Positions 1 to 43,660 of a stretch of 43,660 nucleotides of DNA are shown here, piece by piece; within the stretch, counting starts at the first letter, position 1; the number at the start of each line of letters is the position of its first letter. The notes below the pieces were generated by a model, which was not told where the DNA came from, did no database searches, and worked only from the letters and a program-made list of their open reading frames with translations. A program made the position numbers and the translations under genes. The stretch is from Lentisphaeria bacterium (GTDB lineage Bacteria > Verrucomicrobiota > Lentisphaeria > Victivallales > Victivallaceae). Location of the stretch: contig JAFSTC010000088.1 of NCBI GenBank assembly GCA_017450705.1, positions 1 to 43,660 on the forward strand. The letters run 5' to 3'.

Positions 1-173
1 GATGAGAGATGAGATGGCAGGCGACGGGCCGGGGAGGAATTACCACTGCCCGCGGGCAAAGAAGTCGCCGATCAGATCGCAGTCGGACAGCCCCGCGGCT
101 ACTTGAACCTCTGCGGTTTCACCGGCACCATACGGGTTTCGAGCGAGTAACAGAGAAGATAGGGGGTGAAGGG

Positions 174-204
174 GGAAAGAAAACAGCGGAGGTACGACGC
201 TGTT
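174..204 (-). terminator. Possible terminator of the exporter operon
   Basis: On the minus strand, 7-base arms AACAGCG/CGCTGTT (198-204 and 182-188) with a 9-base loop are followed by a T-rich run (TTTTCTTT). It is about 200 bases past the last exporter gene and on the far side of the 64-bp inverted repeat. The stem is short, so this is tentative. Confidence 0.4.
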
Positions 205-226
205 GTCGTTCCCCTTCCGGCAAGCC

Positions 227-290
227 GTTGCAAAATATGTGTCTTCTCTTTCCGCAGAAAAGCGGGAAGAGAAGACATTTATTTTGCAAC
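227..290. repeat. 64-bp near-perfect inverted repeat
   Basis: Two 29-base arms (227-255 and 262-290) match at 26 of 29 positions and flank a 6-base loop, AGAAAA. The outer ends are GTTGCAAAATA and TATTTTGCAAC. The stem is much longer than a normal intrinsic terminator needs and no T-run follows directly. It could be a small MITE-like or REP-like element, or an RNA-processing or termination structure at the end of the exporter transcript. I found no second copy by eye in this window. Confidence 0.8.
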
Positions 291-409
291 ACGTCTTTCT
301 GCCCGCGGCCCGCGTGCCTCCGGCCCATCCCGCTCCCGGTCGCACCGGGCGCCGGGGGGGCGGGGGGCGGCGCAAGCGCCCCCGCATGAAGCCCACGGGT
401 CCCGATCCG

Positions 410-1519
410 TCAGAGGGATTTGCGGAAGGAGCTGAGGGAGACGGTGAAGAGGACGCCTCCGATGACGAGGAGCATGAGGAAGGGTTTCCAGACGACCTCG
501 AGACCGGCGCCGCGGAAGAGGATGGACTGGCTGAAGCTGACGAAGTGGGTGGTGGGGGCGATGAGCATGACGTTCTGGATCCAGACGGGCATGCTTTCGC
601 GGGGGGTCATACCGCCGGAGAGCATCTGCATGGGGAGGAAGACGAGGATGAGGAGCATGCCGAGCTGGGGCATATTGCGGGCGACACAGGCGAGGAAGAT
701 GCCGATGGAGGTTGCGGCGAAGAGGTGGAGGGCGACGCCGGCGAGGAAGAGGGGAACGGAGCCTTCGATGGGGATCTCGAGGTACATTTTGATGACGAAA
801 TACATGGATCCGGCGGAGGCCAGCAGCACCACGGCCATCATGGACCAGATCTTGGACATCATGATCTCGAAGGCGGAGACGGGCATGACCAGCAGGTGTT
901 CGAGGGTGCCGTTCTCGCGTTCGCGGATGAGGGCGGCGCCGGTAAGGACGATGGCGAGCATGGTGATATTGTTCACCAGCTGGACGATGGAGGTGAACCA
1001 GGCCTGGGTGAGGTTGGGGTTGAAGCGGTTGCGGATGACGCAGTTGGCGGCGGGGGAGGAAGTCTTCTTGCGTTTGAACTTGGATATCTCGCCGTCGAGG
1101 ATCTGCTGGATGTAGCCGCTGCCGTTGAAGGCCTGGGTCATGCGGGTGGCGTCCACGTTGACCTGGATCTCGGGGGCTTTGCCCGAGATGACATCTTTCT
1201 GGAAATCGGGGGGGAAGACGACGACGAAGGTGTATTTCCCCTCGTCCATGGCGGGATCGATCTCGGGGCGGGTGATGCGCGCGGCGGGGATGAACATGGG
1301 GGGGAGGAAAGCGTCGGTCAGTTTGCGGGAGAGCTGGGAATTGTCCTCGTCCACGACGGCGATGGTGGCGTTGTTGATGGAGTCGGGCTGGGACCGGGTG
1401 GCGGTGACGACGGCGAAGGTGAAGGAGTAGACGATGAGGGCGAGCATCAGCCAGTCGCGGCAGAGGCTGATGAGTTCCTTGACGCCGAGCTGATAGATAT
1501 TTTTGATCGTTTGCAGCAT
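410..1519 (-). CDS. ABC-2 type transporter permease, YhhJ-like
   Basis: This 369-residue inner-membrane permease is the third gene of a yhiI-rbbA-yhhJ-type exporter operon. The start is the ATG two bases after the TGA of the ATPase gene, with AGGAG just upstream. An N-terminal membrane segment (about residues 21-38, LMLALIVYSFTFAVV) leads into a large extracytoplasmic domain. The C-terminal half carries five or so hydrophobic helices and the ABC-2 permease motif RERENGTLEHLLVMPV. The fold and order match ABC2_membrane_3 permeases. The substrate cannot be read from sequence. The partners are the fused ATPase-permease upstream and the periplasmic adaptor at the head of the operon. Confidence 0.88.
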   Translation of the reverse strand: MLQTIKNIYQLGVKELISLCRDWLMLALIVYSFTFAVVTATRSQPDSINNATIAVVDEDNSQLSRKLTDAFLPPMFIPAARITRPEIDPAMDEGKYTFVVVFPPDFQKDVISGKAPEIQVNVDATRMTQAFNGSGYIQQILDGEISKFKRKKTSSPAANCVIRNRFNPNLTQAWFTSIVQLVNNITMLAIVLTGAALIRERENGTLEHLLVMPVSAFEIMMSKIWSMMAVVLLASAGSMYFVIKMYLEIPIEGSVPLFLAGVALHLFAATSIGIFLACVARNMPQLGMLLILVFLPMQMLSGGMTPRESMPVWIQNVMLIAPTTHFVSFSQSILFRGAGLEVVWKPFLMLLVIGGVLFTVSLSSFRKSL

Positions 1520-1521
1520 GG

Positions 1522-4287
1522 TCAGGACTCCTGTTTTTTCTGGAGCATGATTCCGGCGCCGATGATGATGGGGATCATGAGCGCCAGGACGGCGACGGGC
1601 TGGACGAGGTCGGCGAAGTACAGCGCCTTGTTGAAGATGCCGCGGGAGATGAGGAGCATGTAGGTGGTGGGATAGATGGTCCCGATGGCGCGGGCGATGC
1701 CCTCCTGGGTCTCGACGGGGGTGGTCATGCCGCAGAGCTGGGCGGAGGGGAGAAGCGTGCCCAGCATGGTGAGGAAGATGACGGCGATCTGGCTCCGGGT
1801 GACGGAGGAGGCCAGAAGTCCCATGCCGGTGGCGATGATGGCGTACATGACGGTGGCCAGGAGGAGGACGGGGAAGCTGCCCTTGACGGGGACGTCGAAG
1901 ATCGTGACGGCCATGACGGTGAGGAGGAGACTGCTCAGCACGGCGAAGAGGAGATAGGGGCACTGCTTGCCGAGGAGGAACTCCGTCCGGGTGAGCGGGG
2001 TCACGTAGAGGTTGATGATGGAGCCCATTTCCTTCTCACGGACGACGGAGAGGGCGGCGAGGATGGCGGGGATCATCAGCGTCAGAAGCGGGATCACCGC
2101 CGGGACCATGGCGGGCAGGCTGAGCACGTCCGGGTTGTAGCGGTAGCGGGTCTGGATGGAGACGTCCTTGAGTTTCCGCTTGGAGGGGGTCTTCGAGCGG
2201 GAGTCCAGCCACTCGTTGTGGATGGCCCTGACGTAGCTGTCGATGGTTTCGGCGCGGCTGGGCATGGAGCCGTCGACCCAGAAGGAGACGTCGGGACTTC
2301 TTCCCCGGTCCACGTCGCGGCCGAAACGGGGAGGCAGTTCGAGGACGAGGCTCAGCTCGCCGCTCTTCATCCGGCGGTCGAGCTCCTCGTAGGTATGGAC
2401 GGGGGGGTGCTCGGTGAAGTAGCGGGAACCGGCGATGTTCAGCATGTAGTTCTGGCTGGTGCGGGTATGGTCGCGGTCGAGGACGGCGTAGGAGAGGTTG
2501 TCCACATCCATGTTGATGCCGTAGCCGATGACGAACATGAGGATAAGGGCGCCGAAGAGGGCCAGCGTGGCGCGGATGGGGTCGCGCATGAGCTCCAGGG
2601 TCTCGCGCCAGAAGCAGCTGTACCAGCGCTGGAAGCTGAAAAACCGGCAGCAGCGGGGAGCCGAAGCGGGCGCGGCGGCGGCCGGGGTCTCCTCGGCGGT
2701 CTGGATGGCCTCTCCGGAGCGCTGGTTGGCCACGGGGTCGGCCTCTTCGAGAACGTTGATGAAGGCCTCCTCGAGGGTGGAGGTCCCCCGGGCGGAGATG
2801 ATGTTCTCGGGGGAGTCGCAGACGTAGGACTTGCCCGCGTGCATGAGGGAGATGCGGTCGCAGCGCCCGGCCTCGTTCATGAAGTGGGTGGTGATGAAGA
2901 TGGTCACCTTGTCCTTGCGCGAAAGTTCGATGATGAGCTCCCAGAAGAGGTCGCGGGCCACGGGATCGACGCCGGAGGTGGGCTCGTCGAGAATCAGGAT
3001 GTCCGGGTCGTGGATGACCGCGGCGGCCAGGGAGAGGCGCTGCTTGAGCCCCAGGGGCAGATCCTTGGGCAGGGCGTGCTCGATGTCGACGAGCTGGAAG
3101 CGGTCGATCATGCGTTTCACGCGGCCGGGGACCTCCGCTTCGGGGAGACCGTAAAGCCGGGCGTAGAGCATGAGGTTCTGCCTCACGGAGAGGTCGCCGT
3201 AGAGAGAAAAGAGCTGAGTCATATAGCCCAGATGTTTGCGGATCTCCATGGAGCCGCCGTCCACGGGCTTGCCGAAAAGTTCGGCGTGCCCCTCGGTGGC
3301 GGGCAGGAGTCCGGTGAGCATGCGCATGGTGGTGGTCTTGCCGCATCCGTTGGAGCCGAGGAAGCCGAAGATCTCGCCCCGGCGTATCTTGAAACTCACA
3401 TGATCGACGGCGGTGAAGGAACCGAATTTTTTGGTCAGTCCCTCGGCGACGATGGCGTAACCGTCTTCCTTGTCGCAGACGAGAGGCGGCACGGTCAGCT
3501 CCTTGTGGCCGGAGCGGCGGGACTCGGGCAGAAGCTGGATGAAGGCCGCATCGAGGTCGGCCTTTCCGGTCCGGGCCAGGATCTCCTCCGGCGTGCCGGT
3601 GGCGAGGATCTTCCCCTCGTCCATGGCGATCAAATCGTCGAAGCGCTGGGCTTCGTCCATGTACGCAGTGGCCACGATGACGCTCATCTGGGGCTGTTCC
3701 GCCTTGATGGAATCCACCAGATCCCAGAACTGCCGCCGGGCCAGGGGATCGACGCCGGTGGTGGGCTCATCGAGGACCAGCAGATCGGGGTCGTGGATGA
3801 GAGAGCAGCAGAGCCCCAGTTTCTGCTTCATGCCGCCGGAGAGCTTCCCTGCGGGACGGTCGAGAAAGGGGAAAAGTCCGGTGCTCTTGGTCAGACGGTC
3901 GATGCGCTTGCGGCGTTCCGCGGCGTCGTGGCCGAAAAGACGGCCGAAAAACTGCAGATTCTCCTCGACGGTCAGCGTGAAGTAAAGATTTTTGCCAAGT
4001 CCCTGGGGCATGTAGGCGATCCTGGGGCAGATGCGGTCGCGGTGCCCGGCGTCGCGCATGTCGCCGCCGAGAACGGTCAGCTCTCCCTGCTGGAGGGCAT
4101 GGGCCCCGGTGACAAGAGACAGGAGCGTGGACTTGCCCACGCCGTCGGGACCGATCAGCCCCACCAGACGCCGGGCGGGGATGTCGAGGGAGACGCCGTC
4201 CAAAGCCCGGACCTTGCCGTAGCAGAGGGTCAGATCCCTGAAGCTGACGACGGCGTCTTTGTTTTCCGCCGGGGAAGGCACGCTCAT
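1522..4287 (-). CDS. RbbA/YhiH-type fused double-ATPase ABC transporter and permease
   Basis: This 921-residue protein is close in length and layout to E. coli RbbA (YhiH): two ABC ATPase domains followed by an ABC-2 permease. The first Walker A is GPDGVGKS (46-53), followed by the signature LSGGMKQ and the Walker B region [13 protein letters not shown]. The second domain has GSNGCGKT near residue 310 and a degenerate signature, [10 protein letters not shown], which I recall as usual for the second domain of this family. The C-terminal third has an N-proximal membrane helix, an extracytoplasmic domain and several C-terminal helices. It overlaps the adaptor gene by four bases (ATGA). E. coli RbbA was named for ribosome binding, but the neighbours here support an export pump. 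The substrate is unknown. Confidence 0.9.
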
Positions 4288-5399
4288 TTTGCGCCGGCTC
4301 CGGGAGCCTTGGCAGCGGAGGCGGCCGGAGCGGCCGGGGCCTTGGCGGCCGGAGCAGCCGGGGCCTTGGCTGCAGGAGCGGCGGCTTTTGCGGCTTTTGC
4401 GGCCTTGTCGGCGGTGGCGGCGAGGGCTTTCCGGAGACGGAGAAATTCAGGCCACTCCACCTTGGGGTCGATCTTCACCCACGCCACGCCGGGCAGACCG
4501 GTCTTGACGATGTCGATGTACTTTCTGAGAAGCTCCGGCGGGATCGAAGCCTTGACGCGGAACATGAGCTTCTGCCGCTCGATCCGGGTCTCCACGGTCT
4601 TGGGGGTGAACTGGGCCTCGTTGGCGACGAAGGTGATCTTCGCGGGGATGGGGATCCCCGGCAGGGCGTCCAGCAGGATCCGGGCGTCGGCGCCGATGCG
4701 CACCTTGCCCGCGACCTCCTCCGGCAGGAAGAAGGTCATGTAGACGTCGGTCAGATCCAGCAGATTGACCACGCACCCGCCGGCGTCGAGAACTTCTCCG
4801 GGCTCGGAGACCTTGTACTGGATGCGGCCGTCGATGGGAGAGGTGAGGTTGCTGTCCTTGATGTCTTCCTCCCGGCGCCTCACGTCGGCCTCGGCGGCCT
4901 TGATGGCGGCTTCGGCCTGAACGACGGCGGCCTTGGCGGCGGCGAGCTCGGCGTCGGCCGCTTCGAACAGGGCCTTGTCATTGTCGAAATTCTGCTGGGA
5001 GGTGGCATTTTTCGAGACGAGGTACTCGGCCCTCTTGTAGCGGCGGTAGGCGTTGTCGCGGCTGCTGGTTTTCTGGAGGACGACGGCCTTGGCGGAGGCC
5101 AGTTCGGCCTTCTTCACCGCGACCATGGACTTGGCCTGGGCCAGCTGGGCTTCGAGGACGTTGGTCTGCATCTTGGCGATCAGCTGTCCCTTCTTCACGT
5201 AATCGCCGTCCTTGACGAGAACGCTTTCGATCTTTTCCGCCAGTTTGGTCGCAACATTCACCTCGGTCGCCTCCAGCCGCCCGTTGCCGGAGGCGAAAGC
5301 CGGATCGCGGTAGATGGCGTTGTCCACATAGGATTTGATGCTGTACAACGCCAGTCCGACGACGGCGACGACGATGAGGGCGATGACGATCTTCTTCAC
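4284..5399 (-). CDS. HlyD-family periplasmic adaptor, YhiI-like
   Basis: This 371-residue membrane-fusion protein should link the inner-membrane ABC pump to an outer-membrane channel. It starts with GTG, well placed after AGGAGG. Residues 1-22 form a single membrane anchor ([18 protein letters not shown]). A biotinyl/lipoyl-like half-motif ([20 protein letters not shown]) is followed by a long Ala-, Glu- and Lys-rich helical hairpin (about residues 85-180) and a second lipoyl-like half near [18 protein letters not shown]. The last 50 or so residues are low-complexity Ala-Pro-Lys repeats ([15 protein letters not shown]), an unusual tail for this family. It begins 36 bases after the fabZ-like gene in the same direction, so it is probably co-transcribed with the lipid A genes. 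Confidence 0.88.
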
Positions 5400-5435
5400 T
5401 TTTTCCTCCTGAAAAAAGCAGCAGATTGAAAAAAA

Positions 5436-6353
5436 TCAGGCGTCAACGATGGCGAACATGAGGTTGATTTTGAAGACGGTCCTGCCGTCGACGCGCATCT
5501 CGCAGCCGCCGCGTCCGAAGCGGGATTTCGCCGGAGGCAGGATGAGGTCGATGATCAGCTGGTCGCCGGGATACACGGGCGCGACGGACTCGGCATGCTC
5601 GATGGCCATGAAGTAGCCGAGCTTGCCGGCGTTTTCGGGACGGGCCAGGACGCAGGCGCAGCCGGACTGGGCGGCGATCTCGCACAGGATGGCCTCGGGG
5701 AGCACCTGAAGCTTCGAGTTTCCGGAGAAGATCGGCTCGTTGCCGGTGACGTTCTTCACGGCGATGACCCGGTCGCCCTCCATGCTGGAAACGTAGTCGA
5801 TGAGCAGGAAGGGGAAGCGGTGGGGCATGAGTTCGACCACCCGGGAGATGTCCATGAGGACGGAATCTGTTTTGTCGTACTCGTTGAAATCGCAGGGCAG
5901 CGCCGCGGGAGAGGCGTCGATGGACCTCACGCCCAGGGAGACCACGGCCTCGCTGGCCACGCCCGACGCGGTGGCGATGGAGGTCTTCACCTGAGCGGAA
6001 TCGGCGCCGACCTCGAGGATCTCCGCGGAAATTTTGAGACGGTCGCCGGGGTTCGCCGGACGGCGGAACTTAACCTTGTTGGCCTCCTTCATGTAGACGT
6101 CGGCCTTGCCCGCGGGATCGAGACGGTCCCGGACGGCCAGCTCGGCCAGCTGCTTCATGGCTTCGAGCTGGAGCACGCCGGGCATGATGGGATGCCCGGG
6201 GAAGTGGCCCTGAAAGAAAGCCTCGTCCATGGAGGCGTTTTTGAAAGCGGTCCAGTGGGTTTCGTCGATCTGCTGCGCGCGGTCGAGCATGAGCATGGGG
6301 CTGCGCTGGGGGAGGACGGACATGATCTCCTTGAGGCCGAGGACTTTTTCCAT
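5436..6353 (-). CDS. Tandem hotdog protein, FabZ-like 3-hydroxyacyl-ACP dehydratase with degenerate second domain
   Basis: Two FabZ-like hotdog domains are fused in 305 residues, where ordinary FabZ is about 150. Domain 1 (1-145) has LPQRSPMLMLDR and the active-site stretch GHFPGHPIMPGV, with catalytic His50 and Glu64 in QLEAMKQ. Domain 2 (about 165-305) begins with the classic MPHRFPFLLID, but its active-site loop reads GNSKLQVLPEA. Asn212 replaces the catalytic His, one residue is missing, and Glu225 remains. Domain 2 has probably lost dehydratase activity or changed its reaction. The gene lies 29 bases after lpxC, as fabZ often does in lipid A clusters. AAGGA precedes the ATG. It may supply 3-hydroxyacyl turnover or act in a separate lipid pathway. 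Confidence 0.85.
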   Translation of the reverse strand: MEKVLGLKEIMSVLPQRSPMLMLDRAQQIDETHWTAFKNASMDEAFFQGHFPGHPIMPGVLQLEAMKQLAELAVRDRLDPAGKADVYMKEANKVKFRRPANPGDRLKISAEILEVGADSAQVKTSIATASGVASEAVVSLGVRSIDASPAALPCDFNEYDKTDSVLMDISRVVELMPHRFPFLLIDYVSSMEGDRVIAVKNVTGNEPIFSGNSKLQVLPEAILCEIAAQSGCACVLARPENAGKLGYFMAIEHAESVAPVYPGDQLIIDLILPPAKSRFGRGGCEMRVDGRTVFKINLMFAIVDA

Positions 6354-6382
6354 GATTGAATTTCCTTATCTTTGAAATTTTC

Positions 6383-7228
6383 CTACTGATTGTTCTGCAT
6401 GTTCTTCAAAATCTCGCCCGCCATCTTGACGTTGGTGGGATGTCCGGGACGGATGGCGACGACCGCGCCGCGGATCCTTTTCCCCGTGAGATAAAGATCG
6501 CCGATGAGATCGAGGATCTTGTGACGCACGATCTCGTCGCGGAAACGCAGTTTTTCCTTGCAGATGATGGCGCCGTTGTGGATGATCGCCGCGGCGTCGA
6601 GACTGCCGCCCTTGACCAGCCCCATGGCGAGGAGCATCTTCAGGTCCTTGAAATCGACGAAGGTGCGGCCGGGGGCGATCTCCGCGCCGTAGCTCTCGGG
6701 ATCGAGGGTGTACTCCATGAACTGGGGATCGAAGGGACAGCCCTTGAAACTCGTGACGCAGGTGATCGTCAGCTTTTCGGGATCGGGGAAAATGACGATC
6801 TGCGAGTGATTGTTGACGACCCGCAGGGGGGCGGAGGGCGTGAAGAACGAAACGTCGGCGCTCTGCACGACCGTCCCGGCGGAGCGGATCAGCTCCAGGA
6901 AGGGAAGGCTGGAGCCGTCGCAGATGGGCGGTTCCTGACCGTCCATCTCCACCACGCAGTTGTCGATGCCCGAGGCGTGGAGGGCGGACATGATGTGCTC
7001 CACGGTGTAGACCACGGCCCGGCCGGAGGCGATGGTGGTGCCGCGCTGAACGTCGACCACGTTGGTGACGAAGGCCCGGACCTCGGGCTTGCCCTCCATG
7101 TCCACCCGGCGGAAGACGATCCCGGTGTTCTCATCCGCGGGCAAAAGATTCAGCGTCGCCCGGATCCCGGTGTGCAGCGCGATCCCGGAAAGACGGACTT
7201 TTTTCGCCAGAGTCTGCTGTTTTTCCAT
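6383..7228 (-). CDS. lpxC: UDP-3-O-acyl-N-acetylglucosamine deacetylase LpxC
   Basis: LpxC removes the N-acetyl group in the first committed step of lipid A synthesis, in the cytoplasm. Landmarks line up with E. coli within two residues: LHTG (19-21 region), zinc ligands His78 (TVEH), His236 and Asp240 (VRHKILD), catalytic Glu77 and general-acid His263 (PGH). The length of 281 is slightly short of the usual 300-305, with a shorter C-terminus. The stop is TAG. It is the first gene of a likely lpxC-fabZ-exporter operon read from a promoter at 7275-7302. Its presence indicates an LPS-bearing outer membrane. Confidence 0.95.
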   Translation of the reverse strand: MEKQQTLAKKVRLSGIALHTGIRATLNLLPADENTGIVFRRVDMEGKPEVRAFVTNVVDVQRGTTIASGRAVVYTVEHIMSALHASGIDNCVVEMDGQEPPICDGSSLPFLELIRSAGTVVQSADVSFFTPSAPLRVVNNHSQIVIFPDPEKLTITCVTSFKGCPFDPQFMEYTLDPESYGAEIAPGRTFVDFKDLKMLLAMGLVKGGSLDAAAIIHNGAIICKEKLRFRDEIVRHKILDLIGDLYLTGKRIRGAVVAIRPGHPTNVKMAGEILKNMQNNQ

Positions 7229-7248
7229 AAAATATCATCCTTATCGGG

Positions 7249-7282
7249 TTGATTTTTTCACGTTCTCGTATCATAATATAAT
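7249..7282 (+). promoter_or_regulatory. Promoter region of miaA
   Basis: A consensus -10 TATAAT lies at 7277-7282 on the plus strand, interleaved with the divergent lpxC -10. TTGATT at 7249-7254 is too far upstream for a normal spacer, and nearer -35 candidates are only T-rich, so only the -10 is convincing. The shared core GTATCATAATATAATAC is nearly palindromic. Confidence 0.4.
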
Positions 7283-7302
7283 ACAGATAAGAGAAAAGTA
7301 AA
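7275..7302 (-). promoter_or_regulatory. Promoter of lpxC operon
   Basis: On the minus strand, a -35 like TTTACT (7297-7302), a 16-base spacer and -10 TATATT (7275-7280) lie about 47 bases before the lpxC start. The -35 is weaker than at the other promoters here. Confidence 0.55.
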
Positions 7303-7341
7303 ATTCAATCGGGCGATTTTTTCGGCGGCAGGGGGGATTTT

Positions 7342-8214
7342 TTGTCGGAGAGCATCAAAGTTCTGGCCGTGACGGGGCCCACCGCAACAGGCAAGACGGC
7401 CCTGGCCGTGAGGCTGGCGGAGCGGTTCGGCGGCGAGATCGTGAGCGTCGACTCGAGACAGGTCTACCGGGGTCTGGACATCGGTTCCGGCAAGGACCTC
7501 GAAGAGTACGGCGCCGTTCCCTTCCACCTGATCGACATCGCGGATCCGGCGAAAGAGGTCTACAACCTCGCCCGCTTCTGCGCCGACGCCTTCGCCGCCA
7601 TCGGTGAGATCGCGGGGCGGAACAAGCTGCCGATCCTGTGCGGCGGGACCGCGCTTTACCTGCTGGCCCTGCTGGCGGGCTACCGTCTGCCGGGAGAGGC
7701 CCTGCCCCCGCGGAACTCGGGACGGCCCCGGGAAAAACAGGAGGGGGGCGCCGATTCCTTTGCGCCGCCCTTCGAACTCGACGCGCTCATCCTCGGCGTC
7801 TACTACCCCCGCGCCGAAGTCCGGGAGCGGATCCGGATCCGGCTGGACAAACGCCTCGCGGCCGGCATGCTGGACGAGGGGAGACGGCTGCTTTCCTCGG
7901 GCGTCACGCCGGAACAGCTGGAGTTCTTCGGCCTCGAATACCGGGAAATGGCCCGCTGCCTCACGGGCAAGTGCACACCGCAGGAGATGCGCGACACCTT
8001 GCTCAACAAGATCCGCCAGTTCGCCAAGCGGCAGGACATCTTCTTCCGCAAGATGGAGAGGGAGGGGCACGTCATCCGCTGGCTGCTCCGGGGAGACCCC
8101 GCCGCCGCCGAAGAGCTGACCCGGCGTTTCCTGCAGGGAGAAACCCTGCCGCCGCCGGACTTCCGGCTCTCGGACATCGTCAATCCGTCACGCCCGGTTC
8201 ACGCCGGGGACTGA
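7342..8214 (+). CDS. miaA: tRNA dimethylallyltransferase MiaA
   Basis: MiaA transfers the dimethylallyl group to N6 of adenosine 37 in tRNAs reading UNN codons. The 290-residue protein has the P-loop GPTATGKT (residues 11-18), the DSRQVYRGLDIGSGK motif and CGGTALYL, all typical of the family. The C-terminal GLEYREMARCL and KIRQFAKRQDIFFRK match the tRNA-binding part. The start is TTG after AGGGGGGA. A variable stretch around residues 118-145 (PRNSGRPREKQEGG) is low-complexity. The 3' end overlaps the 3' end of the convergent metW gene by 16 bases. Confidence 0.92.
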   Translation: MSESIKVLAVTGPTATGKTALAVRLAERFGGEIVSVDSRQVYRGLDIGSGKDLEEYGAVPFHLIDIADPAKEVYNLARFCADAFAAIGEIAGRNKLPILCGGTALYLLALLAGYRLPGEALPPRNSGRPREKQEGGADSFAPPFELDALILGVYYPRAEVRERIRIRLDKRLAAGMLDEGRRLLSSGVTPEQLEFFGLEYREMARCLTGKCTPQEMRDTLLNKIRQFAKRQDIFFRKMEREGHVIRWLLRGDPAAAEELTRRFLQGETLPPPDFRLSDIVNPSRPVHAGD

Positions 8215-8220
8215 CTTTTT
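8193..8220 (+). terminator. Possible terminator of miaA
   Basis: CCCGG (8193-8197) and CCGGG (8204-8208) can pair around a 6-base loop, followed after seven bases by TTTTT. It overlaps the last codons of miaA and the end of metW. The stem is short and the T-run is displaced. Confidence 0.35.
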
Positions 8221-8831
8221 CTCTCCAGCACGAAGACCGCACCCACGGCAAAGAGATTGGGGGCGATCTTCGTCAGCAGCGGGAAACGCGACGCGATGGG
8301 CGTCTGGCTGACGATGGAGATATCCAGCTTGCGGCACAGCTCCCGGAAGTCCGAAAGCGTGCTGAAGTGGATGTTCGGCGTGTCGTACCACTGATAGGGG
8401 ATCTGGGCGTTGCGGGGCATACGCCCCTTCCAGCACAGCTGCAGCCGGCAGTTCCAGTGCCCGAAGTTGATGACGCTGACCGCGGCCCGCTTCCCCGCAC
8501 GGACGATGTTCTCCAGCAGGATGTCGGGACGGCGGATCTCCTGGAGCGTGTGGTTGAGGACCACGAGGTCGAAGGCGTCCTCCCCGGCGAAATCCAGTCC
8601 GGCGTCCATGTCGCCCTGGATCACGGGGACGCCGTTGGCGATGCACCGGATGACCGACTCCTGATCGATCTCGATGCCCAGCACGCGGGCCTGACGCTCC
8701 TTGCGGAGCCGGAGCAGGAACGCGCCGTCGCCGCACCCCAGGTCCAGCACCCGGTCCCCGGGATTCACCAGCGCGGAAATGATCTCCAGATCCCGCCGGC
8801 GGTTCAAGTCAAGATCTCTGCGGTCGATCAT
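8199..8831 (-). CDS. metW: MetW-like methionine biosynthesis methyltransferase
   Basis: This 210-residue class I SAM-dependent methyltransferase has motif I VLDLGCGDGAFL near residue 29, ALGIEID-type motif II (VLGIEIDQ) and the MetW-typical stretches LNHTLQEI, NFGHWNCRLQL and PYQWYDTPNIHF. It starts with an ATG that overlaps the TGA of metX by four bases, the common metX-metW arrangement. In other bacteria MetW is needed with MetX for homoserine acylation. It probably works the same way here, in methionine synthesis in the cytoplasm. Confidence 0.92.
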   Translation of the reverse strand: MIDRRDLDLNRRRDLEIISALVNPGDRVLDLGCGDGAFLLRLRKERQARVLGIEIDQESVIRCIANGVPVIQGDMDAGLDFAGEDAFDLVVLNHTLQEIRRPDILLENIVRAGKRAAVSVINFGHWNCRLQLCWKGRMPRNAQIPYQWYDTPNIHFSTLSDFRELCRKLDISIVSQTPIASRFPLLTKIAPNLFAVGAVFVLERKSQSPA

Positions 8832-9964
8832 TTGCGCACCTCCGCCTGATGCCGGAGAAAGTCCCGGACCATGCGTCCCAGCGTCTCCACCTCGAGCAGG
8901 AACGCGTCGTGGCCGTAGCCGGACTTGATCTCGCAGAACGTGACCTCCTTGCGGTTGCGGAGCAGCGCGTCGGTCAGCCGTTTGGACTGGGCCGTCGGGA
9001 ACAGCCAGTCGCTGGAGAACGACACGATCATGCCGGCGGCCTCCACGCCGCTCACGGCCTTGACCAGATCGCCCCCCGTTTCGGCGGTGAGGTCGAAGTA
9101 GTCCGTGGCCCGGGTGATGTAGAAGTAACTGTCCGCGTCGAACCGCTCGACGAAGCGGCGGCCCTGATGCTCGAGATAGCTCTCCACGGCGAAGTCGCGG
9201 TCGAAATCGTAGTCGTAATCCTGCTTGTCCTGAAGATTCCGCCCGAACTTCCGCCCGAGGGATTCCTCGGAGAGATAGGTGATGTGGGCGAGCATGCGCG
9301 CGGCAGCCAGGCCCCGGTCGGGGGTACGGTCGCCGTTGTAGTCGCCGTTGTTCCAGTCCGGATCGGCCTTGATGGCCTCGCGGGCCACCCAGTCGAAGGC
9401 GATGTTCTGCGGCGAAAACTGACAGGCCGTGGCGATGGCGATGAAGCTGGCCAAACTGTCGGGATAGCTCACGGCCCACTGCAGGACCTGCATCCCGCCC
9501 ATGGAACCGCCCACGACGGCCAGGAGTTTCTTTATTCCGAGATGGTCCACCAGACGCTTCTGGGCCCGAACCATGTCCCGGACGGTGATGACCGGGAAAT
9601 TGAGGTTGTACGGCTTCCCCGTGGCCGGATCGACGGACCGCGGACCCGTGGTCCCGGAACAGCCGCCGATCACGTTGGAGCAGATCACGAAGTATTTATC
9701 CGTGTCGATGTACTTGCCGGGACCGATCATGTTGTCCCACCAGCCGGGCTTGGGATCCTCCGGCGCATGGCGTCCGCAGACGTGGGCGTCGCCCGAAAGC
9801 GCATGGGTGATGAGCACCGCGTTGGAGGCGTCCGCGTTGAGCGTTCCCGCCGTCTCATAGCGGATATTGACATCGGCCAGCTCCCGGCCGCAATCCAGCC
9901 GGAGCGGCTCCGTCAGCCGGTAATCCCGGGGCTCGACGATGAAAACAGACTGCTGCGTTTCGAT
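8828..9964 (-). CDS. metX: Homoserine O-acyltransferase MetX, apparent ATC start
   Basis: MetX acylates homoserine in the first dedicated step of methionine synthesis. The alpha/beta-hydrolase landmarks are clear: HALSGDAH, GWWDNMIGPGK, NVIGGCSGTTGP, the nucleophile elbow GGSMGGMQ, RFDADSYFYIT and the catalytic His in GYGHDAFLLE. Family alignment places the N-terminus near QQSVFIVEP. No ATG, GTG or TTG lies in frame between the promoter (10024-10051) and that point. The best start is ATC at 9962-9964, ten bases after AGGAG, giving 378 residues. Upstream TTG codons in frame lie at or before the -10 element and so outside the predicted transcript. ATT near 9995 is a second non-canonical option. 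Translation is coupled to metW. Confidence 0.88.
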   Translation of the reverse strand: METQQSVFIVEPRDYRLTEPLRLDCGRELADVNIRYETAGTLNADASNAVLITHALSGDAHVCGRHAPEDPKPGWWDNMIGPGKYIDTDKYFVICSNVIGGCSGTTGPRSVDPATGKPYNLNFPVITVRDMVRAQKRLVDHLGIKKLLAVVGGSMGGMQVLQWAVSYPDSLASFIAIATACQFSPQNIAFDWVAREAIKADPDWNNGDYNGDRTPDRGLAAARMLAHITYLSEESLGRKFGRNLQDKQDYDYDFDRDFAVESYLEHQGRRFVERFDADSYFYITRATDYFDLTAETGGDLVKAVSGVEAAGMIVSFSSDWLFPTAQSKRLTDALLRNRKEVTFCEIKSGYGHDAFLLEVETLGRMVRDFLRHQAEVRK

Positions 9965-10023
9965 TTTCGGTGATCTCCTGTGTTGCGGGGAAAAACCTCT
10001 CCCGCGAATAAGACATTCCGCAT

Positions 10024-10051
10024 AATATACTTTTGTTTCCGCAAAAATCAA
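10024..10051 (-). promoter_or_regulatory. Promoter of metX-metW
   Basis: On the minus strand, TTGATT (10046-10051), a 16-base spacer and TATATT (10024-10029) form a good sigma70-type promoter. Transcription should start near 10017, about 50 bases before the proposed metX start. This position argues against any start codon further upstream. Confidence 0.75.
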
Positions 10052-10100
10052 GAAAAACGGCCCGGAAACCCCGTTCTCCGAGACGGCACGCCCCCCCTCT

Positions 10101-10118
10101 CCCCGCAAAAAGGCGGGG
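10101..10118 (-). terminator. GC hairpin after the SDR gene
   Basis: CCCCGC and GCGGGG arms with a 6-base loop lie 18 bases past the SDR stop codon, inside a longer C-run/G-run pairing. There is no T-run on the exit side, so it is a weak terminator candidate only. Confidence 0.3.
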
Positions 10119-10135
10119 GGGCCGGCGGCGGAGAC

Positions 10136-10867
10136 TCACACCAGAAAGGGCTCCTTGTTGACCCGGTGGACGAGGATCTCGTCGATGACGGCGCTGCCCC
10201 GGCGGAGAAGGAGAAACTCGACGATGTCGGCGATCTCTTCGGGCATGATCATGCCTTCGGGCCCGAGATCGGGACGGGAGAGTTTGACCATATCCGTGTA
10301 GACGCCTCCGGGGCAGATCGCATGCACCCGGATGTTTTCTTCGTAATACTCCCGGGCGAGACTTTTGGTCATCCCGAGAAGCGCGTGCTTCGAGGCGGCG
10401 TAGATGCTCTGGAGGGGATATCCCGCATGGGCGACCACCGAGCAGATGTTGACGATCGAGGGCTCCGCGGACCGCCTGAGATGCTCGAGACACGCCTGCG
10501 TCAGGCAGAAGGGCGCGCGGACGTTGATGGCCATGAGCCGGTCGAACTCCGCGAGACTCACCTTCGAAAAGGGCGTGCTCTGGGCGGCTCCGGCGTTGTT
10601 GATGAGCACGTCGATGCCGCCGAAGGTCCGGACGGCCTCCGCCACGCCCGAGGCGATGAAGCCGGGATCCGTGAGGTCCCCGGGAAGCGCGAGGCAGGGG
10701 GCGCATTTTTCGACCGCCGCCCGCGTTTCATCGAGTTTCCTTTCGTTCTTGCCGCCGAGAAGGACGGTCTTCATGCCGTGTCCGGCCAGTTTTTCCGCCA
10801 CGGCGCGGCCGATCCCCCCGCCGGCCCCCGTCAGAATGAGGACTTTTCCCGATAAACGCGTTTCCAT
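10136..10867 (-). CDS. Short-chain dehydrogenase/reductase
   Basis: This 243-residue classical SDR has the NAD(P)-binding TGAGGGIG (about residues 13-20), NNAG, the catalytic Ser in NICSVVAH and the YAASK active-site Tyr-Lys. It is soluble and probably reduces a carbonyl or oxidises an alcohol. The substrate is not predictable. It resembles FabG-like members by length but lacks context for fatty-acid synthesis. An ATG five codons upstream is in frame, but GGGAGGGG between the two ATGs is a strong ribosome-binding site, so I use the second. It follows rpsO's terminator and I see no clear promoter of its own. Confidence 0.85.
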   Translation of the reverse strand: METRLSGKVLILTGAGGGIGRAVAEKLAGHGMKTVLLGGKNERKLDETRAAVEKCAPCLALPGDLTDPGFIASGVAEAVRTFGGIDVLINNAGAAQSTPFSKVSLAEFDRLMAINVRAPFCLTQACLEHLRRSAEPSIVNICSVVAHAGYPLQSIYAASKHALLGMTKSLAREYYEENIRVHAICPGGVYTDMVKLSRPDLGPEGMIMPEEIADIVEFLLLRRGSAVIDEILVHRVNKEPFLV

Positions 10868-10950
10868 GCCCCTCCCTTTCATAAACGCTCCGTTCCCGAT
10901 GAGCGGATCTTGAAACTGCCGCCTGCCCGTGCGAGGAAACAGAACTTCAC

Positions 10951-10988
10951 AAAAAACAAAAAGATCCGGAGAGCGGGCTCTCCGGATC
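10951..10988 (-). terminator. Rho-independent terminator of rpsO
   Basis: An 11-base perfect stem GATCCGGAGAG/CTCTCCGGATC (10963-10973, 10978-10988) with loop CGGG is followed on the minus strand by TTTTTGTTTTTT. It starts 18 bases past the rpsO stop codon. Confidence 0.92.
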
Positions 10989-11005
10989 CTTCTTCGGTCT
11001 CGACC

Positions 11006-11275
11006 TTACTTCGCGCGGCGGATGGCGAGCGCGTCGGTGATCTCGATGTACTTGGCGCGGTTCTCGCGCTGCAGATAGGTCAGCAGTTTCTTGCGGAGCG
11101 CCACCATGGCCAGCAGACCGCGGCGGGTGCTGTGGTCCTTGGGATTGGCCTTGAGGTGCTCGGTGAGCTCGAGGATCCGACCGCTCAGAAGCGCGATCTG
11201 GACTTCGGGACTGCCGGTGTCACCGGGGGTGCGGCCATACTTGGCGATGATCTCACTGCGCTGTGCTTTGTCCAT
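11006..11275 (-). CDS. rpsO: 30S ribosomal protein S15
   Basis: S15 binds the central domain of 16S rRNA early in 30S assembly. The 89-residue length and motifs GDTGSPEVQIALLSGRI, LTEHLKANPKDHSTRRG and KLLTYLQRENRAKY are diagnostic. AAGGAGATC lies about eight bases before the ATG. It is a single-gene transcript with its own promoter and terminator. No pnp gene follows, unlike in many bacteria. Confidence 0.97.
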   Translation of the reverse strand: MDKAQRSEIIAKYGRTPGDTGSPEVQIALLSGRILELTEHLKANPKDHSTRRGLLAMVALRKKLLTYLQRENRAKYIEITDALAIRRAK

Positions 11276-11430
11276 GATTCATGATCTCCTTGTTATTGCG
11301 GAGGCGCCCCTCTTTTCCGCGCCCGCCTCATCTGCGGGGAACCGCATTCCGGGCCCCTCCTGCCGTTTTTCGCATCCGCCAGCCGGCCCCCCCGGACAAA
11401 GGGGCAAACCGACCGGAACGGACCGTCGAT
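11276..11430 (-). promoter_or_regulatory. Long 5' leader of rpsO, possible S15 autoregulation
   Basis: About 150 bases separate the predicted transcription start from the rpsO ATG, long for this compact genome. The leader is GC-rich and can form stems such as GGATCGACGGTCC. In several bacterial groups S15 represses its own leader, but the RNA structures differ between groups. Regulation here is inference from length and family habit only. Confidence 0.4.
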
Positions 11431-11436
11431 CCGTTT

Positions 11437-11464
11437 AATATACACCCGTTCCGGTTTTTTTCAA
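11437..11464 (-). promoter_or_regulatory. Promoter of rpsO
   Basis: TTGAAA (11459-11464), a 16-base spacer and TATATT (11437-11442) on the minus strand. The -35 overlaps the stop codon of the upstream fucosidase gene. Confidence 0.82.
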
Positions 11465-12741
11465 GTCGCGGGAGAAAGCCAGGCGGACTTGTCGGATTCC
11501 ACGCCGCGCCGGGGGACCTCTTCGAACAGGACCTCGAGGACAGTGCAGTTCGGATCGGGCGGGACGGAGGGCAACTCTGTGATGATGAGCCGCTGCGTTC
11601 CGGGATCCCAGGTGAAGGGGAAAGCGGTGCCGTCGCCGCCGAGGAGCGTCACTTTCAGGGGTCTCGAGGCCACGCGGACGGCGGTCGCCCGGGTCCCGGG
11701 CCAGCGGAAGCAGAACCAGTAGCCGGTATTCCCCTTGCGGGCCCAGGGGCCCTGGAGGTTCAGGTCCACGCTGTCGGGCGTACAGGTGCCGATGAGCTCG
11801 CAGCGCCGGGAGCTGCGGATCGCTTCGCCGTTTTTTTCGAGCCAGTCGCCCATGACGGCAAGCCGTTCCAGTTCCTCGGCGCGGAGCCGTCCGTCGGGGC
11901 CGGGACCGATGTTGAGCAGAAAATTCCCCTCCCCCGTCGCGGCGGTCACCAGATGCTGGATCAGCTGCACGGGGGTCTTCCAGTTGGGGTTGAACCGGGT
12001 GTAGCCCCAGCAGCAGGAGTCGCCGATGCACATGCAGGTCTCCCAGGCGCGGCCGGAGGCGCTGGCCTTCACGACCTGTTCCGGCGTGTCGATGTCCTCC
12101 TGCAGACCGGAGCGGTTGTTGATGATGATCCCGGGCTGGAGCTCCCGCACCATGGCATTGAGTTCACGGGCGTGCCAGAAATCGATCCTCTGCTCCGGGC
12201 TGTCGTTGGGATAATTCGCCATCCAGCCGCCGTCGTACTCCAGCAGATCGATTTTTCCGTAGTTCGTCATGAGCTCCCGCACCTGATTATGGACGTACGC
12301 GACCAGAGCCGCCTTGTTTTCCGGATACTTCCCGGGCTCGAAATAGCCGGGATAACGCCAGTCCAGAAGGGAGTAATAGAGACCGACCTTCAGTCCGGCG
12401 GCCCGGGCGGCCTCCACGTATTCCCGCACGATGTCCCGGCGGCAGCCGCGCTTTGCGGAGGTGAAGTCCGAGTATTTCGAGTCGAAAAGAGAGAAGCCCT
12501 CGTGGTGGCGGGTCGTCAGCACCATGTACTTCGCTCCGGCCCGTTTCGCGGCCTGGACCCACTCCCCGGCGCACCCGGGAACGGGATCGAACCTGTCGGC
12601 CAACGCGGCATACTCCTCTTTCGGGATCCGTTCGGAATACATGGTCCACTCGCCCCGCTCCAGCAATGAATAGAGTCCGAAATGGACGTAAATGCCGAAC
12701 CTCGCCTCGTGGAACCACTTCATTCGTTCTTCGTAAGTCAT
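11461..12741 (-). CDS. Alpha-L-fucosidase, glycoside hydrolase family 29
   Basis: GH29 enzymes release alpha-linked L-fucose with retention. The 426-residue protein starts with WFHEARFGIYVHFGLYS, has YMVLTTRHHEGFSLFDSKYS (residues 72-91) and the nucleophile region LLEYDGGW with Asp170, where other members read WFDG. TPEQ (about residue 219) is also family-like. A small beta-sandwich follows the barrel, ending near residue 420. There is no signal peptide, so it probably acts in the cytoplasm on imported oligosaccharides. GGGGGAGG lies 10 bases before the ATG. It is downstream of the AraC regulator and has its own promoter. Substrates could be mucin, milk or algal fucosides. Confidence 0.9.
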   Translation of the reverse strand: MTYEERMKWFHEARFGIYVHFGLYSLLERGEWTMYSERIPKEEYAALADRFDPVPGCAGEWVQAAKRAGAKYMVLTTRHHEGFSLFDSKYSDFTSAKRGCRRDIVREYVEAARAAGLKVGLYYSLLDWRYPGYFEPGKYPENKAALVAYVHNQVRELMTNYGKIDLLEYDGGWMANYPNDSPEQRIDFWHARELNAMVRELQPGIIINNRSGLQEDIDTPEQVVKASASGRAWETCMCIGDSCCWGYTRFNPNWKTPVQLIQHLVTAATGEGNFLLNIGPGPDGRLRAEELERLAVMGDWLEKNGEAIRSSRRCELIGTCTPDSVDLNLQGPWARKGNTGYWFCFRWPGTRATAVRVASRPLKVTLLGGDGTAFPFTWDPGTQRLIITELPSVPPDPNCTVLEVLFEEVPRRGVESDKSAWLSPAT

Positions 12742-12784
12742 TTGTTCATCCTCCCCCGGGTCACCCGAAATCCGAATCGGAAAT

Positions 12785-12812
12785 AATATACACGCGCGAG
12801 GCTTTTTTTCAA
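12785..12812 (-). promoter_or_regulatory. Promoter of the fucosidase gene
   Basis: TTGAAA (12807-12812), a 16-base spacer and TATATT (12785-12790) on the minus strand. Between the -10 and the gene is the palindrome CGGGTCACCCG (12765-12775 region), a possible regulator site. Confidence 0.78.
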
Positions 12813-12843
12813 TGGCGGGGAGGAAACACGGGAGGATCCGGAC

Positions 12844-13764
12844 TCAGGTGAAGTCGCCGGATTTGACCCTTTTGCGGAACTGCAGCGGGGAAATGCCGCG
12901 CTGCTTCTTGTAGAAGCGGGAAAAGGCGTAGATGCTGCCGAACCCCAGCCGCAGAGCGATCTCCGAAATATTCAGATGGGAGTGACTGAGAAGTCTCTCG
13001 GCCCGGATGAGCAGTTCATCGTGCCGGGCGCGGCTGGGGGTGCCGCCGGTGGCCTGTTTGAACAGCCGCCGCAGATGGCCCGGCGAGATGTTGTGTTCCC
13101 TTGCGATCTCGGAAAAGTTTTTTTTGATCCCCGTGGCGCCAACGAACTGCTGGCACAACTGTCTTATCAGAGAGGATTCCTGCTCCTCCGCCGCGGTCAC
13201 GGGGGAAACCGCGGCGATCGGCCGCAGGGCGTTGAGCAGCAGTCCCAGCCGCAGCAGACACTCCCCGGCGGCGGTTTCCCGGCCGCCGCCCCTGCCGGAA
13301 CGGTATTTCGCACAGGCCTGCCGGAATTCGTCCAGCAACCGGCCGATCTCCCCGTCGAAACAGAAGATCTGGTTGCGCAGAAGCGTGAACCACGCCGGTT
13401 CGTCCCTGAGCGTGAAACGCACCAGCAGCCACTGGACCTTTTCGTTGTTCAGCGGCAGACGCCCGTGCACCTGACCGGGATAGAGCAGGATCGCTTCGCC
13501 GGAACCGAGGATGTACGGGATTTTGTTGATCGCAAGACACCCCCTGCCGGAGAGACAGAACCACAGGATATGATGGTGATGCAGATTCCCGCCGTACTTC
13601 ACGCGCATCGACGGTTCCCGGCGCAAAAACACGTGACAGTTGAAAGGCACCACCGGCTGGCCTTCGATATTCAGGAACTGTCCGGCGTCGTCGGTTTCCG
13701 ATGTCAGGAACAGCTTTTTTTCGTCCATGTTCGTTTCGGTCAAAAAATAATTCGTTTCTGCCAT
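12844..13764 (-). CDS. AraC-family transcription regulator
   Basis: This 306-residue protein has an N-terminal cupin-like sensing domain (LHHHHILWFCLSGRGCLAI and LLYPGQVHG, about residues 60-105) and a C-terminal double helix-turn-helix (IAREHNISPGHLRRLFKQATG and ISEIALRLGFGSIYAFSRFYKKQRGISP), as in sugar-responsive AraC proteins. It lies between the fucosidase and the divergent sialidase operon and most likely controls one or both. The ATG at 13762-13764 is only seven bases after the -10, so the message may be leaderless. ATG at 13726-13728 is an alternative start. The effector is unknown. Confidence 0.88.
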   Translation of the reverse strand: MAETNYFLTETNMDEKKLFLTSETDDAGQFLNIEGQPVVPFNCHVFLRREPSMRVKYGGNLHHHHILWFCLSGRGCLAINKIPYILGSGEAILLYPGQVHGRLPLNNEKVQWLLVRFTLRDEPAWFTLLRNQIFCFDGEIGRLLDEFRQACAKYRSGRGGGRETAAGECLLRLGLLLNALRPIAAVSPVTAAEEQESSLIRQLCQQFVGATGIKKNFSEIAREHNISPGHLRRLFKQATGGTPSRARHDELLIRAERLLSHSHLNISEIALRLGFGSIYAFSRFYKKQRGISPLQFRKRVKSGDFT

Positions 13765-13779
13765 TTTTTTTAATATATA
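13751..13779 (+). promoter_or_regulatory. Possible promoter of the sialidase operon
   Basis: TTCGTT, a 17-base spacer and TATATA (13774-13779) on the plus strand, overlapping the divergent regulator promoter. The -35 is weak, as expected for an activator-dependent promoter. Confidence 0.35.
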
Positions 13780-13800
13780 TTTGCTGTATATGTAAAGCAA
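13772..13800 (-). promoter_or_regulatory. Promoter of the AraC-type regulator gene
   Basis: TTGCTT (13795-13800), a 17-base spacer and TATATT (13772-13777) on the minus strand. Seven T's on the plus strand separate the -10 from the ATG, placing the likely transcription start at the start codon. Confidence 0.7.
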
Positions 13801-13802
13801 AT
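13779..13802. promoter_or_regulatory. Inverted-repeat operator candidate
   Basis: ATTTGCT (13779-13785) and AGCAAAT (13796-13802) are perfect 7-base inverted arms 10 bases apart. They cover the -35 and spacer of the regulator promoter and sit just upstream of the sialidase operon. The placement suits autoregulation by the AraC-type protein, although AraC proteins more often bind direct repeats. Confidence 0.45.
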
Positions 13803-13847
13803 CACTGAATGGGGATCGGGTCTTTTTTTATCGGGAAAGGTTTTGCA

Positions 13848-15002
13848 ATGAAAATCCATCCGCCCTTCGTCATCTACCGGGATCAGCGGTTTTATTCGAC
13901 TTTTCCCGGCGTCGCCGCCGCCGACGGCGAGATCTTCGCCGCATTCCGCCGCTGCCCGAGCTACCACGGCTGGCCGGGGGTGGATGAAAAATACTGCTGC
14001 CACTACAGTCCGGTCAGTCAGCTGATGCTCACCCGTTCCCGGGACGGCGGCAGGAACTGGAGCGAGCCGGAACTTCTTTATTCCCCGCCGGAGGGCGCAA
14101 GTCAGGACGCCTCGCTTTTCTTCGACGGCAAATATCTCTTCGTCAGCAGTTTCATCTGGGAGCACGTTCCGCCGCACCTGGTGCGGATGCTGGACGAGAG
14201 CGGCAACGGGCACTATCTGTCGCGCTTCGACGTCAACAAGGAGGCCGTCGCCCTGCCCGGCGGGGTCTATGTGCTCCGCAGCGACGATCTCGGCAAAAGT
14301 TTCCACGGTCCCTACCGCCCCGATCCCCTGCCCGGCACGCCGGAGCTTTTTCCGGGACATCCGCGCCGGATGCACAACCGGGGCAACATCACCCGCGGCG
14401 GCGACGGTTCGCTCCTGTGGGTCGGCGACCGGTTCGAAAACGAATTCACGCCGCAGATGTTTGCCGACGTGATGCTTTACCGCTCCGTCGACGACGGCGT
14501 GTCATGGCAATTCGTCACCGCCGCGATCGACTCCCATGGCGACCCCGGGTATCTTTACGAGGAACCGTTCCTCACGGTGACGCCCGCGGGGAAATACGTG
14601 CTTCTGGTGCGGTCGCAGAGGCGCAGGACCGACGGCTCCCTGACCCGGGCCGATCTGGTCACCGCCGAATCGACCGACAACGGCCGCACCTGGACGCCTC
14701 CCTTGCGTCACGCCATCCACGCCGAACCTGCCGCCGCCTGCCGTCTGCCGGACGGCAGGACCATGATCGTCTACGGTTACCGCAAGGAACCCTGCGGCGT
14801 CAGGGGGCGGATCGTTTCGCCGGAGTTCGAGGATCTGGACACGGCGGAGGAATTCGTCATCCGCGACGATTCGCCCTTCCCCGACACCGGATATCCGGGG
14901 ATAACCCTGCTGGACGAACACCATGCCATGGCCGTCTATTATATCGAGGATCCCGCCGTTCCCGCGGCCCGGGGGATCGAGGGCAATATCATCGAATTTT
15001 GA
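13848..15002 (+). CDS. Sialidase-like BNR/Asp-box beta-propeller hydrolase
   Basis: This 384-residue protein has four Asp-boxes, SRDGGRNW (64-71), SDDLGKSF (145-152), SVDDGVSW (213-220) and STDNGRTW (275-282), spaced as in six-bladed sialidase propellers. Exo-alpha-sialidases (GH33) remove terminal sialic acid, but other BNR-repeat hydrolases share this pattern, so the substrate is uncertain. There is no signal peptide. The chosen ATG follows GGGAAAGG by seven bases. An in-frame ATG at 13809 lacks such a site. It opens an operon with the LamG/DUF4091 gene 15 bases downstream. Confidence 0.8.
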   Translation: MKIHPPFVIYRDQRFYSTFPGVAAADGEIFAAFRRCPSYHGWPGVDEKYCCHYSPVSQLMLTRSRDGGRNWSEPELLYSPPEGASQDASLFFDGKYLFVSSFIWEHVPPHLVRMLDESGNGHYLSRFDVNKEAVALPGGVYVLRSDDLGKSFHGPYRPDPLPGTPELFPGHPRRMHNRGNITRGGDGSLLWVGDRFENEFTPQMFADVMLYRSVDDGVSWQFVTAAIDSHGDPGYLYEEPFLTVTPAGKYVLLVRSQRRRTDGSLTRADLVTAESTDNGRTWTPPLRHAIHAEPAAACRLPDGRTMIVYGYRKEPCGVRGRIVSPEFEDLDTAEEFVIRDDSPFPDTGYPGITLLDEHHAMAVYYIEDPAVPAARGIEGNIIEF

Positions 15003-15017
15003 AAAGGAGGACGAGGG

Positions 15018-18000
15018 ATGAAAAGATTCTGTTGTCTGCTCGTTGCGGCGACGGTCCGGGGACTGGCCGCCGGGACGGTCTTTCTCTGGCCTTGCGACGA
15101 CGGCGGCACGCCGCCCGCGAAGGTCCGGTGCGCCGGACGGACCGGGCATGACGGCCGCATCTCTCCGGCCAAACAGGCGGCTTTCCTGAAGGGGAAGGAC
15201 GGGACGCGCCTGCGGCTGGACGGTGCCTCCGTGGTCATCCCTCCCTCGCCCGAGCTGGATATGACGGCGGGTTTCATCCTGAGCGCCCGGTGCGACCCCG
15301 ATTTCACCGCCGGGAAGGACCGGAAATGGATGGGACTGATCTCCAAGGGGAAAAATTACAGTTCCGGCTACGCTTTGATGTTCGATCCGGCGGGGGCGAT
15401 CCTGCTGACGCTGAAAACCGACCGGGAACTGCTCTGGCTTCAGACCAAAGGCGGCGCCGTCCGTTCCGGGAAGGAGCAGACCGTCACCGTTTCCGCCCAT
15501 GACGGCATGGCGAAGATCTACGTGGACGGCAATTTGATCGCCTCCCGGAAATACAAGGGCAAACTGCAGGACGCGGGGCATCCGCTCTACATCGGCGCGG
15601 GGTATTACGGCTACTTCGGAACGGTGCGGGACGTGAAACTCGGTTCCTTCGACGAGGCGGCCCTGCCGGAAAACCGCGCGCTTGGCTCCGCCGGAAAAAA
15701 GCACGAGTGGAAGTTCGGCGACGGCGACGGGTCCGCCGTCGTCAAATGCTCTTCGACCCCCATGCTCGACGGCAAGATCCGCTCCATCGGCAAATCCCGC
15801 TGGGCGCAGGCCGACGAACGGGGATTTTTCCTGCGGCTGGACGGCGCATCGGTGGAGATCCCCTTTCTGAAGAACATCGACTACCCGGAGGGGTTCATCC
15901 TCGAAGCGGAGTTTTCCGTCGATTTCAAGGCCTCTCCCCGCAGCAAGTGGTTCGGACTGCTCTCCACCGGCAAAAATTACAGTTCGGGTTATGCCGTCCT
16001 GATCCGGCCCGACGGCGCGCTGCTGCTGACGCTGCTTACGGACAAGGAGAACCTCTGGTGCCAGACAAAGGCCGGGATGATCGGGAACAACCGGGACTGC
16101 AAACTTCAGATCTTTGCCGGCGGCGGCACGGTGAAAATTTTCGCGGACGGCAAACTGATCGCCAAACGCAATTACCGCGGCAACCTGATCACCCGGGGGC
16201 AGCCGCTTTTCATCGGCACGACCTACTATCCCTTTTTCGGCAACATCTACAACGTGAAGATCCAGCCGTGGGACAAGACCCTCGTCCCCGCCGAGACCGC
16301 GGTCAGGGAAGTCCCGAAAGCGGTGTTCAAGCCGCAGCCGATCGTCGATCCGCCGGGAACGGTGATCGTGTCGGATTTCGGCAAATTCCGTCCCGCTCCC
16401 GAGACGGGAGCCGGGGCGGATCCCCGTTACTGGTGCTTCGGACGGACCTTCAAAACCGGACCGGAGGGCACGCTTTATCCGCCGCAGATCGACGCCGGGA
16501 CCATCTCGTGGCACTCCGATCTCAAGGGGAGGTACGACTTCTACCTCTGCGGGCGGCTGCTCTCCCGTCCAACGCGGCTGCAGCTCACCATCGGCGACGA
16601 CCCGCAGGCGTATTTCGTCAGCGGCGCGGCGCAGGCGGAATTCAACGCCGTCCACCGCAATTACGAAGTGTGCATCGCCCGGGATCTTGCGATGGACGAT
16701 TTGAAAATAACCTTCTATCCCGGCACGTCTTATTATCTCGGGTATCTGAAATTCATTCCGGTCGCCAACCGCCGTCCCCGGGAGAACACGCCCGATCCCG
16801 ACGTCTCCGTCACCCGGGGCCCGGCGGAAAAAGTTTCGCCCGCTGAAGCCGTGGCCGCCTGCGCGCCCCTTTTCACGGAGCGCAAATACGTGGAAAGCCG
16901 CCCGGCCCCCCCGGTTTCGGAGATCTCCCGGGAACGGGGTTTTCAAATTTTTTCCCATCCCTGGATGAGGCTTCTTTTCACCAACAGCTGCGCCGCGGAG
17001 GATACGGGGAAGGCAGTGCTCAAAGTCGCCGCCGCCCCCGGCGAGTACGAACCCGCCACACTGGGCGTCAGGGGACTGCGGGACGCGGGAAACGTGTCGC
17101 TGAAGCTGTGCCGTCCCTTCGACGGCGGCATTTCCGCGGAGATCGCAGTGGTGGAGTCCATCCCCAAACGTTCCACCAATTATCACGGCAAGTCCGAATA
17201 CATGACAGCTCCGCAGTATTTGGAAAAAACCGATACGGTGGAAGTGAAAAAAGAGATCGCCCGGCAGTTCTGGATCACCTTTCACGTCCCCGGGGGGACG
17301 CCGCCGGGGCGTTATCGCGGGGAGTTCGAGCTGATTTCCGGCGCGGGCCGGGAAACGATCCCCGCGGAGGTGGAAGTCTACCCTTTCGAGCTGGAAGCGC
17401 CCCGGATGAGTTACGGGATGTGGGTGCAGCTCTTCAACGAACGGGTGGTCCGGGAGGATTTCGACGCCATGGGAAAGCACGGGATAAACTGGGTCTGCAT
17501 GCATTCCGACAAGGCGGTGAAGTTCGATGATATGCGACTGGACAGCATGAAGATAGACCTGGATCACTCCCTCTTCGCCGTCGCGGCGGAAACCCTGCAG
17601 AAATATACGCCGGTTACGTTGATCACGCTCTATGACGACGCGCTCAAGGAGGTCATCAAAGTCAACCGCGGCAGGGAGGTCGAGGCCGTAAGAAAAGTCC
17701 GGGAATTTTTCGACGCCTGGTGCGAAAAACGGAATTTCCCGCGCGTTTACTGGCTCGGCGACGACGAGGTCCTCTCCCATCCGCGCCGGATCGACGACTG
17801 CATCGCGCGCATGGAAATCTACAAAAAAGCCGGTCTGCGGGTCGGCACGAATCACCTGTGGAAAAAGACCGTCCGTCCCCGGCAGGACGCGGCGGAAAAG
17901 CTGGCGGCGCTTTCGGACATGTTCATCCTCCGATACAACACGGGGACCCTTTACTATGTCGACACCTGGCCCGAGATCGTCAAGACGTGCGCCGCCGGGG

Positions 18001-18593
18001 GCAAGATGCTGCTTTCCTACAACAACGACTGCTGTCTGGTCCTGGCCCAGCCTGCGGGCAAGCGGTTCGCCCACGGCTGGTTCCTGCGGAGCATCGGCAA
18101 GGGCAGTTCCGGCATGAGCTGGTACATGTATCTGGGGATCAGCGGTTCGCCCTACACCGATCTGGACGGGACCGCCGACTGGTGCTACACGTACCCTCCC
18201 GCCGAGGGACGCAGGGGAGGGTGCTCCATCGACTTCGAAGCCCTCCGCGAGGGAACGGACGACATGCGTTATATCCGCACCCTCGAAAAGGCCGTTTCCG
18301 ATGCGAAAAAAAAGCGCATCGACACCTCGGAGGCCGAGAAGCTCCTGACGGATCTCGAAAACTCCGTCGACCAGACCCGCTTTCTCAAAAACAGCCTGTT
18401 CATCAACAGCGTCTGGGATAAAAGTTACGAAAAGGACGGCGTCAGGTACGCCTCCGGCGACTATCTGCCGCCCATCGGCTGGAGCGTGGAGGATTTCGAC
18501 CGGGCGCGGGCAAAGATCGCCGCCATGATCATGAAACTGCAGAAAGAGACCGGGAAAGAACACAACCCCGAAAAAAAAGGAGGAACGATATGA
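15018..18593 (+). CDS. Exported LamG-duplicated DUF4091 glycan-active protein
   Basis: This 1191-residue protein starts with a signal peptide ([19 protein letters not shown]). Two homologous concanavalin-like (LamG-type) domains follow, about residues 40-215 and 265-425. Both contain the core GKNYSSGYA (111-119 and 318-326), 207 residues apart, and each opens with LRLDGASV. A further beta-rich segment (about 450-580) precedes the C-terminal half, which resembles DUF4091 glycoside-hydrolase-like proteins: a beta-sandwich and a barrel with [12 protein letters not shown] near residue 910, ending in [18 protein letters not shown] near 1073. The LamG-like parts probably bind glycan and the rest may hydrolyse it, outside the cytoplasm. 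AAAGGAGG precedes the ATG. No catalytic residues can be assigned with certainty. Confidence 0.8.
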
Positions 18594-19303
18594 TGCCGAA
18601 ATCAAGTCAGCGAACCGATGTCCAATGCCGGATCCGGAGTTTCACCCTCATAGAGCTGCTGGTCGTGATCGCCATCATCGCCATTCTGGCGGCGATGCTC
18701 ATGCCCGCGCTGCAGCAGGCCCGGGAGCGGGGGCGCAGCGCCTCGTGCCTCAGCAATCTCAAGCAGCTGGGCCATCATGTCCTGGCCTACACGGACCAGT
18801 TCGAGGGCTATTATGCGAACCGCTCCAACTGGCCGTGGCAGTACATCGGCAATCAGGCCAAAGACGGCACCGCCTACAATCTGCAGCGGTTTTCCAGTCT
18901 TGCGACCGTGCTGCAGTGTCCGACTTTTCTCCCGTTCCGGCAGGGCCGTGAGAACAGCAAGGACTGGTACGCGGTCGCCACCGGCAACGCCGCCGACAAG
19001 CGCATGATCAGTTACAACAACAACGGGTTCGTGTACGTCAACACGATGCCGCCGGTCAAGGAAAAGGATGTCCGTGCGCCCAGCGCCACCCTTCTCCACG
19101 GCGACGCCAATCCCTACAATGCGGCGACCGGGACCGTGAATCAGATCATCGCCAATGAGACCGTCCTGACAAGAGAAATGACAGCAACCAACGCCCGCAC
19201 GGGGTACATACACAACGGCTATGTCAACTATCTCTGCGCCGACGGGCACGCGGCGAGCTCCAACCAGCTGACGCTCCGGCACCTGACTTTAGTGAAACAG
19301 TGA
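18590..19303 (+). CDS. Type IV pilin-like/pseudopilin with H-X9-DG tail
   Basis: The 237-residue protein has a 17-residue basic leader, then [20 protein letters not shown] with Glu22 at position +5 of the mature protein: a prepilin peptidase substrate and single membrane helix. The residue before the cut is Ser17, not the usual Gly. The rest resembles DUF1559-type proteins of planctomycetes and Lentisphaerota, ending in [14 protein letters not shown], an exact H-X9-DG motif. Its start overlaps the DUF4091 gene by four bases after AAGGAGG, so it is translated with the glycan enzymes. It may form a secretion pseudopilus or a surface tether. The role is unproven. Confidence 0.85.
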
Positions 19304-19325
19304 AAAGGCATCACGGGATCCGACA

Positions 19326-20516
19326 ATGAAACGCAAATGCAAAATGGCGGTCGTCGGCTTCGGCCAGCGCGGCTGCGCCTACGTGAAGATGATCATGGAC
19401 CATCCGGCGGCGGAGCTGACGGCCGTCTGCGAGGCTTCTCCGGACCGGGCGGAATCCTTTGCCCGGGAACTCGGGCTGAAGGGCGTCCCGATCTTCCGGA
19501 GCGTGGAGGATTTGATCGCCCGGGGCGATTTCGAGGCGGTCGTCATCACGCTGCCGGACTATCTTCACGGCGTGAGCGCCATCGCCTGCTGCAACGCGGG
19601 CAAGCACGTCATGCTGGAAAAACCCATGGCCCCGACCGCCGCGGAGTGCCGGGAGATCATCCAGGCGATCATCCGCAACAACTGCAAGGTGCAGATCGGC
19701 TTCGTGCTGCGTCATCACCCGATCTTCCGCAGGGTGATCGAAATCGCCCGCTCCGGCGAACTCGGCCAGATCCTCAACATCACCTCCACGGAACACATCG
19801 GGGTGATGCACGGCGCAAGCTACATGCGCCGCTGGCACCGCAAGACCGCCAACTCCGGGGGGTTTATTCTGGCCAAGTGCAGTCATGACATCGACATCAT
19901 CTCGACGGTCGCCGGCGCGCCCGCGGTCCGGGTGGCCTCCTTCGGTTCGCTGGACTTTTTCACGCCGGACAAACTCAAGTATCGCTATTGTTCCCAGTGC
20001 CCGGACGAGACGTGCCGTTTCCGTTTCAAAGGCGAAATGGTGCGGATGAGCGAAAGCGAGAAAAATGCGCCGTCGAAGGCGGAGAAGCCCTTCGATCTCT
20101 GCGTTTACAACGACGACAAGGACGTGGTCGACCATCAGGTGGCGATCATCGACTACGCCAACGGCGTCAAAGCCAACTTCGCGCTCAATCTCTTCGCCCA
20201 GGTGGCCAAGCGCACCATCTGCGTCGCGGGGACCGAGGCGATCCTCTACGCCGACACGGCCGACGAATCCATCACGCTCCACAATTCCGTGACCGGGAAG
20301 ACGCGGAAGATCGACTGCAAGGCGGAGAATACCTCCGGGCACGGCGGCAGCGACGAAGCGTTCCTCGACGATTTCATCGACTGCGTGCTGAGCGACCGCC
20401 CCTCCGGCGTGGATTTCCGTGCCGGATTGAGTTCAACGGTCATCGGCAACGCCATCGAGGAGGCGCGGCTGACCAACAAAGTCGTCGAGATACCGCAGGA
20501 GGCTTACCTGTGGTAG
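19326..20516 (+). CDS. Gfo/Idh/MocA-family oxidoreductase
   Basis: This 396-residue NAD(P)-dependent sugar oxidoreductase has the Rossmann motif VVGFGQRG (9-16), the EKP motif (98-100) and the family C-terminal sheet. C222-x2-C225-P-x3-C230 (YCSQCPDETC) is a cysteine cluster seen in part of this family and may bind metal. It is the last gene of the sialidase operon, 22 bases after the pseudopilin, so it probably converts a sugar freed by the upstream enzymes. The exact sugar is unknown. There is no signal peptide. It converges on the transporter gene. Confidence 0.87.
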   Translation: MKRKCKMAVVGFGQRGCAYVKMIMDHPAAELTAVCEASPDRAESFARELGLKGVPIFRSVEDLIARGDFEAVVITLPDYLHGVSAIACCNAGKHVMLEKPMAPTAAECREIIQAIIRNNCKVQIGFVLRHHPIFRRVIEIARSGELGQILNITSTEHIGVMHGASYMRRWHRKTANSGGFILAKCSHDIDIISTVAGAPAVRVASFGSLDFFTPDKLKYRYCSQCPDETCRFRFKGEMVRMSESEKNAPSKAEKPFDLCVYNDDKDVVDHQVAIIDYANGVKANFALNLFAQVAKRTICVAGTEAILYADTADESITLHNSVTGKTRKIDCKAENTSGHGGSDEAFLDDFIDCVLSDRPSGVDFRAGLSSTVIGNAIEEARLTNKVVEIPQEAYLW

Positions 20517-20544
20517 GCTTCACGCCGATGTTCCCCCGGTACGG

Positions 20545-21447
20545 TCACTTGAAGAAGGAGACGATCAGGAGCCCCGCGAGGATCAGGATCAGCCCCGCCG
20601 TCTTCGTGCCGGAATTCTTCTCGTGCAGAAAGATCACGCCGGCGAGGAACCCCAGGGGGAGACTCAGCTGGCGGAACGCCTGGATGAAACTCACGTTTGT
20701 CACGTGCTGCATGGCGAACAGGACCAACGCATAGGCGCCGGAGCAGCAGATCCCGGCGGCCACCGGGAAAAGGAAGGCTTTGCCCCTGAATTCCCGCATG
20801 GCCACGCGTTCGGCGGGATCGAAGACCACCAGCGGCACTTCACCGAGGGCGAGCCCCATCTGGATCAGGAACAGATACCCCAGCGTGCAGACGTTGGAGA
20901 CGCGCCCGCCCGCGGCGATCTGACTCAACGCCTGACTGTCGCAGAGCGTGTAGCCCGTCGTCCCGACCGCCCCGAGAACGATGAAGAAAAGCGCGGGACC
21001 GTTCAGCCCCTTGAAGGAGATGTGCCGGAACGAACGGAAGGGCATGATGACGCACCCCGCGGCGATGATGACCATGCCGCACAGCGCGGGGATCCCGAAG
21101 GGCTTCCCGATCCCGGCGAGCAGCGTGATCGCCGCAAGCATGACCACCGGCAGGGCCCGGACCAGAGGATAGATCAGCGAGATGTCGCCGTGCTTGTAAC
21201 CGTGGGCCAAGCCGTACATGTAGAGGACCTCCGCCGCCACGCTCCCGGCGAAGAGCCAGTAGAAGACGGCCGCAAGTCCCGCAAAAGCGCTCCAGCTCAT
21301 CAGAAAGAACGGGAGCCAGATGATCCCGCCGATGAAATTCATGATGAGATAAAACGCCGTCGACGGCGTCGTGGTTTTCGAAAGCATGTTCCATGCGACG
21401 TGCATGAAAACGGAAATGAAGATCAATACCGCGGCTGTGATGCTCAT
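20545..21447 (-). CDS. EamA/DMT-family permease
   Basis: This 300-residue integral membrane protein has about ten helices in two repeats, the drug/metabolite transporter (EamA) layout. AAGGAAGGAAC lies five bases before the ATG. The substrate cannot be inferred. An export or import role for a small metabolite is likely. It ends 28 bases from the convergent oxidoreductase gene and has its own promoter. Confidence 0.82.
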   Translation of the reverse strand: MSITAAVLIFISVFMHVAWNMLSKTTTPSTAFYLIMNFIGGIIWLPFFLMSWSAFAGLAAVFYWLFAGSVAAEVLYMYGLAHGYKHGDISLIYPLVRALPVVMLAAITLLAGIGKPFGIPALCGMVIIAAGCVIMPFRSFRHISFKGLNGPALFFIVLGAVGTTGYTLCDSQALSQIAAGGRVSNVCTLGYLFLIQMGLALGEVPLVVFDPAERVAMREFRGKAFLFPVAAGICCSGAYALVLFAMQHVTNVSFIQAFRQLSLPLGFLAGVIFLHEKNSGTKTAGLILILAGLLIVSFFK

Positions 21448-21481
21448 GAAATGTTCCTTCCTTTGAACGGCACACCCGGTA

Positions 21482-21509
21482 AAGTTAGCACGGTTCCGCG
21501 ATTTTTCAA
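21482..21509 (-). promoter_or_regulatory. Promoter of the EamA-type permease
   Basis: TTGAAA (21504-21509), a 16-base spacer and TAACTT (21482-21487) on the minus strand, 34 bases before the gene. The -10 is weaker than its neighbours. Confidence 0.6.
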
Positions 21510-21602
21510 GCCGAAACCGGCTCACCCGGGACCGGATCGGCGGAAATTTCCGAAAGGTCCCCCCGTGAGGCGGAAAATGCGGGCGGGCGAACCGATGACG
21601 GC

Positions 21603-21631
21603 TTGACAGCCCCGGGCAAAGAGGATATATT
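21603..21631 (+). promoter_or_regulatory. Promoter of the CDP-sugar operon
   Basis: TTGACA (21603-21608), a 17-base spacer and TATATT (21626-21631). The -35 is perfect. It gives a leader of about 95 bases before the first gene, and the seven following genes have no clear internal promoter. Confidence 0.88.
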
Positions 21632-21734
21632 ACGACCGAGGCTCCGTGCGCCTGCGGTCCGGGAATGGACCCGCGGGGACGCCCGAAACACCGTGCCGTC
21701 GGGAAAAATCAGTCGGAAAATGGGAAGGGAAACG

Positions 21735-22547
21735 ATGACGACGAAAAAGGAAATGCCGCCCGTGATGATCCTCTGCGGAGGCAAAGGGACCCGTCTGCGC
21801 GATGTGACGGAAATGCTTCCGAAACCCATGGTCTCCATCGGCGAACAGCCCATCGTCTGGCACATCATGAAAACCTACGCCGCTTTCGGCGTGCGCCGCT
21901 TCATCCTCTGCCTCGGCTACAAGCGGGAGGCCTTCGTCGACTACTTCATGAACTATCACCTGCGCACCGCCGACGCCACGATCCGGCTGGGACATACGCC
22001 CGAGATCACCTTTTACGACGAGCCCGAGGAGTCCGACTGGGAAGTGACGCTGGCCGGGACGGGCCTCGAGACCATGACGGGAGGAAGAGTCTTCCGCGCG
22101 TCGAAGTACCTCAAAAAGACAGACGAAAACTTCTTCCTCACCTACGGCGACGGCCTCTGCGACGTGGACATCGACGCCCTCTACGCCCGGCATCTGGCGG
22201 GGGGGAAACTGCTCACCCTCACGGCGGTGCATCCCGAAGCCCGGTTCGGCGAGATGGTCCTGGAGGGCGACACCATCCGGGGCTTCGAGGAGAAGCCGGC
22301 GCAGGCGGGCGGCTACATCAACGGCGGCTTCATGGTGATCGACCGCAAATTCATCCCGGAATACCTGGACGGGAAAGAGGACACCTTCCTCGAACGCGAA
22401 CCCATGACCCGCTGCGCCGCCGAGGGGAACATGGGCGTCCTCCGCCACGAAGGCTTCTGGCAGTGCATGGACAACCAGCGGGAGTACAATCTGCTCAACG
22501 CCCTGTGGGAACGCGGGAGCGCCCCGTGGACGAAATTCTGGAAGTGA
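21735..22547 (+). CDS. rfbF: Glucose-1-phosphate cytidylyltransferase
   Basis: RfbF (DdhA) makes CDP-glucose from glucose-1-phosphate and CTP. The 270-residue protein has the nucleotidyltransferase signature ILCGGKGTRLRD, then KPMVSIGEQPIVWHIMK, the CDP-glucose-specific DWEVTLAGTGLETMTGGR and TYGDGLCDV. The ATG chosen follows GGGAAGGG. An in-frame ATG 15 bases upstream is less well placed. It is the first gene of the CDP-deoxysugar operon and works directly with the dehydratase encoded three bases downstream. Confidence 0.94.
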   Translation: MTTKKEMPPVMILCGGKGTRLRDVTEMLPKPMVSIGEQPIVWHIMKTYAAFGVRRFILCLGYKREAFVDYFMNYHLRTADATIRLGHTPEITFYDEPEESDWEVTLAGTGLETMTGGRVFRASKYLKKTDENFFLTYGDGLCDVDIDALYARHLAGGKLLTLTAVHPEARFGEMVLEGDTIRGFEEKPAQAGGYINGGFMVIDRKFIPEYLDGKEDTFLEREPMTRCAAEGNMGVLRHEGFWQCMDNQREYNLLNALWERGSAPWTKFWK

Positions 22548-22550
22548 CCG

Positions 22551-23639
22551 ATGTTCAGCGACGTTTACCGGGGCAGAAAAGTTCTCATCACCGGCCACAC
22601 CGGCTTCAAGGGTTCGTGGCTGGCCTTCTGGCTGAAGGAACTGGGCGCCGAACTGTGCGGCATCGCCCTGCCCATGGAAACGGAATACAGCCACTTCGAT
22701 CTGCTGAAGCCCGGCATGCGTTCCGAGATTTCGGACATCCGGGACCGGGAGAGGATCGCGGAGATCGTCGCGGATTTCCGCCCCGAGGCGGTTTTCCACC
22801 TGGCCGCCCAGCCGCTGGTGCGGCGCTCCTACCGGGAGCCGGTGGAGACCTTTGCCGCCAACGTCATGGGGACGATCCACGTCCTCGACGCCTGCCGCGG
22901 GACCGATTCCGTGCGGGCCGTGGTGGCCGTGAGCTCCGACAAGTGCTACGAAAACACGGGCCGGAAAGAGGGGTACAAAGAGAGCGACCCCATGGGCGGC
23001 CACGATCCCTACAGCGCCAGCAAGGGCTGCACGGAGCTCGTCATCTCTTCCTACCGCCGGAGTTTCTTCGCACCGGAGGAATACGGAAAAAAACATCATC
23101 TGCTGCTGGCCTCCGCCCGGGCGGGCAACGTCGTGGGCGGCGGCGACTGGGCCGAGGACCGTCTGGTCCCCGACATGATGAAGGCTGCGGCGGCAGGGAA
23201 GACCGTGACGATCCGCAGTCCCAAATCCACCCGGCCGTGGCAGCACGTGCTGGAGCCCCTTTCGGGCTACCTCGCCCTGGGCGCCCGGCTGCTGGCCGGG
23301 GAAAAAGCTTTTGCCCGGGGATGGAACTTCGGCCCCTCCGACGGGGGGAACATCCCGGTCGAAGAGGTCGTTTCGGCCTTCGCGAAGGCGTGGGATGCCG
23401 TCCGCTACCGCATCGACCCGCCCGCCGACGCGCCTCACGAGGCCGCGCTTCTGGCCCTCGACTGCTCCCAGGCCGCCCGGGAACTTGCGTGGCACAGCGT
23501 CTGGACGCCCGAGGAGACTTTTGCCCGGACCGCGGCGTGGTACCGGGATTTTTACGCCTCGGGGAAGCTGAGGACGGCGGATGATATTGCCGCCTATATC
23601 CTTTCGGCGCAGAAGGAAGGACTTTCATGGACAAAGTAA
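22551..23639 (+). CDS. rfbG: CDP-glucose 4,6-dehydratase
   Basis: RfbG (DdhB) converts CDP-glucose to CDP-4-dehydro-6-deoxyglucose with bound NAD. The 362-residue SDR has ITGHTGFKGSWLAFWL (13-28), characteristic of this enzyme, then HLAAQPLVRRSY, SSDKCYEN and YSASKGCTE with the catalytic Tyr-x3-Lys. RPWQHVLEPLSGYL is also family-specific. It is three bases after rfbF and overlaps rfbH by 13 bases. Confidence 0.95.
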   Translation: MFSDVYRGRKVLITGHTGFKGSWLAFWLKELGAELCGIALPMETEYSHFDLLKPGMRSEISDIRDRERIAEIVADFRPEAVFHLAAQPLVRRSYREPVETFAANVMGTIHVLDACRGTDSVRAVVAVSSDKCYENTGRKEGYKESDPMGGHDPYSASKGCTELVISSYRRSFFAPEEYGKKHHLLLASARAGNVVGGGDWAEDRLVPDMMKAAAAGKTVTIRSPKSTRPWQHVLEPLSGYLALGARLLAGEKAFARGWNFGPSDGGNIPVEEVVSAFAKAWDAVRYRIDPPADAPHEAALLALDCSQAARELAWHSVWTPEETFARTAAWYRDFYASGKLRTADDIAAYILSAQKEGLSWTK

Positions 23640-24955
23640 GACAGCTGCACGACGAGATCCTGCGGAAGGTGACGGAGTACTACCGTCTGGTGCACGCGCC
23701 GGAGGCCGGGGAGGCGTTCGTTCCCGGCGAGTCCCGGGTGAACTACGCGGGGCGGGTCTTCGACGAAAGGGAGATGTGCAATCTCGTCGATTCCGCGCTG
23801 GAGTTCTGGCTCACCTACGGGCGGTACTCCCGGGAATTCGAGAAGAAACTGGCGGGATATCTGGGGATCCGCTTCGCGCTTCTGGTCAACTCCGGCTCCT
23901 CGGCGAATCTGCTGGCCTTTGCCGCGCTGACCTCGCCGCTGCTGGGAGCGAGGAGGATCCTGCGGGGGAACGAAGTCATCACCGTGGCGGCGGGATTCCC
24001 GACCACCATCGCCCCGATCGTCCAGTACGGGGCGGTCCCGGTCTTCGTCGACGTGGAGTCCCGGACGGCCAATATCGATCCCGCGATGCTTGAAAAGGCC
24101 CTTTCCCCGAAAACGAAAGCCGTGATGATCGCCCACACGCTGGGCAACCCCTTCGACATCAAGGCGGTGAAGGGATTCTGCGACAGACACGGCCTGTGGC
24201 TCGTCGAAGACAACTGCGATGCGCTGGGGTCGAAGTACGACGGCCGTTTCACCGGCACGTGGGGGGATATCGGCACCTCAAGTTTCTACCCGCCGCACCA
24301 CATGACCATGGGCGAGGGCGGCGCGGTGTACACAGACGATCCCCTGCTCAAAAAGATCATGCTCTCGCTCCGGGACTGGGGAAGAGACTGCTGGTGCGCC
24401 TCGGGCGTCGACAACACCTGCGGCTGCCGCTTCACCAAAAAGTTCGGCAAACTCCCCCTGGGCTACGATCACAAGTACGTGTACAGCCACTTCGGCTACA
24501 ACCTCAAGGTCAGTGACATGCAGGCCGCCGTGGGCTGTGCGCAGCTGGAGAAATTCCCCTCTTTCGTCGAGAAACGCAAGGCGAATTTCACCCGCCTCTT
24601 CAACGGGCTGAAAGATCTTCCCGAGCTGCAGCTTTTCGAAAAGTATCCCGAGAGCGATCCCTCGTGGTTCGGTTTTCTGATCACTCTGACCGACAGGGCG
24701 GGATTCACCCGCAACGATCTTGTGAAGTATCTCGAGGAAAGGAAGATACAGACCCGCAACCTCTTTGCGGGAAACATTTTGAAGCATCCCTGCTTCGAGA
24801 CGCTGGCGGAAGGCGTCGACTACCGGGTGGCCGGGAGCCTGAAAAACACCGACCGCATCATGAACGACGCTTTCTGGATCGGGCTTTATCCGGGCATGAG
24901 CGATGACAAACTGGACTATATGATCCGAACGATCAGGGAGTTCATCCGCAAATGA
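23627..24955 (+). CDS. rfbH: CDP-4-dehydro-6-deoxyglucose 3-dehydratase, RfbH/DdhC type
   Basis: RfbH (E1, DdhC) removes the 3-hydroxyl using pyridoxamine phosphate and a [2Fe-2S] cluster. In the 442-residue protein the aminotransferase lysine is replaced by His in YPPHHMTMGEGG (His224/225), the hallmark of E1. Cys197, 255, 257 and 265 fit the E1 cluster pattern C-x57-C-x-C-x7-C exactly, so this is a dehydratase and not an aminotransferase. It needs electrons from a reductase such as DdhD/E3, which is not encoded here. It overlaps both neighbours, with ATGA into the TPP enzyme gene. Confidence 0.94.
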   Translation: MDKVRQLHDEILRKVTEYYRLVHAPEAGEAFVPGESRVNYAGRVFDEREMCNLVDSALEFWLTYGRYSREFEKKLAGYLGIRFALLVNSGSSANLLAFAALTSPLLGARRILRGNEVITVAAGFPTTIAPIVQYGAVPVFVDVESRTANIDPAMLEKALSPKTKAVMIAHTLGNPFDIKAVKGFCDRHGLWLVEDNCDALGSKYDGRFTGTWGDIGTSSFYPPHHMTMGEGGAVYTDDPLLKKIMLSLRDWGRDCWCASGVDNTCGCRFTKKFGKLPLGYDHKYVYSHFGYNLKVSDMQAAVGCAQLEKFPSFVEKRKANFTRLFNGLKDLPELQLFEKYPESDPSWFGFLITLTDRAGFTRNDLVKYLEERKIQTRNLFAGNILKHPCFETLAEGVDYRVAGSLKNTDRIMNDAFWIGLYPGMSDDKLDYMIRTIREFIRK

Positions 24956-26754
24956 GAGTTGCCGACTACATCTTCAAAACGCTGGCCGACCGCGGCGTGG
25001 AGCACGTCTTCTTCGTTTCCGGCGGCGGAGCGATGCATCTCAACGACGCCCTGGGGCGCGAAAAGAGGATCCGCTACATCTGCAATCTCCACGAACAGGC
25101 CTGTGCCATCGCCGCGGAGGGGTACGCCCGGATCACGGGCCGGCCGGGCGTCGTCAGCGTGACCACGGGGCCCGGCGGGACCAATGCCCTGACCGGCGTG
25201 GTCGGCGCGTGGCTGGATTCGATCCCCATGCTGGTGATCTCGGGGCAGATCAAGCGTGCCACGTCGGTCACGGCGTGCCCGACGCTGAAACTCCGCCAGC
25301 TCGGCGATCAGGAGCTGAACATCGTCGACGTGGTGCGGCCCGTCACCAAATACGCCGTGATGATCAGAGACAGGCGCGATATCCGTTACGAGCTGGAAAA
25401 GGCCTGGCATCTCTGCCGTTCGGGCCGTCCCGGTCCGGTCTGGCTGGACGTGCCGCTGGACATCCAGGCGGCGGAGATCGACCCCGCGGAACTGCGCGGA
25501 TACGAAAAGGAATACGGCACGGAGACGCCCGAACTGCGTCCGACGCAGATGGCCGAAATCATTTCCAAACTGCAGAGCGCCCGGCGGCCCGTCATCGTCG
25601 CGGGCATCGGCGTGCGTCACGGCGGCGGAGCGGAAACGCTTCTCGAATTCGCCGAAAAACGCCATATCCCGGTGCTGACTTCGATCTCGGGGATCGACCT
25701 CATCCCGTCGGATCACCCGCTCTTTTTCGGCCGGCCCGGCATTCTGGGCGAGCGGGCGGCGAATTTCATCATGCAGAACTCCGATCTGCTCCTGGTGCTG
25801 GGGACGCGCATGGGGATCAGGATCATCGGCTACGCCTGTGAGACCGTCGCGCGGGCGGCGTGCAAGATCATGGTGGACGCCGACCCCGGCGAATTGTGCA
25901 AGCCCACGTTCCGCCCGGACATCGCCGTCAACGCCGATGCGGGGAGATTTCTCGAAGCCGTCAACGCCGCCCTGCCCGCGGCGGAGGGGGATCCCGCGTG
26001 GCTGGACTATTGCCGGCGCCTGAAAAAACAGTATCCCGTTGTGACCGGCGAGCACCGGTCCCGGACCGATTACGTCTCAAGTTACGCCTTCCCCGAGATG
26101 ATCGGGGAACTCTGCCGCGACGACGCCATCGTCGTCACCGGCAACGGCACGGCGTACACCAGCACCTTCCAGGCCATCCCGCTCAAAAAAGGCATGCGGA
26201 TGTTCTCCAACGAGGCCTGCGCCTCCATGGGCTACGGCTTCCCGGCCGCCATCGGGGCCGCGCTGGCCGGAGGCGGCCGCGAGGTCCTCTGCCTGACCGG
26301 CGACGGCAGTCTGCAGATGAATCTTCAGGAACTGCAGACGATGAAAAATCTTCATCTGCCGATCAAGCTCTTCGTCTACAACAATGCCGGCTACCTCTCC
26401 ATCAAGCTGACCCAGCGGGCCTTTTTCGGGGGGAACTTCGTCGGCTCCGAAGCGGGCTCCGGCGTCGTTCTGCCGGATCTCGGGAAAATTGCCGCGGCTT
26501 ACGAACTGCCCTTCTTCCGCCTCGCGAACAATCAGGAGGCGCGGAAACTTCTGCCGAAGATCCTTTCCGCCGAAGGTCCGGCCGTCATCGAGGTGATGAC
26601 CGATCCCTTCGAGGTGCTGGGACCGAAGGCCGCCTCCAAACGTCTGCCCGACGGCACCATGGTCTCCGCGCCGCTGGAGGATCTGGCGCCGTTCCTGCCC
26701 CGGGAGGAATTTCTGAAAAACATGCTGATCCCCCCCGTTTCGGAGGAGTTTTGA
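24952..26754 (+). CDS. Acetolactate-synthase-like TPP enzyme, YerE-like candidate
   Basis: This 600-residue thiamine-diphosphate enzyme has three domains: N-terminal PYR domain with the cofactor-activating Glu48 (LHEQACAIAAEGYAR), central domain (about 190-330), and C-terminal PP domain with GDGS (450-453) ending in NN. GPGGTNALTGVVGAWLDSIP is typical of the acetolactate synthase group. True acetolactate synthase is unlikely next to rfbFGH. In Yersinia, YerE sits in the same place and adds a two-carbon unit from pyruvate to a CDP-4-keto-3,6-dideoxy sugar to make yersiniose. That role is inferred here. FAD binding is possible but unproven. Confidence 0.82.
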   Translation: MRVADYIFKTLADRGVEHVFFVSGGGAMHLNDALGREKRIRYICNLHEQACAIAAEGYARITGRPGVVSVTTGPGGTNALTGVVGAWLDSIPMLVISGQIKRATSVTACPTLKLRQLGDQELNIVDVVRPVTKYAVMIRDRRDIRYELEKAWHLCRSGRPGPVWLDVPLDIQAAEIDPAELRGYEKEYGTETPELRPTQMAEIISKLQSARRPVIVAGIGVRHGGGAETLLEFAEKRHIPVLTSISGIDLIPSDHPLFFGRPGILGERAANFIMQNSDLLLVLGTRMGIRIIGYACETVARAACKIMVDADPGELCKPTFRPDIAVNADAGRFLEAVNAALPAAEGDPAWLDYCRRLKKQYPVVTGEHRSRTDYVSSYAFPEMIGELCRDDAIVVTGNGTAYTSTFQAIPLKKGMRMFSNEACASMGYGFPAAIGAALAGGGREVLCLTGDGSLQMNLQELQTMKNLHLPIKLFVYNNAGYLSIKLTQRAFFGGNFVGSEAGSGVVLPDLGKIAAAYELPFFRLANNQEARKLLPKILSAEGPAVIEVMTDPFEVLGPKAASKRLPDGTMVSAPLEDLAPFLPREEFLKNMLIPPVSEEF

Positions 26755-26755
26755 A

Positions 26756-27694
26756 ATGCCGAAGATATCGATCGTCACGAACTGCTGGAACGAGGTCGAG
26801 AATATTCCGATCTTCTACGAACGCTGCAAGGCGGAACTGGCGAAGCACCCCGCGTACGACTACGAGTTCGTCGTCGAGGACAACCTCTCCACCGACGGGA
26901 CACGAGAAGTCCTGCGCGGGATCGCCTCGAAGGATCCCAAATTCAAGGTGATCCTCAACGCCAACAACTTCGGGCATATCCGCAGCCCCTTCAACTGTCT
27001 GCTCAACGCCTCGGGCGATGCGGCGTTCTACCTCTGCAGCGACTTGCAGGAGCCGCCGGAAATGCTGACCCCGTTTCTCGAAAAGTACGAAGCGGGCTTC
27101 AAGGTCGTCTGCGGCGTCCGCTCCGGGACGAAAGCGAGTCTCCTCATGGAGTTTCTGCGCGGATGCTACTATCATCTGCTGAAAAAGTTCGCCGCGGATC
27201 AGGAGGTCGTGCAGAAGTTCACCGGCTTCGGATTGTACGACCGCTGTTTTCTGGACGCCTTGAAAAAATTTCACGAGCCCTACCCCTATTTCCGGGGACT
27301 GGTCAGCGAGATCGGCTTCAGGCGCTGCGAAGTTCCCTTCGTCCAGGCCGAAAGGGAACACGGCAGAACGAAAAACAATTTCGCCACCCTCTACGACATG
27401 GCCATGACGGGATTCGTCAATCACACGAAACTGCCCCTGCGCCTGGCGGCGTTCACAGGTTTCATGATCGCGCTGGCCAGCTTCTGCATCGCGCTGGTCT
27501 ATCTCGTGCTGAAACTCATCTGGTGGAACACCTTCAGTCTGGGACTCGCGCCGCTGGTCATCGGCATGTTCCTCCTCTCCGGAGTCCAGCTCATCTTCAT
27601 CGGCGTCATCGGCGAGTACCTGGGCGCGGTCTGGACGCAGGTGAAGAACCGCCCGCTGGTCGTCGAAGAGGAGCGGATCAATTTCGATGAGTGA
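26756..27694 (+). CDS. GT2 glycosyltransferase, GtrB/DPM1-like, with two membrane helices
   Basis: This 312-residue family 2 glycosyltransferase has an N-terminal GT-A domain (VTNCWNEVENIP, VVEDNLSTDGT near residues 38-48, and CSDLQEPPE) and two C-terminal membrane helices (about 230-255 and 262-290), the arrangement of GtrB and dolichol-phosphate sugar synthases. Such enzymes move a sugar from a nucleotide donor to polyprenyl phosphate on the cytoplasmic face. Here the donor is probably the CDP-sugar made by the preceding genes. It begins one base after the TPP enzyme stop and overlaps the next gene by eight bases. Confidence 0.9.
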   Translation: MPKISIVTNCWNEVENIPIFYERCKAELAKHPAYDYEFVVEDNLSTDGTREVLRGIASKDPKFKVILNANNFGHIRSPFNCLLNASGDAAFYLCSDLQEPPEMLTPFLEKYEAGFKVVCGVRSGTKASLLMEFLRGCYYHLLKKFAADQEVVQKFTGFGLYDRCFLDALKKFHEPYPYFRGLVSEIGFRRCEVPFVQAEREHGRTKNNFATLYDMAMTGFVNHTKLPLRLAAFTGFMIALASFCIALVYLVLKLIWWNTFSLGLAPLVIGMFLLSGVQLIFIGVIGEYLGAVWTQVKNRPLVVEEERINFDE

Positions 27695-28784
27695 GTCGAC
27701 GCGACAGCCAAAACCGGCGGTCCATCTTTGCGCGCCTTGCAAAAGAACGGAACAGCCGCTTTTTCGGGGTGTACCGCAGGGGGTACGCCCCTCAAAATCA
27801 TCTGCTCCGCCGTATTTGCAATGCATCGCAAACCCCTCCCCGCCGCCTTCGGCAGTCGCGTCCAAGATCTTTCTGACCGGGGGAACGGGCTTTTTCGGCC
27901 GGAGCATCCTGTCGTGTCTCCGCCGCGGTCTGCTGCCGCCGGGAACGGAGTTCGTCATCCTCTCGCGCACGCCGGAAAAGTTTCTCGCGGCGTATCCGGA
28001 GTTCGCCGGTCTCCCGGGCGTCCGCCACATCGCGGGGGACGTGAGAAATTTTTCCTTCCCCGAGGAAGAGTTCGACGCGGTGATCCACGCCGCGACCCCC
28101 GCCGTGACCACGCTGGCCCCCGGGGAAATGCGCTCCATCGTCGTCGAGGGGACGCGCCGCGCCGCCGGATTCGCCCATTTCTGCGGCGCGAAAAAACTCC
28201 TGCTGACCAGCTCCGGCGCGGTCTACGGCATCCAGCCGCCGGAACTTGCCAACATCCCCGAGGATCACCCCTGCCGCCCCGTCACGGAGTACGGCATCGC
28301 CAAACTGGAGGCGGAAAAGATCTGTGCCGATTCGGGCGTTCCCGCGCTGATCGCCCGCTGTTTCGCCTTCGCGGGCCCCTATCTCGACCGCAACATCCAT
28401 TTCGCCTTCGGCAATTTCCTCCGGGACGCCCTGGCCGGACAGCCCATCGTCATCCGTGGCGACGGGACCCCCCTGCGCAGCTATCTCTACGCCGACGATC
28501 TGGTGACGTGGCTTTTCAGGATCCTCGAAAGGGGCACGCCGGGACGCCCCGTCAACGTGGGCAGTCCGGAAGCCGTCTCCATCGCGGAACTCGCGGAAAC
28601 CATCCGCAAAGTCCTGCGGACGCCGGGGAAAGTCGTCCTCATGGAAAAACCCGTTCCGGGCCGCCTGCCCGCCCGCTACGTTCCCTCCGTGGAACGGGCG
28701 AAAAACGAGCTCGGGCTTGCCGTGACGACTTCCCTCGCCGATGCGATCCGGCTCTCCGCCGCCCGGAAACAGGATGCCCCGTGA
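27687..28784 (+). CDS. NAD-dependent epimerase/dehydratase-type SDR with unusual N-terminal extension
   Basis: The extended-SDR body (about 59-365) has LTGGTGFFG (63-71), the active-site TEYGIAKLEAE with Tyr-x3-Lys, and the C-terminal YLYADDLVTW typical of nucleotide-sugar epimerases and reductases. In its operon it may reduce a keto group of the CDP-sugar, as YerF or CDP-abequose synthase do. Residues 1-58 are Pro-, Ser- and Cys-rich, unlike any SDR, and push the cofactor motif far from its usual place near residue 8. The DNA for this part forms hairpins (27766-27791, 27815-27832). The ATG overlaps the glycosyltransferase end. A TTG at 27816 is a possible shorter start, with no ribosome-binding site. 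Confidence 0.82.
   Translation: MSESTRQPKPAVHLCAPCKRTEQPLFRGVPQGVRPSKSSAPPYLQCIANPSPPPSAVASKIFLTGGTGFFGRSILSCLRRGLLPPGTEFVILSRTPEKFLAAYPEFAGLPGVRHIAGDVRNFSFPEEEFDAVIHAATPAVTTLAPGEMRSIVVEGTRRAAGFAHFCGAKKLLLTSSGAVYGIQPPELANIPEDHPCRPVTEYGIAKLEAEKICADSGVPALIARCFAFAGPYLDRNIHFAFGNFLRDALAGQPIVIRGDGTPLRSYLYADDLVTWLFRILERGTPGRPVNVGSPEAVSIAELAETIRKVLRTPGKVVLMEKPVPGRLPARYVPSVERAKNELGLAVTTSLADAIRLSAARKQDAP
27766..27832. repeat. Hairpin pair inside the SDR 5' end
   Basis: GGGGTGTACC (27766-27775) pairs with GGGTACGCCCC (27781-27791), and TTTGC (27815-27819) with GCAAA (27828-27832). They lie in DNA that encodes the non-homologous N-terminal extension and could be a small inserted palindromic element or a translation-control structure. 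Confidence 0.45.
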
Positions 28785-29233
28785 AGGAAACGAACACCTT
28801 GACCGACCCCTCGAAACTCCCTCTGCTGAACAGGCTGTCTCCCCGGCAGTACGAAGTACTGGCCTACCTGGCGGCCGGGGGCTGGAACACCCTTTTCGGC
28901 ATCGGTCTCTACGCTCTGGCTTACCGCCTTTTCGGAGAAAAAGTCCACTATCTTCTTCTTGCCGTCCCGGTCAACATCGCCGCCATCACCAACGCCTTTC
29001 TCTGCTACAAGCTCTTCGTGTTCCGCACGGAGGGGAACTGGCTGCGGGAGTATCTGCGCTGTTATCTCGTCTACGGCGGAGGTTCCCTTGCCGGCATGGG
29101 GCTCCTCTGGCTTTTCACGGAACTTTTCGGCATGTCTCCCGCGTACGCCAACATCCTCGGGACGGCGGTCGTCGTCACCGCAAGTTATTTCGGTCACAAG
29201 TACTTTTCCTTCGCCCGCCGGGGAACGCGGTGA
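28781..29233 (+). CDS. GtrA-family membrane protein (polyprenyl-sugar flippase candidate)
   Basis: This 150-residue protein has four membrane helices and the GtrA motifs YLAAGGWNTLFGIGLYAL and FLCYKLFVFR, ending in HKYFSF. GtrA proteins are thought to flip polyprenyl-phosphate sugars made by GtrB-type enzymes to the periplasmic side. The start is GTG, overlapping the SDR stop codon as GTGA. With the GT2 enzyme two genes upstream it forms a GtrAB-like pair. The third component, a periplasm-facing transferase, is not in this operon. Confidence 0.88.
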   Translation: MKETNTLTDPSKLPLLNRLSPRQYEVLAYLAAGGWNTLFGIGLYALAYRLFGEKVHYLLLAVPVNIAAITNAFLCYKLFVFRTEGNWLREYLRCYLVYGGGSLAGMGLLWLFTELFGMSPAYANILGTAVVVTASYFGHKYFSFARRGTR

Positions 29234-29255
29234 CTCCCGGGAGGGACCGTTCTCC

Positions 29256-30533
29256 TCACGCCTTTTTCTTCCGCGGATCGTCGAGGCGGAGGATCGGGAC
29301 GCTCAGGACCGCGAGGAGAAGCAGGACCAGAAGAAAGTAGATCCTGTAGGTCGCAAGAGGCCGGGCGGAACCGTTCAGGGCCGAGGCGATCCTGAGCAGA
29401 AGACCGCCGGAAGCCAGTCCCAGCAGTCCGGCCAGGGCGCCGGAGGCGATGGAGATGAAGATGCTGGCGGAGACCTGCGCCTCCTTGGGAACGGTCTCGA
29501 GAAAATACTGCGCCAGCGCATTGGTGATGCAGACGTTCCCGCAGGCGGCGACGAAAAACGGCACCAGCAGGAAACCCCACGAAAAACCGGCCGGAACGAC
29601 GATCCAGTACAGCGCGAGAAGGCAAATCAGCAGATATCCGCCGGCGATCATGACCTTGCCGCCGAACCGGTCGGAAACGCGGCTCAGAAGATAGTTTGCG
29701 GGGACGGAGGCAAACAGCTGCACCATGGAAAAAACCAGCGCCTGGGTGTCCGCGGCGAGAAACCCCTTTTTCACCGTGAGCAGAGAGATGGGAACGGTCA
29801 GGATCACGCCCACATAGCAGACGATCCCGGCGTAGATCTGCCGGCGCACCGCGGGGAGCCCCAGCACCCGACGGTACTCCCGGAAGACCGGCCGCCGGGC
29901 GGCGTCGCGGATCTCGCCCGTCTCGCACATGGCCCGCATGAAAAAGGAACTTGCGATGCCCAGAAACGCCCCCGTGATGATGATCCCGCAGATGGTGTTC
30001 GCCCCGGGGTGATGCCTGAGCAGAACCGTTATGACGAGCAGCGCCAGGAATCCCGCGGCGTAGAAAAACATCCACGACCGGGCAATGACGCGCCCCCGGG
30101 TCCCCGGGGGACACACTTCGCCGATCAGCGGCTGCGACATCACGATGCCGGCGGCCCGGCATCCGTAGAACACCAGGGAACCCGCGACCAGCAGAAAGAC
30201 CGCGGGACCGCGCCAGCCGCAGGCGGCGAGGGGCGCGGCCGCGGCGATGAAGAGGGAGGCGATGTTCCTCAGGACCCAGAAATCGGCCTGACTGCGGACG
30301 GCGCCCGTGCGGGCGGTCATCCATTTGCCCAGCGGCAGGAACAGGAACCCCACGTAGACCATGGCGCCGAGGGCGGAGATGACGGCGTCATGACACTTGA
30401 GCCGCAGGGCGAAAAGGATCAGGATCGTGTCCCCGAGGCACATGTAGCTCATGCCGTTCACGGCGCTGTACAGGTTGTAGAAGCGCTGGGACGTCCTCAT
30501 CTCCTCGGGCGTCAGCGGGCGGTTGAGGATCAT
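29256..30533 (-). CDS. Major facilitator superfamily transporter
   Basis: This 425-residue integral membrane protein has about 12 hydrophobic helices in two sets of six and a basic cytoplasmic loop motif after helix 2 (GKWMTARTGAVR), as in MFS carriers. A degenerate GDRFGG-like loop (SRVSDRFGGKVM) occurs in the second half. The substrate is unknown. A GAGAGGAG sequence lies 14 bases upstream of the ATG, further than ideal, so the start is moderately sure. It converges with the GtrA gene 22 bases away. Its only upstream neighbour is the esterase, separated by a strong terminator. Confidence 0.82.
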   Translation of the reverse strand: MILNRPLTPEEMRTSQRFYNLYSAVNGMSYMCLGDTILILFALRLKCHDAVISALGAMVYVGFLFLPLGKWMTARTGAVRSQADFWVLRNIASLFIAAAAPLAACGWRGPAVFLLVAGSLVFYGCRAAGIVMSQPLIGEVCPPGTRGRVIARSWMFFYAAGFLALLVITVLLRHHPGANTICGIIITGAFLGIASSFFMRAMCETGEIRDAARRPVFREYRRVLGLPAVRRQIYAGIVCYVGVILTVPISLLTVKKGFLAADTQALVFSMVQLFASVPANYLLSRVSDRFGGKVMIAGGYLLICLLALYWIVVPAGFSWGFLLVPFFVAACGNVCITNALAQYFLETVPKEAQVSASIFISIASGALAGLLGLASGGLLLRIASALNGSARPLATYRIYFLLVLLLLAVLSVPILRLDDPRKKKA

Positions 30534-30561
30534 GGTCGGAAATCGGACTCCTCTCGAATGG

Positions 30562-30600
30562 AAAAACCGGGATGCCGGAAGCCTCGGCTCCGGCACCCCG
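30562..30600 (-). terminator. Rho-independent terminator of the esterase gene
   Basis: On the minus strand a long, slightly imperfect stem (CGGGGTGCCGG with CCGGCATCCCG, plus AGCC/GGCT) is followed by GTTTTT. It begins 25 bases past the esterase stop and lies before the MFS gene. Confidence 0.82.
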
Positions 30601-30624
30601 TGTTCGACGGATCAACTGGGGAAA

Positions 30625-32250
30625 CTACTTTTTGTTTTTGAAAGTGCTCCAGACGATGACCTCGGACTTCTGAGGAACGAAGCCGTGGTTGCTGCCCTGG
30701 ACCCAGCGGATGCTCTTTCTGGGCGTCGCCAGATTGTTGTAGCTGACAGCCAGACCCGAGGGCGGGCAGGTGTAGTCGCCGAGGCCCGCACGGGTGATCT
30801 CGACGGTGGCCTTTTTGATGCGCTTGGCCATGAAGACGGGGTCGTAGTAATCCAGGCCGGGGACGTACTTGATGCGCCACGGACCGTGGATGCGTTTGGC
30901 TTTCTCGGTCCCGGCCATGTCGCAGCACCAGGTGATGGAGGGCTGGGCGACGGTGACGTCCTGATCGAGGGCCGCGGCCCACATGGTCTGGAGTCCGCCC
31001 TGGCTGCCGCCCGCGGCGGTCAGGTCCTTGCCGTTCCACTCGGGAAGGGTCTTGAGGTATTCGAGGGTCCGCAGGATGCGCATGACCATGCCGTTGAAGA
31101 AGCAGTTTTCGGGATCCTTGTTCTGCTCGGGATCGAAGGCGTAAGTGTATTTCTCGGTGCGGATGGATTTGAAGAACTCCCTGTAATACGCGCTCTTCTG
31201 ACCCAGCTTCTGCCCGTGGGCGTTCAGCGAGAAGAAAATTTTGTTCTGCGGGACGGCGGTGAGGGGCTGCTGGATGTGGGTGCCGTAGCCGAAGAAGCTG
31301 ATGAGGATGGGCAGCGATTTGGCCTTGGCGTTTTTGGGAACGGTCATGTAGCCGGTGGCCGGACGGGGTCCGGGTGCGGGGATCGAAACGGCGTAGACGT
31401 AACCGTTGGGATACTCTTTGACGAGAGTCTTCTCCACCTTTCCGGCAAAGGGCACTTCGGCCAGGCGTTTTTTCTGGCGGGCCCAGAAGGCGTCGAAATC
31501 CGCGGGCTCGCCGCAGTCCTTGAGGGTCTCGGCCTGCACGCCGGCGCCGGCGTAGAAGGCGACGGCCTGACGGGCTTTGCGCTTGTTCCAGCGGATGTAC
31601 TCGTAGGAGAGGCGCTTGCCCTTTTCATCTGTGAGGAAGACGTCGACGCTGACGAATCCGGGCTTGTCGAGGGAGGTCTTCACCACAAGCGGCTGATCGG
31701 CGGGACCGTGTCCCGAAACGGTTTTGTTGTCGTCGCCGCGGCGGGTGTAGCGCAGGAAGAGTTTCTCCGGCGCGACGGTCCCGAGATCGGCCTTGAAAGT
31801 GAAGATCATCTCTTCGCCGGGGGCGTAGGAGAGGGCCGATTTGTTGGTCTCGCAGAGGATCCGGACTCCGGCGTACTTCGTATCGAGGGCCTTGGGGGCG
31901 GCCTTCTCCTTTTTCGCCGGGGCGGCTTTTTTCGCCGGGGCAGCCTTCACCGCGGGCGCGGCTTTCTTGTCGCAGCCCGCCTTGCAGCAGGCCTTCTCGC
32001 CGCAAGTCTTTTTGTCGCAATCCTTCCCGCAGCAGGCCTTTTTGTCGCAGCCCGCCTTGCAGCAGGCTTTTTTGTCGCAAGTCTTTTTGTCACAGCCCGC
32101 CTTGCAGCAGGCTTTCTTGTCGGCGGCGGCTTTCTTGTCGCAGGACTTGACTTCGGCGGCGGAGGGCTGCTCTTTTTTGCACCCCTGGTCCGGGCACGTA
32201 CAGCCGGCCGCCGCGAGGGCCGCCAGTGCGGCGATCAGAAATCTTTTCAT
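30625..32250 (-). CDS. Lipoprotein carbohydrate esterase, CE7-like, with Cys-Lys repeats
   Basis: The 541-residue protein begins with a lipoprotein signal (MKRFLIAALAALAAAGC, lipid Cys17). Residues 37-96 hold 15 cysteines in repeats CCKAGCDKK (48-56, 63-71, 88-96) with variants, followed by an Ala-Lys-Pro linker to about 125. A beta-rich domain (about 125-225) precedes an alpha/beta-hydrolase resembling acetyl-xylan/cephalosporin esterases (CE7): GGSQGG with Ser416, Asp492 in LGDYTCPP and His522 in SNHGF form a likely triad. CE7 enzymes remove acetyl groups from oligosaccharides. The metallothionein-like region is not part of that family as I know it. AAGGAG precedes the ATG. It has its own promoter and terminator. 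Confidence 0.84.
   Translation of the reverse strand: MKRFLIAALAALAAAGCTCPDQGCKKEQPSAAEVKSCDKKAAADKKACCKAGCDKKTCDKKACCKAGCDKKACCGKDCDKKTCGEKACCKAGCDKKAAPAVKAAPAKKAAPAKKEKAAPKALDTKYAGVRILCETNKSALSYAPGEEMIFTFKADLGTVAPEKLFLRYTRRGDDNKTVSGHGPADQPLVVKTSLDKPGFVSVDVFLTDEKGKRLSYEYIRWNKRKARQAVAFYAGAGVQAETLKDCGEPADFDAFWARQKKRLAEVPFAGKVEKTLVKEYPNGYVYAVSIPAPGPRPATGYMTVPKNAKAKSLPILISFFGYGTHIQQPLTAVPQNKIFFSLNAHGQKLGQKSAYYREFFKSIRTEKYTYAFDPEQNKDPENCFFNGMVMRILRTLEYLKTLPEWNGKDLTAAGGSQGGLQTMWAAALDQDVTVAQPSITWCCDMAGTEKAKRIHGPWRIKYVPGLDYYDPVFMAKRIKKATVEITRAGLGDYTCPPSGLAVSYNNLATPRKSIRWVQGSNHGFVPQKSEVIVWSTFKNKK
31963..32142 (-). repeat. DNA repeats encoding the CCKAGCDKK region
   Basis: Repeats of 45 and 30 bases encode CCKAGCDKKTCDKKA-type units four times in the esterase N-terminus. 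The copies are near-identical in DNA, which points to recent expansion and likely length variation between strains. Confidence 0.75.
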
Positions 32251-32321
32251 CGGAACGGTCTCCTTATGTTTTTTTTGGGGGAAGAAAATGTTTTTCCGCG
32301 CCCCCGTACACTTCTTGAACT

Positions 32322-32350
32322 AATATACAGCTCCGGTCCCGGGATTGCAA
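32322..32350 (-). promoter_or_regulatory. Promoter of the esterase gene
   Basis: TTGCAA (32345-32350), a 17-base spacer and TATATT (32322-32327) on the minus strand, two bases downstream of the preceding dehydrogenase stop codon. Confidence 0.72.
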
Positions 32351-32352
32351 GT

Positions 32353-33399
32353 TCAGCGGCCGAGGATGGAAGCGATGACGGCGTCGGTCATTTCGGTCGT
32401 CGTTCCCCGTCCGCCGATGTCGGGCGTTGTGGCGGCGCCAGCCTTGAGGACGGCGCACAGGGAATCCATGAGCAGATCGGCGGCGGGCTTTTCGCCCAGC
32501 TGTTCGAGCATGAGGGCGATGGCCCAGAAGGTCCCGGCCGGATCGGCGATCCCCTTGCCGGCGATGTCGGGCGCGGAACCGTGGATGGGCTCGAACATGC
32601 CGGGATAGATCCCCTCGGGATTGATGTTGCCCGAGGGCGAAATGCCGATGCTGCCCAGCATGGCGGAGCCGAGATCGGTGAGGATGTCGCCGAAGAGATT
32701 GCTGGCGACCACCATCTGCAGGCGGTCGGGATGCATGATGAAGAATCCGGCCAGCGCGTCGATGTGCATCTGCCGGGACTCCATGCCGGGGTAATCCACC
32801 CGGACTTCATTGAAGATCTTGTCCCAGAAGACCATGGAGTGATTGAGGGCGTTGGACTTCGTCGCGCTGAGGACCCGGGTCATGCCGCGGGCTTTGGCGT
32901 ACTCGAAGGCGTAGCGGATGATGCGCTCGGTCCCCTTGCGGGTGAAGACGGCCTCCTGCACGGCGCCGTTGTCGTCGGAGCGGCCGCGGCCGCAGTATTC
33001 GCCCTCGGAGTTCTCCCGGACGACCACGAAATCGATGTCGTCGTTTTTGAGCGGCGAGACCAGGCCGGGCAGGAGTTTGATGGGCCGCAGATTGACGTAC
33101 TGGTCGAACCCGGTCCGGATGGGGAGCAGGAGCTCCCGCAGGGAAACGTGGTCGGGCACGCCGGGGAACCCCACCGCCCCCAGCAGGATCGCGTCGCAGT
33201 CCCGCAGAACGGTCATGCCGTCCGGCGGCATCATGCGGCCGTGCTCGAGATAGTAGGCACAGCTCCAGGGGAGTTTGTTGTAAGTGAATTTGAGTCCGCC
33301 GTGCCTGACGGCGACCGCGTCCAGGACCCGGACGCCCTCGGCGATCACGTCGACGCCGATGCCGTCCCCGGGAATGAGGTTTATCCTGAAGTTTTTCAC
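32353..33399 (-). CDS. Tartrate/D-malate dehydrogenase-like beta-decarboxylating dehydrogenase
   Basis: This 348-residue protein belongs to the isocitrate/isopropylmalate dehydrogenase family: IPGDGIG (9-15), VNLRPIKLLPG, the VVVRENSEGEYCG motif and the metal-binding SNLFGDILTDLGSAM. The RENSEGEY motif and absence of the LeuB loop (ELTGGIYFG) place it with tartrate/D-malate dehydrogenases rather than LeuB. It would oxidise and decarboxylate a 2-hydroxy acid with NAD and a divalent metal. No leucine genes are nearby. The start is GTG after AAGGA. It is probably transcribed alone from 33445-33473. Confidence 0.85.
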   Translation of the reverse strand: MKNFRINLIPGDGIGVDVIAEGVRVLDAVAVRHGGLKFTYNKLPWSCAYYLEHGRMMPPDGMTVLRDCDAILLGAVGFPGVPDHVSLRELLLPIRTGFDQYVNLRPIKLLPGLVSPLKNDDIDFVVVRENSEGEYCGRGRSDDNGAVQEAVFTRKGTERIIRYAFEYAKARGMTRVLSATKSNALNHSMVFWDKIFNEVRVDYPGMESRQMHIDALAGFFIMHPDRLQMVVASNLFGDILTDLGSAMLGSIGISPSGNINPEGIYPGMFEPIHGSAPDIAGKGIADPAGTFWAIALMLEQLGEKPAADLLMDSLCAVLKAGAATTPDIGGRGTTTEMTDAVIASILGR

Positions 33400-33444
33400 G
33401 GATGTTTTTCCTTACGCTGAAGTCGATGGCTTTTTCCGCGCGTT

Positions 33445-33473
33445 AATATACCCCGGCGGGACGGCGATTTCAA
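33445..33473 (-). promoter_or_regulatory. Promoter of the tartrate/D-malate dehydrogenase-like gene
   Basis: TTGAAA (33468-33473), a 17-base spacer and TATATT (33445-33450) on the minus strand. Confidence 0.85.
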
Positions 33474-33488
33474 CCGCGCGTCCTCCCC

Positions 33489-34136
33489 TTACCGGGAGCC
33501 GGCGAGGACGACGGCGACAAGATCGGCAAAGGTGTCGGCCGAAAAGGTGGGGGCAGTCCCGCCGATGGTCCCGAAACCGTAGCGGCAGAAGACGCTCCTG
33601 ATCCCCGCGGCCTGCGCCGCGCCGATGTCGGTGTGGTTGTCTCCCGCGATCCAGGCGTTCTCTTTCGAAACGCCGTGTTTTTCGATGACGTGGAGAAAGG
33701 CGTCCGGCGCGGGCTTGAGGGGGAACCGCCCGCCGCCGATGTTGTCGCACAGCAGAGGGGAGACGCCCAGTCCGGCCAAAATCTTCTCCCCCACCTCCTG
33801 AGGCTTGTTGCTCACCACGGCCAGCAGGAATCCGGCCCCGGCCAGCTGCCGCAGACCCTCGGCGACGCCGGGGTAGAGTTTTGTCCCGTGCAGGGGGTCG
33901 GCGGCGTAGTTGGTCACCATTTTTTTCACGGCTTCCTCCACGGGACAGGGCAGAGAAACGTCCGCAAAGGAACGCTCCAGCAGCTTGCGGGCTCCGTCCC
34001 CGGTGAAGGAGGCGATCTTCTCCTCAGGCAGGGGGGAAAAACCGAACTGCCGCCGCGTCACGTTGACGGAGTTGGCGATCCCTCCCACGGAGTCGATCAG
34101 CGTTCCGTCCAGATCGAACATGATGATCCTGCGCAT
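33489..34136 (-). CDS. HAD-superfamily phosphatase, phosphoglycolate-phosphatase-like
   Basis: This 215-residue HAD hydrolase has motif I FDLDGTLIDS with Asp8 and Asp10, a helical cap (about 18-80), motif II VVSNKPQE, motif III Lys in FPLKPAPD and motif IV AGDNHTDIGAA. The cap type and length match Gph-like phosphoglycolate phosphatases, which clear 2-phosphoglycolate from DNA repair, but other small phosphates are possible. GGAGG lies ten bases before the ATG. Its promoter is divergent from that of dnaN. Confidence 0.87.
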   Translation of the reverse strand: MRRIIMFDLDGTLIDSVGGIANSVNVTRRQFGFSPLPEEKIASFTGDGARKLLERSFADVSLPCPVEEAVKKMVTNYAADPLHGTKLYPGVAEGLRQLAGAGFLLAVVSNKPQEVGEKILAGLGVSPLLCDNIGGGRFPLKPAPDAFLHVIEKHGVSKENAWIAGDNHTDIGAAQAAGIRSVFCRYGFGTIGGTAPTFSADTFADLVAVVLAGSR

Positions 34137-34190
34137 AAACTTCCGGCCTCCATCCGGCGCGTTTCGGGCAAAGCGGGTTTTCAGGCCTTC

Positions 34191-34219
34191 AAAATACACC
34201 GGAGGAAGGGCGTTGTCAA
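34191..34219 (-). promoter_or_regulatory. Promoter of the HAD phosphatase gene
   Basis: TTGACA (34214-34219), a 17-base spacer and TATTTT (34191-34196) on the minus strand. Confidence 0.78.
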
Positions 34220-34261
34220 GCCGCCCGGCGCGCGGAAGACGAAAAATTTTTCCCGGGGCGA

Positions 34262-34289
34262 TTGTATTTTCCAAGCCGCCCGTTATATT
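34262..34289 (+). promoter_or_regulatory. Promoter of dnaN-recF
   Basis: TTGTAT (34262-34267), a 16-base spacer and TATATT (34284-34289), about 60 bases before dnaN. I see no DnaA box (TTATCCACA-like) in this gap. Confidence 0.72.
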
Positions 34290-34349
34290 ATAGTGTCGGA
34301 GGTTTTTTGTACAGGTCTTTTTCTTCAGGAAAATACAGGAGAATACCAA

Positions 34350-35444
34350 ATGAAATTCAACGTGAACCGCGAAAAACTGCAGAAGGCGCTCTCCCGCGTC
34401 GGCAGCATCATCGGCGCCCGGTCCATGCTGCCGCTGATCGGCAACGTCCTGATCGAAGCCAAAGAGGGACGGATCCAGCTCACGACCACGGATCTCGATC
34501 TGCGGATGTCCACCTCGATCGAAGCCAACGTCGCCGAGGAGGGCCGGAGCACCGCCCCCGCCCGCAAGCTGGTCTCGCTGGTCAACTCCTTCTCCTCTCC
34601 GGAAGTGGAGTTCGACGTCAACGATCAGGACCACTTCAAAATCATCTGTGGCAGCGGCCGGTTCAAACTGCTGGGACTGCCCGCCAACGACTTTCCGGAG
34701 GACACGGATCTCACCCCCGTCCGCGAGGTGAAGATCAAGGAGTGCGACTTCAAGCGCATGATCGGCGCGGTGAGCTATGCCGTGGGCGCCGACGACTCCC
34801 GCAAGGCCCTGACCGGCATTCTTTTCAGCGTGGGCGAGAACAATCTCACTTTGGTCGCCACCGACAGCAAGCGCATGGCCATGCAGGAATTCGTGCCCGA
34901 ATCCGTCACCGGCGAGTTCGGCGACGCGATCATCCCGCTCAAAGCGATGACCGAGGTCCGGCGGCTCCTGGAGGGCGACCGCACGCTCTCCGTCAGCATC
35001 GGCGAAAAGGTGTGCCGGTTCACCTCGGAAGATTTCATCTTCGACACCAAGCTCATCGACGGCAGCTACCCCAACTACCGGCTGGTCATCCCCCAGAGCT
35101 TCAAGCAGGAGGTCGAGCTGCCTTCGGCGGTCTTCAAGAGCAAGATCGAATCGGTCTCCCTGGTGCTCTCCGAAAGCAGCTCCTACGTGGTGCTGAAATT
35201 CGATGAGAACCAGCTCTCCGTCATCGCCAGCAGCTCGGAGGTGGGCGAAGGGTGCGACACCATGGAGATCGCCTTTTCGGGCGAACCCTTCGAGGTCTCC
35301 TTCAATCCGGTGTTCCTGGCGGATCCCCTGCGCAACATCGACGCGGAAACGGTCCGTTTCAAGATCAACGACCCGCTCAACCCCGTGGCGATGGAGTCCG
35401 GGGACGGCTTCCTCTACGTCATCATGCCGATCCGCAAAAAGTAA
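34350..35444 (+). CDS. dnaN: DNA polymerase III beta sliding clamp
   Basis: DnaN forms the ring-shaped clamp that holds DNA polymerase III on its template. The 364-residue protein has the three-domain clamp length and typical stretches: KFNVNREKLQKALSRV at the start, LTTTDLDLRM, ATDSKRMAM near residue 172 and a C-terminal YVIMPIRK matching the MPMR-type end. ACAGGAG lies eight bases before the ATG. It is followed by recF after 12 bases, a common pair, but dnaA is not adjacent. Confidence 0.97.
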   Translation: MKFNVNREKLQKALSRVGSIIGARSMLPLIGNVLIEAKEGRIQLTTTDLDLRMSTSIEANVAEEGRSTAPARKLVSLVNSFSSPEVEFDVNDQDHFKIICGSGRFKLLGLPANDFPEDTDLTPVREVKIKECDFKRMIGAVSYAVGADDSRKALTGILFSVGENNLTLVATDSKRMAMQEFVPESVTGEFGDAIIPLKAMTEVRRLLEGDRTLSVSIGEKVCRFTSEDFIFDTKLIDGSYPNYRLVIPQSFKQEVELPSAVFKSKIESVSLVLSESSSYVVLKFDENQLSVIASSSEVGEGCDTMEIAFSGEPFEVSFNPVFLADPLRNIDAETVRFKINDPLNPVAMESGDGFLYVIMPIRKK

Positions 35445-35456
35445 CGGTCCGAAAAA

Positions 35457-36497
35457 TTGACCGTCCTTCTTGAGATCGAGCTGGACCGCTTCCGGAATTA
35501 CAGCCGGAGGCGGTTCGATTTTTCTTCGGAAAACGTCCTGCTTTTCGGTCCCAACGGTTCGGGCAAGACCAATCTGCTGGAGGCCGTTTCCTACTTGAGC
35601 GTCCTGCGGTCCTTCCGGGGCCGGGTGGCCTCCCGGGAGCTGTGCGCCTTCGACGAAAGCGCCTTTTCCCTCTCCGCGGTGCTGGACAGGGGCCGCTTCC
35701 GGGAGCGGCTGCGTATCGCCGAGACCCGCTCCGGGAAACGGGAGCTGGCCATCGGCGATGCGAAAATAGCCCGCTCCAGCGAATTCATCCGGGAGTTCAG
35801 GACCGTCGCCTTCGTTCCGGAGGACAGGGCCGTCATCGCCGGCAGTTCGGGCTGCAGACGGCGGTTTTTCGACATGCTCATCTCGACGCTGGACCCCGCC
35901 TACCTGACGGCGCTGATGCGGTTCAACCGCGCGCTGGCCCAGCGGAACCGGGCGTTCAAAACCGATCCCCGGTCGGTCAGGCTCTTCGAACCCGAGCTCG
36001 CGGAACAGATCGGGCTCATCTGCGCCCGCCGGGCCGAGTTCGCCGGAAAAATCGCCGGAGGATTCAACCGGCTCTCCGGCGGCCGGTACGACTTCGCCAT
36101 CTCCTACGCCCCGGATTATCCCGCGGAAACGGCGGCGTTCCTCGCCCATCTGGAGAAACTGCGCCCCCGGGAAAAGGAGCGGTTCTGCACCCTTGCCGGT
36201 CCCCACAGGGACGAATTCGTCTTCACCTTCGGCGGCCGGGAGCTGCGGATCTTCGGCTCCACCGGGCAGGTGAGCCTGGCCGCCCTCCTGATCAAGATGG
36301 CGGAGTTCGAACTGGTGCGGTCCATGGCGGCTCTCCCCGTCGTCGCCCTGATCGACGACGTGACGGGCGATCTCGATCAGGTCAACCGCGCCCTCTTCCT
36401 CGACGTCGTCGGGACCGCGGACCAGCGTTTTTTCACCTTCTCCCGGGAGGAAACGCTCCCCGCCCTCGACGGCGCCCAGCGGATCGGCCTCGCCTGA
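35457..36497 (+). CDS. recF: DNA replication and repair protein RecF
   Basis: RecF is an SMC-like ATPase that helps load RecA at gapped DNA. The 346-residue protein has Walker A GPNGSGKTNLLEA (31-43), FRNYSR near the start, VPEDRAVIAGSSGCRRRFFD (family-typical), a signature region (GSTGQVSLAALLIKMAE) and Walker B VVALIDDVTGDLD. The start is TTG, with only a weak upstream ribosome-binding site, so it may depend on coupling with dnaN. Confidence 0.93.
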   Translation: MTVLLEIELDRFRNYSRRRFDFSSENVLLFGPNGSGKTNLLEAVSYLSVLRSFRGRVASRELCAFDESAFSLSAVLDRGRFRERLRIAETRSGKRELAIGDAKIARSSEFIREFRTVAFVPEDRAVIAGSSGCRRRFFDMLISTLDPAYLTALMRFNRALAQRNRAFKTDPRSVRLFEPELAEQIGLICARRAEFAGKIAGGFNRLSGGRYDFAISYAPDYPAETAAFLAHLEKLRPREKERFCTLAGPHRDEFVFTFGGRELRIFGSTGQVSLAALLIKMAEFELVRSMAALPVVALIDDVTGDLDQVNRALFLDVVGTADQRFFTFSREETLPALDGAQRIGLA

Positions 36498-36520
36498 CAC
36501 CGCCGTCAAAGTGCCCCGTC

Positions 36521-36548
36521 AAAAATCCGTCATTTCAAAAAGTGACGG
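36521..36548 (-). terminator. Terminator of the polysaccharide operon
   Basis: On the minus strand, CCGTCA and TGACGG (36543-36548, 36527-36532) form a 6-base stem with a 10-base loop, followed by ATTTTT. It is 11 bases past the GT4 stop codon. The motif CCGTCA occurs three times between 36502 and 36532. Confidence 0.6.
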
Positions 36549-36559
36549 CCCCGGAGGAT

Positions 36560-37717
36560 CTACACCAGAGACCGGTACAGGGCTTCGTACTTTTCCGCCG
36601 TCGCGGCGATGTCGAACCGTGCCGCGGAGGGGAAAAAGTGACGGCGTTTTTCAAGAATGACGTGCAGCGCCTCGATGAGAGAACCGCTTTTTGACGGCGT
36701 GACGATCCCGTCGGACGGACCGACGATCTCGCCGACGCCCCCCGTGTCGACGGCGACGGCGCACGTGCCGCAGGCCAGGGCTTCGATCACCATGTTCGGC
36801 AGATTGTCGTACAACGCGGCGGAGAGGAAGACGTCTCCCGCGGAATAGGCGAGAGCGAGGATTTCCGGGTCGTCGATCCTTCCGGCGGCGACGATCTTCC
36901 CGTGCAGTCCCGCCGGGACGTTCCCGCCGACGGCCAGCACGGTCGCATCGGGAAAAGCGGCCAGCGTCTCCGTCAGCAGGGGACCGCCCTTGTTGGGATC
37001 GCGGAGCGAGACCGCGCCGATGACGATGACGCGGGCCTCGTCGGGGATGCCCCAGAAGCGGCGGGCCTCCTCCCGGGGACGGGGACGGAACGTCTTCAGA
37101 TCTATGCCGTTGAAGATGTGCTCGACCCGGCAGTTCCGGAACAGCCGGGAGTCCTTCGCCTCCCGGGAGATCCATGCGCTGGGCCCGGCGATGACCGGCG
37201 AAAACTCCCGCCACAGCTTCAGTTTCCTTTTCCAGACGAAGGCCTCCGGCGAGAAGCCGCCGTAACCTGCGGCATACCGGGTGTCGCCCGCGAGATGATG
37301 GTGTTCGCTGCCGCAGTACGCCCAGGTGTCGTGAAGAGTCCAGACCACGGGGAAAGGGATCCGCGGGATCTCCCCCAGCGACAGCATCTGGCCGTTGACC
37401 CAGTGCAGATGGACGATGTCCGGCCGAAGCGCCTCGATCGCCTTGAGCGTACCGCAGGGGAAAAGATTCAGACTGCGGGGCATGAAGTTTCTTCTGTCGC
37501 CGCAGAGCCTGTGGAGCCAATGCTCACCCCGCTGGAGGATCTTCATCCGGAGCGCGGCCCCGGCGGGAACGGTCCCGACCCAGGGGGCGTCCGAGAGTTT
37601 CTCCACCGTCAGCATCCGGGCGTCCAGTCCCCGTTCCCGCTGGGCGCGGCAGAGGCGGAACGCGGCCAGCGCCGCGCCGCCCCGGATGTCGTGGTAGTTG
37701 ACGTGGAGGATCTTCAT
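36560..37717 (-). CDS. GT4-family glycosyltransferase
   Basis: This 385-residue GT-B enzyme is the last gene of a four-gene polysaccharide operon. The N-terminal domain has MKILHVNYHDIRGGAALAAFRL and VHLHWVNGQMLS (about 95-106). The C-terminal nucleotide-binding domain has HIFNGIDLKTFRPRP, GAVSLRDPNKG and the EX7E region PNMVIEALACGTCAVAVDTGG. The opening and the HWVNGQMLS motif resemble colanic-acid-type WcaC/WcaL glycosyltransferases. Donor and acceptor are unknown. The ATG overlaps the deacetylase stop codon by four bases. Confidence 0.9.
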   Translation of the reverse strand: MKILHVNYHDIRGGAALAAFRLCRAQRERGLDARMLTVEKLSDAPWVGTVPAGAALRMKILQRGEHWLHRLCGDRRNFMPRSLNLFPCGTLKAIEALRPDIVHLHWVNGQMLSLGEIPRIPFPVVWTLHDTWAYCGSEHHHLAGDTRYAAGYGGFSPEAFVWKRKLKLWREFSPVIAGPSAWISREAKDSRLFRNCRVEHIFNGIDLKTFRPRPREEARRFWGIPDEARVIVIGAVSLRDPNKGGPLLTETLAAFPDATVLAVGGNVPAGLHGKIVAAGRIDDPEILALAYSAGDVFLSAALYDNLPNMVIEALACGTCAVAVDTGGVGEIVGPSDGIVTPSKSGSLIEALHVILEKRRHFFPSAARFDIAATAEKYEALYRSLV

Positions 37718-38484
37718 AAGAAGCGGAACCGGAAAAGCCTTTCGCGGAACTCCCGGGCGCCGTAGTCCCGGATGACGTGCCGGGGCACTGCCATGGGATC
37801 GGTCCAGGAGTGGGCCTGTCCGGGATAATTGGCCGCGGCGCGCATGAAGCCCGCCTGCCGGCAGATCTCCCGGCAGTTTCTGTCGAAATCGCCGTGATTC
37901 CCGAAGGGGTAGGACATGACGGCAAGTTTTTTCCCGACGACCTCTTCGAGGGTCCTGTGACCGGCAAGGATCTCTCTCTCCTGTTCCGCCGGAGCCAGTT
38001 CCGAGAGCCGGGGGTGGGTCAGCGTGTGGGAGCCCAGCGTCACCAGCGGATCCCCGGCGAGCTGCCGCAGTTCGTCGGCGGAAAGCTGCCGGTGTTCCGG
38101 GCGCGCGGGGACGTCGTTCCCGTCCCAGGGGAACGCCCGGGCGCCCCCGACGAAGCCGGAGGAAACGAAGATCGTCGCGGGCAGGCCCATCTCGTGCAGA
38201 ACGGGCAGCGCCTCGTGGAGATTGTCGGCGTAGCCGTCGTCGAAGGTGATGACGAAGGAACACTCTTTAAAAAACCATTCCCCGTCGAAGCGCAGCACGG
38301 GAAAGTTGTCCCGGAGGAATTTCATCTGCTCCTGGAAGTTCTCCGGCGAAACGGCCAGCTGATGGGGATCGTGCTCCAGCCGGGCGACCCGGTGATAACA
38401 GAGCACGATGACCGGGGCCTGAAGAAGATTGCCGGGGAAGTTCCGCCCGACCTGAAAAAGCCGCCTGATTTTTTTCGGGATCAT
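37714..38484 (-). CDS. NodB-type polysaccharide deacetylase (CE4)
   Basis: This 256-residue metal-dependent deacetylase has motif 1 TFDDGY with Asp82 and Asp83, motif 2 SHTLTH with His153 and His157, and a YPFGNHGD motif 3-like segment. CE4 enzymes remove N- or O-acetyl groups from sugar polymers. There is no clear signal peptide. MIPKKIRRLF is a basic start followed by a weakly hydrophobic segment, so it may act on a lipid-linked precursor in the cytoplasm. It overlaps both neighbours by four bases (ATGA). Confidence 0.88.
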   Translation of the reverse strand: MIPKKIRRLFQVGRNFPGNLLQAPVIVLCYHRVARLEHDPHQLAVSPENFQEQMKFLRDNFPVLRFDGEWFFKECSFVITFDDGYADNLHEALPVLHEMGLPATIFVSSGFVGGARAFPWDGNDVPARPEHRQLSADELRQLAGDPLVTLGSHTLTHPRLSELAPAEQEREILAGHRTLEEVVGKKLAVMSYPFGNHGDFDRNCREICRQAGFMRAAANYPGQAHSWTDPMAVPRHVIRDYGAREFRERLFRFRFL

Positions 38485-39158
38485 CTGCGGGCCTCGAATC
38501 CGATGACGACGGCGTAATCGGGGTCATCCCCGTCGAGGACGTCCCGCGAGGGCAGATCTTCCACGGCCAGACCGTCGAGGAACAGCCGCGCCGCGGCGAA
38601 ATTGCCCAGGGGCGTGACCTCCACCCGGGAAAAGCTCTTCCCGAGGAGATGCGCCAGGCCCATGTCGGTGAACCGCCAGTAATCGCCCCAGCGCTCGCGG
38701 TCGAACCGGCTGACCTGGCTGAGCCCGGCGACGGTCCCCAGGAACACGCCCTCCTCCCGGAGCAGGAAGGCCGCGTTTTCCACCGCCGATGCGGCGTCGG
38801 GGATGAAATTCAGCGTCTGCGTGGCGATGAAGCAGTCGAACTTCTTTTCCGGCAGGGTCTCGCGGCATGTCAGGTCGCCGAAAAGCGCCGGAGGAGCGGC
38901 CGTCCGGTCGAAGGTGAGGATCGAGGATCCGGCGACCGCCGAACCGAAGCGCCGGGTGTAGGTGTCCTCGGAGATCTCCAGCACCTCCCCCCGGATGAGG
39001 CGACTCCTTTCGGCGAGGAATCTTTCGATGTAGTACCGGTCCACGGGCATCCCGCGGCCGACGCCGAAATCCCGGCTGACGGGTTCCCGGCGGGAGGCGT
39101 CCGCAAAAACCACGGGCCGTGCCCGGCGCATGAGATATTTTTTGAATTTTTCAAGCAT
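38481..39158 (-). CDS. SAM-dependent methyltransferase-like protein
   Basis: This 225-residue protein resembles class I methyltransferases that modify sugar polymers. The SAM motif I is weak: GEVLEISEDTYTRRFG (about 57-72) has no GxGxG loop. FDCFIATQTLNFIPD (108-122) is a good post-motif, and the C-terminal segment is typical. It lies between two glycosyltransferase genes, so methylation of a glycan is plausible. The degenerate cofactor motif makes activity uncertain. Its ATG overlaps the previous gene by eight bases. Confidence 0.75.
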   Translation of the reverse strand: MLEKFKKYLMRRARPVVFADASRREPVSRDFGVGRGMPVDRYYIERFLAERSRLIRGEVLEISEDTYTRRFGSAVAGSSILTFDRTAAPPALFGDLTCRETLPEKKFDCFIATQTLNFIPDAASAVENAAFLLREEGVFLGTVAGLSQVSRFDRERWGDYWRFTDMGLAHLLGKSFSRVEVTPLGNFAAARLFLDGLAVEDLPSRDVLDGDDPDYAVVIGFEARR

Positions 39159-40098
39159 TTTTCCCGCCGATCCGTCCGAAGATCAGTTTGAGTTTCAAAA
39201 AGATGCGCCTTGCCGGAGGGATGGTTTCCAGCCGCAGAAAGTGCTGATGCTCCCTTTTCAGCTCCTCCGTTTCAAAGGGGGGCTCCGCGGAGATGTCCAC
39301 GGGATCGGGATCCAGGGCGATCCGGTACTTTCCCCGGACGCCGTAATGGGTCGCCGCCCCGCCGAAGCCGATGTTCTCCACCAGCATCCGGTTGGACTGG
39401 AGCGTGTATTTCTCCGCGAGGAAAGCCGAGGCGTACCACCGGACCGCCCAGGAATCGATCCGGCCGTCGGCCTGATCCCTCAGCATCTTGGTGTAAGGGA
39501 ACGCCCCGTCCCGGTCGAACGTCCGGCGCAGTTTTTTTTCGACGATCTCGTCGTGAAGCTGCCGCGCGTCGGGGCGGAAAAGCGCCCAGCCCCGGTGCCA
39601 CGTCGCCCATCCCCAGCAGTCCGCGCCCCGGCGCAGAAAGCACGGGATCTCCGGGTGTTCCGTCGGGTAGGCGAATCCGTGGACACAGCAGATCCTGTCG
39701 TCGTCCCGGTATTTTTCCAGAGCCTCGTTCATGAACCGCAGAAAGTACCGTGCCGTGACCAGATCGTCTTCCAGCACGATCACCCGGTCGTTCTCTTTGA
39801 GGATCTCCGTCACGCCGTCGATGACGGAGCGGGCCAGCCCCTTGTTGGTCTCCGACGTCCGGAGGGTGACGCGGGCAAACCCCGGGAGCCGGTCGAAAAG
39901 CGCGCGCACCGCCTCCACCTGTGCCTTTTCCCCGGGGTTCTTCGGACCGTCGGAAAAGACGAAAAGCTCGCTCTGCTCCGCCCCCTCGTTGGCGCGGAGC
40001 GCTTCCAGAGTTCTGCGCGTCTCCTCGGGGCGTTTGTAGACGAACAGGACGATCGGAGCAAATTCCATCAGTGCCGCTTTCATGCAGGATTTTTTCAT
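39151..40098 (-). CDS. Glycosyltransferase, GNT-I/sugar-transferase-like
   Basis: This 315-residue GT-A-type transferase has FAPIVLFVYKRPEETRRTLEAL at the start, LFVFSDGPK, VIVLEDDLVTARYFLRFMNEAL with the metal-binding EDD (about 106-110) and CWGWATWHRGW, a pattern of bacterial relatives of GNT-I. It begins the polysaccharide operon. The in-frame ATG at 40114-40116 lies inside the -10, so I use 40098, which leaves almost no leader. ATGs at 40083 and 40068 are alternatives. None has a ribosome-binding site. Donor and acceptor are unknown. Confidence 0.85.
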   Translation of the reverse strand: MKKSCMKAALMEFAPIVLFVYKRPEETRRTLEALRANEGAEQSELFVFSDGPKNPGEKAQVEAVRALFDRLPGFARVTLRTSETNKGLARSVIDGVTEILKENDRVIVLEDDLVTARYFLRFMNEALEKYRDDDRICCVHGFAYPTEHPEIPCFLRRGADCWGWATWHRGWALFRPDARQLHDEIVEKKLRRTFDRDGAFPYTKMLRDQADGRIDSWAVRWYASAFLAEKYTLQSNRMLVENIGFGGAATHYGVRGKYRIALDPDPVDISAEPPFETEELKREHQHFLRLETIPPARRIFLKLKLIFGRIGGKNA

Positions 40099-40107
40099 TC
40101 CGCTATA

Positions 40108-40136
40108 AAAATACATTGAAAAACCCGTTTCGTCAA
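40108..40136 (-). promoter_or_regulatory. Promoter of the polysaccharide operon
   Basis: TTGACG (40131-40136), a 17-base spacer and TATTTT (40108-40113) on the minus strand. The first usable ATG is nine bases after the -10. Confidence 0.72.
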
Positions 40137-40167
40137 GTAAAAACGCCCTCCCCCGGGCCCCGAAACA

Positions 40168-40196
40168 TTGAAAAACACCGCGGCGTATGATATATT
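40168..40196 (+). promoter_or_regulatory. Promoter of the GHMP kinase-galU-helicase operon
   Basis: TTGAAA (40168-40173), a 17-base spacer and TATATT (40191-40196). It lies back to back with the divergent polysaccharide promoter, giving a leader of about 77 bases. Confidence 0.85.
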
Positions 40197-40279
40197 AATC
40201 CCAATGGCATGCCGGGTCCCGTTTTTCCGTCCCCGGCACAGACCCCGAACGCTGTCTCACTTAAGGATTCGAAGAAGAT

Positions 40280-41299
40280 ATGATCATCACGAGCGTAGCT
40301 TATCCCCGGGCGGCGCTGGTCGGCAATCCGTCGGACGGATACCACGGCAAGACCATCGCATTCGTCTTCCGCAACTACCGCGCCGAGGTGCAGCTGTACG
40401 AAACGCCGGATCTGGAACTCCTGTCGAGCCGCCGGGACTACAACCGCTTCAGCAGCCTGGACGCCCTCTCCGACGACATCGCCCAGTTCGGCTATTACGG
40501 CGGCATCCGCCTGATGAAGGCCGCCGCAAAAAAATTCAACGAACACTGCCACGAAGCGGGCGTCGAACTGGAGAAGAAAAACTTCACCATCAAGTATTTC
40601 AGCGACATCCCCAACCGTCTCGGACTGGCGGGCTCCTCGGCGATCATCACCGCCGCCATGCGGGCCATGTTCACCTTTTACGGCATCACCATCGAACCGG
40701 CCCGTCTGGCCAATCTCGTCCTCTCCACCGAACGGGACGAGCTGGGGATCCCCGCCGGGCTCCAGGACCGGGTCGCCCAGGCGTGCAACACCCCCGTTTT
40801 CATGGACTTCGACAAGGCCTACATGGAGGAGCACGGCATCGGCCGCTACAGCCCCATCGCCATCCCCGACGAACTGCGCCTCTACGTGGCCTACCGTACC
40901 GACCTGGCCGAGGGTTCCGAGATCCTCCACAGCCGCCTGCGCGACGACTACGAGGCCGGCGTCCCCCGGGTCGTCGCCGCCATGAAGGAGTGGGCGGAAC
41001 TCACCGAAAAAGTGAAGAAAGCCCTCGAAGACAGGGAATTCGACAAGATCCCCGCCCTGCTGGACCGCAATTTCGACCTGCGCTGCGAGGTCTGCGCGGG
41101 CTCCGTCAGCGCCAAGAACCGCCGCATGGTGGAGATCGCCCGCTCCTGCGGCGCCTCCGCCAAATTCACCGGCTCCGGCGGCGCCATCATCGGCACCTAC
41201 AAGGACGACGACATGTTCGAAGCCCTGCGGCGGCAGTTCAAAAAGAACCGTATCGATCTGCTGAAACCCGACATCGTGCGGGAGGGAGAGGTGCGATGA
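40280..41299 (+). CDS. GHMP-family sugar kinase, glucuronokinase-like
   Basis: This 339-residue kinase has GHMP motif 1 VGNPSDGYHGKTI (14-26), the ATP loop GLAGSSAIITA (about 117-127) and motif 3 FTGSGGAIIG near 300. GNPSDGYHGKT resembles plant glucuronokinases, which make sugar-1-phosphates for uridylylation. The next gene, translationally coupled by ATGA, is galU, so the pair could turn a free sugar into a UDP-sugar. The substrate is inferred from a motif and context only. GAAGAAG precedes the ATG. Confidence 0.83.
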   Translation: MIITSVAYPRAALVGNPSDGYHGKTIAFVFRNYRAEVQLYETPDLELLSSRRDYNRFSSLDALSDDIAQFGYYGGIRLMKAAAKKFNEHCHEAGVELEKKNFTIKYFSDIPNRLGLAGSSAIITAAMRAMFTFYGITIEPARLANLVLSTERDELGIPAGLQDRVAQACNTPVFMDFDKAYMEEHGIGRYSPIAIPDELRLYVAYRTDLAEGSEILHSRLRDDYEAGVPRVVAAMKEWAELTEKVKKALEDREFDKIPALLDRNFDLRCEVCAGSVSAKNRRMVEIARSCGASAKFTGSGGAIIGTYKDDDMFEALRRQFKKNRIDLLKPDIVREGEVR

Positions 41300-42186
41300 C
41301 CTTCCCCGCCGTCAGAAAAGCCGTGATCCCGGCGGCCGGGTTCGGAACGCGCTTCCTGCCCTTCACCAAATCAGTCCCCAAGGAGCTGATCCCGCTGGTG
41401 GACAAGCCGGTCATCCAGTACGTCGTCGAGGAAGCCGCCGCCTCGGGCATGACCGACATCCTGCTCGTCATCAGCTCCGACAAGGAGCCGATCATCCGCC
41501 ACTTCAACCCGGCCCCCGAACTGGAACGCCGCCTGGAGGAGCGGGGCAAAACGGCGCTTCTCGCCGAAGTCCGAAGCGCCTCGCATCTCGCGAAGATCCA
41601 CTACGTCTACCAGCAGGAACTCAACGGTCTGGGCGACGCCGTGGCCCAGGCCCGCAGTTTCGCAGGCAGCGACCCCTTCGCCGTGCTGCTGGGCGACACT
41701 GTGATGCGCTCCGACACGGACCGGCCCGTCGCGGGACAGCTGGCCGACGTCTTCGCCGAAACCGGCCGCCCCGTGGTGGCGCTGGAGGAAGTCCCCCTCG
41801 AAGCCGTTTCGAAATACGGCATCGCCGACGGCGAGGAGACGTCCCCCGGCATCTTCAAAATCCGCCGCATGGTGGAAAAGCCCTCTCCGGAGTCGGCGCC
41901 CAGTCGGCTGGCTTTCGCGGCAAGATACATTTTCACGCCGGAGATCTTCGACGCCCTCGACCGCACCGGCAGAGGGAAGAACAATGAAGTGCAGTTGACT
42001 GACGCCATGCAGAAACTTCTCGACTCCGGCCCCATGTACGGCCGCCGGGTCCAGGGCAAGCGCTACGACATCGGCAGCAAGACGGGCTTCCTCAAGGGGA
42101 CCGTCGAATTCGGCCTGCGCCGTCCCGAATTTCACCGGGAATTCGCCGCGTTTCTGCGCGAAACAGTCGCAAAAATGGAAAGTTGA
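41296..42186 (+). CDS. galU: UTP-glucose-1-phosphate uridylyltransferase
   Basis: GalU makes UDP-glucose from UTP and glucose-1-phosphate. The 296-residue protein has IPAAGFGTRFLPFTKSVPKE (11-30), LVDKPVIQYVVEEA, LNGLGDAVAQA, LLGDT and the C-terminal RYDIGSKTGFLKGTVEF, all diagnostic of bacterial GalU. It overlaps the kinase gene by four bases and may act on that kinase's product as well as on glucose-1-phosphate. UDP-glucose would also feed the envelope polysaccharides encoded nearby. Confidence 0.94.
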   Translation: MTFPAVRKAVIPAAGFGTRFLPFTKSVPKELIPLVDKPVIQYVVEEAAASGMTDILLVISSDKEPIIRHFNPAPELERRLEERGKTALLAEVRSASHLAKIHYVYQQELNGLGDAVAQARSFAGSDPFAVLLGDTVMRSDTDRPVAGQLADVFAETGRPVVALEEVPLEAVSKYGIADGEETSPGIFKIRRMVEKPSPESAPSRLAFAARYIFTPEIFDALDRTGRGKNNEVQLTDAMQKLLDSGPMYGRRVQGKRYDIGSKTGFLKGTVEFGLRRPEFHREFAAFLRETVAKMES

Positions 42187-43660
42187 AAGTTATTGTGGGA
42201 ATTTTGAAGAAACTCTCTGCCCTGCTTTTCGGCGGAGACGAAAAAAAGCAGACGGCCCCCCGGGCCGCCGGAAAAAAGAAGAGTCAGCCGAACAAAAAGA
42301 AAAACCGCCCGGCTCCTCCGCCCGCCGGGGAAAAATCCGGCAGAAAACCGGAGAAAAAAACCGAGAAAAAACCCGACAGAAAACCCAAGGCGAAAAAGCC
42401 CGAACGACCGGAGTCCGCCCCGGCCGCCGAAGAGCAGATCGTCATTCCCCATCCGGACGTGCTGGAGGAGGTCCCGCCCTGTGAAGGAAAAGTCCGCTTC
42501 GGCGACTTCGATCTCCATAAAGAGGTCCTCTTCGGCGTCCAGGCCGCAGGCTTCAAGTACTGCTCCCCCATCCAGGCCCTCGCCCTGCCAGAACTCCTCA
42601 AGGGCCGGGACCTCGCGGGGAAAGCCCAGACCGGCACCGGCAAAACCGCCGCATTCCTGCTGGCCGTCTTCGACAAGCTGCTGAAAAACCCCCTGCCCGA
42701 ACGGAAAAAGGGCGCGCCCCGGGTCCTCATCCTCGCCCCCACCCGGGAACTGGCCGTCCAGATCCACAAGGACGCCCTCCAGCTGGGCGTCTTCACCGGA
42801 CTGCGGAGCCTCGTCGTCTTCGGCGGCATGGACCACGCCAAACAGCAGAAATCCCTCGACTCGGTGTTCGACCTGCTCATCGGCACCCCCGGCCGCGTCA
42901 TCGACTACTCCAGAAGCCGCTTCCTCGACCTCTCCCGCGTCGAGATCCTCATCGTCGACGAGGCCGACCGCATGCTGGACATGGGCTTCATCCCCGACGT
43001 CAAACGCATCGTCTCCCAGCTCCCCAAACGCGGCGAACGCCAGACCATGCTCTTCAGCGCCACCCTGAGTCCGGATATCCTCCGCCTCTCCTCCGGCTGG
43101 CTCACCGATCCCTTCGTCGTCGAAAGTGAACCCGAACATCTGGTCAGCGACAACATCGAACAAACCTTCTACTCCGTCCTCCGCGAAGAGAAACTGGCCC
43201 TCCTGCTCTATATCTTCCGCACCGAGACCTTCGAACGCATGATCATCTTCGGCAACCGCAAGGACGTGAATCTGCGGCTCCAGCAGGACCTGGAGCGCTA
43301 CGGCTACCACATCCCCGTCCTCTCCGGCGACATCCCCCAGGAAAAACGCATGAAGATCCTCGAACGCTTCCGCACCGGCGAGGAAAAGATCGTCATCGCC
43401 ACCGACGTCGCCGCCCGCGGCATCCACGTCGAGGATATCTCCATCGTCGTCAACTACGACCTCCCCGAACGCGCCGAAGATTACATCCACCGCATCGGCC
43501 GCACCGGACGCGCCGGAAAAACCGGCAAGTCCATCAGCTTCCTCTGCGAATACGGCGCCTATTACCTCCCCGCCATCGAGGAACTCCTCGGCGTCACCTT
43601 CTCGAGCCAGCTCCCCACCGAGGAAATGCTCCGGCTCCCCCCCGAAGTCCCCGGCGCCAA
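42183..43660 (+). CDS. DEAD-box RNA helicase, RhlE/RhlB-like, cut by window end
   Basis: The frame runs off the window after about 492 codons with no stop. An N-terminal stretch of roughly 80 residues is rich in Lys, Pro and Arg (KKKSQPNKKKNRPAPPPAG). The helicase core follows: Q-motif-like FKYCSPIQALALP, Walker A AQTGTGKT, PTRELAVQI, TPGRVID, DEAD, SAT, and ATDVAARGIHVEDI with HRIGRTGRAG. It probably remodels RNA in ribosome assembly or decay. The start is unclear: TTG at 42183 overlaps galU by four bases, as elsewhere here, and GTG at 42195 is an alternative. Neither has a strong ribosome-binding site. Confidence 0.9.
   Translation, partial: MKVIVGILKKLSALLFGGDEKKQTAPRAAGKKKSQPNKKKNRPAPPPAGEKSGRKPEKKTEKKPDRKPKAKKPERPESAPAAEEQIVIPHPDVLEEVPPCEGKVRFGDFDLHKEVLFGVQAAGFKYCSPIQALALPELLKGRDLAGKAQTGTGKTAAFLLAVFDKLLKNPLPERKKGAPRVLILAPTRELAVQIHKDALQLGVFTGLRSLVVFGGMDHAKQQKSLDSVFDLLIGTPGRVIDYSRSRFLDLSRVEILIVDEADRMLDMGFIPDVKRIVSQLPKRGERQTMLFSATLSPDILRLSSGWLTDPFVVESEPEHLVSDNIEQTFYSVLREEKLALLLYIFRTETFERMIIFGNRKDVNLRLQQDLERYGYHIPVLSGDIPQEKRMKILERFRTGEEKIVIATDVAARGIHVEDISIVVNYDLPERAEDYIHRIGRTGRAGKTGKSISFLCEYGAYYLPAIEELLGVTFSSQLPTEEMLRLPPEVPGA

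Follow-up and report, generated by a model that had tools for sequence, protein, structure and literature searches.

The window, a 43,660-nucleotide contig of a Lentisphaeria bacterium (family Victivallaceae; JAFSTC010000088.1), contains on its minus strand an ATG-started open reading frame of 305 amino acids plus stop, which codes for a protein with two FabZ-like halves (domain 1, D1, and domain 2, D2; Table 1). Read on the plus strand, this interval encodes no FabZ. Two stretches of the protein match the PF07977 profile (E = 6.4e-33) and two match the TIGR01750 fabZ profile (E = 3.5e-60). These matches are far beyond chance and bear out the tandem FabZ-type protein proposed in a first-pass annotation of this DNA; His50, Glu64, Asn212, Glu225 and the PHR of PHRFPFLLID also lie where that annotation had put them. 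The whole protein scores 201.9 bits against a TIGR01750 cut-off of 155.15, whereas either half alone scores below it. The gene directly upstream gives an LpxC profile match (E = 2.6e-85) and codes for a separate 281-aa protein. LpxC and FabZ are thus separate open reading frames, both below the 465-bit cut-off of the NF009667 fusion model, and the tandem is a stand-alone gene beside lpxC, outside any type I megasynthase. Downstream lie genes for a HlyD-type adaptor and a two-ATPase ABC exporter. The adaptor (4284-5399, minus strand) possesses a long low-complexity Ala/Pro/Lys tail at its C-terminal end.

Table 1. Features of the tandem fabZ locus, in window coordinates
Feature	Position	Strand	Remarks
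Tandem FabZ gene	5436..6353	minus	Open reading frame; Pfam and NCBIfam profiles
Domain 1, residues 1-146	5916..6353	minus	Catalytic-His loop FQGHFPGHPIMPGV and KFRRP kept; PHR changed to PQR, tunnel residues gone
His50, putative catalytic base of the composite site	6204..6206	minus	Invariant, 109/109
Glu64, acid of the putative abandoned second site	6162..6164	minus	E in 94/109; A/T/G in 15
Linker between hotdogs, residues 147-162	5868..5915	minus	Model confidence lowest at 150-155
Domain 2, residues 163-305	5439..5867	minus	PHRFPF, ExxAQ, Leu236 and YFM kept (Glu side and tunnel); GHFP loop gone
Pro177-His178-Arg179, Glu-side motif of D2	5817..5825	minus	Invariant, 109/109
Degenerate D2 loop, residues 209-218 (FSGNSKLQVL), former place of second catalytic His	5700..5729	minus	
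Asn212, within the degenerate D2 loop	5718-5720	minus	
Glu225, putative catalytic acid of the composite site	5679..5681	minus	109/109; 114/114 with f33 rows
lpxC, directly upstream of tandem fabZ	6383..7228	minus	About 30 bases between reading frames

The source genome (3.97 Mb, 97.4% complete) contains two PF07977 matches, the tandem and a 139-aa protein on another contig, and nothing else; no FabA was found in it by this search. The 139-aa FabZ-like protein (L092:3881-4282, contig C109 of G000) is surrounded by ketosynthase-, thioesterase- and exporter-like open reading frames, as judged by eye from their translations, and the neighbourhood resembles an aryl-polyene-type cluster. Two proteins of this genome lie above the curated LpxA cut-off (C97:20939-21697 and C45:13101-13859; L204 and L205), and both sit off the contig of lpxC and tandem fabZ. 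We asked whether the tandem could have gained a second chemistry, such as a 3-decenoyl isomerisation of the FabA/FabN kind that leads to unsaturated fatty acids. The PF07977 result, with no FabA and only the tandem and the 139-aa protein, would suit such a gain, but the acid of the tandem is a FabZ-like Glu and not a FabA-like Asp, nothing positive points toward isomerisation, and we give this idea only a small chance. Alternative anaerobic pathways for unsaturated fatty acids were searched only through PF03060.

The occurrence of tandem FabZ was surveyed across the window's phylum. Named relatives of the tandem, at 57-87% identity, are Lentisphaeria or Victivallaceae MAGs. Matches were found in 58/60 genomes of a family-level draw and in 282/288 genomes of a phylum-level draw. 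Over both draws there are 115 genomes of the window's class, whose status was tallied from the match tables, and 106 of them carry the full-length tandem. Among the other nine, it is split by contig ends in two (G024 and G036) and weak in one (G209), and there is no tandem match in six (G032, G049, G189, G095, G214 and G229). One of these six, G095 (95% complete, three contigs totalling 2.0 Mb), gives a weak FabZ match (E 2.2e-8), and a tandem-length match is present in G306 of the same genus; G095 may have lost fatty-acid synthesis, or its assembly may contain a gap. With TIGR01750, 140 of 148 class genomes give a match and none exceeds the curated cut-off, compared with 9 of 14 controls that do. 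Farther out in the class, an extra single-domain FabZ-like open reading frame accompanies the tandem in G306 (166 aa), G311 (164 aa), G338 (208 aa) and G335 (186 aa). The first-pass annotation had named intact single-domain FabZ in close relatives as the observation that would count against it; we looked for this and found none among close relatives. In a separate observation, one class genome (G028, contig C11) contains a partial second copy of D2 at a contig end (L084; 106 aa, 54% identical to the window) as well as a full tandem. Among the genomes listed from outside the class, most have either one FabZ or a match that falls in an open frame, mostly of 441-574 aa, which is the size of an LpxC-FabZ fusion. 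Of 112 neighbourhood records, in which G177 is included and three genomes appear twice because they have two locus ids, 90 have an lpxC gene upstream of the tandem and 20, with at least 1 kb of sequence available, lack it; the other 2 were left unscored. In family f9, lpxC no longer adjoins the tandem and Glu64 is mostly lost.

Residue conservation was examined by aligning the window protein with 108 further tandem rows (109 in all), of which one, L152, comes from another class. Invariant positions in D1 include G49, H50, F51, P52, P58, G59 and Q68, and those in D2 include P177, H178, R179, P181, F182, E225 and L236 (all 109/109). Glu225 remains invariant at 114/114 once five further rows of family f33 are added. 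By contrast, the Glu64 column contains E in 94 rows, A in 13, and T and G in one each, and all 15 rows that lack Glu64 keep both His50 and Glu225. Losses of Glu64 fall in families f9 (10/11 rows), f10 (2/4) and f11, f13 and f14 (one row each), and require at least three changes on a tree from which that column was left out. The GHFP loop of D2 is hypervariable in sequence and length: H occupies the D2 His column in 4/109 rows and F the next column in 3/109, counts that include the two-site row L152, and the class rows with a stray D2 His lack the Phe-Pro that follows it in FabZ. The FabZ dyad of a GHFP-loop His and a central-helix Glu is found once per tandem, as His50 and Glu225 in separate halves.

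The first-pass annotation had read D2 as carrying Asn212 in place of the catalytic His. Loss of the GHFP loop together with its His is confirmed, but the exchange of Asn for His depends on the alignment; multi-domain alignments place a gap of the window at the D2 His slot and put Asn212 one column further on, at the Phe that follows the His. A conserved functional substitution by Asn212 is ruled out, as N occurs at that column in 3/109 rows, most of the others showing a gap or S, P, A or D, and Asp is found in the two nearest relatives (at 87% and 81% identity).

Loss of the loop raises the question of whether D2 is simply decaying after a recent duplication, in which case the tandem would have no special meaning. 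Apart from the hypervariable loop, the evidence runs the other way. The tandem is class-wide (106/115 genomes), many D2 positions are invariant, and no backup FabZ scores over the curated cut-off in any of the 148 class genomes. In two close pairs compared by a simple counting method, dN/dS is 0.175 for D1 and 0.116 for D2 (window versus L033), and 0.082 for D1 and 0.105 for D2 (window versus L036), synonymous sites being near saturation in the L036 pair. These values indicate that D2 is under purifying selection. Neutral decay of D2 is ruled out by the class-wide tandem and the D2 dN/dS, and the broader reading of a recent and meaningless duplication retains almost no credibility. A tree built from 34 of the 109 tandem rows and 17 of 29 other FabZ rows, a comparison set in which L052-L055 are near-identical so that counts are not independent, gives a D1 branch (100/99) and a D2 branch (100/98) and rules out that the tandem newly arose inside the window's genus.

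FabZ is known as a homodimer-based hexamer with two active sites per dimer. In the portion of PMC2692856 that describes Helicobacter pylori FabZ, each site consists of His58 and Glu72' of the other subunit within tunnels at the dimer interface, and Pro22, His23, Gly79, Phe83, Val99 and Phe101 line the pocket from the same subunit as Glu72, with Phe59 and Pro112 coming from its partner. We mapped this numbering onto D1 and D2 of 108 class rows. Positions on the Glu side are kept in D2: E at the Glu72 position in 108/108 rows of D2 versus 93/108 of D1 (Glu64), P at the Pro22 position in 108 versus 72, H at the His23 position in 108/108 versus 6/108 (7/109 in D1 when all tandem rows are counted), and F at the Phe101 position in 106/108 of D2 versus 0/109 of D1. 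The Phe83 position is Leu in all 108 rows of D2, and in D1 mostly R/K, also P/A and others. Conversely, the His58 and Phe59 positions are kept in 108/108 rows of D1 and are scattered in D2. Several positions are less one-sided or follow other trends: the door residue Tyr100 is Y in 77/108 rows of D1 and 56/108 of D2, Pro112 is retained in both halves (104 versus 94 of 108), and the Leu21 position is better kept in D1 (88 versus 10 of 108). As judged from these residues, the two halves have degenerated in opposite and complementary ways, leaving one full catalytic and tunnel set.

Next, the fold was predicted with AlphaFold2 from the window protein and five relatives. The model (mean pLDDT 82.8, pTM 0.83) is a double hotdog, and supplies the structure prediction that the first-pass annotation had suggested as a check. 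It holds two hotdogs in one chain as a predicted pseudo-dimer, with D1 packed against D2; His50 is placed in the loop that precedes helix 59-78, and Glu225 falls within helix 220-236. Foldseek ranks the DH chain of mammalian FAS first (2cf2_C, TMq 0.82), with PKS DH domains and double-hotdog thioesterases next, and single FabZ chains cover half the model (TMt of about 0.87 for those of 6n3p). With VIA-align, the product-template domain of PksA scores Z 21.5 (262 aligned, 4.0 A) and DH1 of PksJ Z 21.3 (255 aligned, 3.9 A). Top rows of this kind (product-template and DH domains) have Z of about 20-21 across model residues 8-305, and no ranking is made among tied rows. Because TesB-like thioesterases score close to the DH domains (Z of about 18-20), the fold alone leaves function unfixed, and it is the FabZ sequence that fixes it.

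Since His50 and Glu225 are invariant, Glu64 is lost in 15/109 rows and a FabZ site is built across the dimer, we consider it very probable that the protein is a fused FabZ pseudo-dimer with one composite site, formed by His50 of D1 and Glu225 of D2, and that the mirror site has been abandoned. The two hotdog halves of the chain would pack like the two subunits of an ordinary FabZ. Domain 1 would provide the catalytic-His loop, and D2 the catalytic acid Glu225 as well as the acyl-tunnel residues (Pro-His, Leu and Phe), so that each chain would have a single putative (3R)-hydroxyacyl-ACP dehydratase site. The mirror site, between the D2 loop and Glu64, would no longer be used. We infer that His50 faces Glu225, and likewise infer the enzyme activity, substrate and oligomeric state of the tandem. 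Against a purely composite reading stand the invariance of Gln68 in the Glu64 helix and the presence of Glu64 in 93/108 class rows, which indicate that the 'dead' site is still under some constraint.

The same two residues, together with a window D1 that keeps both His50 and Glu64 (94/109 rows having the latter), are what would be expected if D1 alone were the enzyme, with D1 pairing with D1' of another chain to form ordinary His50 and Glu64' sites and D2 acting as a regulatory or lipid-binding pseudo-dehydratase. However, the 15 rows without Glu64 still keep His50 and Glu225, and the invariance of Glu225, Pro177, His178, Arg179 and Leu236 (109/109) goes unexplained if D2 is non-catalytic. In addition, D1 has lost tunnel residues at the His23 and Phe101 positions, and in the model D1 has D2 of its own chain as packing partner. 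Pairing of D1 with D1' between chains is disfavoured, and D1 as the sole enzyme is improbable. The composite site thus remains the preferred reading, and it bears on the first-pass view of D2 as a pseudo-dehydratase half. That view gave each half its own site and so made D2 look inactive, whereas FabZ sites are shared between hotdogs; D2 would contribute the invariant Glu225 to the one site that is left, and would form most of its tunnel wall. The accompanying suggestion that D2 may shape substrate choice survives in the limited sense that D2 holds tunnel residues. A conserved function of the Asn, a separate lipid-binding half and a different catalysed step found no support here.

A tandem of another type was found in family f33, which belongs to another class of the phylum. 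In G177 (L152 and L170), a genome outside the window's class, D2 of the tandem reads SGHFPKHPIMPG and the His is present. Tandem FabZ occurs in 6/10 genomes of this family (further rows L176-L180). In all six, each half retains its His and Glu, and five of six keep the PHR His of D1; five of six genomes also match a separate FabZ-like open reading frame, that of G351 being a 109-aa fragment at the locus end. A tree of hand-picked rows (20 of 108 class rows, 6 from f33, 18 single and 8 LpxC-fused FabZ) places the D2 domains of f33 and of the class on one side of a branch (100/96). LpxC-fused FabZ is nearest to D2 among the rows tested (99/91), and the D1 domains of f33 and of the class join weakly (70/19). 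A common origin of both tandems is thus supported by the union of their D2 domains but not by that of their D1 domains, as far as this tree can tell. The two-site f33 tandem is a possible INTERMEDIATE and a plausible intermediate. Fusion first, with loss of the second site later, would fit the tree of f33 and the class, and transfer between lineages is also possible. On balance we lean toward a scenario in which type II FAS independently replayed the origin of type I DH domains: homodimeric FabZ would have been duplicated and fused into a two-site protein, and the stem lineage of the Lentisphaeria-type class would then have lost one site, which fixed the polarity of FAS and PKS DH domains, with His from the first hotdog and the acid from the second.

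No report of a tandem, double or duplicated FabZ, and none on FabZ of Lentisphaeria, was found in the open-access literature searched. Compared with ordinary FabZ (1u1z, 2gll and 6n3p), both halves match FabZ profiles and the His, Glu and tunnel set is present once per tandem; the difference is that one chain with two unequal halves takes the place of the dimer and probably possesses one site. HadAB, HadBC and hydratase 2 of MFE-2 are MaoC-type proteins. Like the tandem, they form an asymmetric hotdog pair with one catalytic site, according to passages of PMC4491049 and PMC2698920; as described there, His and Asp of HadAB both lie on HadB and the other half holds the substrate, whereas the tandem would split the dyad itself. 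In the FabA-like DH of PUFA synthases a degenerate half (a pseudo-domain) also pairs with a core half as a double hotdog, but this DH belongs to the FabA family, is part of a megasynthase, and its core half keeps both residues (parts of PMC9667614). The section on the FabZ subfamily in a survey of the hotdog superfamily names LpxC as the sole fusion partner (PMC516016). The LpxC-FabZ fusion (NF009667/PRK13188), described for Chlorobium in the same section, shares with the window the partnership of lpxC and fabZ, and its FabZ domain is nearest to D2; it differs in having one FabZ fused to LpxC, where LpxC of the window is separate and FabZ doubled.

The closest parallel lies in the DH and product-template domains of type I FAS and PKS (CurK, PksJ, PpsC and PksA PT), which are also the best structural matches to the model. 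They carry two hotdogs per chain, with His from the loop of the N-terminal hotdog and the acid, an Asp, from a helix of the C-terminal one, as set out in sections of PMC9135731. The conservation pattern of the tandem would fit this polarity, as predicted from sequence, with His in the N-terminal half and the acid in the C-terminal half. Identity to the tandem in structural alignment is 9-18%, however, and the tandem differs in its Glu acid, its FabZ loop HFPxxPxMPG and its position as a stand-alone gene beside lpxC. Most likely, the tandem is the housekeeping FabZ, reduced to one site and convergent with type I DH domains, and works like a type I DH double hotdog whose two halves share a FabZ-type dyad. 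It presumably carries out the usual dehydration step, and the novelty lies in architecture and evolution.

An essential enzyme known as a symmetric homodimer thus seems to have been replaced, class-wide, by an asymmetric single chain with half the sites. With a possible living intermediate in another class, it would provide a natural system for asking why only one site persists in double-hotdog dehydratases and whether the freed half alters chain-length or substrate control. It also points to an annotation trap, as the 'dead' half of a tandem of dimer-interface enzymes may contribute half of the one site that is active. If the proposed origin is true, its steps survive in living genomes, and the route from a symmetric dimer to an asymmetric single-site enzyme would be testable stepwise.

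Follow-up and report, generated by a model that had tools for sequence, protein, structure and literature searches.

The esterase described here is encoded in a window of 43,660 nucleotides, the whole stretch of DNA that was analysed, from a gut-type Lentisphaeria bacterium, and its tether has been rebuilt recently in this one species. With a probability of roughly 55%, the protein is a lipid-anchored CE7/AXE1 esterase on a fast-evolving, disordered and cationic tether that gained its cysteines by tandem duplication and whose thiols are probably reduced. It offers a clean example of tandem duplication remodelling a tether in a single species against a fixed enzyme and gene order, and an esterase from another genus, L022, is a parallel case of such rebuilding. 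The features of the locus are as follows; L035 and L036 (and L006, a second sighting of L035) are related esterase loci.

29256..30596 (-), MFS transporter, downstream, a conserved neighbour (Pfam MFS_1; adjoins the esterase orthologue in L035 and L036)
30625..32250 (-), gene of the putatively lipid-anchored CE7/AXE1-type esterase, 541 aa (open frame; Pfam AXE1; 84-member alignment)
30634..31506 (-), alpha/beta-hydrolase CE7-like catalytic domain with Ser416/Asp492/His522 (Pfam, PDB matches, alignment, AlphaFold2, Foldseek)
31534..31869 (-), beta-rich N-terminal domain, residues 128-239 (AlphaFold2 strands 130-238, pLDDT about 90 or more)
31882..31959 (-), Ala/Pro/Lys linker with AAPAKK repeats, the part resembling the tethers of relatives (tether comparisons)
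31960..32109 (-), two 25-aa (75-nt) superunits, residues 48-72 and 73-97 (83% DNA identity)
31960..32142 (-), cysteine-lysine repeat, residues 37-97, with ten regular pentads in 48-97 (sequence, shuffles, Tandem Repeats Finder)
32200..32250 (-), putative signal peptide and lipobox, MKRFLIAALAALAAAG followed by C17 (lipobox pattern; same start in L035/L006)
32353..33399 (-), isocitrate/isopropylmalate dehydrogenase-family gene, upstream, a conserved neighbour (Pfam Iso_dh; same order in L035 and L036)

The esterase ATG is preceded by the ribosome-binding-like sequence AAGGAG. Cys17, the putative lipidated residue, matches the lipobox pattern, and the lipid anchor that the original prediction placed there is likely, with the Pfam LPAM_1 profile reaching a score below its cut-off (E 0.12). 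The closest relative, L035, is a goat-rumen Lentisphaeria MAG and begins KRFLIAALAA..GCSCPDGEC, where GCSCPDGEC corresponds to GCTCPDQGC in the esterase studied. From these N-terminal features the protein appears to be exported and lipid-anchored. Two further cysteines, Cys19 and Cys24, also sit ahead of the repeat. A second cysteine two residues past the lipobox cysteine (CxCP, also CTCC) is seen in residues 17-24 of the esterase and in L035, L036, L095 and L106.

The enzyme itself is most likely a carbohydrate (sugar-polymer) esterase of the CE7/AXE1 type, as judged from family matches and the predicted fold. Pfam AXE1 (PF05448) matches it with E 2e-21 (76.5 bits versus a cut-off of 21), and the solved structures closest to it in sequence belong to CE7 acetyl xylan esterases and cephalosporin C deacetylases, with matches starting near residue 248, behind the beta-rich domain. 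The AlphaFold2 model, computed from a 62-sequence alignment, exceeds a pLDDT of 90 over most of the enzyme and is at about 90 or more almost throughout it, and CE7-type enzymes occupy all of ranks 1-48 in a Foldseek search of the PDB (top match E 4e-19). The predicted Ser416-Asp492-His522 triad is correct and essentially invariant among 84 homologues (Ser416 84/84, Asp492 84/84, His522 83/84), in GxSQG, D-CPPS and H contexts. The catalytic fold is common to this protein and to CE7/AXE1 enzymes such as TM0077, the B. subtilis cephalosporin C deacetylase and the Paenibacillus enzyme 6agq, as are the GGSQGG nucleophile, the Asp before CPPS and the His near the C-terminus. The signature motifs of CE7 are RGQ and HE. 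Because these are replaced by HGQ and HG in comparison with 6agq, the esterase is called CE7-like, a divergent branch rather than a strict CE7 member; H345-G346 is invariant in 84/84 homologues. The CE7-like esterase of the original prediction is borne out. The extra beta-rich front domain and the probably lipid-anchored tether also set it apart from CE7/AXE1 enzymes, and a literature search for CE7 enzymes with cysteine-rich regions found nothing. The catalytic domain is under purifying selection, with a dN of 0.078 and a dS of 0.51 relative to the nearest relative.

The density of cysteines originally predicted, 15 in 57 residues, is exact for residues 37-93; the coordinates then given, 31963-32142 (-), correspond to residues 37-96 of the 541-codon frame. 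The CCKAGCDKK-type repeat is borne out as well and is more regular than had been described. Residues 48-97 form ten successive Cys-first pentads (Cys48, 53, 58, 63, 68, 73, 78, 83, 88 and 93) of the types CCKAG, CDKKA and CDKKT, and a second cysteine in four of the ten (CCKAG, CCGKD) gives 14 cysteines in 50 residues. The cysteine content of nearby genes is 1.7%; at a rate of 2%, the binomial probability of at least 15 cysteines in 57 residues is about 3e-13, and the cysteine phase of the ten pentads was reproduced in 0 of 200,000 shuffles of the repeat region. Tandem Repeats Finder detects 15-nt (12.4 copies), 30-nt and 75-nt (2.1 copies, score 222) arrays, all with periods divisible by three, and the reading frame stays open from end to end. 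The DNA repeats had been called near-identical, which applies to single 15-nt units more than to whole superunits, where 13 of 75 bases differ (83% identity). Nine codons differ between the superunits, four synonymously and five non-synonymously, and none of the changes replaces a cysteine; since five non-synonymous changes would all spare cysteine by chance with a probability of about 16% (hand estimate), this pattern is uninformative on selection. The tether carries a net charge of +16. Residues 1-107 have a pLDDT below 50 and no confident structure in the AlphaFold2 model, which is weak evidence for disorder because the repeat has no orthologues and its alignment is shallow.

The tethers of related esterases are of other kinds. 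The enzyme of L035 is 87% identical, and its tether, KAPKKADAAQAPKKTDAVKAPKKKAPAKK, is a Cys-free Lys/Ala/Pro segment. Those of L036, L052 and L037 differ again (41-80 aa, with cysteines confined to the lipobox region), and most of the 84 homologues have a plain signal peptide or another N-terminal module. Judging from these differing tethers and varied N-termini, the tether is the fast-changing part of the esterase, and its sequence appears weakly constrained across the family. The cysteine repeat would most simply have arisen after the split from L035. The recent expansion proposed at the outset is borne out. The absence of the repeats from the closest relatives had also been named as the sequence half of what would speak against the original prediction.

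Searches for the repeat elsewhere returned little. The word CCKAGCDKK occurs in this genome only among 198 of the class, CDKKACC in no other of the 78 family genomes, and the class searched with the esterase tether and with the L022 tether yielded weak low-complexity matches alone. Viral contigs and plasmids gave no match. Within its own genome, the CxKKxC pattern has 12 sites, four in the repeat and the others scattered singly, and a protein search with the tether returned weak hits of other kinds alone; these were pattern and profile searches, which a divergent Cys-rich lipoprotein could escape. A run of CKTAA pentads at L070:1565-1780 was rejected as an intergenic 15-bp tandem repeat that spells CKTAA in one frame, with no evident gene. 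A frameshift origin of the repeat from an Ala/Pro/Lys tether was likewise rejected as unnecessary, since the shared KKA/DKKA words remain in frame.

A second Cys/Lys tether, KKCQQKCDKKAKECPEKADKKCDKKAKECPKKADEK, is found in L022 (L098:3899-5410; genome G068, another genus of the family). Its tether letters, CQQKCDKKAKECPEKADKKCDKKAKECPKKADEK, carry their own 45-nt duplication. In a maximum-likelihood tree, L022 and the esterase studied represent two separate tether changes, because L083, the sister of L022 in the same genome, is without the tether. The two tethers have in common the esterase family, the likely lipid anchor, CDKK words and a recent duplication (of 45 nt in L022). They differ in that the L022 tether has an irregular spacing of 4, 7 or 8 residues and fewer repeat cysteines (five), and was gained independently. 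Two Cys/Lys gains among few Lys-rich lipoprotein tethers are suggestive of selection; they are too few to prove it, because cysteines can enter a Lys/Ala tether through a small number of changes. Cysteines kept in all ten pentads, together with the gain in L022, count against the favoured reading and could mean that the cysteines are under selection.

These observations are consistent with a simple scheme. Residues 18-125 would be disordered and strongly positive and would act as a tether keeping the enzyme off the membrane. Within it, a Cys-Asp-Lys-Lys pentad was probably multiplied recently, by 15-nt and 75-nt tandem duplication in this species, and these duplications would have produced 14 cysteines in ten regular pentads. 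In a probable anaerobe in which Dsb enzymes were not detected, the thiols would be mostly reduced, and might bind soft metal ions loosely or react with small thiols. The main job of the esterase would be independent of the repeat cysteines. Metal- or disulfide-induced folding of the tether may occur and is compatible with the low pLDDT of a shallowly aligned repeat. If the thiols are functional, exported cysteines would be put to a new use in an anaerobe in which no Dsb system was detected.

That the repeat is instead an extracytoplasmic metal-thiolate module like a metallothionein, with reduced cysteines binding Zn, Cu or Cd and the esterase carried along, is unlikely, and the sequence tests applied to this originally predicted likeness failed. 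The 14 cysteines in 50 residues, fixed in spacing and set among lysines, would suit such a module, as would the probably reducing extracytoplasmic conditions, with Dsb genes not found, and the fact that L022 acquired a different Cys/Lys tether independently. Against it, CxC, CxxC and His, the motifs usual in metallothioneins, each number 0 in residues 37-97; metallothionein family profiles and solved chains have no match to the tether; and the esterase lies between a dehydrogenase gene and an MFS transporter gene, with no metal gene, regulator or transporter alongside. The repeat is also confined to one species. High cysteine content is common to it and to the bacterial metallothioneins SmtA, PflQ2 MT and MymT; unlike them, it has a fixed five-residue spacing without CxC, CxxC or His and is fused to an exported enzyme outside any metal-regulated operon. 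Reduced thiols this dense can be expected to take up some soft metal, perhaps incidentally. It is quite unlikely that the Lys/Ala tethers of the family became, at least twice, a reduced extracytoplasmic Cys/Lys module that binds metal or sulfur species on a carbohydrate enzyme; if true, anaerobic gut bacteria would have in this twice-gained module a new thiol repeat that is not a metallothionein.

A disulfide cross-linked stalk, tying the lipoprotein to itself or to its neighbours as in the chlamydial Cys-rich envelope or keratin-associated proteins, is distinctly improbable. Keratin-associated high-sulfur proteins of eukaryotes have regular Cys pentads with CC pairs, and the repeat, with its own pentads and paired CC, resembles such Cys pentapeptide proteins in composition; it is bacterial and Lys-rich, with no evidence of homology to them. 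A literature search for Cys pentapeptides with keratin-associated proteins and disulfides found nothing, and one paper mentions a repeating pentapeptide only (PMC3107965). Chlamydiae, which are also PVC bacteria, use the Cys-rich outer-membrane proteins OmcA, a small lipoprotein, and OmcB (PMC2811131). These are Cys-rich envelope proteins of the same group, but the tether has no match in Pfam, including any OmcA/OmcB-like homology, and is a low-complexity pentad repeat. The likeness to a cross-linked stalk, part of the original prediction, is weakened because DsbA, DsbB, VKOR and Thioredoxin_4 (PF01323, PF02600, PF07884, PF13462) have no match in this 97.4%-complete genome, each search having given matches in control genomes. 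Of the 78 family genomes, 77 lack DsbA-type oxidases, so that a dedicated system for oxidising exported thiols is probably absent, although oxidases of an unknown kind may act on them; the same absence suggests that Lentisphaeria of this family export proteins without dedicated disulfide formation. The relatives come from rumen and colon and are therefore probably anaerobes, and no other such repeat was detected in this genome.

It is highly improbable that only the lysines matter, with the cysteines as passengers on a polycationic tether that anchors the protein to acidic envelope or plant polysaccharide: among the family's six short lipoprotein tethers, five are 24-32% lysine whatever their cysteine number, but that of L037 is only 13% lysine. 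The idea that the repeat owes its copy number or its sequence in part to draft-assembly error deserves hardly any credence, for although short tandem repeats are often mis-assembled and the repeat is known from a single assembly of this species, a draft in 117 contigs, 13 of 75 bases differ between superunits, the units are multiples of three, the frame stays open into a conserved enzyme, and a collapse would reduce repeats rather than create them.

The order dehydrogenase, esterase, MFS transporter is the same in L035 as here, and in L036 a tandem pair of esterases lies between the dehydrogenase and the MFS gene. Across the family, the esterase domain is joined to many N-terminal modules (L095, L102, L106, L104, L108 and others), sometimes in tandem copies. 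Another esterase paralogue in this genome is seemingly split over two contig ends (L081, G000:C57:2538-3338, and L082, G000:C95:10010-10633), and a long upstream module precedes its front half in a fused open frame of 1092 aa. Elsewhere in the window, at 4284-5399 (-), a protein that by eye is a HlyD-like membrane-fusion protein has an Ala/Lys/Pro repeat tail, a low-complexity segment of the same kind as the Cys-free esterase tethers.
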